A DNA stretch of 45,749 nucleotides from Chthonomonadaceae bacterium. GTDB taxonomy: Bacteria > Armatimonadota > Chthonomonadetes > Chthonomonadales > Chthonomonadaceae. The DNA lies in the NCBI GenBank assembly GCA_027450145.1, contig DAIDKH010000033.1:1-45749 (forward strand). The letters are read 5' to 3'. The translations under genes and the position numbers were made by a program. Numbering within the stretch: position 1 is the first letter of the stretch; each line of letters opens with the position of its first letter. The notes under the pieces were generated by a model that had not been told where the DNA came from, did not search any database, and was given only the letters and a program-made list of their open reading frames with translations. Positions 1 to 45,749 of this stretch are shown piece by piece.

Positions 1-284
1 ATAGAAACAATCGCGCCAGGTACGAACACCGGTTTTAAAGTGTCCTAACCAAAGTTGTAACGAACGAATTACAGAACCAGGAGGGTTGGTCCCCGGTGCT
101 GTGCGATGAGCTGGTTTTCACGCGGTTGTCTCGGTTGTCTATTGTTAGGTGCCACAGCACTGATCCCGAAGTGAACAAGAATGATCTCCGAATTCAAACT
201 GGCTAGAACTTCATGCGGCTGAACTAGCTCGTTCCAATGTACTGGTCAATTTTACATAACAGACATTATCGGACGTTTACTCAC
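1..284. other. stretch without a recognisable gene
   Basis: No credible reading frame and no tRNA, tmRNA, RNase P or SRP RNA signature was found on either strand. The stretch lies downstream of a minus-strand terminator, so it may hold the 3' or 5' flank of a gene outside the window. Nothing further can be supported. Confidence 0.5.
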
Positions 285-319
285 CAAATAAAAATCCCCC
301 GACTGCGGTCGAGGGATTT
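285..319 (-). terminator. Rho-independent terminator
   Basis: On the minus strand AAATCCCTCGAC, a short TGCG-type loop and GTCGGGGGATTT form a long stem with one mismatch, followed directly by a T-rich run (the A-rich bases at 285-295 on the plus strand). It lies just downstream of the small membrane protein gene and probably ends the transcript of that gene and the response regulator. Confidence 0.85.
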
Positions 320-340
320 GCGCGATGAACTTAAGTGAGC

Positions 341-622
341 TTACTTATGGCTGACATGCCCGTTAAACGTTGGTTCAGTGAATGCAGGATGTATTGGTAT
401 CTCTGGCACCGACTGCTCGATCTCTGTGATCTTGCTGTAGCAGTCCGAAAGCACATCTTCGATATTCCGCATGGCTGCATCAGCCGTCAGCACCGGCCGC
501 TTCGATGCCCGCCACAGCGCAACGGCAGAAACCGCCGCTATGCCGGCCAGCGCTGCCGCGCTGCATGCTAAAATGATCGCTCCAACACGCTTATTGTCAT
601 CAATGTCATACATATCCGGCAT
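341..622 (-). CDS. small single-pass membrane protein, function unknown
   Basis: A 93-residue protein with one clear hydrophobic segment near residues 13-37 (VGAIILACSAAALAG onward), a basic stop-transfer RASKR, then a mostly polar C-terminal tail of about 50 residues. The layout recalls YtxH-like or phage-shock-type small membrane proteins, but I see no diagnostic motif and assign no function. It begins 20 bases after the stop of the receiver-domain gene and is followed by a strong terminator, so the two are probably co-transcribed. The ATG has a weak GAGG upstream; an in-frame ATG three codons later is an alternative start. Confidence 0.6.
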   Translation of the reverse strand: MPDMYDIDDNKRVGAIILACSAAALAGIAAVSAVALWRASKRPVLTADAAMRNIEDVLSDCYSKITEIEQSVPEIPIHPAFTEPTFNGHVSHK

Positions 623-642
623 ATTCTTAATCCAGCCTCGAT

Positions 643-1047
643 TTACCCGAGGTCCACAACACCCGAATCGGTGTCATTAAGAGAACTGAGAATCCTCTTG
701 ACAAAGGAGATTAGCTCCAGCGGGTTAAACGGCTTTGTGAGATAACAGTCCACACCAGATGACCACCCTCGAAAGACATCTGCGTCCTGGGCTTTGGCAG
801 TCAGCATAATTACTGGAATGTCACGCGTGACGGGATTTTTGCGGAGCTCCTGCAACACAGAGAAGCCGTCCATATAAGGCATCATCACGTCAAGTACCAC
901 GAGATCGGGCCTCTCCGATTCCACCTTCTCAAGGGCTTCTTTGCCATCGTACGCCGTTACAACTTCGTAACCCGCCCGTTGCAGGTTAACCTGTACCAGA
1001 CGCACAATATGACGCTCGTCGTCAACTGCCAGTATTTTCTTGGCCAT
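643..1047 (-). CDS. single-domain response regulator (CheY/Spo0F-like receiver)
   Basis: A 134-residue stand-alone receiver domain. It starts MAKKILAVDDE with the acidic metal-binding pair, carries the phospho-acceptor Asp in VVLDVMMPYMDG, the conserved switch Thr in MLTAKA and the invariant Lys in LTKPFNP. There is no DNA-binding or enzymatic output domain, so it probably signals by protein contact or phosphorelay. The frame stays open 22 codons upstream, but the internal ATG gives the family-typical N-terminus and has a GAGG about 11 bases before it. No histidine kinase is nearby; the only companion is the small membrane protein downstream. Confidence 0.9.
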   Translation of the reverse strand: MAKKILAVDDERHIVRLVQVNLQRAGYEVVTAYDGKEALEKVESERPDLVVLDVMMPYMDGFSVLQELRKNPVTRDIPVIMLTAKAQDADVFRGWSSGVDCYLTKPFNPLELISFVKRILSSLNDTDSGVVDLG

Positions 1048-1235
1048 TTGCTTCAAGTCCTCAATACGGGGATTTTGACCCGCGATGTGATGAAATTCTT
1101 CTCGAACGACCAAAGGTGCCTACGAATTTTCGTTTACTACCAATGACCGTCCGGAACGCACAAAAGTATAGCACAACGGTTGCAGACTGTCAATTTAGAA
1201 GCCTAGTTATCCTGTAAGTTTCACTAGTTCGTGCG

Positions 1236-1985
1236 TTAACTAGCTAGAGATTGACTTAACCGATGTTCATGCGCTGATGCAACGACGACGTGCGCCAGAT
1301 GTGAGTCTTGGACGACTGAAAAGTAATTACTCAAAACGGTTTCGAGAGTCTTATTGCAGTCGTCCAATGTTCGCACGCAGGTATTACGAAGGTACCCATA
1401 GGCCGATGAGAAGTTTGGCCATTCGAGTACCGGACTTACTTGGATAGCCCGTAATGACACCTGCTGCAATACGCAGTCTCCTCGTATAACCAACGCTGCA
1501 CCGGCAGCTTTATCATTCGTGTCACAATCCACAAGATCTGCCTCAGTGCTTAAACTGAAGCAATCAAATTGATCGTCGTTTGGGCCCTTATGATTACCAG
1601 CAACAGCAGTAATACCAAGATTTAGTAGTAAGCCCCTACTGAACTGCAACAGAGTGCGATGGAGGCATTTAACACGGCTTCCGTTACCGCAACCCAGTGC
1701 TGTCGTGCGGAACACCAAGGACATAGTTAGCTCACCGAGGTGAATTACTGCTCTTCCACCGGTCGGCCGGGTGACCACGGGTATGTCAACACCTAACTCA
1801 AGGCCGTGCCACGTCTCGGGAATTCGGCGCTGATTTCGACCCAAGGTAACCGTTGGTTCACTCCAACTATATAGACGAGCGATGCCAGCGTAATTGCAGT
1901 CTGGCAGTAACTCCAGCATCGCTTCATCTACGGCCATATTCCATTTCCCGTCGCCAGACAGGTCCGGAAGAAGAGCAATTTGCAC
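1236..1985 (-). CDS. lipM: LipM/LplA-family octanoyl- or lipoate-protein transferase
   Basis: A protein of about 249 residues of the biotin/lipoate ligase fold. Visible motifs are NMAVDEAML near the N-terminus, RPTGGRAVIH at about 73-82 (acyl-binding loop), a Cys followed by Phe (FDCFS, about residue 142) in the place of the LipM catalytic cysteine, and a Lys (NDKAAGAAL, about 159) matching the catalytic lysine. The cysteine favours LipM-type octanoyl-ACP:GcvH transfer over ATP-dependent LplA. The frame runs open into gcvPB, but I chose the GTG 13 bases after the gcvPB stop. The position at the end of the gcv operon fits modification of the GcvH made just upstream. Assignment among LipM, LplA and LipL remains open. 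Confidence 0.8.
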   Translation of the reverse strand: MQIALLPDLSGDGKWNMAVDEAMLELLPDCNYAGIARLYSWSEPTVTLGRNQRRIPETWHGLELGVDIPVVTRPTGGRAVIHLGELTMSLVFRTTALGCGNGSRVKCLHRTLLQFSRGLLLNLGITAVAGNHKGPNDDQFDCFSLSTEADLVDCDTNDKAAGAALVIRGDCVLQQVSLRAIQVSPVLEWPNFSSAYGYLRNTCVRTLDDCNKTLETVLSNYFSVVQDSHLAHVVVASAHEHRLSQSLAS

Positions 1986-1998
1986 GCTGACGACTACC

Positions 1999-3480
1999 CT
2001 ACTCTTCTGGTGCAAACAGTGGCTCATAACGTAGGTCCAGAGACTTGACGGCCAGGGTTTCATCCAACCGGGATACTGGCGTGTTATGAGGCGCACTCTT
2101 AAGTTGTTCAGGGCATTCAATTGCCTCAACAGCTATACGTTTCATTACTTCAATGAACGCGTCTAGAGTCTGCTTACTTTCGGTTTCAGTTGGCTCGATC
2201 ATGAGGGCTTCAGGAACAATTAATGGGAAGTAGTTCGTTGGCGGATGTATTCCGTAGTCCATTAATCGCTTTGAAATGTCCAACGCTCGCACCCCCGATT
2301 GTTGTTTCTGCCGCGATGCGGTCAATACAACCTCGTGCATGCATATAGGGCTCTTGTATGCCACATCGTAGGAGTCCTGCAGCTGTGATCTTATATAGTT
2401 CGCGTTAATCAGAGCGTTCTCTCCCACCGCTCGTAAACCCAACGGGCCCAGGGCACGAATATAGGTGTACGCCCTTACGGCAATAAGAAACGCACCATAA
2501 AACGAATGGATCTTGCCAATAGATTTTGGCCTATCGTGACAAAACGAAAAGGCGCCAGTGTCCTTGTCCCTTGTCACAACCGGAACGGGCAAGTACGGCT
2601 CAAGCCGTTGCTTTACGCTCACCGCCCCGCAGCCAGGACCACCGCCACCATGAGGAGTGCTGAAGGTCTTGTGCAGATTGAAATGCATTACATCAAATCC
2701 CATGTCGCCCGGGCGCGCAAGGCCCAGCATAGCATTCATGTTTGCACCATCACAATAGACCAGGCCTCCGGCATCGTGCACGAGCTGACAAATCTCTACT
2801 ATGTCACTCTCGAATAGGCCGACAGTATTAGGGTTGGTTAGCATTAGGGCTGCCGTATCTGGCCCGAGTGCCGCCTTTAAAGCGTTTAGGTCAGTGCATC
2901 CCCTATCGTTTGATGGTATCCCTTTCACCTTAAAGCCGCACGAGGCCGCGCTAGCAGGATTTGTGCCATGGGCGGAATCAGGTATCACCACAACGTTTCG
3001 CTGCAGGTCACCCCTATCGGAATGGTACGCCTTAATCATCATCATGGAGAGTAATTCTCCATGTGCCCCTGCGGATGGCTGCAGGGTAGTGGCGTACATG
3101 CCGCAGATATCGGCTAGGTGTTGTTGCAGCTGATAAATGAGCTCAAGTGCACCTTGCGCAGTTTGTTCGGGTTGCATTGGATGCAAACTCGCAAAACCCG
3201 GTAACGCCGCAGTGCGCTCATTTATGCGTGGGTTATACTTCATCGTGCAGGAGCCCAGTGGATAGAAGCCCGTGTCAATGGCGTAATTTCTATGCGAGAG
3301 CCGCGTAAAGTGCCGAACGACATCAAGCTCTGAAACCTCTGGCAGTGGCAGCGAAGAGCGCAGGTTTTCTTCACCCAGCAACTCTGCCGCCGACTTTTGC
3401 GGTACATCACAATCCGGAAGGTTGGCACCGCGGCGACCATTTCGGCTAAGTTCGAAGATCAGCGGTTCGTGATCAATCAT
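1999..3480 (-). CDS. gcvPB: glycine dehydrogenase (decarboxylating) subunit 2, GcvPB
   Basis: A 493-residue C-terminal half of the split P-protein. It decarboxylates glycine on PLP and passes the aminomethyl group to lipoyl-GcvH. The N-terminal [11 protein letters not shown] is typical of the family, and the PLP-binding lysine sits in [18 protein letters not shown] glycine-rich GAHGELLSM segment is also present. Its ATG shares the final A of the gcvPA stop (TGATG), which indicates translational coupling to its obligate partner subunit. Length matches the family. Split P-proteins are typical of Firmicutes, Thermotogae, archaea and several deep phyla, unlike the single-chain form of proteobacteria. 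Confidence 0.96.
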
Positions 3481-4817
3481 CAGCAGGATACCTCCTCCAG
3501 AATAGTCCGCACCGCGTCAACAAATAAGTCAATATCCCCTCGTGTCTTCGTTTCAGTGACACAAACCAACCAGCCATTTGCAAGGTGTGCACCGTACTGC
3601 GATAAGGATAGGCCGCCGATGATTCCATGTTTCAGCAACGCGTTGTTCATTATCTCCGGATTAACTGGCAATTTCAGTGCGAATTCTTTGAAGAATGGGC
3701 GATCCGGGAACAACATACTCACACCTTTTAGGGCACAGAGACGCTCACAGGCGTAATGTGCTTTTTGAAGCGACAGGTCTGCAGCAGAACGTAGCCCATT
3801 CTTTCCCATAGCGCTAAGGTAAATAGTGGCGGCCAAAGCCAGGAGTGACTGGTTGGTACAGATATTACTCGTTGCCTTCTCGCGACGAATGTCCTGCTCT
3901 CGGGTACGAAGGGTCATTGTATAACCACGCCTGCCCTCAAGGTCCACGGTGCCGCCGACAATGCGCCCAGGAAAGCTACGCACAAACGACTTTTTGCACG
4001 CAAAAAACCCTAACAGAGGACCTCCAAACGCCATTGCATTCCCAAGGCCCTGGCCTTCCCCTACCACGACGTCGGCATCATAATACGACGGTGGCTTCAA
4101 GAGTGCCAACGCAACGGGATCGCTGGCCACAACCAGCAGACCACCAGCTTTATGAACCGCGGAAGAGAGCACCTGCAAGGGTTGAACACACCCGAAGAAG
4201 TCTGGAGATTGAGTTAAAACGCAGGCCGTAGATGAATTGAAATGCTCAACCGCTTCCTCGGGACACACCTCAATATATTCAAGGCTGGAGGATTTTAAGT
4301 AGGTTTTTACGACCTCTCGATAGTTAGGATGAACATTGGTCAGCACGACCACCTGCTCTCGACCCGTAGTATGCACGGCCATGAGAGCCGCCTCGGCCAA
4401 GCTAGTAGCTGCGTCATACATTGACGCGTTGCTGAGCTCCATACCTGTAAGACCGCATATCATGGTCTGAAATTCATAGATGGCCTGTAGCATACCCTGG
4501 CTCATCTCTGGCTGATATGGCGTATAGGCGGTGGCAAACTCACCTCTCGAGGCAAGTGCAGCAACGACTGCGGGCCTAAAGTGATCGTAGATTCCTGCGC
4601 CCAGGAAACAGAGCATCTCTTCGGCATTTGCATTTCGTGCCGCAAGAGCGCTCAGGTGGCGGTAAAGGCTGTGTTCGTCAAGCGCCGGGGGAATGGGCAG
4701 ATCACCTGACCATCTTACCTGGGAAGGAATTGGAGCTAAAAGCTCGTTAAATGAGCTAACACCGATAGCGCTCAGCATCTCCTGCCTATCGGTGTCCGTG
4801 TTGCTGATGTAGGCCAC
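3480..4817 (-). CDS. gcvPA: glycine dehydrogenase (decarboxylating) subunit 1, GcvPA
   Basis: The N-terminal half of the split P-protein, about 445 residues. The family-typical start [13 protein letters not shown] is followed by a [11 protein letters not shown] segment, [11 protein letters not shown] and a [12 protein letters not shown] stretch, all characteristic of GcvPA. I chose the GTG that begins VAYISNTD, 4 bases after the gcvH stop, because it gives the normal N-terminus and has a G-rich stretch upstream; an ATG 12 codons earlier (4853) that overlaps gcvH is the alternative. The stop is coupled to gcvPB by a one-base overlap. Confidence 0.93.
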
Positions 4818-4821
4818 GTTT

Positions 4822-5214
4822 TTAGTGAGCCCCCGCCTCTGCAAACTTGACATAGTCCTCTGCCGTCATAAGTTGAGCCAATTCAGAAGAATCTGAAAGT
4901 TCAACCTTGATAAGCCAACCCTGCCCAAACGGATCTTCGTTCACGACTTCGGTATGGTCGATAATACTTGAGTTTATTTCGGTAACGGTTCCGCTCACGG
5001 GTGAAAACAGTTCCGAGACGGCCTTAACCGACTCGATTTCGCCAAATTGGGCATCAAATTGCAGTAATCTGCCTGGCTCCGGTAGGTCCAGGTACGTTAT
5101 ATCTCCAAGTTCGGCCTGAGCATGGTCCGTTATTCCAATCGTTACCACGCCGCCTTCAATCCGAACCCATTCATGGGTTTTGCTGTATTTAAGATCCTCT
5201 GGTGTTGTCGCCAC
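4822..5214 (-). CDS. gcvH: glycine cleavage system H protein
   Basis: A 130-residue lipoyl carrier protein that shuttles the aminomethyl intermediate between P, T and L proteins. The N-terminus contains KYSKTHEWVR and the lipoyl-attachment lysine lies in GEIESVKAVSEL, followed by FSPVSGTVTEIN as expected. It starts at GTG with AGAGAGGA about 8 bases upstream, 18 bases after gcvT. The C-terminus runs to within 4 bases of gcvPA. The acyltransferase that could load this lysine is encoded four genes downstream. Confidence 0.96.
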   Translation of the reverse strand: MATTPEDLKYSKTHEWVRIEGGVVTIGITDHAQAELGDITYLDLPEPGRLLQFDAQFGEIESVKAVSELFSPVSGTVTEINSSIIDHTEVVNEDPFGQGWLIKVELSDSSELAQLMTAEDYVKFAEAGAH

Positions 5215-5232
5215 GTTTGTTGTCCTCTCTGG

Positions 5233-6333
5233 TTATCGAGCAAACTGGAGCATCGCCTTTTTGGGGATAATCTCCGCGTCTACATATTTGTCACGCACCT
5301 GAATTTGCACAACGGTTCCTGGTACGGCTGCCCAACTGTCTACGTAGGCCATTGCAAGAGTAAGATTGTTCACCGGGGAAAACGTTCCACTCGTGATAGT
5401 GCCTATTTTCTCCCCATTCGAGAAAAGAGTATACCCTTGCCGTGGCTGCATCCTCTGTACAGATTTTAAGCCCATAAGCTTACGGGTTGGCTTACCCGCC
5501 TTTAGGCTAACAATAGATTCACGTCCTATAAATTCTCCCTTTGTGAGGCTAACAGCCCACATAAGGAGAGCTTCCACGGGCGACGTAAAGTCATCAATCT
5601 CATGACCATAGAGCGGATATCCAGCCTCGATGCGTAACGTATCGCGCGCACCTAACCCGCACGGCACAGCTCCCTGTTCCATTAGTGAACCCCAAAGACG
5701 TTCACCTGCATCCGCAGGGGCAATCAGTTCAAACCCGTCTTCACCCGTGTACCCAGTTCTGCAGGCTGTAATTGCGAATTTGGAGCCCTCGGCAGCAAAC
5801 TCGAGAGGTGCAAAACAAAAGCGGTCAATTTCCTTCACTTCTGGGGATTTGAGCGTACGAGCCACTAAGTCAACTGCATCAGGTCCTTGTACCGCGATCA
5901 TTACAGTATCGTTAGTGACAACATTGAACTGTACTCCTGAGGAAGCATGAGTTTTGAGCCAATCGATATCTTTGTCGCTGTTGGAGGCGTTGATCACAAC
6001 AAGAAAACGGCTAGGACCGACCCTGTAAACGATGATATCATCGATGATGCCGCCCTCTGGATTTGGGATGAGCGAATAGTGTGCCTTCCCTAGACCTAAC
6101 GTACCGACGTCATTGGTCGTCGTGCGCTGCAACAGTGCGAGCGCATCCTCACCTTCGATATACAGTCGTCCCATGTGACTTATGTCGAAGATGCCGCATT
6201 TGTTTCGTACAGCGCGAGCCTCATCCAGAATGCTCGAATACATTACGGGCATATCCCAGCCGGCAAAGGGTACCATGCGCGCACCGAGTTTGTTGTGTGC
6301 TGCATGTAGCGGAGTATGATGAAGCGTCTCCAT
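5233..6333 (-). CDS. gcvT: glycine cleavage system T protein (aminomethyltransferase)
   Basis: A 366-residue tetrahydrofolate-dependent aminomethyltransferase. The start LHHTPLHAAHNKLGARMVPFAGWDMPV is family-typical; also visible are GIFDISHMG, the ACRTGYTGEDGFEL signature, GLGARDTLRIEAGYPLYGHE and the C-terminal GTITSGTFSP. It releases ammonia and methylene-THF from the H-protein-bound intermediate, feeding one-carbon units to folate. The ATG overlaps the stop of the preceding lipid-binding-like gene by one base, with AAGAAGGA as ribosome binding site inside that gene, so it is co-translated with it rather than having its own leader; I see no glycine riboswitch immediately before it. Confidence 0.97.
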   Translation of the reverse strand: METLHHTPLHAAHNKLGARMVPFAGWDMPVMYSSILDEARAVRNKCGIFDISHMGRLYIEGEDALALLQRTTTNDVGTLGLGKAHYSLIPNPEGGIIDDIIVYRVGPSRFLVVINASNSDKDIDWLKTHASSGVQFNVVTNDTVMIAVQGPDAVDLVARTLKSPEVKEIDRFCFAPLEFAAEGSKFAITACRTGYTGEDGFELIAPADAGERLWGSLMEQGAVPCGLGARDTLRIEAGYPLYGHEIDDFTSPVEALLMWAVSLTKGEFIGRESIVSLKAGKPTRKLMGLKSVQRMQPRQGYTLFSNGEKIGTITSGTFSPVNNLTLAMAYVDSWAAVPGTVVQIQVRDKYVDAEIIPKKAMLQFAR

Positions 6334-7166
6334 TATTTGTCCTTCTTCCCAGCATCTGAATTTAGTGCAATCGGCAACTGCATCGTTCCCAAAAACTGTA
6401 CATCGATACCGTGAATAGCCACGCTACTCATTCTAAAAACTCCCTGCAATCCTAAATCGGTAACCGTATCTAACACAGGATTAACCTGCTTCGCCACCGC
6501 AGCAGACAGCCCCGGCGTAGCGGGTTGATGGTTGAGAACGACCACGGGTTGAGTTAAGTAAACATACCTGCCGCCGATTTCACGTAAGTGAAACTGCCCG
6601 TCTATTGGCATCCAAGTTCCAAGCAAATTTAGTTGTGCAGTTAGGAACACACGCCCGTTCGATATACGAACAGCGACCGAACGAAGTATTCGAGAGTATT
6701 TACGTGCGATAAACTCTTCTAAACCTGTGTCTCCCACCCATATGCGTGCAGGCCCGCTGTGTGCGGAACGCAACTGCAGTCGACCCCTAAAAACGGCATC
6801 TGCCGCATCGTAGGTGACCCTTGGTATCTCGGCAGTTAAACGGTCCACGGCAATACCGCTAAGGTCCAAGTTGCTCATTTTAAGCGTCAGTCTATCAATC
6901 TCGCCGCGCCAGGAACTATGAGGATGCAAATACAGCGGCAGGTCGCTTAGGTGAGCATCATGAACGCCAATGATTATATTTCTCCAGTGATTTGCTTCCA
7001 GGCCAAATATACCAGAGGGAACCATTGTTACGCGTACGGTGCTATGGGCACCAAACTCGTTGTGTACTTCTTCGTAGGCCCTTCGTTCCACTGACTTCAT
7101 TAAGCCAACATGTAGAACCAGCAAAAGCCCAATGGCTAATACCCCGTACTGCAGAGTATCATTCAT
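6333..7166 (-). CDS. LmeA/DUF2993-like lipid-binding protein
   Basis: A 277-residue protein with an N-terminal signal-anchor (YGVLAIGLLLVLHVGL, residues 8-23) and a beta-rich body. The pattern FGAHSTVRVTMVPSGIFGLEAN, with alternating hydrophobic strands and a later GDTGLEEFIARKY segment, resembles the DUF2993 (LmeA) family of tubular lipid-binding-like proteins. It is predicted to be anchored to the membrane with the body outside the cytoplasm. It sits 1 base after livF and overlaps gcvT by one base, so it links the transporter and the glycine cleavage genes. Function here is unknown; the family call rests on pattern resemblance. Confidence 0.65.
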   Translation of the reverse strand: MNDTLQYGVLAIGLLLVLHVGLMKSVERRAYEEVHNEFGAHSTVRVTMVPSGIFGLEANHWRNIIIGVHDAHLSDLPLYLHPHSSWRGEIDRLTLKMSNLDLSGIAVDRLTAEIPRVTYDAADAVFRGRLQLRSAHSGPARIWVGDTGLEEFIARKYSRILRSVAVRISNGRVFLTAQLNLLGTWMPIDGQFHLREIGGRYVYLTQPVVVLNHQPATPGLSAAVAKQVNPVLDTVTDLGLQGVFRMSSVAIHGIDVQFLGTMQLPIALNSDAGKKDK

Positions 7167-7167
7167 T

Positions 7168-7875
7168 TTACTCGCCCAAATATGCCCGCCGCACGCCGTC
7201 GTCTGTCATTAGATTCGCGGCATTGTCGCTCATAGTAACCTGGCCGGTCTCTAATACGTATCCGCGGTGCGCGACTCTAAGAGCCTGGTGAGCATTTTGC
7301 TCGACCAGCAGCACTGTGGTCCCCTGCTCGTTGATCTCCTGAATAATCTTAAAAATCGTTTGCACGAGAAACGGCGCAAGCCCAAGCGATGGCTCGTCAA
7401 GCATAAGTAGTGTTGGGCGCGCCATCAGAGCTCTACCCATAGCCAGCATCTGCTGCTCGCCTCCAGATAGCGTACCCGCAACCTGCCGTTCGCGCTCCTT
7501 TAAGCGTGGAAATAGGCTGAATACCCGATCCATATCCTCTAGTACGCTGCTCCTGCTTCCACGACGTGTGTAGGCTCCTAGCTGCAGATTCTCGTGCACG
7601 GTCATCGTCGAGAACACTCGGCGCCCCTCGGGCGATTGGCTAATTCCTAAGTGAACTATCTGATGCGGCGGAAGGGTGTGAATGGGCTTTCCATCCAGTT
7701 CAATGGTACCCGACTGCGGTTTAACCAACCCTGAAATAGTCCGAATCGTGGTAGATTTTCCAGCACCGTTTGCCCCGATCATGGTGACTATTTCACCCTT
7801 TTGCACCTCGAGAGATACTGAATTGAGCGCCTTTATGGCACCATACGAAACAGAAAGATCCGTCACTTTTAACAT
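7168..7875 (-). CDS. livF: branched-chain amino acid ABC transporter ATPase LivF
   Basis: A 235-residue ATPase with Walker A GANGAGKST, Q-loop around GISQSPEGRRVF, the signature LSGGEQQML, Walker B LLMLDEPSLGLAP and switch His in VEQNAHQAL. This is the standard LivF with no insertion, unlike its LivG partner. ATG is preferred: its A is the last base of the upstream TGA, and GGAGAGGG precedes it. A GTG one codon earlier is possible. It pairs with the LivG domain of the upstream fusion to form the nucleotide-binding dimer. Confidence 0.93.
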   Translation of the reverse strand: MLKVTDLSVSYGAIKALNSVSLEVQKGEIVTMIGANGAGKSTTIRTISGLVKPQSGTIELDGKPIHTLPPHQIVHLGISQSPEGRRVFSTMTVHENLQLGAYTRRGSRSSVLEDMDRVFSLFPRLKERERQVAGTLSGGEQQMLAMGRALMARPTLLMLDEPSLGLAPFLVQTIFKIIQEINEQGTTVLLVEQNAHQALRVAHRGYVLETGQVTMSDNAANLMTDDGVRRAYLGE

Positions 7876-10043
7876 CACGCCCCCTCTCCGGCAGTAGTAG
7901 CAACCTGCTCCTCACCAAGGTAAGCGCTAATTACCGCAGGATTGCTTCTTACCTCAGTTGGTGTGCCGGACGCAATAATACGACCGTAATCGAGGACGTA
8001 AATATGTTCGCAAACACCCATAACCAATTTCATGTCGTGCTCAATTAGAACTATGGTCAATTCAAATTCGTCACGCACTTGCCTAATGAGCGACATCAAC
8101 GACAGCTTCTCTTGAGGGTTCATACCGGCGGCTGGCTCGTCCAACAGTAGAAGACCGGGCTTAGTAGCAAGAGCCCGTACAATTTCTAGTCGTCGTTGAT
8201 CTCCGTAAGGTAAGCTGCTCGCAAGTTCATTTGCGGAATTAAGTAAACCAAAACGGCTTAGCAGGTTTCTTGCGTTTTCACGGACCTCGGCCTCCTCCCG
8301 ATAATACCGGCGAGTATGCAACATCGAGTCCACTAGATTGGCTTTCCGACGAACGAAACTGCCAACACACACGTTCTCCATAACTGTAAGGCCGCCAAAC
8401 AAACGAATGTTCTGGAAGGTACGGCTGACACCCACAGACGCAAACTGATGCGGGCGCCGCGGCGGCTTAAACCTCCTTGCCTTGAAGGATATGATAGCAG
8501 CGGCCGCTGCAGCAACAAGCGCGATACCATACTCCACAACGTGAATTAGGGTGTGAGCTGATGTAGTAGCGGCATAAGGCACGATAGATGTAGATACAAT
8601 TCTTCCAATGATAAGCCCAGCAAGCAGTGCGGTAGCCGTGTCAACAATAAGCCACGAAGCACGCGACGCGGTTGAAGCCGGGACTGCACCAGCGAGTAGA
8701 TTGCCATTGTAGGTAACCGTACCGTCGCTTGGCGCATACACACCCGTCAGCAAATTAAATACAGTCGTTTTTCCTGCGCCATTGGGCCCAATGAGCCCAG
8801 TTAAACTACCCCTCTTCACGTCCAGTTCTACGTCGCCAACGGCGACCAGGCCACCAAACCGCCTCGTCACGTTTTGTAAACTCAGCAACGGTGCATCGTC
8901 CGTCCGGCTGCGGACAGGTACCGACCTTGCGTCACCCTCCGATGCTGGGCGGTCTGACCCATGTTCATTGTCCTTAGGGGCACCTAAAACCCGGCGCCGT
9001 ATCCCTGCTAGAGAAAGCTCACCACGTCCAAAAACCCCCTCCGGTCGCAAGAGCATCATTACTATGAGCAACAAAGCAAAAATGACCTGGCGGTACGGAT
9101 CTGCCAACCCTGCCTGCTGCTGAAGTGGTTTCAACATTTCTGGTAGTGCAGTGAGTATTACTGCAGCAAGAGCGGTACCTGTAATACTTCCAGAGCCGCC
9201 CAGAACTACCATAATAACGTAGTTCATGGATGCTATGAAGCCAAAGGATAGAGGAACGAAATAGACGGCGTGAGCAAACAAGACCCCTGCAATGCCAGCC
9301 CAGAATGCACTAAGGACAAAAGCCGTTACCTTTGTGCCTGTGGTGTTAATACCCATCGCCGCAGCCGCTGTTTCATCCTCACGTATTGCCATGAATGCGA
9401 GACCATGCTGACTAGCCTTCAGGTTTCGAGTAAGCACCAGGAGAATCAACACTGTGGCGGTTAGTAGGCCGAAACTGGTGAGATGCGGTACCGAATATGC
9501 GCCGGAAGCACCTGTAAATCCTGATGCACCGCCAAGATAAGCGAGGCTGTTACTGATGCTGGAGCAGTTCGTAATAAGTACCCGTATGATCTCGCCAAAA
9601 CCCAGGGTCACAATCGCCAGATAATCCCCCTGCAGCCTTAAACTGGGAACACCCACAATAAGGCCAAAAAGCGCGGCTGCCAAACCTCCAATCATCATGG
9701 CTGTTAACATCCACCCAAAACCTGGCGTGGCCTGATGTGTATAGCGCATCTCCGCAAAGTAGGTCACACTAGCGCCTACGTAGGCGCCTACAGCCATAAA
9801 GCCGGCGTGTCCAATTGAAAACTGACCTGTTAGTCCATTCACAATGTTGAGGCTAACAGCCATGAGGACGGAAATACCACACAGTCGAACAATATTCACA
9901 GCATAATCATTCAGGCGATGTTCGATAACGCTGCTTAGTAGAATCATGATGATCGCAAACAACAAGAAGCTGATCCGCTTCTGCCAATAGCGGTTTGCGA
10001 TACCTGCGGTTGTATTAACGGGAGTTGCGCTGTGGTTGGTCAC
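7875..10043 (-). CDS. LivM-LivG fusion: ABC transporter permease plus ATPase, with a hydrophobic insertion
   Basis: A protein of 722 residues from a GTG that lies 1 base after the livH stop with GGAGAAGG 6 bases upstream. Residues 20-345 are a LivM permease (NGLTGQFSIGHAGFMAVGAY; MVVLGGSGSITG). A polar linker follows, then a LivG ATPase from about 385 (Walker A GPNGAGKTT at 419-427, Q-loop VSRTFQNIRLF, signature-like LPYGDQRRLE, Walker B LLLLDEPAAGMNP, VLIEHDMKLV). LivM-LivG fusions are known in some bacteria. What is odd is an in-frame stretch of about 75 residues (about 452-527) between the Walker A region and the Q-loop, containing two hydrophobic segments (WLIVDTATALLAGLIIG; YGIALVAAAAAAIISF) absent from ordinary LivG. 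The flanking NBD sequence continues normally. Confidence 0.92.
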   Translation of the reverse strand: MTNHSATPVNTTAGIANRYWQKRISFLLFAIIMILLSSVIEHRLNDYAVNIVRLCGISVLMAVSLNIVNGLTGQFSIGHAGFMAVGAYVGASVTYFAEMRYTHQATPGFGWMLTAMMIGGLAAALFGLIVGVPSLRLQGDYLAIVTLGFGEIIRVLITNCSSISNSLAYLGGASGFTGASGAYSVPHLTSFGLLTATVLILLVLTRNLKASQHGLAFMAIREDETAAAAMGINTTGTKVTAFVLSAFWAGIAGVLFAHAVYFVPLSFGFIASMNYVIMVVLGGSGSITGTALAAVILTALPEMLKPLQQQAGLADPYRQVIFALLLIVMMLLRPEGVFGRGELSLAGIRRRVLGAPKDNEHGSDRPASEGDARSVPVRSRTDDAPLLSLQNVTRRFGGLVAVGDVELDVKRGSLTGLIGPNGAGKTTVFNLLTGVYAPSDGTVTYNGNLLAGAVPASTASRASWLIVDTATALLAGLIIGRIVSTSIVPYAATTSAHTLIHVVEYGIALVAAAAAAIISFKARRFKPPRRPHQFASVGVSRTFQNIRLFGGLTVMENVCVGSFVRRKANLVDSMLHTRRYYREEAEVRENARNLLSRFGLLNSANELASSLPYGDQRRLEIVRALATKPGLLLLDEPAAGMNPQEKLSLMSLIRQVRDEFELTIVLIEHDMKLVMGVCEHIYVLDYGRIIASGTPTEVRSNPAVISAYLGEEQVATTAGEGA

Positions 10044-10044
10044 C

Positions 10045-11181
10045 TTAAACCTTCTCCGGCGCGTAGCGGCCCATGAGGCCTGTTGGCTTAAATAGTAACA
10101 CGACAATCAATATGACAAATGCCACAGCATCCTTAAAGGGTGAAAAGGCGGAACCACTAGTGAACGTTTCCGCAATACCCATGAGCAGCGCACCAAGTAC
10201 AGCGCCTTCGATGGAGCCGATACCACCCAGGACAGCTGCTACAAAGGCCTTTAGGCCCAACGCAATGCCAATGTTGGAATCAAAGGGAATACCTGTAAGC
10301 ATGTGGTTTAACATCCCCGCAGCCCCGGCCAAAGCCGATCCAATTAGAAATGTCATCGCAATCACACGATCAGTCGGTATTCCCATGAGGGCCGCTGCAT
10401 CGCGATCAAGCGAAACCGCTCTTATCGACCGTCCAGTCGCAGTAAAGCGAACTGTATAAACGAGTACTGCGGTTAAGAGCAAAGCCGCGGCAAGCACTAT
10501 AATTTGTCCAACACCGACACTGAGTTTAATGTGGCCCGCTACAATGGTGGGAAGGTAGAGATCCTTTCCCCCATTCACACCATGGATTTGCGCCGCCCGT
10601 GGTGTAACTCCAAAAGATGCGGCTCCCTGGTTTTCAAGCAGTAGAGACACACCTATAGCGGTTATTAACGCGCTAAGCCTATCGGTACTGGGCTTCAGCC
10701 TCCTGGACAGGGTCGTGAAAAGGCGGCGCATTACAACGTACATCACACCAACCGACACAGCGAACGTTGCAACATACACGAGACCAGCCGGTAGAACAGA
10801 CCTGTTTACAAGCCAACCACCCAGAAATAAGGTGACGTAAAGCGACCAGAAGATCGCCCACGCGGGTGCATCCGAGGCTTGAATCCCATTTCTCAGCGGG
10901 CGATAGGCTAACCTTTCGATGAATAGTCCCAGCATGCTGCAAGCCACCATCGCAAGGATGAGTGCACAAGCGCCCTGGAATACCGGAGCCCTGCTCGCCA
11001 ATATCGCTGTGATGGTGAAGAAGCCCGTATAGGCTCCCACCATGTAGACATCCCCATGGGCGAAGTTGATGAATTTCAACACGCCATAGACCATGGTATA
11101 CCCTACTGCAATGAGAGCATATACACTGCCGATCTGTATACCATTGACAGTCTGCTGCAATAGTATCTGAAGAGCGTTCAC
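10045..11181 (-). CDS. livH: branched-chain amino acid ABC transporter permease LivH, with an extra hydrophobic hairpin
   Basis: A 378-residue permease, against about 300 for ordinary LivH. The N-terminal GSVYALIAVGYTMVYGVLKFINFAHGD and the C-terminal AAVLGGIGSIEGAVLGALLMGIAE are diagnostic. The extra length is a stretch of about 69 residues (about 99-167) that splits the normally contiguous YRPLRN / RLSALITAIGVSLLLEN junction. It contains two hydrophobic segments (AIFWSLYVTLFLGGWLV; GLVYVATFAVSVGVMYVV) and a basic tail. It lies 22 bases after livJ and 1 base before the livM-livG start. Confidence 0.92.
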   Translation of the reverse strand: MNALQILLQQTVNGIQIGSVYALIAVGYTMVYGVLKFINFAHGDVYMVGAYTGFFTITAILASRAPVFQGACALILAMVACSMLGLFIERLAYRPLRNGIQASDAPAWAIFWSLYVTLFLGGWLVNRSVLPAGLVYVATFAVSVGVMYVVMRRLFTTLSRRLKPSTDRLSALITAIGVSLLLENQGAASFGVTPRAAQIHGVNGGKDLYLPTIVAGHIKLSVGVGQIIVLAAALLLTAVLVYTVRFTATGRSIRAVSLDRDAAALMGIPTDRVIAMTFLIGSALAGAAGMLNHMLTGIPFDSNIGIALGLKAFVAAVLGGIGSIEGAVLGALLMGIAETFTSGSAFSPFKDAVAFVILIVVLLFKPTGLMGRYAPEKV

Positions 11182-11203
11182 TACGTGATACCTCGCCTAG
11201 GAA

Positions 11204-12397
11204 TTAGGAAGCCTTGGGCTGCAGAGGGACGTCTGGGTTGGCAATAGACATGTATTTAGTGAACTGACCATTCACAATCTTAATGATGACCGCAGGCTTA
11301 TCCGCGTTTCGCTGAGCGTTTATCGTGATGTTCCCTGTAATGCCTGGGAAATTCTTTGTAGCGGCAATAGCATCCCTAATGTCCGAAGGTGTCAGCGACT
11401 TTGCAGCTTTCATTGCAGCAAATAGCAGGTTCGCCGAATCATACCCAAGTGCGGCAAGGGAATCTGGTGTCTGACCATACTTTGCCTTATATGCTGCAAC
11501 GAATTTTGCCACGGCCGGAGTAGGATCGTCGATTGCCAGGTGATCAGAAAAGTAGCAGTTATTAAGTGCAGCGCCGCCGATTTTGATAAGGTCGGGCGAG
11601 TCCCAACCGTCCCCTCCTAACAGCGGACAGGTGATACCTAGTGCTCGTGCCTGCTTGGCAATGCTGGCCACATCCTGGTAATACCCGGGGATGAGAATGG
11701 CTTGAGGCTTTGCTTGAGCAATTGCAGTAAGCGAACCGCGAAAATCGGTATCAGACCCACCATAGCTCTTCTGGATTACGATGGTACCACCCATCGCCGT
11801 GAACGCGGCAATAAAGTTTTTGGTAAATCCTGTACTATAGTCCTGATCGGTGTTGGTAAATACCGCAACCCGCGTTGCACCAAGACCATCGTGAGCGAAG
11901 CGGGCCACAACTGCCGCCTGAAACGGATCGATAAAGCAGACCCGGAATATGTCGTCGCCTATTTGAGTAACAGCCGGGTTGGTAGAGGAAGGTGAAATCA
12001 TTGGGATCCCCTTCTCCTGGCATACTCTGCCACCTGCCTCGCTGCAACTACTGGCAACCTCGCCCAAGACGGCTATCGCATGCTGCTGATCTATAAGGTT
12101 TTGAACTGCCAGTGCAGCATTGTTGGCTTGGCTCATGTCATCCTGTGTGACGACTTTAACCTTGCGCCCGTTTATACCGCCAGCAGAGTTGAGCTGTTCA
12201 ACAGCAAGTTGAATTGCATTATCTGTCGATTTGCCAAACGTAGCCTGTGGACCTGTAAGCGAGCCATACTCGCCAACGATGATGTCATTGCCTGTCGACT
12301 GAGAAGCTGAGTTGGATGGGCTCTTACAGCCACTAAGAACAATGCCTGTAGCGATCAACACCGCTGCAGGAGCGTGCCACATTTTCAGGCGCATCAT
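11204..12397 (-). CDS. livJ: branched-chain amino acid-type ABC transporter substrate-binding lipoprotein
   Basis: A 397-residue periplasmic-binding-fold protein, probably lipid-anchored. The signal peptide ends in a lipobox (GIVLSGC); the mature part has GSLTGPQATFGKS, INSAGGINGRKVKVV and DDIFRVCFIDPFQA, typical of the Leu/Ile/Val-binding family. I chose the ATG preceded by AAGGAG that lies inside the end of the homocysteine methyltransferase gene, 5 bases after its stop; the frame is open further upstream but without a signal-peptide-like start. Substrate within the amino-acid/amide family cannot be read from sequence; the operon context suggests glycine, methionine or a related compound (inference). 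Confidence 0.93.
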   Translation of the reverse strand: MMRLKMWHAPAAVLIATGIVLSGCKSPSNSASQSTGNDIIVGEYGSLTGPQATFGKSTDNAIQLAVEQLNSAGGINGRKVKVVTQDDMSQANNAALAVQNLIDQQHAIAVLGEVASSCSEAGGRVCQEKGIPMISPSSTNPAVTQIGDDIFRVCFIDPFQAAVVARFAHDGLGATRVAVFTNTDQDYSTGFTKNFIAAFTAMGGTIVIQKSYGGSDTDFRGSLTAIAQAKPQAILIPGYYQDVASIAKQARALGITCPLLGGDGWDSPDLIKIGGAALNNCYFSDHLAIDDPTPAVAKFVAAYKAKYGQTPDSLAALGYDSANLLFAAMKAAKSLTPSDIRDAIAATKNFPGITGNITINAQRNADKPAVIIKIVNGQFTKYMSIANPDVPLQPKAS

Positions 12398-12402
12398 GAT
12401 GA

Positions 12403-13266
12403 TTACGCTCTCCTTAGATGAGTGGTATGAGATTGAAGTACTCTGGCCGCTGCCAGTATGTGCTCTGGTCGAGTTCCGCAACATCCTCCGATTACAGATG
12501 CTCCACATTTTATCAGCGAAGCGGCAACATCGGCGAATTCAGAGGGTAACAGTTCCCATTTCATCGTCCTGTCGTTACCCAAAATGGGTTGACCAGCATT
12601 CGGTTGAGCAAAAATCGGAAGCTGCACTGCTTCATACATCTGCACCGTGGCATTGATCACCGCGATGCTCGAATCACTGCAGTTAACTCCAACGGCGTTC
12701 ACACCAAGGCATGCAAGGTGTTTGGCAGCATTGCCGGCCGATGTGCCGTCCACCATCTTACATTCGCTGGTAAAGTGGCAGGTAACGGCTAGAGGAACTT
12801 GTGGCAACCGCTGCTTCAACGTTGTAACAGCGGACATAATAGTGTTCAAACTTGTACAGGTTTCAAGAAGGATAATCGGGGCACATGTGGTGCATTCATC
12901 AATTATCCGTTCTATGTTGTCCTGTTCAGGCACAACATGTGAGGAGATGAGTGAAAACAGTACACCGATCTCCTGTGGTGCGCTAGCCGCCGCGCTCTGA
13001 GCGAGCGCCAAACCCGCCCTAGAATGTTCTAGCCACCTTCCACCAGTGCGCACACCAAAGGTGTTACTCGTTATAAGCTGCGACCCGGCCGCCAGATATT
13101 CCTCATGAATACGGCTTACCAACTCTCTATGGGCAAGATTACTCGGTAGTATGTCTTCCGCATCAATACCCTGTGACAACAGCATTGTGCCAACAGCGCC
13201 GTCCGCCAATATCGGACCAGATGAATTGATTAGCGATATAGCTTGCCCGCCTGAAATAAGAGTCAC
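12403..13266 (-). CDS. homocysteine S-methyltransferase domain protein
   Basis: A 287-residue TIM-barrel of the Pfam S-methyl_trans family, equal to the first module of MetH standing alone. The zinc/homocysteine site is visible as a Cys in GVNCSD and the paired cysteines of GGCCGTRPEH near the C-terminus; the start LADGAVGTMLLSQG and ITSNTFGVR are also typical. Without folate or cobalamin domains it may use another methyl donor (S-methylmethionine, betaine) or work with separate partners. It overlaps the upstream CBS gene by 4 bases and its end carries the livJ ribosome binding site, so it is tightly tied to amino-acid uptake. Confidence 0.9.
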   Translation of the reverse strand: MTLISGGQAISLINSSGPILADGAVGTMLLSQGIDAEDILPSNLAHRELVSRIHEEYLAAGSQLITSNTFGVRTGGRWLEHSRAGLALAQSAAASAPQEIGVLFSLISSHVVPEQDNIERIIDECTTCAPIILLETCTSLNTIMSAVTTLKQRLPQVPLAVTCHFTSECKMVDGTSAGNAAKHLACLGVNAVGVNCSDSSIAVINATVQMYEAVQLPIFAQPNAGQPILGNDRTMKWELLPSEFADVAASLIKCGASVIGGCCGTRPEHILAAARVLQSHTTHLRRA

Positions 13267-13658
13267 AAGCCAGCCCGCGCATCTATCTTAGATTGCACCA
13301 ACACTACACGGTCCAACATTCCCACAAGGCAATAATCACCGTTTACCACCGGCAGCCATCGCACCGTGATAGACTCCGGCAGCTTCACAGAATCGGTGTC
13401 ATTATCGGGATTAAGGACAGGCAACGTGGACATAAATTCGCGAACCGGTCGCTTGCTAACGACAGCGAGTTCATCAGCCGAGAGGGTTGCTCTGTTTAGA
13501 ACGACACTGTCCGAGAACACCCCTATCAGCTTCCGAGAGCCGTCAGTAATCGGTACCCACGGCAATTGGTACAGATCAAGTATATCTACCGCTTCCGCAA
13601 ATGTTGCCTCCTCACCCAGCGATACAAGGTGAGTTCGCATAAGCTCATGTACCAACAT
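13263..13658 (-). CDS. CBS-domain pair protein
   Basis: About 131 residues comprising two CBS motifs: LMRTHLVSLGEEATFAEAVDILD with LPWVPITDGSRKLIGVFSD, then VREFMSTLPVLNPDNDTDSV with VRWLPVVNGDYCLVGMLD. Such pairs bind adenosine nucleotides (AMP, ATP, SAM) and act as regulators. No effector domain is attached. Start is uncertain: an ATG giving MLVHELMRTH was chosen; a GTG 18 bases further up, just after the stop of the preceding gene, is also possible. Overlap with the homocysteine methyltransferase makes SAM or adenosine sensing an attractive but unproven idea. Confidence 0.8.
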   Translation of the reverse strand: MLVHELMRTHLVSLGEEATFAEAVDILDLYQLPWVPITDGSRKLIGVFSDSVVLNRATLSADELAVVSKRPVREFMSTLPVLNPDNDTDSVKLPESITVRWLPVVNGDYCLVGMLDRVVLVQSKIDARAGL

Positions 13659-13677
13659 AACGAGTAAGAATAGCACA

Positions 13678-15237
13678 TTACCTGGCAATTGTGTGAGTCG
13701 TCAGGGATGATTTGCTCACAAAGTTACAGGCGGGCCCAGTTGGCACCTTGTAGAGGCCCAGGACGAACGACCTTCGCAACACGTGCTTAAAGACGTGAAT
13801 TCTATTTACATCCGTTACTACCCCGGGGTAATGTGTCATCCACCAACGCTCCTTCCAGCGTCCATCTAAGATCAGTACATACTCCGGTCGGTTCCGATAC
13901 AGGGCAAGCGGATTGTGATAATTGCACAATCCATGTATGACACAGATTGGAAGGAGATGGTTATTCATACACAAACCATTTGAAATGTCCCCAAAGATCA
14001 CCGAGTTTGGCGGGAGGTTTGCCCCCAGCCAGGCGTCTGCTCGCCATTGCCTGTATGTGATGTGACTAAGCCAATCTTGATACCAGTACACATTCGTTGA
14101 AATCCAGGTCACAACTACCACAGATAGTAGAGTCTTGGAGCTTATAGGTACTGAGGAATTGTCCAGAAGTTTGTCCAGGGCTGCGGCTGAAAGCGCAAAC
14201 ATTGCAGGGTACATCAACACATAATAACGGCTTGGCGCATAATTTACAAACGAGAAGAAAACAAGGAAACTGATAACCCACCAGCCCAGGTAGATGCTCG
14301 ACGGACGGTTAGAATTCATCTTACTACTTGTGGATTTCCGGCCGTAGAGCCACCATGCGCTTCCCACCACAAGCAGCACCGGTAAATGCTTAACTAAATA
14401 CCCTAGCAGGCCATTTTCCCAATAAAACCAGGCACTATCAAAGTTAAAGCCTAGCTGCCGCAGGCTATGTGGTATAAGTTGATGGCCTATGTAGTACTTG
14501 TCCACTTTCGCCAACTGCAAGTGGTACGGACGCCACCACAAAACCCCATAGGCCATTAGTGCCACAGCCAACCCTACAACAATTAGCCAAGTGGATTTTA
14601 GCCGCTGCACGACGTTCGCACGATCACTACAGACAGCAATCGCTAGGAAAGGGGCGGGCCAAACCAGAGCTCCAAGGCCCCGAACTCCATACTCGAAGCC
14701 CAATAATGTTCCGCACAGGAACAGACCCATGGATTTCTGAAATCCTTTGCCTGTTCGGGCATATTCCCAGCAAGCCCACGCGGCAATAAGCACTAACGCG
14801 CCAGGCGTATCCATTAGCGCCAACCGATTATATAGAACCCAGGAATGGTCTAACGCTAAGAGTGTCGTGCCAATGACCGCTGCTCGTTTTCCAAAAGCAG
14901 CTACCGTAGCAAACCAAAAGAATGGCAGTGCTAACAGGCTTGCTATGATGGAAATCCATCGATCCGGTACTACACCAACGCCAAATTCGCGAAACGCAAC
15001 CACCTGTAAAAAATGTAGCCACGGCATGATCAACATGTTGTTGAATTCGTCAACCTGAGCCTTACCGTAGAGCACAACATTTCGTGCGTTGTGCATGTAG
15101 AAGCCCTCGTCAGTCAAAAGAGCGCTAGACCAAGAAAGGCGCGGATAGGCGTCACTCCGAATGTCGTGTACGCGTAACCACACTGCAAGTAACGCTACTA
15201 TGCAGAACATCGCGACTGGAACGAGCTTTCGTCTCAT
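13678..15237 (-). CDS. polytopic glycosyltransferase, GT39/ArnT-like
   Basis: A 519-residue membrane protein with about ten hydrophobic segments. After the first TM comes WLRVHDIRSDAYP and LLTDEGFYMHNARNVVLYG, an acidic loop-1 motif of GT-C dolichyl/undecaprenyl-phosphate-sugar transferases; ALDHSWVLYNRLALMDTPGALVL is also typical of PMT_2-type proteins. A soluble C-terminal part of about 130 residues follows. It probably adds a sugar to a lipid, protein or polymer outside the cytoplasm. It overlaps the YfhO-like gene by ATGA (4 bases), suggesting joint action in surface glycosylation. Acceptor and sugar are unknown. Confidence 0.82.
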   Translation of the reverse strand: MRRKLVPVAMFCIVALLAVWLRVHDIRSDAYPRLSWSSALLTDEGFYMHNARNVVLYGKAQVDEFNNMLIMPWLHFLQVVAFREFGVGVVPDRWISIIASLLALPFFWFATVAAFGKRAAVIGTTLLALDHSWVLYNRLALMDTPGALVLIAAWACWEYARTGKGFQKSMGLFLCGTLLGFEYGVRGLGALVWPAPFLAIAVCSDRANVVQRLKSTWLIVVGLAVALMAYGVLWWRPYHLQLAKVDKYYIGHQLIPHSLRQLGFNFDSAWFYWENGLLGYLVKHLPVLLVVGSAWWLYGRKSTSSKMNSNRPSSIYLGWWVISFLVFFSFVNYAPSRYYVLMYPAMFALSAAALDKLLDNSSVPISSKTLLSVVVVTWISTNVYWYQDWLSHITYRQWRADAWLGANLPPNSVIFGDISNGLCMNNHLLPICVIHGLCNYHNPLALYRNRPEYVLILDGRWKERWWMTHYPGVVTDVNRIHVFKHVLRRSFVLGLYKVPTGPACNFVSKSSLTTHTIAR

Positions 15238-17495
15238 TGGCTGAGCCTATGAGCGGAACCGAGTGTAAATCTTGCGACGATTGCGGCACCTATGAATACA
15301 GCCCCAGACAATAGCGAAATGTAAAACCCGACAACAAAGACTTGTGGTCGATAGCTGAGCCTTACTATGTGTCGGCCCGCCGGAATCCTTGCTGATAAAA
15401 GGCCACCGTCAGCTGAGTACAATTCCGTTGCGCGACCATCAATGGTACCGTACCATCCTGGATAAGCCATTAATGATGCAACTGCAATCGCAGGCCGGTC
15501 GACGGCAATTGTCGCACTCATGGAATTAGCTGAACTACGAATGCCCGTGATCAACGCGTTGGGCCCACCGCCTGTTGAGAGACTTGCTGCGTACGCTCTA
15601 CTAACGTTTGAAATAAGTGTCTCATGCCATGGCCTGAAGGTAGGATCACCCAACGCAGCCAACAGACGCAAGTTACTGTTAACCGCTCGTGCCGCAGGTG
15701 TCACCCATACGGGCCCTCTATACTTCACGTTGCGATACCACCGTAATGGTCCCCGTTCACCGTTGTGCCACCTTTTGAACGGAACAAGCGATGGCGATAG
15801 GATGTGATAGGCTCGTGGAACAGTTACGGTGGCGACGCCTAGCAGTGCCATGAGCCGACCAAGATTGGCGGTGTTGTTATAGAGTGCAAAGATGGCTGGT
15901 CGTTCAATATTAACATATGTATCGAGTGGAACCGGTTCATATCCAGAAGCGGCAGCCAAGCGCTCGCGCATTTGCAAGTTCGGGTTTAGAGTTGCAAGTT
16001 CGCCCCTTAGGAATTCACGGGATGTGGCTCCGTAATCCAGGTATCCTGCACCTACAAACTGATCTGCGAATAAGGTATGAAGCGGCAGATAAAGTCGCCC
16101 TTCCGAGTTTCTCACGACATTAGGGACCGCAGTCTGTGGCATGGTTAGGTCGGATGTCCTCGCAGTAGGCAGAAGGTCGCCAGAATACCACATCAGCGGG
16201 ACAAATGTAACTGCGAAAAGCAATACAATGAGCAATCGTGAGTTCATTTTCCAGGAACTGCGGGTAGAAAGGATGGCGAGAAGGTCACTTAGTTGCAAAC
16301 CAGCGACGATTGATATTGCCAGTGCCGCTGGGATCAAGAAACGCGCAGGATCGTGGAACTTTGCTAGCCCAGGCATAGTGTAGAACAAGACATTGTATAC
16401 CCCTCCTTGAGCACCCACCGCGGCCCACACGCACAAAAATGCCACGACCAGCCAAAAACCGTTCAATATCTTATAGTCTTGATGAATGGATCGACGCAAT
16501 AGCCGTACCACGGATAATACGATGAGTAGTAAGGGCAGCCACCCCACGAATGGATCCGGTTCCCAAAAGTTGCCTGCCCCCCAGTAATCACCATATTTCG
16601 GAGTTCCGAAGAATCGTGGATCAATGAAGCAAAGCAGTTGAGGCGGAGCGAGGTGAAATCGATTGGCCGCCCATAACGACAGTGTTTGGCGACTACTTTG
16701 CGTAGCGAGTTGAACAACTGGTAACAACTGTACAGAGGAGATGACGATTGCAACAAACAATGCGGTGGCTACTCCAAGGTACAGTGTGGATTGATCCCGA
16801 AGACGACGTGATCCGAGACCAAGCGGCAGGGCAAAGTAGAGGCAAAACTCCAGATATGCCACTTGAGGGTGAGCTGCCAGAATGATGAGCACAGACGGAA
16901 TTACCATGAAAAACCAGCGAGCAACACATGGCCGGACTACAAAGCTATAAACCGCCCAAATTCCCAGCGGCATCAGGGTAATCGCGTAGAACATTGGTGG
17001 AAACTGAATACGCCCCAGCACTGGGCCGCAACCACACCACACAGTAGCACTAATGAGGCCGGCCGTCCGGTTACGCGTAATTTGATACATCATGCCATAC
17101 ATTGCAAACCCGGAACCCATTAGAAACATAATGGTCTCCGCATTAAGCACCTGCCATGTATGTCCTAGAGGCAGAAGAAATGCTGCAGGAAAAAACATAC
17201 CGATTTGCGGGTTACCAATGAACGGCTGTCCGCACAACACGTAAGGGTTCCACATTGGCAAACGGCCTGTGGCAAGTAGGTGTGCAGCAAAGGCATACAT
17301 TGGCTGAAAGTAAAGCATGAGATCACCCCAGTAAAGGGATCTCGAACGAAATACCACTCGCCAAAGTAGTGAAATTACGACGAAAGCAATAACCAGTAAA
17401 TCGACTGCGTAACCGGCAGCAGAAGAAGAATAAAACCTGCAGGCAGCTTTGTGTTCAGCAGGCGCTTGATTATGGAACGGCGGAAACGATGACAT
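15234..17495 (-). CDS. YfhO-family GT-C-like membrane protein
   Basis: A 753-residue polytopic protein with an acidic motif after the first TM (SLYWGDLMLYFQPMYAF), LLATGRLPMWNPYVLCGQPFIGNPQIG and AAHPQVAYLEFCLYFALPLG, the hallmarks of YfhO-like proteins, plus a soluble beta-rich C-terminal part (residues about 580-720) and a last TM. Known members help glycosylate wall polymers such as lipoteichoic acid in Firmicutes; here the acceptor is unknown. It is the first gene of the long minus-strand run and overlaps the second glycosyltransferase by 4 bases. The intergenic stretch upstream (17496-17638) is shared with the divergent mtnP. Confidence 0.82.
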   Translation of the reverse strand: MSSFPPFHNQAPAEHKAACRFYSSSAAGYAVDLLVIAFVVISLLWRVVFRSRSLYWGDLMLYFQPMYAFAAHLLATGRLPMWNPYVLCGQPFIGNPQIGMFFPAAFLLPLGHTWQVLNAETIMFLMGSGFAMYGMMYQITRNRTAGLISATVWCGCGPVLGRIQFPPMFYAITLMPLGIWAVYSFVVRPCVARWFFMVIPSVLIILAAHPQVAYLEFCLYFALPLGLGSRRLRDQSTLYLGVATALFVAIVISSVQLLPVVQLATQSSRQTLSLWAANRFHLAPPQLLCFIDPRFFGTPKYGDYWGAGNFWEPDPFVGWLPLLLIVLSVVRLLRRSIHQDYKILNGFWLVVAFLCVWAAVGAQGGVYNVLFYTMPGLAKFHDPARFLIPAALAISIVAGLQLSDLLAILSTRSSWKMNSRLLIVLLFAVTFVPLMWYSGDLLPTARTSDLTMPQTAVPNVVRNSEGRLYLPLHTLFADQFVGAGYLDYGATSREFLRGELATLNPNLQMRERLAAASGYEPVPLDTYVNIERPAIFALYNNTANLGRLMALLGVATVTVPRAYHILSPSLVPFKRWHNGERGPLRWYRNVKYRGPVWVTPAARAVNSNLRLLAALGDPTFRPWHETLISNVSRAYAASLSTGGGPNALITGIRSSANSMSATIAVDRPAIAVASLMAYPGWYGTIDGRATELYSADGGLLSARIPAGRHIVRLSYRPQVFVVGFYISLLSGAVFIGAAIVARFTLGSAHRLSQ

Positions 17496-17638
17496 TACGG
17501 AAGCCAGCCGCTCGTTCGATGGTTGGAAGCATGTCTCAAGTGCCCTGTCACGACCTTACAGTTGATGGAGTACAATAGGTTTCTGCCTTGTTTTGTTGTG
17601 CAAAGAAAGATTACCCGCGACAGGAGTAAAACCGGGCG

Positions 17639-18394
17639 ATGTCTACGAATATTGCCATCATAGGCGGCACTGGATTCGAACGACTCCCAGTTGATATCTA
17701 TGCCGAGCCTCTTACTGTTGATACAGAATACGGTGAAGTAACAGTATTGTCACTCGCAGACAACTACACAGACCCTGCGAAACTGTACTTTCTTTCTCGG
17801 CATGGAGCCGCACACCATATTGCACCACACGCGATCAACCACCGGGCTAACATTCTTGCACTGGCGCAACTAGGCGTTCGGCTGGTACTCGCCTCTAACG
17901 CGGTCGGCTCACTTTGTAGCGACTGGTCGCCTGGAACCCTGGTCACACCTCATGACCTGATCGACTTTGGAACCACTGTTCCAACAACGGTTTTCAATGA
18001 ACAGAACTGGGTCCACACAGACTTTACTGAACCGTACAACCGGAAATTAGTAGCATGCATACAGGGTGCTGCGGGCACCTTTTCGCAAGCAGTTGTACCG
18101 TCAGCAGTTTACCTCTGTTGCAGGGGCCCACGATTTGAAACACCAGCCGAGATAAACATGTTCCGCCATTGGGGCGCTCACATAATAGGCATGACCGGTG
18201 CAGCCGAAGCGATCTACGCGAAGGAACTCGGCCTTAGTTATGCTTCCCTGGCAGTGGTTACCAACCTGGCCGCGGGTCTCAATGCGGATCCAGTTGCGCA
18301 CCAACAGGTAAGCGAAGTGATGAAGCAGCGACTTCCCGTAGTTCGAGCGATCCTAATTGAGGCTGCTGCGCGTGCAAATCAAGAGTTCAGCTAA
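17639..18394 (+). CDS. mtnP: S-methyl-5'-thioadenosine phosphorylase (MTAP/PNP family)
   Basis: A 251-residue phosphorylase that splits methylthioadenosine (or a related nucleoside) with phosphate. Signatures include IAIIGGTGFE, the phosphate/base site FLSRHGAAHHIAPHAINHRAN, ASNAVGSL, and the specificity loop GPRFETPAEINMFRHWGAHIIGMTGAAEA. The MTA-type MTG is kept, but the next residues are AAEA rather than the usual PEA form, so preference between MTA and other purine nucleosides is not certain. It is transcribed alone; AGGAG lies about 12 bases upstream of the ATG. It links to methionine salvage, complementing the homocysteine methyltransferase gene 4 kb away. Confidence 0.9.
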   Translation: MSTNIAIIGGTGFERLPVDIYAEPLTVDTEYGEVTVLSLADNYTDPAKLYFLSRHGAAHHIAPHAINHRANILALAQLGVRLVLASNAVGSLCSDWSPGTLVTPHDLIDFGTTVPTTVFNEQNWVHTDFTEPYNRKLVACIQGAAGTFSQAVVPSAVYLCCRGPRFETPAEINMFRHWGAHIIGMTGAAEAIYAKELGLSYASLAVVTNLAAGLNADPVAHQQVSEVMKQRLPVVRAILIEAAARANQEFS

Positions 18395-18431
18395 CGGATC
18401 ACTTATGTTCTTGTGGCGAGAATTGAAAATA

Positions 18432-19745
18432 TCAATCTTGCACGTTAGCAGCTAACGGATGCGAACCTGGTTTATTGTAGTTTGCCCTTACGTCATCCAA
18501 ACACAATACCCAATCGGGACCATACCCCGGCGTTGTAAAGCTGTGAACACCTCCGCCACTAACACATCCCTCAGATTGACAGGTACCACTGCGCGGTGAA
18601 TACCATGACGCTCGCATCTGCTGACACGTGTATGCACCGAGATTAACCGTCACCTCTGTCGCAGCGGGTAAATAAACGAGCGCATAGGTTAATTCTTCGT
18701 CTCGGCAGGCGTGTGCAGGCACAGTTAATGCACCTATTGACCCGACTATTAGCCCGTCGTCTGGTATACGCGACAAAGCGGGCCTGGACTCAATAAGCCT
18801 TCGCAAGTATTGCATTTGAGTTGCTCCCGGCAACCCAAGGGCCTCCTGCCAGAGTCGTACAGGATAATTAATGGGCTGGAACTGATTGGATGTAAACTGC
18901 CACACGGAATGACAACCGTAAGTAACGCCAAATCCGCCTGCAAAAATACCGGAGTAGATCGCTCTGCGCACATCAAACGCTGATATGTATCCACATGCTA
19001 CGTCGAAACCCGCAGGGTGATCCTCGTAACATGGCTCTGCATCCATTACTGGCATGGGCGGCTCCGCTCGGTAATCGCGCCGTATGCAAGCAGCCGTATC
19101 TACACCCCGGTGGTGTCCCGTCTGCCACATATTAAAACTAAGCCAATCTGCTCCGGCGACGTCGTCCATGGAACTACGTCCACCTTGTGGATGAAAAGTC
19201 AAAAGATGAGTGCCGCGATCACCAGCTGCCAAGCCCTTAGCAAGTGCATCGAGAATGGCTCTCTGATTATCGGATTCGACAGCTCGGTCGCCCCCTAATA
19301 TCCAAATGAGATTTGCTTCTCGGTACCTGCTACCCAGGTACCGACCGTATCTTTCCGCATTTTGCACCGTGAAAATTTCGGGTCCTACTCCCCACTTCTT
19401 GTTCCACTTGTCACCCCACGTCGGCAGAAAACCTACCACCATACCCAGGGTATTGATTCGATTTACTACATCATCTACATTCCGAAAGTAACTTTCCACG
19501 GGTTGCTCGGGGTCGTTGTTTTTCAGAGGTAGATCACCATGGTAATTCGGTGTTTGAAAATCGTGTTCAGCCAAAGCAACGGCTTGAATCACGTTAAAAC
19601 CTTGCTGTGCCCTGGTAGTTAAATAAAATTCTACATCGGCGGGACTAAGCCGATGAAATAGCTCCCATGCCGTGTCACCCAAATAAAAAAATGGGTGACC
19701 GTTGGAAGTCACCAGGCACCTTTTATTGCTGCTTACTTTTAACAT
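18432..19745 (-). CDS. DUF4038 glycoside hydrolase-like protein (apiosidase-like, GH140-type)
   Basis: A protein of 437 residues with the DUF4038 start NGHPFFYLGDTAWELFHRLS and TTRAQQGFNVIQAVALAEHDF, then a TIM-barrel with LIWILGGDRAVES, SFNMWQTGHH, VMDAEPCYEDHP and GFGVTYGCHSVWQF, and a C-terminal beta-sandwich resembling the collagen-binding-like domain often found after DUF4038 (residues about 350-430). Characterised relatives remove apiose from rhamnogalacturonan II. I see no signal peptide, so the enzyme would act inside the cell or be exported another way. The ATG used has AGAGG upstream; a TTG nine codons earlier is possible. Confidence 0.85.
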   Translation of the reverse strand: MLKVSSNKRCLVTSNGHPFFYLGDTAWELFHRLSPADVEFYLTTRAQQGFNVIQAVALAEHDFQTPNYHGDLPLKNNDPEQPVESYFRNVDDVVNRINTLGMVVGFLPTWGDKWNKKWGVGPEIFTVQNAERYGRYLGSRYREANLIWILGGDRAVESDNQRAILDALAKGLAAGDRGTHLLTFHPQGGRSSMDDVAGADWLSFNMWQTGHHRGVDTAACIRRDYRAEPPMPVMDAEPCYEDHPAGFDVACGYISAFDVRRAIYSGIFAGGFGVTYGCHSVWQFTSNQFQPINYPVRLWQEALGLPGATQMQYLRRLIESRPALSRIPDDGLIVGSIGALTVPAHACRDEELTYALVYLPAATEVTVNLGAYTCQQMRASWYSPRSGTCQSEGCVSGGGVHSFTTPGYGPDWVLCLDDVRANYNKPGSHPLAANVQD

Positions 19746-19837
19746 TTTGTCCAGCCTCTTGGTCACAGGCAATTTTCACATCAAGCCTTGGTGCCGCTCG
19801 TGCTGCAAGCGAGTGCCATCGATTACATATCCACGGT

Positions 19838-20398
19838 CTAACCTGGTACGACAGGTGCACTTCTCGAAAGACGTTCTAGAAACTTCGAAAGTGTTACGTC
19901 CACGGGCTCGTGCGCAGCTAGCAGCATCATGCACACTTCGCGAACAGCACCATACCCCCCACGCGCCTCTGTTACAATGTCCGCCCTATTCCTCACTTCA
20001 GGTACCGCATTCATCGGTGCTGCCGTTATGCCTGACTGCAGAAAAGCAGGTATATCGTTCCAATCGTCACCGATATGCATCACCTCATCACGTCCTAAGT
20101 GCAGCTTAACGCGTAACTCCGCGAGTGCCACTCCCTTGTCTTTGGCGTTCTGTACACAGTGAGAGACGCCTAGTTCAATGGCACGACGTTCAGTACCAGG
20201 GTAACTCCGTCCCGTGATAATAGCCGTACGAATTCCGCTGGCGACTAATAGCCCAATACCAAGTCCATCCCCAGCAAAAAAGCGCTTATGCTCACCACCA
20301 TCGCTGCCATATTCAATCCCTCCATCGGTAAGCACTCCGTCAACATCCATCGAGAGTAGTTTTACCAATCGAAGCCGCATCGCCAATTCTTCGGTCAT
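19838..20398 (-). CDS. KdsC-like HAD phosphatase
   Basis: A 186-residue capless HAD phosphatase. Motif I is LSMDVDGVLTDGG, followed by FFAGDGLGIGLL, IITGRSYPGTERRA (motif II/specificity loop) and GDDWNDIPAF (motif IV), with GGYGAVREVC near the C-terminus as in KdsC. The family removes phosphate from KDO-8-phosphate or related nonulosonate 9-phosphates. No kdsA, kdsB or kdsD is in the window, so the substrate is unproven. The start ATG has GAGGAG 8 bases upstream; the frame stays open for 49 more codons into the divergent gene's region, which I reject. Confidence 0.85.
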   Translation of the reverse strand: MTEELAMRLRLVKLLSMDVDGVLTDGGIEYGSDGGEHKRFFAGDGLGIGLLVASGIRTAIITGRSYPGTERRAIELGVSHCVQNAKDKGVALAELRVKLHLGRDEVMHIGDDWNDIPAFLQSGITAAPMNAVPEVRNRADIVTEARGGYGAVREVCMMLLAAHEPVDVTLSKFLERLSRSAPVVPG

Positions 20399-20503
20399 AT
20401 TTGCCACTCCTCTGCCGCATAATATTACCGCAAGAGCGTATTCTGTTAACGAGGTGTCGGGATATTGCAATCGTAATCGCTTGCCACAAGGAGGCACTCT
20501 TTC

Positions 20504-21247
20504 ATGACCATTCCCCCTTCTCTCCACATTACTTATTTGGGCCACTCCACGCTACTGATCGTAACGCCAGGCGGGAAGCGAATCCTGGTCGATCCCTGGA
20601 TCAATTCAAACCCTGCCTGTCCAACCAAGTACCGAGATATATCTGCTATTGGCACTCTTGACGCGATACTGGTCACCCATATGCACAGTGATCACGCTGG
20701 TGACATTCGGTCTGCAGTTGTCGCCAATCCAAATGCCGAGGTGTTCGCGATATTTGAAGCCGCAATGTACATTGGCACTTTGGGTGCGACTGCCATTCAG
20801 CCAATGAATATTGGTGGTTCCGTACGGTCGCTGGGTTGCGAGTTTACCATGACTCACGCTGAGCACTCGAGCAGTTATAGCCCGGCCACGGAGAATGACT
20901 CACCCATGGTATATGGTGGCGATCCCGCCGGATTCGTCGTCAGATTGGAGGACGGCTTCACGATTTACATCTCAGGTGACACAGGACTATTTGGTGACAT
21001 GGCGCTAATCCGCGAGCTTTACCGTCCCGGCATCGCGGTCCTGCCAATTGGCGACCGCTTCACAATGGGGCCATTGCAAGCCGCGCACGCCATTAAGTTA
21101 CTGGGTGTAAAGCACGTGTTGCCCGTACACCACAGCACATTTAACTTGCTAAGTGGCAATCCCAAGCAACTCATAGAGCAGCTTGCCGAATTAGGCCTCG
21201 ATGACGTTGCCGTGCATGCTCTTGAACCAGGCGAAACTCTGGGCTAA
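20504..21247 (+). CDS. UPF0173 metallo-beta-lactamase-fold hydrolase
   Basis: A 247-residue protein with the metal-binding signature VTHMHSDHAGD, further His in HAEHSSSY, Asp in YISGDTGLFGDM and a C-terminal VLPVHHSTF, all as in UPF0173 (YtkL-like) hydrolases. N-terminal ITYLGHSTLLI is diagnostic. Substrate unknown for the family. Excellent ribosome binding site AAGGAGG 9 bases before ATG. It starts divergently from the KdsC-like gene and is followed by miaA after 20 bases, so it may lead the miaA-hfq-dapF transcript. Confidence 0.92.
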   Translation: MTIPPSLHITYLGHSTLLIVTPGGKRILVDPWINSNPACPTKYRDISAIGTLDAILVTHMHSDHAGDIRSAVVANPNAEVFAIFEAAMYIGTLGATAIQPMNIGGSVRSLGCEFTMTHAEHSSSYSPATENDSPMVYGGDPAGFVVRLEDGFTIYISGDTGLFGDMALIRELYRPGIAVLPIGDRFTMGPLQAAHAIKLLGVKHVLPVHHSTFNLLSGNPKQLIEQLAELGLDDVAVHALEPGETLG

Positions 21248-21267
21248 TTGAAGGGTGTGCTATAATT

Positions 21268-22227
21268 TTGAACAGTAACCTGGCCAGCGGTGATACTGAC
21301 AAATTCCCTGTTATTGCAATAGTGGGCCCGACGGGATCGGGAAAAACTGAAGCTGCAATTCATATCGCTTTAGCAGTTGGTGGTGAGATAATAAACGCCG
21401 ACGCCTTCCAGGTCTATAAGGGCATGGATATCGGCACAGCCAAACCTACTCGGGCCGAGCAGTCACTCTGCAAGTTTCACCTGATTGACCTGGTGGGTCC
21501 TTGTGAGACGTTTTCGGCTTCGGACTGGCGCAGCAGAGCTGAGGCTGCGATCGAAGACGTTAACAGCCGCAACTTGATACCAATCATTTGCGGCGGTGCG
21601 GGAATGTACATCAGAGCACTACTAAACGGATGGTCACTGGCCGATTCGCCACGTAATGAGGCATTACGCGACGAACTACGCGCAAGAGCGGCTTCTAAGG
21701 GGGTTGAATCTGTACACACTATTCTTGCTGAATTAGATCCATCGGCCGCGGCCAAATTACATCCGAACGACCTGTTACGCGTTATACGAGCAATTGAAGT
21801 CTACAAATCGACCGGTAGACCTATTTCTCAACTGCACGACAGGGATAGAAACCAACCGAGCCGGTATTCTATCGCTCAATTCGGGCTGATGTGGCCACGA
21901 AGCGAGCTATATTCACGTATTAATAACCGTGTAATTTCGATGATAGAAAGTGGGTTTTCCACCGAGGTGCAGCGTTTGTTAGACGGCGGGGTCACTCGCC
22001 AGTGCCCTGGAATGCGTAGTCTGGGGTATTTGGAAGTGGCAGATATGGTGCAAGGCTTGAGAACGAAGGAAGAAGTTGTCGCCGCGGTGAGCTTGAAAAC
22101 AAGACAATACGCGAAGCGACAGATAACATGGTTTAAACCGGATGAGTCAATCAGGTGGGTCCAACCCAATGACCCAAATTACCTGAACGATATGCTCACC
22201 GAGATTAAAGGCGTTCTAGCTAACTAA
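21268..22227 (+). CDS. miaA: tRNA dimethylallyltransferase
   Basis: A 319-residue enzyme that adds the isopentenyl group to A37 of tRNAs reading UNN codons. P-loop GPTGSGKTEAAI at about residues 20-31; INADAFQVYKGMDIGTAKPT corresponds to the DSMQVY substrate motif, with a Ser-to-Ala-like variation; also CGGAGMYIRALL, RVIRAIEVYKSTGRPIS and C-terminal RQYAKRQITWFK. The start appears to be TTG; no ATG or GTG fits upstream of the P-loop. It precedes hfq, an order also seen in enterobacteria. Confidence 0.95.
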   Translation: MNSNLASGDTDKFPVIAIVGPTGSGKTEAAIHIALAVGGEIINADAFQVYKGMDIGTAKPTRAEQSLCKFHLIDLVGPCETFSASDWRSRAEAAIEDVNSRNLIPIICGGAGMYIRALLNGWSLADSPRNEALRDELRARAASKGVESVHTILAELDPSAAAKLHPNDLLRVIRAIEVYKSTGRPISQLHDRDRNQPSRYSIAQFGLMWPRSELYSRINNRVISMIESGFSTEVQRLLDGGVTRQCPGMRSLGYLEVADMVQGLRTKEEVVAAVSLKTRQYAKRQITWFKPDESIRWVQPNDPNYLNDMLTEIKGVLAN

Positions 22228-22235
22228 CCAGGGGA

Positions 22236-22317
22236 TTATTTGCCCACGAGAGGGCATTTGTTTGCTGCCATGACGGCAGCTTGACCCTGATCATTTTGTA
22301 CAGGGGGTTCTGGTACC
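22236..22317 (+). promoter_or_regulatory. hfq leader with three potential hairpins
   Basis: Between miaA and hfq lie three small inverted repeats: TGCCC/GGGCA (22241-22256) followed by TTTGTTT, GCTGCC/GGCAGC (22264-22280, loop of five), and CCCTG/CAGGG (22285-22305), the last enclosing part of the hfq ribosome binding site AGGGGG (22302-22307). The first could attenuate transcription from miaA and the last could occlude translation. Hfq autoregulates through its own leader in Escherichia coli; whether that holds here is inference. Confidence 0.5.
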
Positions 22318-22641
22318 GTGACTAAACCACAGCTGAATCTGCAGGACATTTTCCTGAATCAAGTTCGAAAAGAAAACATCGGAGTAACTATCTACCTCAT
22401 CGGAGGAGTGCAACTGCGTGGTATGGTACGCGGCTTCGATGCCTTTACAATACTGCTCGATTCGGTAGGTAAGCCCACTCAGCTTGTCTACAAACATGCT
22501 GTATCGTCCATTGTTCCCGTACGCCCAGTCTCCACCTTTTACCAGGAGACTGGGCGAGAGCACGGCCCGGAACGCGCGGAACGCGAACCCAGAGAACCGC
22601 GCGACCTTAGAACGCCTGGCATCTCGTCCGACTCGGTGTAA
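22318..22641 (+). CDS. hfq: RNA chaperone Hfq
   Basis: A 107-residue Sm-like hexameric RNA chaperone. The Sm1 region reads [23 protein letters not shown] and [12 protein letters not shown], and Sm2 is [10 protein letters not shown], the Hfq hallmark. The conserved Gln/Asn of the proximal site is present as LQDIFLNQ. After the core comes a tail of about 35 residues rich in Glu, Arg and Pro ([11 protein letters not shown]), a charged extension different from the E. coli tail. Start is GTG with AGGGGG 10 bases upstream. It sits between miaA and dapF. Confidence 0.93.
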
Positions 22642-22658
22642 TACTCAGGAGAATGGTT

Positions 22659-23498
22659 TTGAAATTCACGAAAATGCACGGAATTGGCAATGATTTCGTT
22701 GTGGTTAACTCGCTAAACGATGGACCACCGGAAGAGGCGCTTCCAGATCTGGCGCGCAGCCTTAACAATCGCAAATTTGGAGTAGGCGGTGACGGCCTCA
22801 TTCTCGTTTTACCATCTAAAGTTGCAGATTTTAAGATGCGGATGTTCAATCCCGACGGTTCTGAAGCAGAAATGTGCGGTAACGGCATTCGGTGTTTTGC
22901 AAAGTATGTATATGACCATCAACTTTTACCGGAATCCCAGGTAAAGGTTGAAACGCTGGCTGGCGTAAAGGTGTTAAAACTCGCTCTAAAAAGCGGCAAG
23001 GTCGATACCGTGCGCGTGGATATGGGTATGCCCAAGCTGCTCCGCTCGGAAATTCCGATGAAGGGCGAAGAGAACGACAAAGTTGTTAACGAAGCTCTTA
23101 AGGTTGAGGGCAGAAAGTTTGACATTACAGCTGTTTCAATGGGAAACCCACATGTCATCATTTTTGAAGATAACTTAGACAGCTTCCCGGTAGCAAAATA
23201 TGGCCCCCTAATTGAAAACCACCGGTCGTTTCCGCAACGTACAAACGTCCATTTTGTCCGCGTTTGCAACTCGGGTGAAATTGTTGTTCGCACGTGGGAG
23301 AGAGGTGCGGGTGAAACTCTGGCATGCGGAACTGGAGCATGCGCGTGCGTCGTTGCATGCGTTTTGAACAGTAAAACAAATCGAACTGTATTGGTCCACC
23401 TCCCCGGAGGAGACCTCAAAATCGAATGGCTAGGTGACTCGAGAGTGCTTATGACCGGACCCGCTGAAGAGGTTTTTAGCGGCGTTTACCAAGAGTAA
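22659..23498 (+). CDS. dapF: diaminopimelate epimerase
   Basis: About 279 residues; interconverts LL- and meso-diaminopimelate for lysine and peptidoglycan synthesis. The two catalytic cysteines lie in MCGNGIRCFAKY (first) and ACGTGACACV (second); FTKMHGIGNDFVVV at the N-terminus and GVGGDGLI are typical. I chose TTG, giving MKFTKMHG as in the family, because AGGAG is 7 bases before it; an ATG two codons upstream is only one base from AGGAG. The stop is one base before the next gene. Confidence 0.94.
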   Translation: MKFTKMHGIGNDFVVVNSLNDGPPEEALPDLARSLNNRKFGVGGDGLILVLPSKVADFKMRMFNPDGSEAEMCGNGIRCFAKYVYDHQLLPESQVKVETLAGVKVLKLALKSGKVDTVRVDMGMPKLLRSEIPMKGEENDKVVNEALKVEGRKFDITAVSMGNPHVIIFEDNLDSFPVAKYGPLIENHRSFPQRTNVHFVRVCNSGEIVVRTWERGAGETLACGTGACACVVACVLNSKTNRTVLVHLPGGDLKIEWLGDSRVLMTGPAEEVFSGVYQE

Positions 23499-23499
23499 T

Positions 23500-24453
23500 A
23501 TGGGTCTACCCGGCGTCATTGCGACTTGGCCATTTGGAGGTCCTGCTGCATCTGCGGGTTTCCAACGATTACTGGCTGGAGGCTCTGCTGTAGATGCGGT
23601 AGAGGTAGCAGGTAATATCGTAGAGATGGATCCCTCTGTCTCCTCCGTTGGGTATGGCGGCATGCCGAATGCGCTGGGTGTCGTGGAGCTAGATGCCGCC
23701 ATCATGGACGGCGCTACTCATGAAGCAGGTGCGGTATGCGCTATGGTCGACATTGGTACGCCAATTTCTATTGCACGCCGAGTGATGGAACGATCACCCC
23801 ACGTTATGTTAGCTGGTATTGGAGCAAGAGATTTTGCTCTGTCCCAGGGATTCATATTACAATCCCAACTCACCCCTCAAGCACAACAGCGTTGGGATGA
23901 GTGGCGGAATTCGGAAGCCGCCGAGGCAGTTGTAGCTCACTTTCCCACGCCTCCATTAGCACCTGACAATCACGATACTATAGGCATTTGTGCTCTAGAC
24001 GCACATGGTAACCTTGCTGCAGGATGCACAACTAGTGGTATGGCATGGAAGCTCGCTGGACGTGTGGGCGACTCCCCCATAATCGGAGCTGGCCTGTACG
24101 TGGACAACGAATTTGGAGCTGCGGCCGCTACCGGCCATGGTGATGAAATGATGAAGGCGTGTTTAACCTACCGTACCGTGATGAACATGGCTAAAGGCAT
24201 GAGCCCTACTGAGGCCTGTATCGAGTCACTAAGATATCTTTTATCTCGACGTTCAACTTTTAACAATCCCTATGGCGCCGCAATAGTGTCCATTCGCAAA
24301 GACGGCGAATTCGGTTCAGCAGCTACGTGCTCAGGCTTCGAGGCGCCGTCGCGTGTATGGAGTTGGGCTGCAGCAAACGATAACACGCCAAACGGGTTGA
24401 TCTCAACCGGTCCCTATGTCGACCTCTCAGCCGTTTACTCGACGCTACCCTAG
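23500..24453 (+). CDS. N4-(beta-N-acetylglucosaminyl)-L-asparaginase-like Ntn hydrolase
   Basis: A 317-residue member of the asparaginase type-2/glycosylasparaginase family. The autocatalytic cleavage site is in DNHDTIGICALD, where the Thr would become the N-terminal nucleophile; downstream GCTTSGMAWKLAGRVGDSPIIGAGLYVDN and AAATGHGDEMM match glycosylasparaginase more closely than isoaspartyl peptidase. The N-terminal WPFGG is also as in that group. No signal peptide is visible, so it would act in the cytoplasm on imported glycosyl-asparagine or on isoaspartyl peptides. It follows dapF after one base and is probably co-translated. Confidence 0.88.
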   Translation: MGLPGVIATWPFGGPAASAGFQRLLAGGSAVDAVEVAGNIVEMDPSVSSVGYGGMPNALGVVELDAAIMDGATHEAGAVCAMVDIGTPISIARRVMERSPHVMLAGIGARDFALSQGFILQSQLTPQAQQRWDEWRNSEAAEAVVAHFPTPPLAPDNHDTIGICALDAHGNLAAGCTTSGMAWKLAGRVGDSPIIGAGLYVDNEFGAAAATGHGDEMMKACLTYRTVMNMAKGMSPTEACIESLRYLLSRRSTFNNPYGAAIVSIRKDGEFGSAATCSGFEAPSRVWSWAAANDNTPNGLISTGPYVDLSAVYSTLP

Positions 24454-24523
24454 GTTCTCTTCTCCTTGCTCACCCACTTTACGCACCAATTAACTATTTT
24501 GACAAGGATGTTGCTGTTCTAAT

Positions 24524-26440
24524 ATGAAGAACGTAATTGTGGGCACTGCAGGCCACGTTGATCATGGCAAAACTAGTTTGATCAAGGCTCTCACAGGAAT
24601 AGACACCGACAGGCTAAAAGAAGAGCACGAACGTGGAATGTCCATTGACATTGGCTTTGCCGAGTTAGCGCTTCCCAATGGGCAACGAATAAGCATTGTG
24701 GATGTTCCTGGCCACGAAAGATTCACGAAAAATATGCTGGCCGGAGCCTGTGGAATTAATGCCGCACTTCTTGTGGTTGCTGCCGATGACGGCATTATGC
24801 CTCAGACGCGCGATCATCTCGAAATCCTTCAGCTTCTAGACATTAAACAGGGAGTTGTTGCACTTACGAAATGTGACCTTGTTGAAAAGGATTGGCGCGT
24901 AGAGGTGGAGGCAGATATCCAGCAGCAGCTCCGAGGCTCATTTCTTGAGTATGCCGCGATCGTTGCGGTTAGCAGTACACAGGGCTTTGGGCTAAATCGC
25001 CTGAAACGTGAGCTAATGGCCGTAACGAGCCGATGTGTGCCACGTCCGCCAGATGCCCCATTCAGAATGATTATTGACCGAGCATTTACCAAAACCGGAT
25101 TCGGATCAATTGTTACGGGCACAATGCTGGCGGGTACAATTCGTGAAAAGGATGCGGTTGAAGTATCGCCAGCAGGACTTCAATGTCGGGTTCGGGCCAT
25201 TGAGATTCATGGCGTTCGCGTAAAAGAAGCGGTTGCAGGTTCAAGAGCAGCATTGAACCTTGCCGGAGTCTCACTGTATGAAATCGCCAGAGGTGACCAA
25301 ATCACGCCACCGGGCCTGTCGCTAAGTACAACCCGTTGTGCTGTTCAACTTAATTTGCTGTCTCATCCGCAGCTTGAACTAAAGGATCGAACGCGAGTTA
25401 GAATGCACGCCGGAACCGCCGAGATTATAGGTCGTCTCAAGTTTTTGTTTGGTCACATCCACCTGAATACCGGTGACAGCTGCGAAGCAGTGTTTACCGC
25501 AGAGAGACCATTTGCTGCTATGCCCGGGGATATCATGGTGATGCGAACTTACAGCCCGCAAACAACTATTGGCTCAGCCATCATACTAGACGTATCGCCG
25601 CCAAATAATCCTAATAAGCATCCAGAGTACAATGAAGAGTTAGCCAAACGCATTTCTGGCTCCCCTTTAGAGGTTATCTCCACATGCCTAGCACTTAGCC
25701 CATTCGGCCTTGGCGTGGATGAGCTGACGGCTCGCACGCGAATAGCTGGAGATATTGTTGCCGGCACCCTTGAGGAGATGATAAATCAGAATGAAATCGC
25801 CCCAATTGGCGCTCGTCATGTAATCCACAACAACTGCCTAACCGCCCTAATCGCTCGCATTTCAGCTATATTGGCGGACTTCCATGAGAGGTTCCCAACG
25901 CGGCAAGGCATTGGGCGCGAAGACTTAAAAGCAATAGTGGCGAAAGGCATGGCACCAAGAGAATACAGCCTATTACTACAGTTGCTCGCGTTGCGGGCTA
26001 TTATAGTTTTAGACGGCGCGTTCGTTCGCCTACCGCAATTTCGGATGACATTGCTGCCGCGTCAGCAGGAGGTATTCGACGACATCTATCGCGAATATAA
26101 CAGGCATGGAATAGTGCCGCCAGATATCTCAGAAATAGGAACGCGGTTGGGCATGCCTAAAGATCCATTACTCGGGCTCATACAATATGGAGTTATTACC
26201 GGCAAATTCCACCGGCTTGGGGAGAGCCAGTTTATTACTGATGAAGCATTGACTACCGCCATCGATCTTGTAAAAGCACGGAGCATAGCGACTGCCGGTA
26301 TAACGGTTGCCGAATTGCGGGATGAACTTGGAGCGAATCGTAAATCTGCTCTCATGGTGTTAGAGTATATGGATGCGAAAAAGATAACACGCCGCGTTCA
26401 CGAGCGGCATGTTATCTTTACTCACCCTCCCATATTATAA
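24524..26440 (+). CDS. selB: selenocysteine-specific translation elongation factor SelB
   Basis: A 638-residue GTPase that delivers Sec-tRNA to UGA codons with a SECIS element. G1 GHVDHGKTSLIKAL, switch region LKEEHERGMSIDIGFA, G3 DVPGHERF and G4 TKCD are SelB-type; domain 2 has RAFTKTGFGSIVTGT. The C-terminal 200 residues form winged-helix repeats that would bind SECIS RNA (last one ending KKITRRVHERHVIF). Length matches bacterial SelB. No selA, selD, tRNA-Sec or obvious UGA-containing selenoprotein gene was found in this window. It ends 13 bases before a convergent gene. Confidence 0.95.
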   Translation: MKNVIVGTAGHVDHGKTSLIKALTGIDTDRLKEEHERGMSIDIGFAELALPNGQRISIVDVPGHERFTKNMLAGACGINAALLVVAADDGIMPQTRDHLEILQLLDIKQGVVALTKCDLVEKDWRVEVEADIQQQLRGSFLEYAAIVAVSSTQGFGLNRLKRELMAVTSRCVPRPPDAPFRMIIDRAFTKTGFGSIVTGTMLAGTIREKDAVEVSPAGLQCRVRAIEIHGVRVKEAVAGSRAALNLAGVSLYEIARGDQITPPGLSLSTTRCAVQLNLLSHPQLELKDRTRVRMHAGTAEIIGRLKFLFGHIHLNTGDSCEAVFTAERPFAAMPGDIMVMRTYSPQTTIGSAIILDVSPPNNPNKHPEYNEELAKRISGSPLEVISTCLALSPFGLGVDELTARTRIAGDIVAGTLEEMINQNEIAPIGARHVIHNNCLTALIARISAILADFHERFPTRQGIGREDLKAIVAKGMAPREYSLLLQLLALRAIIVLDGAFVRLPQFRMTLLPRQQEVFDDIYREYNRHGIVPPDISEIGTRLGMPKDPLLGLIQYGVITGKFHRLGESQFITDEALTTAIDLVKARSIATAGITVAELRDELGANRKSALMVLEYMDAKKITRRVHERHVIFTHPPIL

Positions 26441-26452
26441 ACAATCTTGCGA

Positions 26453-27688
26453 TTAGCTAGGCAGACCAAGTGCCTTGTTTCGTGCGGCGCTAAGAAGCTG
26501 CAGTGCCTGCTTAAGTACGGGTAAACTGCCATGCTTTTTAATTGCATTGCGAACATCATGCAGGCCACTCTCAATGTCGGACGGCCCCGAATGAGCAATC
26601 GCTAGTTTGTACGTTTCCAAGGCATCTCGACTATCCCCTTGAACAGCATACACCAATCCCTTGTTATATTGAACATAACTCAGAGTTGAGTCAATCAGCA
26701 GAGCCCGGTTACTGGAGCCGATTGCTGCGTTATACTGCCCCTCTTCATATTGAGCCCAACCCAAATTACCCCAAACTATGGCATCTTTGGGTTTAAGCGA
26801 GAGCGCCTTCAGGTAAAGTTGCACGGCAGCGGAGTGATCGCCTGCCATATCCTTTATCTGTGCAACTGTTGAAAGTATGGTTTCGCTGTTAGGCGATAGT
26901 GCCAGTTGCTGCTCAGCAATTGCCAGAGCACGGGTGTAATCATGCAAACCTGCAAGTGAGACCGCACGGCTCAGTTCAGTTTGCTGAAGTACCTTGGCAG
27001 TTGGCGAAGCAGGCGCCGGATTAGTTTGTTTCAGTAGGTAGATGCCGCTCGTATACTCATTGATCGCTTTAGCATGTTCGTTTGATTGCTCGTACGCGTC
27101 CCCCAATGCGAGGTGTACCTCCGGTTGGAACGGATCAAATCCCAAAGCGAGTCTGTAATTCTTAATTGCCTGATGAAAGCGGTTGGAATTGAAAGCTATA
27201 TCCCCAGCCTGTTTGTACAGCTGTGGATCATTGGGCGCTAACGAAATTGCGGTTTCAATGTCGGCAGACGCACGAGTGTAGTCCTTCATCTCCGCGTAAA
27301 TGCCAGCGCGCAAACCATACGCCGCCGCTGACTGCTCGTTGAGATCTACAGCGCTATTCACCGCACCTAGAGCTCGTGGGTAGTGACCATTTTCGAGCGC
27401 TATGGAAGCCAGGGTCATTTCGAGCGGATAATTCCCCGGGAAGCGAAGGGAGGCATCGTAGAAAATACTTTCGGCCTGGAGCGGTTTTCGCTCCTGAAGT
27501 AATGCGGAACCCTGCTGTACCATCTGCTTTAGAGATAAATTGGTTGGCCCTGGTTGAACTGGTAGTTTTACGGCCGGTATCGATGGCGATAGAGTGGATT
27601 GAGCCGCGGCCACGTTGACTGATAGACCAGCCCCCAACACTGTAGAAACGCATAAAATTGCCGACCATGATGCCAATGCATTCTTCAT
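26453..27688 (-). CDS. secreted tetratricopeptide-repeat protein
   Basis: A protein of 411 residues with a signal peptide (cleavage likely after VNVAAAQ) and about eight TPR units from residue 50 onward, for example AYGLRAGIYAEMKDYTRASADIETAISLAPND, and further ones ending in DPFQPE and KPKD. It probably scaffolds protein complexes at the membrane or in the envelope; no catalytic motif. The chosen ATG has GGGAGGGG 7 bases upstream and yields the signal peptide; the frame is open 70 codons more upstream, overlapping the divergent dacB-like gene, which I reject. The 58-base divergent gap may hold shared promoters. Confidence 0.85.
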   Translation of the reverse strand: MKNALASWSAILCVSTVLGAGLSVNVAAAQSTLSPSIPAVKLPVQPGPTNLSLKQMVQQGSALLQERKPLQAESIFYDASLRFPGNYPLEMTLASIALENGHYPRALGAVNSAVDLNEQSAAAYGLRAGIYAEMKDYTRASADIETAISLAPNDPQLYKQAGDIAFNSNRFHQAIKNYRLALGFDPFQPEVHLALGDAYEQSNEHAKAINEYTSGIYLLKQTNPAPASPTAKVLQQTELSRAVSLAGLHDYTRALAIAEQQLALSPNSETILSTVAQIKDMAGDHSAAVQLYLKALSLKPKDAIVWGNLGWAQYEEGQYNAAIGSSNRALLIDSTLSYVQYNKGLVYAVQGDSRDALETYKLAIAHSGPSDIESGLHDVRNAIKKHGSLPVLKQALQLLSAARNKALGLPS

Positions 27689-27746
27689 AAAGCAACCCCT
27701 CCCTAAAGCAGGATAATAGCCACAGCAAATCGAATTACGCACTGTT

Positions 27747-29261
27747 ATGACATTAAGACAACGCATAACCAGTGAGGTATCGGAAGTTTTCGTAATAAGC
27801 ATTACGTTAACGTTGTTCTTTTGTACTTCAAACCTTGCATTCGCGCAGGTACTGTCGCGTCCTGCCGCTGTTTTCACCCAAACAGAACTGCAAAGCATTC
27901 ACGATGCACTGGACAGTGACGCACTTAAAACCGCGTTTGTGGGAATTGAAATTGCCGACGCATCGACCAACAGGATCCTCGTCAGCGAAAACGCCGACCG
28001 CCTTTTTGAGCCAGCTTCTTGTTGTAAGATCCTTACCAGCGCAGCCGCGATAACCGTGCTTGGTATGAAATTCCGCTTCGAAACAGACCTCGCACTCATT
28101 GGGTCCAGGTCAAAACCACATCAAAGTACTGCCGACGTCGTCCTGATTGGTCACGGTGACCCGGTTCTAAATACGCGCGATCTTCTCGATTTAGCGCACC
28201 AACTAAAAGGCAAAGTTTCCGTCGTACGGCGACTAGAGTACTATGATGGCTCATTTGATAGTCAGCGCTTGGGCGCCGGATGGGCGTGGGACGACGAACC
28301 CTATTACTATTCACCGCAATTCGGTGGCTTGAATTGCTGCGAGAACGTGGTTTCCCTATCATTTAGGCCTGGCAAGATCGGCCGGCCGCCTCAGGTTGTT
28401 GAAAATCCTGTGTTACCGCAACTTCGCATCGTTAACCGCATTGTCACTATTGAGAAGCCGGATAACACAGACATACATTTCACCAGGACGGAAGGGCGGA
28501 ATGAGATTCAACTGTCGGGTACAATCTCCAGGTCGCCGTCCGGCACCCAGAAAAACTTGGCAGTCCTAACCTTTGAACATCCTGGGAAAATGACTGCCTT
28601 GCTGGCGATAGATGCTCTTCGAGCGCAAGGCATCAAAGTCCTTCAATCCACTCCTATACAAATAGCAGAAATTCCTCCCAATGTACATATAGTAGCTTCA
28701 CACTTATCAGTACCATTGGCCCGCATGTTGACACTGATGAACAAGCCGAGTGACAATCTGATAGCAGAATGCCTGCTTCAAGCTTGTGGGCTTGAAGCAG
28801 CGGGTAAGTCGACGTTAGGCTTCAAGGGTACGGCTCTTACCACCACTAGAGCTGCGCTGGCGACTATGGGCGCCAACCTCTCAGAATTACATCAAGTTGA
28901 TGGTTCAGGCCTTTCTAGACAAGATTTCGTATCACCCGCTAACCTGGTCACAATATTGGCGTCTCTACGCGCTCTGCCGGAGTTCCAAATCTTTTTTCAG
29001 TCGCTACCAATTGCGGGCGTTGACGGCCCATTGGCGTGGCGCATGAAGCATACCCGCGCCGCCAATAACTGCCACGCCAAAACCGGTTATCTGTCGGGCG
29101 TTAGCACGATTGCAGGATATGTTACTGGGCGTGATGGTACACCATTTATTTTTGCAATCATGATTAATAATCATGTCTGTTCCGAAGCTAGCTGCCAACA
29201 GGCACAGAATGCTATCATTGAATTATTGGCAAACCATAAAACCATAGGAAGGGCCAATTAG
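27747..29261 (+). CDS. dacB: D-alanyl-D-alanine carboxypeptidase/endopeptidase (PBP4, peptidase S13)
   Basis: A 504-residue penicillin-binding protein with an N-terminal signal peptide (ISITLTLFFCTSNLAFAQ). The three active-site motifs are SxxK as SCCK in FEPASCCKILTSAAA, SxN as SDN in MNKPSDNLIAE and KTG in CHAKTGYLSGV. The double cysteine inside SxxK is unusual. It trims peptidoglycan stem peptides outside the membrane. No strong ribosome binding site precedes the ATG. It overlaps the next gene's GTG by one base, an unexpected pairing with a sugar/alcohol dehydrogenase. Confidence 0.9.
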   Translation: MTLRQRITSEVSEVFVISITLTLFFCTSNLAFAQVLSRPAAVFTQTELQSIHDALDSDALKTAFVGIEIADASTNRILVSENADRLFEPASCCKILTSAAAITVLGMKFRFETDLALIGSRSKPHQSTADVVLIGHGDPVLNTRDLLDLAHQLKGKVSVVRRLEYYDGSFDSQRLGAGWAWDDEPYYYSPQFGGLNCCENVVSLSFRPGKIGRPPQVVENPVLPQLRIVNRIVTIEKPDNTDIHFTRTEGRNEIQLSGTISRSPSGTQKNLAVLTFEHPGKMTALLAIDALRAQGIKVLQSTPIQIAEIPPNVHIVASHLSVPLARMLTLMNKPSDNLIAECLLQACGLEAAGKSTLGFKGTALTTTRAALATMGANLSELHQVDGSGLSRQDFVSPANLVTILASLRALPEFQIFFQSLPIAGVDGPLAWRMKHTRAANNCHAKTGYLSGVSTIAGYVTGRDGTPFIFAIMINNHVCSEASCQQAQNAIIELLANHKTIGRAN

Positions 29262-30379
29262 TGAAGTCTACTGTTATGGTGAATGCCGCAGTTCTACCCG
29301 CACCGGGTGTTAAACCTTTGGTGAGACAGTACGTACTGCCGCCAATAAATGAGGGTGAATGCCTGTTAGCAATCGTGGCAAGCGAGGTTTGCGGTACGGA
29401 TGTGCACCTCTACCACGGTCGGCTTGCGGGGGTTCCCTATCCTCTAATTCCCGGCCATGTAAGTGTAGGCAGGATAGAGCAAATGGGTGGGCCGTTGTAT
29501 TACGTTGATGGCAAACCAGTTTCAATTGGGGACATTGTGACGTTTCTTGATGTTTATGGAACCTGCGGAAAGTGCATGTATTGCAGCGTATGGAAAGCGT
29601 CAACGCGCTGTCCGCATCGCAAGGTTTATGGTATCACCGTCGGAGCGGAAGAGCAACCGGGACTTTCCGGTGGTTGGGCCGAATACATGATACTCCGTAG
29701 AGGTACGCAGCTTTTGCAGTTACCTGCGGAAGTGTCGCCTGCATCCTGGATCGGAGGTGGTTGCGGTCTACCAACGGCTGTTCACGCAATCGAGCTATCG
29801 CAGATCAAACTGGGTGACCGAGTACTCATTCAGGGTAGTGGGCCCGTGGGCCTCAATGCAGCATTGCTTGCCTTATTAAGTGGTGCCGGATGGGTGGGTG
29901 TGATTGGCTCACCCAACACTCGTCTACAGGCAGCAAAAAGCTTTGGAGTAGACCTCACGCTTGATATTGCCGAGTCGACACCGGAGGCGCGGGCAAAAGC
30001 AGTGCGTTCGGCAACAGGCGGGCACGGTGCTGATATCGTGATTGAGGCTAGCGGGAATCCCGCAGCAATACCAGAGGGCTGTTCCTTGGCACGCGATAAT
30101 GGAAAATATATCATAGTTGGTCAGTACACTGACAATGGCGATATCCCCATTAACCCGCACTTGCATATCAATCGCAAACACCTAAGCATTCAGGGATGCT
30201 GGGGTTCGGACTTTTCACACGTGTACCGTGCCATGGAAGTACTTTCAAGATTCAATAGGAACTACAACTGGGAAAGCTTCATATCCAAGCGATACAGTCT
30301 AGTTGATGTTGCCCTGGCTCTAGATGACGTAGAAAACCGGCGGGTAGTAAAAGCCGTAATTTCACCCAGTAACGATTAG
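29261..30379 (+). CDS. zinc-type medium-chain alcohol/polyol dehydrogenase
   Basis: A 372-residue MDR dehydrogenase. The catalytic zinc Cys is in SEVCGTDVHLYHG, the His in IPGHVSVGRIE, where the usual GHE glutamate is Val; the structural zinc cluster is CGKCMYCSVWKASTRC. The Rossmann motif is GSGPVGLNAALLA. NAD(P)-dependent oxidation of a sugar alcohol, threonine-like or related substrate is likely. Starts at GTG overlapping the preceding stop, AGGAAGGG 7 bases upstream. Followed by a Gfo/Idh/MocA gene and a glycoside hydrolase-like gene, which points to sugar metabolism. Confidence 0.88.
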   Translation: MKSTVMVNAAVLPAPGVKPLVRQYVLPPINEGECLLAIVASEVCGTDVHLYHGRLAGVPYPLIPGHVSVGRIEQMGGPLYYVDGKPVSIGDIVTFLDVYGTCGKCMYCSVWKASTRCPHRKVYGITVGAEEQPGLSGGWAEYMILRRGTQLLQLPAEVSPASWIGGGCGLPTAVHAIELSQIKLGDRVLIQGSGPVGLNAALLALLSGAGWVGVIGSPNTRLQAAKSFGVDLTLDIAESTPEARAKAVRSATGGHGADIVIEASGNPAAIPEGCSLARDNGKYIIVGQYTDNGDIPINPHLHINRKHLSIQGCWGSDFSHVYRAMEVLSRFNRNYNWESFISKRYSLVDVALALDDVENRRVVKAVISPSND

Positions 30380-30440
30380 ATGCTCGGACGATAGCCGTAT
30401 TGCAGCAACAGATTACGAATAAGCCCAAGGAGAATTGATA

Positions 30441-31463
30441 ATGCGTATTGCACTAGTAGGTGCAGGCGGCATGGCATCCATGCACGCGGAGTGCTATTCC
30501 GCCATACCTAATGCAACACTTTGCGGTGTGATGGATATACGGCACGATGCGGCGGCGTCATTAGCTGGACGTCATGGAGCCACTCCCTATTCGGATTTCG
30601 ATAGGATGCTCAACGATCTACGCCCAGATGTAGTGGATGTATGCTGTCCAACACCCTGGCATGTAGATTACGTAGTTGCGGCCGCGGCTCGCGCACATGA
30701 GTTGGGAATACGAGGTATTTCAACCGAAAAACCAATGGCGCGTACGCTCGCAGACTGCCAACGCATGATCAGTGCAGTTGAAGCAGCAGGTATACCGCTC
30801 TTTGTAGCCCACGTTGTTCGGTTCTTCCCGGAATTCAAGCTGGCCACCCAGCAAGTGCAACACGGTGCAGTTGGAAAAATCGCATCGGTGCGAACACGCA
30901 GGGGCGGTCCAATGCCACTCGCATGGAATAACTGGTACGCAGACTTTAGCAAAAGTGGCGGCTGTGTCCTAGACCTTATCATTCACGATTTCGATTGGTT
31001 GCGGTGGACATTTGGCCCAGTCCAACGCGTATTTGCTTGCGGATTACAGCATCACGACGGAATGCAGAAGGATTATGCCTTGGTTACCCTGCGATTTGTC
31101 AGCGGGGTCATAGGACACGTTGAAGGAACGTGGAGCGATCCCGGTGGCTTTAAGGTAACCATTGAGGTTGCCGGCGACGGTGGGCTTCTTGAATACAATG
31201 CCAATCAACCCACTGGGTCACCACTTCGCATAGCCATGGCTTCAACTGAAAATAGTGGCGGTGGCGTAGCGGTACCAGAAAGCCCCACAGGCGCTAATCC
31301 CTATCAACTGGAGTTGCAGCATTTTCTCGATTGTTTAGAAGCTGGAATTACACCGTCCATCACACCATACGATGGAATGGAAGCCGTTCGAATCGCCCTT
31401 GCGGCGATCGAGTCCGTTGAAACAGGGCAGCCTGTAATACTTGACGGTGACAAGCCTCAATGA
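30441..31463 (+). CDS. Gfo/Idh/MocA family oxidoreductase
   Basis: A 340-residue NAD(P)-dependent sugar oxidoreductase. Rossmann start RIALVGAGGMASMHAECY, the STEKPMARTLADC motif with its conserved EKP lysine, and the C-terminal-domain GGCVLDLIIHDFDWLRWTFG carrying the typical Asp-x-x-x-His. Probable reaction: oxidation or reduction of a sugar, inositol or sugar acid. The ATG has AAGGAG 8 bases upstream; a TTG two codons earlier is less likely. The end overlaps the glycoside hydrolase-like gene by ATGA. Confidence 0.92.
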   Translation: MRIALVGAGGMASMHAECYSAIPNATLCGVMDIRHDAAASLAGRHGATPYSDFDRMLNDLRPDVVDVCCPTPWHVDYVVAAAARAHELGIRGISTEKPMARTLADCQRMISAVEAAGIPLFVAHVVRFFPEFKLATQQVQHGAVGKIASVRTRRGGPMPLAWNNWYADFSKSGGCVLDLIIHDFDWLRWTFGPVQRVFACGLQHHDGMQKDYALVTLRFVSGVIGHVEGTWSDPGGFKVTIEVAGDGGLLEYNANQPTGSPLRIAMASTENSGGGVAVPESPTGANPYQLELQHFLDCLEAGITPSITPYDGMEAVRIALAAIESVETGQPVILDGDKPQ

Positions 31464-33604
31464 AATTGCACGCACATTGTGCTGCAATCTTACTGATGAT
31501 CGCCAAAATTGCGTCGGCGTCACCCCTTCTGCACATCACAACAGATCGCACGGTGATTCCGGTCGGTACATCCGTGGTCGTATCCGTTCATGTGACCAAC
31601 CTAAATTACCCGCGATCAGCTTATAGGGTTTATCCACTGGTTAATGGTCACATCTGGGGCAGCGGCACGGTGACGGATACGTTTGGGCGCGGTGCTTTTA
31701 GTTTACCGATACCTTGGTTAGGCAACGTGCAGGTAAGTGGATATGCAATACCTGTTGGTTCGGGTAACCGGGCACATTGGGTGTGGGTGGGATCACCACA
31801 TGCTAACCAGACCGTCTATATCGCCAAGCGATTCATACTGCGCAAACGGCCACGTAATGCCTCCATGCTTATTACCTGTGATGACAGTGGAACTGTGTGG
31901 ATCAATGGTCGAAGAGTTATAAATAAGACCAACTCGCTATTCAACGTATCACACATCAATGCTGCCTCCTATCTCTCTTTAGGGACAAACACCATCGCGA
32001 TCTCAGCCCACAATGATGTTGGCCCCGCAGGTGTGCTTGCAGAGCTCAAGATTAACAGCTCGAAAATTGCGGTAACTGATAATCAATGGATTGGCTGGCT
32101 TTCCAAACCGATCGGGTGGCCGCTTCCGCACTTCACCGGTGCGAATAGGGTTATATCCGAGGCAGCTGTAGGTCACGGAATTTGGGCAAACGGCATTAAC
32201 GGTTGGCCAGGCATACAGCCTGCATTTTACGTGGGAAGCGTTGCCCCCGCCAATGTAATTCACGCGAACTCTGTTGCCGTTCGAACGACACAGTTAGACC
32301 ACTCAGTTTCGAAGGCAACTGACCTTCATAAGCTTATCGTAATGGATTGGGAGCCATGGTTCACAGTACAAAATGCTACATGGAACACAGCGGAGGCCAT
32401 ACCCATTATCGGACAGTATGCCTCGGATAACGCCGAGGTTATTCGCCAGCATCTTCTATGGCTTCATTACATTGGTGTGAACGCAATGATGGTGGATTGG
32501 TCCAATAACCTGAATTCGCAGCCAACGTTCAACCTGTCTGCAGGTGTTAAACAGATTGTACATGCCACGGATACCCTGTTTAGAGTGGCAACCCTAATGA
32601 GAAAGCAGGGTTACCACGTGCCCAGGATCTTTTTCCTACTCGGCGTCAACGGTCTGGCTGACAATACGACGGCAGAGAACAAACAGATACAATTTATTCG
32701 TCGGCGGTACTTAAGTTCTCGCATATTCGGTCAGGATTATTGCACCTATCGTGGACGGCCCCTCGTAGTTATCCTGAACGGGCACGGTCCCGCATATCAA
32801 GCCAGCCAAAAACCATTGGATGACACCGGCCTTACCGTTCGATGGATGTGGACACAGGACCAACAGGTGCATTATAACCGTGTAGGATATTGGTCGTGGA
32901 TGGACGGCTGTCTTAATCCGCTAATTACGTACCTTGGCGGTTCACCAGAGGCAATGACGATAACACCGGCATTCTTTGCCCCCGAAGGATGGACTAAGCC
33001 TGGTACATATGGTCGCCTCAACGGGTGGACGTATGTTACTCAATGGGCCAATGCGGTAGCAATCAAACCGGCGGTACTACTAATTAACCAGTGGAATGAA
33101 TTCGCCGGTCAGGGTGTTGGCGACGGTTATGGGGCAAACCACGATCGATATGTAGACACATATAGCAGGGAATTGTCCGACGATATCGAACCTACCTCAC
33201 TTCACCTACCTGGAATACGAAGCAATGGCGGCTGGGGGTACCAGTATCTCAACCTCACCCGTGCAGGAATACGGATTTTAACGGGGGCTGACAGATCGAG
33301 CACGGTCATGGCAGTTCGCCCGCCTTCGATCAAAACTACCGCGAAAAACGCTACAATTGCGGTCGCTTGGTTTGGCCGTCGTCCATCTATGCTGCTGGTT
33401 TTTCTTGACAAACGAAGAATTGCCCGCGTTGCATGTGAACACCAGTTTAAGGTAAAGATTCCCCATCTGGCCCCCGGAAGGCACACCCTAACGATTTTGG
33501 CACCAGGTCGCTTTACCGAATATCCCCTCTTTCGAAGCCGCGAAGACCAGCCACTCTCTGCAGCCGTACCGGCTAAAGCCACGGTAACGTTCATTGCAAA
33601 ATAG
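31460..33604 (+). CDS. secreted GH99/GH71-like glycoside hydrolase with beta-sandwich domain
   Basis: A 714-residue protein with a signal peptide (residues 1-21). Residues about 125-210 form a jelly-roll-like module (ITCDDSGTVWINGRRV; LSLGTNTIAISAHND) resembling the CBM67/rhamnosidase N-terminal fold. From about 290 comes a TIM-barrel with VMDWEPWFTVQ, WLHYIGVNAMMVDWSN and VLLINQWNEFAGQG, matching the WNE-type pattern of GH99/GH71/WbsX-like enzymes; the Glu of WNE is a candidate catalytic residue. The C-terminal 100 residues look beta-rich. Acts outside the cytoplasm on an unknown polysaccharide. Co-translated with the oxidoreductase upstream. Confidence 0.78.
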   Translation: MKLHAHCAAILLMIAKIASASPLLHITTDRTVIPVGTSVVVSVHVTNLNYPRSAYRVYPLVNGHIWGSGTVTDTFGRGAFSLPIPWLGNVQVSGYAIPVGSGNRAHWVWVGSPHANQTVYIAKRFILRKRPRNASMLITCDDSGTVWINGRRVINKTNSLFNVSHINAASYLSLGTNTIAISAHNDVGPAGVLAELKINSSKIAVTDNQWIGWLSKPIGWPLPHFTGANRVISEAAVGHGIWANGINGWPGIQPAFYVGSVAPANVIHANSVAVRTTQLDHSVSKATDLHKLIVMDWEPWFTVQNATWNTAEAIPIIGQYASDNAEVIRQHLLWLHYIGVNAMMVDWSNNLNSQPTFNLSAGVKQIVHATDTLFRVATLMRKQGYHVPRIFFLLGVNGLADNTTAENKQIQFIRRRYLSSRIFGQDYCTYRGRPLVVILNGHGPAYQASQKPLDDTGLTVRWMWTQDQQVHYNRVGYWSWMDGCLNPLITYLGGSPEAMTITPAFFAPEGWTKPGTYGRLNGWTYVTQWANAVAIKPAVLLINQWNEFAGQGVGDGYGANHDRYVDTYSRELSDDIEPTSLHLPGIRSNGGWGYQYLNLTRAGIRILTGADRSSTVMAVRPPSIKTTAKNATIAVAWFGRRPSMLLVFLDKRRIARVACEHQFKVKIPHLAPGRHTLTILAPGRFTEYPLFRSREDQPLSAAVPAKATVTFIAK

Positions 33605-33610
33605 CGATTG

Positions 33611-36067
33611 CTAGTCGTCCGCGAGCACTGCAACTGCAACAAGTACCAGTTCCAATGGTACTTCATGTTCGATAGTTGCGACAGAAGTCCAAAATTCCTC
33701 GTCCTCAGTTTTTGCGTCAATCCTGCTCAGTTGAATTAGGTGGTGAATCGTGGCCCTAAAATCGCCCGATGTGTAGGCCTGAATTGCGTGACGCACCGAA
33801 ACGGTAGAGCCGGGACGGGCCTTTCCTGCCTCTTTTATCATTTTCACCACAATTGCATCACGATCCATATCTGCGGCGGAAATTAGCCTGTATGACGACT
33901 CACCGTGTTCTAGAACAGTTCCAAGTGAGTGCGCAATCTGACGACGACTGATAGCTGCGGTTGCGCCGCTTGTTGCAGTTACCAGGAATGGTACAGCCTG
34001 TCGGTCTCCAACTCGTGTCAATGCTGTTGCTGCTGCTGCCGCCATAACCTGGTCATTTCCCGAGGAGTTCAGCATTGAGCGTAGGATCTCGCGGGCTTCC
34101 GGAGCGCCAATCCTCCCAAGAGCCCGTACACACGCAACACAAATAGTGCGATTCTCGCGTGAACGCGCAATCAAATCGGTTAGAACTCCAACGGCTTTTG
34201 GGGAGCGCGTCCGTCCTAACGCGTCAGCTATATCCTCCTGCAAACCAGAGTCGGAAGTGCTATTGAGTTGTTCGATCAGCGCTGCTGCAGCATCTTCACC
34301 ACCCAGCGCACCCAGCGCACGAATAATTGCTTGTCGTTCCGCTCGCCTTAGTACTCGCGCTCCATCAGTCAATAACGCGATTAAGTGCGGCACTGCCCGC
34401 CTGTCACCCAGCACCCCGAGTGCCTCCGCCGCCTCAGTTGTAATAGAGGCAGCATCGTCCTGAGCAGCTTGCAGTAGCGGCTCGAGCGCAAGGCGATTGC
34501 CGATGTTGCCCAGTGCACGTGCCGCCTGTTCACGCACCTCAAGACTAGGGTCTTGCAATGCATTCACCAATTCACCCAGAGCAAGCGTTGTGGGCGACTC
34601 CGCAAGGGCCTCGGCCGCTCGAAGGCGCTGTGTCTGTTCAGAAGGCTTTTGAAGTTTGCGAATATGTCCCCAGTTGCGCGGTTTTGCCTGGCCAAGTTGC
34701 CTTATCACATCGCCGGCTGACTGAGCACCTACATCCTGAACTCCTGAGAGTAGCGGTATGGACACCAATCGCAAAATAGTGGTGAGAATAAATAGCACCT
34801 GGTAATTACCGATATCAATCCCGTGGATCATTATATGAAGCCCGGACATAAGGTGCATGAGATAACCGCCAACCAGAGGCGCAATTCCTGCCAGAAGGCC
34901 CGTCACAGCCGACATTGTAGCAACGTACACGGAGGTATTTTCGGGACTGCTGCAGCCAATGAGCAGATTAAATTGAGCTAATCCAACGACAGCCCAGAAA
35001 ATCCCGCTGCCAACGTTAATTTCCAGCAACCAGGCCGCCATTACTGCATTGTTACCGCGAACCGTAAATATCCATGAGATAGGGAGCGTGAGCACGCCCC
35101 ATGTGCCGATAGCAAGCAGCGGCTTGTTACCAAATTTATCCGCAAGGTAGCCCCAAAATGGCATGGAAACGAGTGCCGAAACGCCGGTGATAGCCGCAAG
35201 GACTTGCATCCAAAGGTAGTTGAGTTGTAATTCCTTTAGCGCGTAGACGGTGAAGAACGGTGCGGCGAGGTTTTGCCCCACGCCAAAAACGGCGTTAAAC
35301 AGCAATAGACGGCGAAATTTCACATCCGCAAACGGAGCCGCAAAATACGATCGTAGTCCGCGTGAAGAACCTGTATGCGATTCCTGAGCTCTAATACGCG
35401 GCGGTTCCGGTTGCAGCCATACCATGACACCGGAGACAATTCCTCCTATGACGCCCGTGCCGAAAAGGAACGCAAATCCAACAAAGCGCCATCCTGGCGT
35501 CTTTACGGCTTGATCTAATAATAGGGCTGCCGGTAACGAGATTACCATTCCTGTAATACCCGCAACCATATTCCGGTAACCAAAGTACCTACCGCGGTAG
35601 CCCACCGGAACAAGATCAGACATCCATGAACTCCACGCGGGCATTGGAATACTCGTAAGAACACTGGACGCCGTGAATAACAACAGAAAAATCGTTAGCG
35701 CTAAATTAAGTGGAAAAATAAATGGAAGTAAAAGAATAGGTAACCACAAAAGCCTTCCTGCCAGTGAGTAAATAACAATAAAGGGACGGCGTTGAGGTAG
35801 TGACTCCGTGGTATACGACGACAGCAGCTGAACCAAAGCTGCCAGTGTAGGTACCGCCGTTAATAGACCGATTGCAACGCTATCTGCACCCAGCCAAAGG
35901 GCAAATCCTGTTATAAAGGCACCGGAGGTAAGAGTGATCCATATGGTGGCAAATGCCCCATCCCAAACAGAAAAGCGCAGCCCTCGTATAACGTCGAGCC
36001 TGCTCAACGGTGCTGTGACTGATTGCGACGTTGGTGTGTCGCGCTGTCTTCGTGTTCCGATACGCAT
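33611..36067 (-). CDS. MFS transporter fused to HEAT repeats
   Basis: An 818-residue fusion. Residues about 30-440 are a 12-helix major facilitator (YRGRYFGYRNMVAGITGM; WGYLADKFGNKPLL; FWAVVGLAQFNLL). Residues about 470-720 hold about seven HEAT/PBS-lyase-type repeats, for example DPSLEVREQAARALGNIG, EAAEALGVLGDRRAVPHL and ACVRALGRIGAPEAREIL. A further 90 residues end the protein. The repeats would lie in the cytoplasm and may bind a protein partner or regulate transport. Transported solute unknown. Convergent with the glycoside hydrolase-like gene and divergent from the peroxiredoxin gene. Confidence 0.88.
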   Translation of the reverse strand: MRIGTRRQRDTPTSQSVTAPLSRLDVIRGLRFSVWDGAFATIWITLTSGAFITGFALWLGADSVAIGLLTAVPTLAALVQLLSSYTTESLPQRRPFIVIYSLAGRLLWLPILLLPFIFPLNLALTIFLLLFTASSVLTSIPMPAWSSWMSDLVPVGYRGRYFGYRNMVAGITGMVISLPAALLLDQAVKTPGWRFVGFAFLFGTGVIGGIVSGVMVWLQPEPPRIRAQESHTGSSRGLRSYFAAPFADVKFRRLLLFNAVFGVGQNLAAPFFTVYALKELQLNYLWMQVLAAITGVSALVSMPFWGYLADKFGNKPLLAIGTWGVLTLPISWIFTVRGNNAVMAAWLLEINVGSGIFWAVVGLAQFNLLIGCSSPENTSVYVATMSAVTGLLAGIAPLVGGYLMHLMSGLHIMIHGIDIGNYQVLFILTTILRLVSIPLLSGVQDVGAQSAGDVIRQLGQAKPRNWGHIRKLQKPSEQTQRLRAAEALAESPTTLALGELVNALQDPSLEVREQAARALGNIGNRLALEPLLQAAQDDAASITTEAAEALGVLGDRRAVPHLIALLTDGARVLRRAERQAIIRALGALGGEDAAAALIEQLNSTSDSGLQEDIADALGRTRSPKAVGVLTDLIARSRENRTICVACVRALGRIGAPEAREILRSMLNSSGNDQVMAAAAATALTRVGDRQAVPFLVTATSGATAAISRRQIAHSLGTVLEHGESSYRLISAADMDRDAIVVKMIKEAGKARPGSTVSVRHAIQAYTSGDFRATIHHLIQLSRIDAKTEDEEFWTSVATIEHEVPLELVLVAVAVLADD

Positions 36068-36213
36068 GAATTGTTACGGCCCTTGGAATTGCAACTGTGC
36101 GTAGCATTTTACCTTTAAAAACCGGTACAGTATCGGCAGGTTGTGGATGCCTATGACTGTTAACAAAATCATAATCTGCGGGCGATTGCCCTAGCACTAA
36201 GTAGGAGATAAAT

Positions 36214-36672
36214 ATGTTAGAGATCGGACAGCCTGCGCCGGCGTTTGTACTTCAGGATCAGAATGGTGACACGGTTGACCTCAAGCAGCTGAATGGGAAA
36301 ACCGTGGTGCTCTTCTTCTATCCCAGAGCAGATACACCGGGTTGTACTCGGGAGGCGTGCAGTTTTCGCGACACACTTTCTGCCTTTGATGAAAGCGTTA
36401 TTATACTGGGTATCAGCCCAGACACCGTAACGGACCAGAACAAGTTCGCAGGTAAGTTTGAACTGCCGTACCAATTGCTTGCTGACGAAAATCATGCCAC
36501 GGCGGAGGCGTACGGCGTGTGGGTGGAGAAGAACAATTACGGCAAAAAATACATGGGCGTCGATCGAACTACTTTCGTAATTGCTCCAGATGGCACTATT
36601 AAGCACATATTTAAGAAGGTAAAACCTGACGATCACGCTCGCCAGGTTCTAAACTACCTGCAGGCGAACTAG
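36214..36672 (+). CDS. bcp: thioredoxin-dependent peroxiredoxin, Bcp/PrxQ type
   Basis: A 152-residue peroxiredoxin. The peroxidatic Cys is in the TPGCTREACSF motif, with the resolving Cys five residues later as in PrxQ/Bcp. FFYPRADTPGCT and DRTTFVIAPDG are diagnostic. Reduces hydroperoxides with thioredoxin in the cytoplasm. AGGAGA lies 6 bases before the ATG. Ends at a strong bidirectional terminator. Confidence 0.96.
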   Translation: MLEIGQPAPAFVLQDQNGDTVDLKQLNGKTVVLFFYPRADTPGCTREACSFRDTLSAFDESVIILGISPDTVTDQNKFAGKFELPYQLLADENHATAEAYGVWVEKNNYGKKYMGVDRTTFVIAPDGTIKHIFKKVKPDDHARQVLNYLQAN

Positions 36673-36678
36673 TTTCAC

Positions 36679-36729
36679 AACCATGTGCGCGTGGCGTATG
36701 GCGGCGTACCAAGCTACGCGCACATGGTT
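36679..36729. terminator. bidirectional Rho-independent terminator
   Basis: AACCATGTGCGCGT at 36679-36692 is perfectly repeated in inverted form as ACGCGCACATGGTT ending at 36729, with further pairing after one mismatch. It stands exactly between the convergent bcp and yeiH-like genes, and on the plus strand is followed by TTTAATCTATTTT. Confidence 0.9.
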
Positions 36730-36733
36730 TAAT

Positions 36734-37738
36734 CTATTTTAAGAAGTGCGTGATCACAAATAGACTTGTTGAACTGATGCACGCCCACAACACAATTCCC
36801 TGTGCCATTGGTCGCCACCCTACCGTGCGCAAAGTGCGACGTGTGATGGAAGCCCCAACCAGAAATAGTGTAAGCGTTAGTCCAATGCCTGCGGTTTGAG
36901 CGATCTCAGGTGTGTAGGTTTGAATTGCCGGTACAAATGTTCTCAGTATAGAGGCCACCACGAACAACCCGATAAACCAAGGTACGGTAATTGGCCTTGA
37001 ACGCGTTTGTGGCGCAGGGTTTTGCGAGGCAAAGATCCTTGCCGCTGCCATCGCGACTGGTACTATCCATAAGGCTCGGGATAGCTTGACAGCCGTCGCA
37101 GTTTGTAGTGCGGTGAGTCCATATCGAGATGCTGCGCCTACAACCGACGAGATATCATGAATCGAAATCCCTGCCCAAACCCCAAACTGAGTTTGAGAAA
37201 GATGAAGCGTGTGCCCTACTAGTGGAAACGAATAAAGTGCTACAGCGTTGAGGAGGAAGACTGTTCCCATGGCAACGGAGATATCACTCTCGCCGGCCTC
37301 AATGACCGTCCCCACAGCAGCGATGGCAGAACCACCGCAAATCGCCGTCCCTGCGGAGATAAGCGCCGAGGTCTTTGGACTAATCCTCAGCAGCACACCT
37401 GTTACCCACCCCAACACCAATGTTCCACCAATAGTGACGGCAGCAAATAAAAATCCGCTCTCACCTGCACGAACGACTGCAGCAAGGTCCATGCTGAAAC
37501 CCAGCAGCACCACCGATGCCTTTAGCAGGAACTGTGCCGCCCTATGGGATAGACGATGAACCGGATTGTCGATTGTAAGTGCCAAGGTCATCCCCGCAGC
37601 GAGCGCTATCGGTGGCGATGCGAATCCCAGCACGCAGGCCAAAATGCAGCCTGTAAATGCGCTTACCTGACCAATTTTGCGCCAATTGAACCGATGTGCC
37701 TTCGTTGCACCAACTATTGATAATTGTATACTTTCCAT
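36734..37738 (-). CDS. yeiH: YeiH/UPF0324-family putative exporter
   Basis: A 334-residue membrane protein with about ten TM segments. Family signatures: IDNPVHRLSHRAAQFLLKASVVLLGFSM, ISAGTAICGGSAIAAVGTVIEA, FGVWAGISIHDISSVVGAASRYG and VKLSRALWIVPVAM. The family is annotated as putative sulfate exporter on weak grounds. ATG with GAGG elements upstream was chosen; a GTG seven codons earlier is possible. Divergent from a LysR regulator, the same arrangement as yeiH/yeiE in E. coli. Confidence 0.9.
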   Translation of the reverse strand: MESIQLSIVGATKAHRFNWRKIGQVSAFTGCILACVLGFASPPIALAAGMTLALTIDNPVHRLSHRAAQFLLKASVVLLGFSMDLAAVVRAGESGFLFAAVTIGGTLVLGWVTGVLLRISPKTSALISAGTAICGGSAIAAVGTVIEAGESDISVAMGTVFLLNAVALYSFPLVGHTLHLSQTQFGVWAGISIHDISSVVGAASRYGLTALQTATAVKLSRALWIVPVAMAAARIFASQNPAPQTRSRPITVPWFIGLFVVASILRTFVPAIQTYTPEIAQTAGIGLTLTLFLVGASITRRTLRTVGWRPMAQGIVLWACISSTSLFVITHFLK

Positions 37739-37788
37739 TTCCTCGTTATCCTCTACCACGATTAGTGGCTATAGGATACAGGCGTCTG

Positions 37789-37828
37789 TGATATAATGCA
37801 AATAGATAATTTATATAGAAAGCATAAT
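37789..37828 (+). promoter_or_regulatory. extended -10 promoter and possible operator of the LysR gene
   Basis: TGATATAAT at 37789-37797 is an extended -10 (TGn plus consensus TATAAT); no good -35 is visible. An imperfect inverted repeat, ATAATGC (37793-37799) and GCATAAT (37822-37828), overlaps the -10 and ends just before the GTG start, in an AT-rich stretch. That is a plausible autoregulatory LysR-type site (inference). Confidence 0.55.
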
Positions 37829-37832
37829 TACA

Positions 37833-38732
37833 GTGTATACCATTAATCCACATCACCTTGTCATCTTCCAAGCCATTGCCGAATCTGGTTCAGTTAGCCG
37901 CGGCGCAGAGCGTGTTTTCATTAGCCAGCCTGCAGCCTCGGCTCAACTGAGAGATTTAGAAAGGGAAATAGGCTTGCCACTCTTCCACCGGCTGCCCCGC
38001 GGAGTCGCGCTAACACAAGCCGGCGAAATGCTCTACGAACACACAAGGAAATCTCAGTCGGACCTTAAACAGACGCTCAGGGCCCTGTACGACCTACAAG
38101 GCTTACAGCGCGGCCAGTTATCAATTGGTGCGAGTTTAACCACCGGCAATTACTATCTGCCGCAGGTCGCCGCGCGTTTCAGTGCGCGCTATCCCAACAT
38201 CCACTTGGATATGACCATAGCGAATAGCGCATCGGTGTGTACTGGGGTATTGGAGGGGCGATTCGAGGTCGGCTTTACAGAGGGTGAGGCACCTGGCGAC
38301 GACCTGTACTACGAGGCGGTGTATGTGGAGCACCTCTGCATAATCGCTTCACCGTCAAACGAGATCAACAAACTTCGAGCAGCCACCCCGCAGGATTTGG
38401 ACCGTTTAAAGTGGATAGTTCGCGAGGCAGGTTCGGGTACACGTGCCGTTGTGGAAAATTCATTTGCCTCCATCAGTGTGAAAATGCAGATTGCGCTTAC
38501 TTTAGGCAGTACAGAAGCCATTAAACGTGCCGTAGGCGCTAGCGACCTCGTAGCGGTAGTCTCACGGGCGGCTGCGGCACCGGAACTAGAGGCAGGAATG
38601 TTGCGGGAAGTTGCGTGTTCGAACCTATCGCTGTCAAGGACGTTTTGGCTTGTCCTCTCGGAAACGTGGAAACCAGGGCCTGCAGCACAAATATTCGCCT
38701 CGGCGGTACGCGAAGCGTGGGTAGTTGCCTAA
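37833..38732 (+). CDS. LysR-family transcriptional regulator (YeiE/CysL-like)
   Basis: A 299-residue regulator: winged helix-turn-helix (HLVIFQAIAESGSVSRGAERVFISQPAASAQLRDLEREIGLPLFHRLPRG) followed by a substrate-binding-type effector domain from about residue 90 (LSIGASLTTGNYYLPQVAARFSARYP; WIVREAGSGTRAVVE). This fits the YeiE/CysL subgroup, which commonly sits opposite yeiH. Start GTG; a consensus -10 lies 36 bases upstream. Probably controls the divergent exporter gene and itself. Confidence 0.92.
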   Translation: MYTINPHHLVIFQAIAESGSVSRGAERVFISQPAASAQLRDLEREIGLPLFHRLPRGVALTQAGEMLYEHTRKSQSDLKQTLRALYDLQGLQRGQLSIGASLTTGNYYLPQVAARFSARYPNIHLDMTIANSASVCTGVLEGRFEVGFTEGEAPGDDLYYEAVYVEHLCIIASPSNEINKLRAATPQDLDRLKWIVREAGSGTRAVVENSFASISVKMQIALTLGSTEAIKRAVGASDLVAVVSRAAAAPELEAGMLREVACSNLSLSRTFWLVLSETWKPGPAAQIFASAVREAWVVA

Positions 38733-38778
38733 CCACCCAGATACGCGACCACTCGCATTGGCTACATTTACGATGCCC

Positions 38779-38808
38779 TTGACGACCGAACGTTGAAAGG
38801 AGTACAAT
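38779..38808 (+). promoter_or_regulatory. sigma-70-type promoter of tRNA-Val
   Basis: TTGACG (38779-38784), an 18-base spacer and TACAAT (38803-38808) form a near-consensus housekeeping promoter, with the mature tRNA beginning 25 bases after the -10 element. Confidence 0.8.
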
Positions 38809-38833
38809 CTGCCCGTAGATTGCGACCTCAATT

Positions 38834-38905
38834 GGGCGGTTGGCTCAGTGGTAGAGCACTTCGTTCACACCGAAGGGGTCGGGGGTTCGAATCCCTCACC
38901 GCCCA
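38834..38905 (+). tRNA. tRNA-Val (anticodon CAC)
   Basis: A full cloverleaf: acceptor GGGCGGT/ACCGCCC, D-arm GCTC/GAGC, anticodon stem CTTCG/CGAAG with loop TTCACAC (anticodon CAC, valine GUG), T-arm GGGGG-TTCGAAT-CCCTC with one G-T pair, and discriminator A at 38905. The 3' CCA is not encoded. It stands alone between the LysR gene and a ThuA gene, with its own promoter. Confidence 0.95.
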
Positions 38906-39121
38906 TTGCTTCCATTATTGGCACGACTTACTTCGCGTTAATCGTGCTGCCACGATTAGAATGTAATCTAAGTACCTCGATTCCTTACGGAGCCGACCTG
39001 TCCACCTCGCCAGCAATACGGCAGTAACATTAGCAACTCGTCCTCTCACCCAAATCAACACTTTCAACTTTTGAATTTGCCGAGACTGCTGTCCGTTTCC
39101 TGATAATTTTCTCAGGTTTAG

Positions 39122-39130
39122 TGATACAAT
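39122..39130 (+). promoter_or_regulatory. possible extended -10 promoter of the ThuA-domain gene
   Basis: TGATACAAT has the TGn plus TACAAT layout 34 bases before the GTG start of the ThuA-domain gene; the -35 is weak. The preceding stretch 38906-39120 has no gene. Confidence 0.45.
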
Positions 39131-39163
39131 CATACTACTATTCGGGCGGCGAGGTGGAAACAG

Positions 39164-40072
39164 GTGCACATTCGCAGAGTCAACCAAATCTGTTCACTGA
39201 TGGTTTTATTAAGCCTACTGCTACTACCTTCCCATGCGTGTTTTGCAGGCCGGCGTGCGTCGAAGTTAAAGCATGTGCTTGTAGTCACTGTGACTTTGGG
39301 CTTTCGTCATGACAGTATTCCGACTGCTGAGCAAACAATACAGCGCTTGGGCGAGAAGACTGGATTGTGGTCAACCGACTTCGTACGAACAACCGCTGAG
39401 ATGCAAACGATGATGTCTGATACTGCACTACAGAAATACGATGCGGTCATCTTTGCAAACACCACGGGTGTGCTTCCGCTACCCGATCCTAATGGCTTCC
39501 TGGCATACATCCGGGCAGGGCACGGGTTCATAGCCATGCATGCGGGATCTGACACATTCCATCAATGGCCCGGTCAAAAATCAGGTGTTTCCATGTATGC
39601 CCAGATGCTCGGCGGGGAGTTCAGAATCCACCACAACCAGTGCGCAGTGCGACTGCAGTACGGCGATCCGCATTTTCCAGCTATTGCCCCCCTTCTTCGG
39701 CACGCTTCTAAACCTAGTTCCGCACAATTGGCGTCAGTAGATGCAGGGGGTCCAAGTATTGCGACACGTAATGCCTGGCACATCTTTGACGAGATCTATC
39801 TCTTTAAAAACTTCAACCCACAACGCGTGCATCTGCTGTTGTATTCCATCGTCCATCCCAACGATGGCTCAGCTAATGCCGAGCATCCGGGTCTTTACCC
39901 AATTTCATGGTGTCGCATGTACGGGCATGGTAGAGTTTTCTACACAGCCCTGGGGCACCGCAAGCGTACCTGGAATGACCCGCTCTATCAGCAGCATATA
40001 CTTGGAGGTATTAAGTGGGCTCTGGGGCTTTCCAGGGGCAATGCTAGGCCCGGTAACAGCAAGGCAAATTAA
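39164..40072 (+). CDS. secreted ThuA-domain protein
   Basis: A 302-residue protein with signal peptide (ICSLMVLLSLLLLPSHACFAG) and a ThuA-like glutamine-amidotransferase-fold domain: HVLVVTVTLGFRHDSIPTAE, YDAVIFANTTGVLPLP, GHGFIAMHAGSDTFHQWP, GGEFRIHHNQC and GRVFYTALGHRKRTWNDP. ThuA domains occur in sugar-utilisation proteins, often in bacteria degrading plant polymers; the reaction is not settled. GTG start with GAGG upstream. The next gene, a deacetylase, begins 30 bases downstream. Confidence 0.88.
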   Translation: MHIRRVNQICSLMVLLSLLLLPSHACFAGRRASKLKHVLVVTVTLGFRHDSIPTAEQTIQRLGEKTGLWSTDFVRTTAEMQTMMSDTALQKYDAVIFANTTGVLPLPDPNGFLAYIRAGHGFIAMHAGSDTFHQWPGQKSGVSMYAQMLGGEFRIHHNQCAVRLQYGDPHFPAIAPLLRHASKPSSAQLASVDAGGPSIATRNAWHIFDEIYLFKNFNPQRVHLLLYSIVHPNDGSANAEHPGLYPISWCRMYGHGRVFYTALGHRKRTWNDPLYQQHILGGIKWALGLSRGNARPGNSKAN

Positions 40073-40101
40073 CCAAGCAGAAACAAGGATTCGGTGAATA
40101 A

Positions 40102-41154
40102 GTGATTACCACTGTTTATGACAAATCGAAATTGTTCGGCGGTGCTGTAGCCATTGCAGCCGTGATAGCGTTCCTTGGGATCAATGGCCGTGCAGGAGCA
40201 GCATCACCACGCATAGCTGCGGCCCCAGGCAATCAAAGTGCAGTTCCTAAGGGGTCTAAACTGTCGGGAGCAATGTTGCATCGCTTACATCCTAATGAGA
40301 TTGGCGATGTACTAATTCTAGAATATCACAACATCCTACCGCATCCAGACAATCCGTACACTAGCTCACCTGCCCAGTTTCACAGCGTAATGACTTTACT
40401 CTATAGTTTGCACTACCGGCCTGTTAGTATGTCGTCGTACCTCAACAATACTATAAACATACCTGCAGGAGATTCGCCAGTAGTTTACACATTTGATGAT
40501 GCTGACGAGTCACAATACCGTATTCTGCCAAATGGGAAGGTAGACCCTAATTGTGCGGTAGGTATGATGATCGCTTTTAATAAGCTTCATCCCGACTGGC
40601 ACCTTCGCGGAACGTTCTTCGTCCTGCCACGAGATGCTTTTGGTCAACATTCCCTTAGAGCACAGAAACTCAAAAGCCTTATAAAAATGGGTTTTGAAAT
40701 TGGGAATCACACGGTGACGCACCCTCAACTAAGCAAGTTGAGCAACACTCAAGTACAATGGCAAATAGCAGAATGTGACCATTTAATTGATGAGTTAGTT
40801 CCGGGAACCAAGGTTAACACCATGGCGTTGCCATATGGCATCTCTCCACGGGACCGGGTTTTGGCCCTACGTGGAAGTTATGGTTCACTTCACTATCAAA
40901 ACCGCGCGGTACTCCTGGCCGGCGCAGATCCTGCACCGGCAGTGATAAGCAAAAAATTCAATGCGCTGCGCGTACCGCGCGTTCAGCCGGTCATGGGTGT
41001 TTGCGGTCTCTACTTTTGGCTCAAATTTCTCAAGCACCATTCTTATGAGCAATTCATAAGTGATGGCATTGCCAACCAGACCACCGTTCCCCGTCGCTAC
41101 GCCCATTTAGTAAATAAGGAACGGCTCAATGGCTCGAAGTTGGTAATCTATTAA
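40102..41154 (+). CDS. secreted polysaccharide deacetylase (NodB/CE4 family)
   Basis: A 350-residue protein with an N-terminal hydrophobic export segment (GGAVAIAAVIAFLGING). The NodB domain shows motif 1 VYTFDDADE (usual TFDDG-like Asp pair), motif 2 IGNHTVTHPQLS with the two metal-binding His, and TMALPYGISPRD as a motif-3 equivalent. It would remove acetyl groups from extracellular or wall polysaccharide. Start is GTG. Probably co-transcribed with the ThuA-domain gene. Confidence 0.88.
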   Translation: MITTVYDKSKLFGGAVAIAAVIAFLGINGRAGAASPRIAAAPGNQSAVPKGSKLSGAMLHRLHPNEIGDVLILEYHNILPHPDNPYTSSPAQFHSVMTLLYSLHYRPVSMSSYLNNTINIPAGDSPVVYTFDDADESQYRILPNGKVDPNCAVGMMIAFNKLHPDWHLRGTFFVLPRDAFGQHSLRAQKLKSLIKMGFEIGNHTVTHPQLSKLSNTQVQWQIAECDHLIDELVPGTKVNTMALPYGISPRDRVLALRGSYGSLHYQNRAVLLAGADPAPAVISKKFNALRVPRVQPVMGVCGLYFWLKFLKHHSYEQFISDGIANQTTVPRRYAHLVNKERLNGSKLVIY

Positions 41155-41190
41155 CTACCAAGAAATGAACACCCGCAGTGACGCCTGGCG

Positions 41191-42567
41191 CTATGCAGCC
41201 AGGCGCCCATTCTGATAGCTATACTCATCGGTAACGCGTGCCATTGCAGCTGCCGTAATACTATTCGATGACATACCGTCCTGTGGATAGATAGCCGCAC
41301 CGAAGTACCACTCTATTCGAGCTCCATTGTTTGCGGTACGAATGTGTTTGAGTTCCTCTGGAAGCGTACTCTTCAGCCTGTCCACCACAATTTTTACGTG
41401 TTCACCCGTATATGGCAGTATCATGGCGAGATGATCGTTTGAGTACCTCGTAAGTATATCACTGCGGCGCACATTGTCGCGAATTACTTTCACCGTTGTT
41501 CTGAGTATTTCATCCGATTTTAGCGTACCAGAGGAGGCGGTATAGGCTGCCAGCCCCGAAATGTGTATGAACATTACCGCAACATTGGTCTCCAACCGGC
41601 CAGCGCGCAGCATCTCCTCTTCCAACCGCTGCCCAAAATATCCCTTCGTATAGAGGCGAGTGAGTTCGTCAACCAGGGCCTCACTATGAAAATCCGGGGT
41701 GAGCAGTCCTTTTTTACGCAATCCACTAAGCTGAGCCTGCGCATCCTTGAGTTCTTCCGTATTCAGGATTTTGCGCATCTTCTTAGCCGAATTTCTTAGG
41801 ATATGAGATACGTAATTGCAGGAGATGCCTAACTTTGCAGCAATTTCTGTCTGGTTACGATCCTGGAAGTAGAATTCCGAGATCACCTGCTGTTCCAAAG
41901 GCTTCAGATTGTCGATTGCGGCTTCAAGTACAAGACGCTCGTCTAATGGTACTTCAAAGCTGGTAACAAAATCGCGCGAAGTTTGCCTCTCAAGATCGAT
42001 CGCGCCATTGTTGTCGTCGTCCTGATCTTGGCCACCATCCATCGAGGTAACCTTGAATACCTCCCGATTGGTTACCACCTCGGCGACCGCGTCCTCAGTC
42101 ATGCCCATTGCTGCGGCAATCTCGCTCTGCGTTGGCTGGCGCTGCAAATCTTGGGCTAGCTGCTCTGTACGTCGCACTATTCGCTGATTAAGCTCTTGAA
42201 GCCATGCCGGCTCCTTAATGATCTTGCCACGATCGCGTAGATAGTGCTTAATCTGCCCAATTACAAAGTGTGTCGCATATGTCGAAAATTTCACATTTTT
42301 ACTAATGTCATAAAGTTCGATTGCGGTGATGAGTCCAATGTAACCTTCCTGCGCCAAGTCATCTGCTGGTTCACCACACGTGGCATACCGTCGTGCGATA
42401 CTTTCGACCAGGGCAGTAAACTGCGCTACAATGCGGTCGCGGTATAAATTGTCCTTACTTTCCCGATAGGACATCAGAAGCTGCAGGACATCCTCTTCTG
42501 AACGACGACCGGGCATAGATGCCTTGTCCTCAGAGCCGTTTATCGGATTTTGATAGCCTGTCGCCAT
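41191..42567 (-). CDS. sigma-70-family factor fused to a degenerate GGDEF domain
   Basis: A 458-residue fusion. Residues about 48-118 are sigma region 2 (VESIARRYATCGEPADDLAQEGYIGL; FSTYATHFVIGQIKHYLRDR), 123-195 region 3, 213-268 region 4 with helix-turn-helix NQTEIAAKLGISCNYVSHILR: a group-3 type (SigB/SigF/WhiG-like) factor. A linker leads to a GGDEF-like domain at 296-448 (LVDELTRLYTKGYFGQRLEEEM). The GGDEF motif is replaced by SNDHL in TRYSNDHLAMILP and the upstream metal Asp pair by HIS, so it should be catalytically inactive. ATG has AGGAA 4-5 bases upstream; a GTG seven codons earlier is possible. Confidence 0.92.
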   Translation of the reverse strand: MATGYQNPINGSEDKASMPGRRSEEDVLQLLMSYRESKDNLYRDRIVAQFTALVESIARRYATCGEPADDLAQEGYIGLITAIELYDISKNVKFSTYATHFVIGQIKHYLRDRGKIIKEPAWLQELNQRIVRRTEQLAQDLQRQPTQSEIAAAMGMTEDAVAEVVTNREVFKVTSMDGGQDQDDDNNGAIDLERQTSRDFVTSFEVPLDERLVLEAAIDNLKPLEQQVISEFYFQDRNQTEIAAKLGISCNYVSHILRNSAKKMRKILNTEELKDAQAQLSGLRKKGLLTPDFHSEALVDELTRLYTKGYFGQRLEEEMLRAGRLETNVAVMFIHISGLAAYTASSGTLKSDEILRTTVKVIRDNVRRSDILTRYSNDHLAMILPYTGEHVKIVVDRLKSTLPEELKHIRTANNGARIEWYFGAAIYPQDGMSSNSITAAAMARVTDEYSYQNGRLAA

Positions 42568-42740
42568 ATATTTCCTGTTCAACTGCACGTCGTTCCCATC
42601 GTACGCGAGCAGATGATTCTATCCTTTTAAGAAGTCGTTGTACAGTCCGGTAAAAATGAACGGTTTGATTATTGACTGAAAATGACCATTCCTGTAGTTA
42701 TACTAGCCCCTGAAAAAGATACGGTGATTTTAGCAGGCGA

Positions 42741-44432
42741 CTATTCAAGCATTTTGAAGCGATCGCTCAAGGGGTCATTTTGCAGGTCTTCAGACCGTGC
42801 AAACCGTTCCGAAAACTCAAAATACCGACGTGCTTTTCGGTTGTCTGGATCTAATTGTAAAACTTTTGCAAATTGGAATTTGGCCTTGTCATAGTTCCCT
42901 GCCTCGTATTCCTTAAGGCCGAGATTGTACTCTTGCTGCAAAGACACAATCCTTATTTTGGCGGATCGTTCCTCTGTAGGGGCAAGGCTCTGAGCGAGAT
43001 GCAATGCAGCCAGGCCGGCCTCGAGGTCGTCTTCTTCTAGCAATTTTGAGGCAGCTTCGTCCGCTTGGTGTATCTGGCGCGCGAGGATAGCTGCCAACAG
43101 TTCACACGCTTCGACGTTTTCATCCCAAACCTGAATGGATTCCCTTAACATCCTTTGAGCGAGTGGAGGATCGGACTCCGCGAGCTGCTCGGCCTGCTTT
43201 GCTAACGAAATGGACGATTGGATGGTAAGTGATCTCTCATGTTCTAATAATTCTGTATTTAAGGGCGCAACCAATCTTGCTGCCTTAACCACGCTAATGG
43301 CCGAGTTAAAATCACCGGAACCTACGAAGGTATTCGCCTGGTCAACTACTGCCTGACCCAGTTGTAGACGGGCTACACCAAGGTATCTGGCAGCTCGAGG
43401 GTCCTGCGGGCTATTACGGCATAACTCACTAAGAAGGGTACAGGCATCTAACCACTTATGCTCGCTCAGTAAAGCAATTGCTTCGTCAAATTGATCCGTG
43501 GGCGGAGTGGCAATGTCGCCCACTTTGTCGCGCGTAATACCGTAGACCGACAGCACGCTATTACGTTGGGAGAGTGCAAGCGCACATCCGTTTGGACTGA
43601 AGCTGATACCCGTGACCGTCTCCAAAACAGGAAACGTGCCGCACTCCACTCCGCGTTCGTCTACCAGGTAAACCGACATGGATGCATCGCCGGTTTGCAA
43701 CACTGCAGCGGTTAATCCTGACGATAAGGATGAGGTTATCAGACGAACGCTTCCCTCAAAGCCGACTTCCCATTTTCGGGTGCCAAAAGAATCAATCGCA
43801 GCGATGCTACCAGAGTTAGTGCCAAAGGCCACCATTTGAGCATCCGGTGAGCACCAGAGGGCAGTAACCATGTCGTCTGCTCGAAATCGCCAAAGCTCAC
43901 GAGCTCCAGCGTCCTGACACGTGATGGTGCCCTCATCTCCCGCAGCCACGACTGCTCGACCGCCGGAAGACGTAGCGATAACGCAGGGGGCATAATCGAC
44001 GTCTTCGACCCAAATGACCGTACCATCGATATTCGTCAAAAACACGGTAAAATTCTCACCGCCGAGATCGCTGTAAACTCCCGCGGCCCTGGTGCCAGTT
44101 TCGTCCATTTCAACGTCAACGGCGAGATAGTACTTATTTGGAAAAAGACGTAATTTGCTATTGCCGTGAAACGAGTAAAAATCATCGCCGGTCATACCAA
44201 CGCACACGTTCGTGCGGTAAGAGGTAGATAACTTTTGCAGCGTTTCGACAGTGAATTCAGCTATGGAATTTACCGAGGCGTCCGCAAACACAACCTCCAG
44301 GTCATAGGTGCGGGCCTCGAGTGGCTTTGGGGCGAGGATTACCAGCGAACCGTCATCACTCAGGCTGTAACGGGCGATAGCGTATGCGCCCCGGTGACGC
44401 CGTTCCCACAGCAGTTTCGTCCGAAGGGGCAT
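42741..44432 (-). CDS. beta-propeller plus TPR-like protein, third gene of an AAA+/NHL operon
   Basis: A 563-residue protein with no signal peptide. Residues about 1-310 contain WD40/PQQ-like blades (YSLSDDGSLVILAP; VEMDETGTRAAGVY; LWCSPDAQMVAFGTNSGSIAAID; GISFSPNGCALALSQ). Residues about 320-550 are helical with TPR-like units, the clearest being YNLGLKEYEAGNYDKAKFQFAKVLQLDPDN. The last residues, DPLSDRFKMLE, echo the N-terminus of the next upstream protein (MSDRFDFLE). It starts 4 bases after the NHL gene. Looks like a cytoplasmic scaffold or sensor; function not known. Confidence 0.75.
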   Translation of the reverse strand: MPLRTKLLWERRHRGAYAIARYSLSDDGSLVILAPKPLEARTYDLEVVFADASVNSIAEFTVETLQKLSTSYRTNVCVGMTGDDFYSFHGNSKLRLFPNKYYLAVDVEMDETGTRAAGVYSDLGGENFTVFLTNIDGTVIWVEDVDYAPCVIATSSGGRAVVAAGDEGTITCQDAGARELWRFRADDMVTALWCSPDAQMVAFGTNSGSIAAIDSFGTRKWEVGFEGSVRLITSSLSSGLTAAVLQTGDASMSVYLVDERGVECGTFPVLETVTGISFSPNGCALALSQRNSVLSVYGITRDKVGDIATPPTDQFDEAIALLSEHKWLDACTLLSELCRNSPQDPRAARYLGVARLQLGQAVVDQANTFVGSGDFNSAISVVKAARLVAPLNTELLEHERSLTIQSSISLAKQAEQLAESDPPLAQRMLRESIQVWDENVEACELLAAILARQIHQADEAASKLLEEDDLEAGLAALHLAQSLAPTEERSAKIRIVSLQQEYNLGLKEYEAGNYDKAKFQFAKVLQLDPDNRKARRYFEFSERFARSEDLQNDPLSDRFKMLE

Positions 44433-44436
44433 TTAT

Positions 44437-45348
44437 TTATTCCCATGCAAACCGAAGAATTCGATGGTTTAAGGTATCGCTAATATAGATCTCCCCTTTT
44501 GGTCCGATTGCGACTCCAGAGGGTTGATTAAGAGGGCCAAGCTTCTTGGAGGGCAACTCTACTGCGGCGAGTGACTGACCCTCACTTGAAAATACATGTA
44601 ATCTACCAGCATCTTGTTCGGTAACGTACACTCTACCTAGTCGATCGATAGCCACCTGTTGTGGTGCGTGCAACCGTCGTAACTCTCCAAGCGCACGCAG
44701 TCGCTGTCCAAAAAAGGTGTAACGTGTAACATCCTTTGTTGTTCCGTCGGTTACGTACACGTTTTTCAAATGGTCGCAGGCCACCGCAATTGGACGGACT
44801 ATTCCCATGGATCGGTCTAAGCCACCCATCAGAATGCCGGTACTTTCGTCCACGCGGACCACCCGTTCAGCCAATGCGTCTGCTATCCAAAGGGCGCCTT
44901 CGCTGTCGATAGCGACACTGTTAGGCGCTCGACATACAGTGTTTAGGAGTTGCGAAGAACCACTAATACGATATGCAAGTATTCGGTGGTTTCCATAGTC
45001 CACAGCGAAAAATCGCTGCCCCGTAGGCTCCACGGCCACCGATGTAGGGCCAAGCATCTGACCTTTCCCGCTTCCGGCACCACCAAATACCTGTACTTCG
45101 CCGTTTAGTAGGATTCGCTGGATCCTATGGTTGCCTGTATCTGCAACGTATAGCGTGCCGTCATTGTCAACCGAAAGCCCGGTGGGTCCGTTGAACTGCC
45201 CTACTTCATTGCCGGGTTCTCCAATAACTTCTACGGCTCGCAGCGTACCAAATGCGTTGTTGTCGGGTACACCTTCAGCGGAGGCCTCTATCTTTGCGGC
45301 GGGAACAGGACCATCGTCTAACTCAAGAAAATCGAATCGATCGCTCAT
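44437..45348 (-). CDS. NHL-repeat six-bladed propeller protein
   Basis: A 303-residue protein with six NHL repeats from about residue 45 on, each in the form GPTGLSVDNDGTLYVADTGNHRIQRI; later ones include CRAPNSVAIDSEGALWIAD and NQPSGVAIGPKGEIYISD. There is no signal peptide, although many bacterial NHL proteins are exported. The N-terminus MSDRFDFLELDDG is acidic and resembles the C-terminus of the downstream protein. Its ATG overlaps the AAA+ gene stop by 4 bases (ATGA). Probably a protein-interaction platform for the ATPase (inference). Confidence 0.82.
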   Translation of the reverse strand: MSDRFDFLELDDGPVPAAKIEASAEGVPDNNAFGTLRAVEVIGEPGNEVGQFNGPTGLSVDNDGTLYVADTGNHRIQRILLNGEVQVFGGAGSGKGQMLGPTSVAVEPTGQRFFAVDYGNHRILAYRISGSSQLLNTVCRAPNSVAIDSEGALWIADALAERVVRVDESTGILMGGLDRSMGIVRPIAVACDHLKNVYVTDGTTKDVTRYTFFGQRLRALGELRRLHAPQQVAIDRLGRVYVTEQDAGRLHVFSSEGQSLAAVELPSKKLGPLNQPSGVAIGPKGEIYISDTLNHRILRFAWE

Positions 45349-45749
45349 TCGACAACAGCTTCCATCCCGGAGTGACTATCAGCTGGTTCGGCGACCTCCG
45401 GCGATGGAACATCCACCACCTTATTCCTCACTGATTTTACAACCAGAAGCTTCTCCGTTATGGTCTGCATGTCCTCGCTTAGCTCGCTAGACGCCATGCG
45501 CGCTCGGGTGTTCGCCCAGTCGCGCAACTCCTCAATTCGTTCCCGCATTGTTACCGACAAGGGGACGGTATGGTGCGCAGCCGCTATGAGGGAGTCCGTA
45601 TTCATCTCGCACGTCTCATCAAACGCGTCGTATAGGGCTTCGACTACCACAGCCTCAATTTCGGCGCCGGAAAATCCTGGGGTAGCATCTGCAAGCCTAG
45701 CTAGATCGAAATCTGCTACCTTTCGCTGACGTTTGGCAAGATGAATGGC
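45345..45749 (-). CDS. AAA+ ATPase, C-terminal part (cut by window edge)
   Basis: The last 134 codons of a gene that continues beyond the window. Visible are the end of the AAA+ lid (FDLARLADATPGFSGAEIEAVVVEALYDAF) and a C-terminal VPLSVTMRERIEELRDWANTRARMAS, a pattern seen in Ycf46-like/SpoVK-type AAA ATPases. Walker motifs lie outside the window. A tail rich in Pro, Glu and Val follows. The stop is coupled to the NHL gene by ATGA. Confidence 0.82.
   Translation of the reverse strand, partial: AIHLAKRQRKVADFDLARLADATPGFSGAEIEAVVVEALYDAFDETCEMNTDSLIAAAHHTVPLSVTMRERIEELRDWANTRARMASSELSEDMQTITEKLLVVKSVRNKVVDVPSPEVAEPADSHSGMEAVVE

Follow-up and report, generated by a model that had tools for sequence, protein, structure and literature searches.

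Sigma factors are usually controlled by separate anti-sigma proteins, by proteolysis or at the level of transcription. Among other regulators, CtrA carries an Ala-Ala C terminus. Proteolysis of CtrA by ClpXP is linked to PopA of Caulobacter, which, like PelD of Pseudomonas, has a dead GGDEF active site and keeps the RxxD motif of the I-site as a receptor (PMC10333796, PMC12564702). In Streptomyces, the developmental sigma factor sigmaWhiG, together with RsiG, is under the control of a c-di-GMP dimer, and the inactive GGDEF domain of RmdB binds the sigma factor (PMC13232838). Cyanobacterial SigF, a group 3 sigma factor, directly controls pilA1-pilA2 and pilus motility in Synechocystis (PMC7690835). 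The orphan ECF sigma factor sigmaAntA of Streptomyces, which has no anti-sigma factor, ends in Ala-Ala in 67 of 71 orthologues, and its degradation by ClpXP requires this ending (PMC7142297). Dead GGDEF receptors, control of a sigma factor by c-di-GMP (so far through an anti-sigma protein), pilus sigma factors and Ala-Ala sigma degrons are each already known singly. Here we analyse a gene of a Chthonomonadaceae bacterium (Armatimonadota), contained in a 45,749-nucleotide stretch of contig DAIDKH010000033.1 (assembly GCA_027450145.1; hereafter the window), whose product may combine all four.

Results

The gene occupies positions 41191-42567 and, like all of its features given below, lies on the minus strand. 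It encodes 458 amino acids plus a stop codon, with the ATG at 42567 and a Shine-Dalgarno-like AGGAAA, read from the sequence, just 5' of it at 42571-42576. Pfam domains follow one another in the order Sigma70_r2, Sigma70_r3, Sigma70_r4 and GGDEF, all far above chance. Region 2 (PF04542, 7.4e-18) spans residues 47-115 (42223-42429), with D70, Q73, G75 and G78 invariant; region 3 (PF04539, 1.2e-13) spans residues 125-188 (42004-42195); and region 4, for -35 recognition (PF04545, 6.5e-12), spans residues 217-266 (41770-41919), with a nearly invariant SCNYVSH. All three regions of a sigma-70 factor and its conserved core-binding and -35-binding residues are present. The C-terminal domain (residues 297-441, 41245-41679) passes the Pfam gathering cut-off for GGDEF (PF00990, 3.6e-22; 79.3 bits against 23.8). 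The top NCBIfam model for the sigma part, SigBFG (TIGR02980), scored 177.5 bits, below its curated cut-off of 234.35, so the sigma part is SigB/F/G-like and no formal member; the SigF model NF005644 (1.1e-44) was also among its best matches. The product is best read as an orphan, alternative sigma factor of group-3-like type with a C-terminal pseudo-GGDEF domain, in agreement with the original prediction of a group-3-type sigma factor ending in a GGDEF-like domain. That prediction had also noted that no anti-sigma gene is adjacent, and the gene neighbourhood bears this out: beside the fusion gene there is no anti-sigma gene, and the HATPase_c_2 (RsbW-type) matches of the genome fall only in open reading frames of 344-807 amino acids, with no stand-alone gene of RsbW size found among them. 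Direct control of the sigma factor without an anti-sigma factor is consistent with this neighbourhood.

On the 5' side of the sigma gene, at 42741-45650 (minus strand), lie genes for a beta-propeller/TPR protein and an NHL-repeat protein and one further open reading frame; homologues preserve this order in L038, L039 and L043. Rfam searches over the window returned tRNA only, with no RNA element or riboswitch near the fusion gene; a tRNA-Val (cac) is located at 38833-38906 (plus strand). The window also encodes an 818-amino-acid protein of unusual make-up, in which many HEAT/PBS-lyase repeats form a long C-terminal extension of an MFS transporter domain (33611-36067, minus strand), and a 714-amino-acid protein with no significant Pfam match (31460-33604, plus strand).

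In an AlphaFold2 model, pLDDT is mostly 92-98 in the pseudo-GGDEF domain, and a long helix (residues 250-285, 41713-41820) extends from region 4 towards it, with pLDDT of about 90 dropping to 61 towards residue 290. The full-length model has a pTM of 0.42 and so does not give the relative arrangement of the domains. Foldseek matched the model to sigma factors and GGDEF domains, the best GGDEF match being 4urs (rmsd 2.8, TM 0.83 by target length), and by this comparison the GGDEF fold is preserved overall.

The original prediction had proposed looking for the same architecture in related genomes, and it proved to be phylum-wide: with presence called from a full-length match at E 1e-100 or better, about 180 of the 291 genomes of Armatimonadota have the fusion, usually as a single copy. 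In a pattern scan all titled group assignments were again Armatimonadota, although a single scan with the window protein as its one query could let distant fusions elsewhere escape. Plasmid records held no homologue covering 80% of the window protein. In a tree of 62 pseudo-domains and 37 canonical GGDEF domains from the window's genome and its relatives, all pseudo-domains formed one clade (support 0.989), apart from the active domains. They thus have a single origin, and the combination of a dead active site with an intact I-site is old and has been kept.

The active site of the pseudo-domain is lost. In place of GG(D/E)EF the window protein reads SNDHL (residues 376-380, 41428-41442), and at the position of the metal Asp, within FIHIS, it has His335 (41563-41565), where all 37 canonical domains of the same genomes have Asp. 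Both losses had been recognised in the original prediction. Homologues with an intact motif, which would have told against it, were looked for in the alignment of 98 distinct members with a GGDEF part from which all residue counts were taken, and GG(D/E)EF occurred in none of them. The window protein thus has neither the loop nor the metal Asp of an active diguanylate cyclase. The metal Asp residues, F, K, N, D, G, H, the GG(D/E)EF loop (its third position counted as D or E) and a late K are each present in 36-37 of the 37 canonical domains; across the fusion family, the catalytic, metal- and GTP-site residues are scrambled.

This comparison bears on the possibility that the pseudo-domain senses GTP or another nucleotide through the remains of its active site. 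GTP is indeed bound by some degenerate GGDEF domains, which regulate a partner domain (PMC10333796), and the overall fold is preserved here. Yet the family shows free variation at the metal Asp, at N, D and K and in the GG(D/E)EF loop, positions that are nearly all invariant in the active cyclases of these genomes, so that nothing in the pocket is under visible selection. A working GTP pocket was rejected on this pattern of residue conservation. We consider nucleotide sensing very improbable, and the nucleotide (GTP) option of the original prediction finds no support.

The I-site has had the opposite fate. In PleD, the allosteric site for c-di-GMP consists of RxxD (R359, D362), R390 and R313, and a second GGDEF domain contributes the Arg that completes such a site (reviewed in PMC7288161). 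The window protein has an intact RxxD (R367-R-S-D370, 41458-41469), which aligns with VRRSD of 4urs and 4urg; R321 (41605-41607) at the position of PleD R313, the Arg given to the partner subunit; and R397 (41377-41379) at the position of PleD R390, the third Arg of the site. The spacing is PleD-like, with 46 residues from R321 to RxxD, as in PleD, and 30 from RxxD to R397 against 31 in PleD, a difference of one alignment gap. Conservation in the pseudo-domain is highest at four columns, D370, R367 and R321 (98/98 each) and R397 (96/98), the last level with P385, E318 and R314. Thermotoga maritima 4urs reads VRRSD as the window protein does, and its sister structure 4urq, titled 'I site mutant', is altered at the residue that corresponds to R367. 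Without R198, or without R242 (of RxxD), mutant WspR is obtained free of nucleotide on purification (PMC2270323). An equivalence of WspR R198 with R321 was considered and dropped, since our alignment and the numbering of that study place R198 at R324 (R in 72 of 98 members); the position of the partner-donated Arg varies between cyclases (PMC8041772).

Because RxxD is usual in active cyclases (32 of the 37 canonical domains have it), its presence alone proves little, and the argument lies in its retention while the rest of the domain erodes. In one and the same alignment, all four I-site residues were found in 61 of 62 family members, compared with 21 of 37 canonical domains. The window domain thereby has the combination of a dead active site and an intact RxxD that marks degenerate receptors of the PopA and PelD type. 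The same pattern speaks against a functionless fusion in which an eroded cyclase domain became attached by chance and is decaying. The pseudo-domain has indeed diverged further than the sigma part (mean pairwise identity 31% against 51%), as decay would have it, but about 180 genomes carry the orthologue as a full-length open frame, and the four I-site residues stand at 98-100%. Neutral decay would not leave the I-site untouched; it is contradicted by this conservation and we regard it as extremely improbable. Two divergent sigma orthologues are natural controls for the role of the domain. L194 (genome G034), from the divergent lineage f7, has lost the Arg of RxxD, which reads QAAD in its eroded domain, and its genome has 22 GGDEF matches; L196 (G053) is a sigma orthologue without any GGDEF domain, in a genome with only two GGDEF genes.

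Loss of the fusion tends to go with loss of the GGDEF network, as judged from gene content in genomes at least 85% complete. As metagenome-assembled genomes are incomplete, gene absence is read within this limit; five genomes in which the match was partial or ambiguous were left out, and counts of GGDEF genes near 12 are lower bounds. Genomes with the fusion (n=161) had a median of seven other GGDEF genes and never zero, against a median of two in those without it (n=73), 13 of which had none. The association with GGDEF-gene presence was significant by Fisher's test (p=1.2e-7) and, to limit the effect of shared descent, by permutation within families (p=5e-5 over 11 mixed families). There are exceptions, in that several GGDEF-rich genomes, for example G025 and G100, have no fusion.

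With GG(D/E)EF in none of 98 members, the I-site as the best-conserved part of the domain and loss alongside GGDEF genes, the pseudo-GGDEF domain very probably binds c-di-GMP; of the nucleotide or c-di-GMP sensor first proposed, it is the c-di-GMP part that is strongly favoured. Dimerisation through the domain, also part of that proposal, is plausible, given that another GGDEF domain supplies one Arg of the I-site.

The main rival to c-di-GMP binding is that the domain serves mainly as a protein-interaction module, for the sigma part itself, RNA polymerase, an anti-sigma factor or another GGDEF protein, with c-di-GMP not being its ligand. There is a precedent in RmdB: acting in trans, its catalytically inactive GGDEF domain binds sigmaWhiG and keeps the anti-sigma factor RsiG away (PMC13232838). 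Moreover, E318, R314 and E317, none of them an I-site ligand, are 94-98% conserved in the family, and canonical domains have R at R314 in only 16 of 37 cases and E at E317 in 9 of 37. An interaction module nonetheless fails to account for the I-site residues being the most conserved of all, or for the loss of the fusion with the GGDEF network, and no anti-sigma candidate was found near the fusion gene. We therefore judge it unlikely.

The protein ends in Leu-Ala-Ala (41194-41202), a candidate ClpXP degron. An Ala-Ala end is found in 75 of the 98 members, against a background of 1.5% (9 of 598 open reading frames) to 2.9% (25 of 853 gene-like ones); four members end in Val-Ala, and the residues before the terminal pair vary. 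The window's genome encodes ClpX and a tmRNA tag of the sequence ANTQQYALAA. Degradation of the fusion sigma by ClpXP through its Ala-Ala end is thus a moderately favoured prediction from sequence. Unexpectedly, Ala-Ala also ends 34 of 83 canonical GGDEF proteins of Armatimonadota (against 2.9%, Fisher p=9e-24 with kinship ignored), and 25 of the 39 with at least 130 further residues after the GGDEF domain; examples are L088, L089, L091, L092, L094 and L097 (window's genome) and several of L218-L257. Being common to so many GGDEF proteins, the ending may be a tag for something other than degradation.

These data also raise the possibility that control is exerted mainly on protein level, by ClpXP and adaptors acting on Ala-Ala, with c-di-GMP only hiding or presenting the degron, as a PopA in cis would. 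The frequency of the ending, the ALAA tag and ClpX of the genome, and the case of sigmaAntA fit such a scheme, as does PopA itself, an RxxD-bearing degenerate GGDEF protein that directs CtrA to ClpXP (PMC12564702, PMC10333796). However, the most divergent members of the family lack Ala-Ala and still have the I-site, so that a degron is not the only purpose of ligand binding. Control mainly of this kind appears rather improbable.

The gene neighbourhoods of relatives indicate what the sigma factor may regulate. In 64 of 95 distinct loci pilC lies directly upstream of the fusion gene on the same strand, usually in the order pilQ-pilB-pilT-pilC-sigma, and in five of the 95 pilT/pilC are divergent from it. 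Both PilB proteins of the cluster that were checked by Pfam (n=2) carry MshEN, a c-di-GMP-binding domain. In Chthonomonadales, including the window, the fusion gene has other neighbours and no pil gene next to it; in the window's genome, pilBTC form a cluster that lies elsewhere and is more distant in sequence. Presence of a type IV pilus was discarded as a discriminating trait, because PilT is near-universal (289 of 291 genomes) and only gene linkage counts. The best reading is an ancestral tie of the fusion sigma to type IV pili, whose genes would have been its original output. From this linkage a pilus regulon is somewhat likelier than not to hold for the family, and less likely for the window's own lineage.

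Discussion

We propose that the fusion protein is an orphan sigma factor gated directly by c-di-GMP through its I-site, with an ancestral type IV pilus output and probable turnover by ClpXP. An intercalated (c-di-GMP)2 dimer would sit in the I-site formed by R367, D370 and R397, and R321 of a second subunit would complete the site. By bridging two subunits, c-di-GMP would bring about dimerisation or a rearrangement of the protein, and the helix leading on from region 4 could relay this change, altering the availability of the sigma part to RNA polymerase. At the Ala-Ala end ClpXP would set the level of the sigma factor, possibly in dependence on c-di-GMP, or else c-di-GMP might alter its delivery to ClpXP. 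That c-di-GMP directly affects the activity or stability of the sigma factor seems fairly likely, and the explanation as a whole we hold to be, on balance, the probable one. As for direction, the analogy with PopA and with sigmaWhiG-RsiG favours inhibition, so that high c-di-GMP may keep the sigma factor off or degraded; the reverse has a somewhat smaller but still substantial chance. Both GTP sensing and mere decay are unlikely beside this proposal.

If true, a c-di-GMP receptor built into a sigma factor would be the shortest path from second messenger to promoter choice, conserved in a barely studied phylum, and would connect c-di-GMP with type IV pilus expression in Armatimonadota in a concrete way that can be tested. 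Chthonomonas calidirosea, a cultured species, belongs to a family in which orthologues are present. If the Ala-Ala ends are degrons, one protease would be tied to the whole c-di-GMP network. More tentatively, and with the odds rather against it, the locus may represent a sigma-70 factor that, as its own c-di-GMP receptor, switches promoter use directly, within an Armatimonadota network of Ala-Ala c-di-GMP proteins (the fusion sigma, cyclases and multi-domain GGDEF proteins) whose levels are set by ClpXP. We found no published description of a sigma-GGDEF fusion in the open-access literature, and could not find there all four features described together in one polypeptide, let alone phylum-wide.

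Compared with described systems, the pseudo-domain shares its fold and I-site residues with the GGDEF domains of WspR, PleD and T. maritima TM1788, but these are diguanylate cyclases with GG(D/E)EF, which none of the 98 members of the fusion family has. SigF, which controls pilins, resembles the sigma part in its group 3 type, whereas the Armatimonadota gene itself lies within the pilB-pilT-pilC cluster in most relatives. To our knowledge, no GGDEF domain is known in SigF. SigmaAntA likewise is an orphan with an Ala-Ala end, but it is of the ECF type, and the accessible part of its description mentions no sensor domain (PMC7142297). In the case of sigmaWhiG, c-di-GMP is bound together with a separate anti-sigma factor and the GGDEF protein acts in trans, while in the Armatimonadota protein the GGDEF domain is fused to the sigma factor, and no anti-sigma factor was found near its gene. 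PopA and PelD are similar in the state of the domain, but PopA acts as a polar protease adaptor and PelD in polysaccharide synthesis; in the Armatimonadota fusion, the output domain, a sigma factor, belongs to the polypeptide itself.
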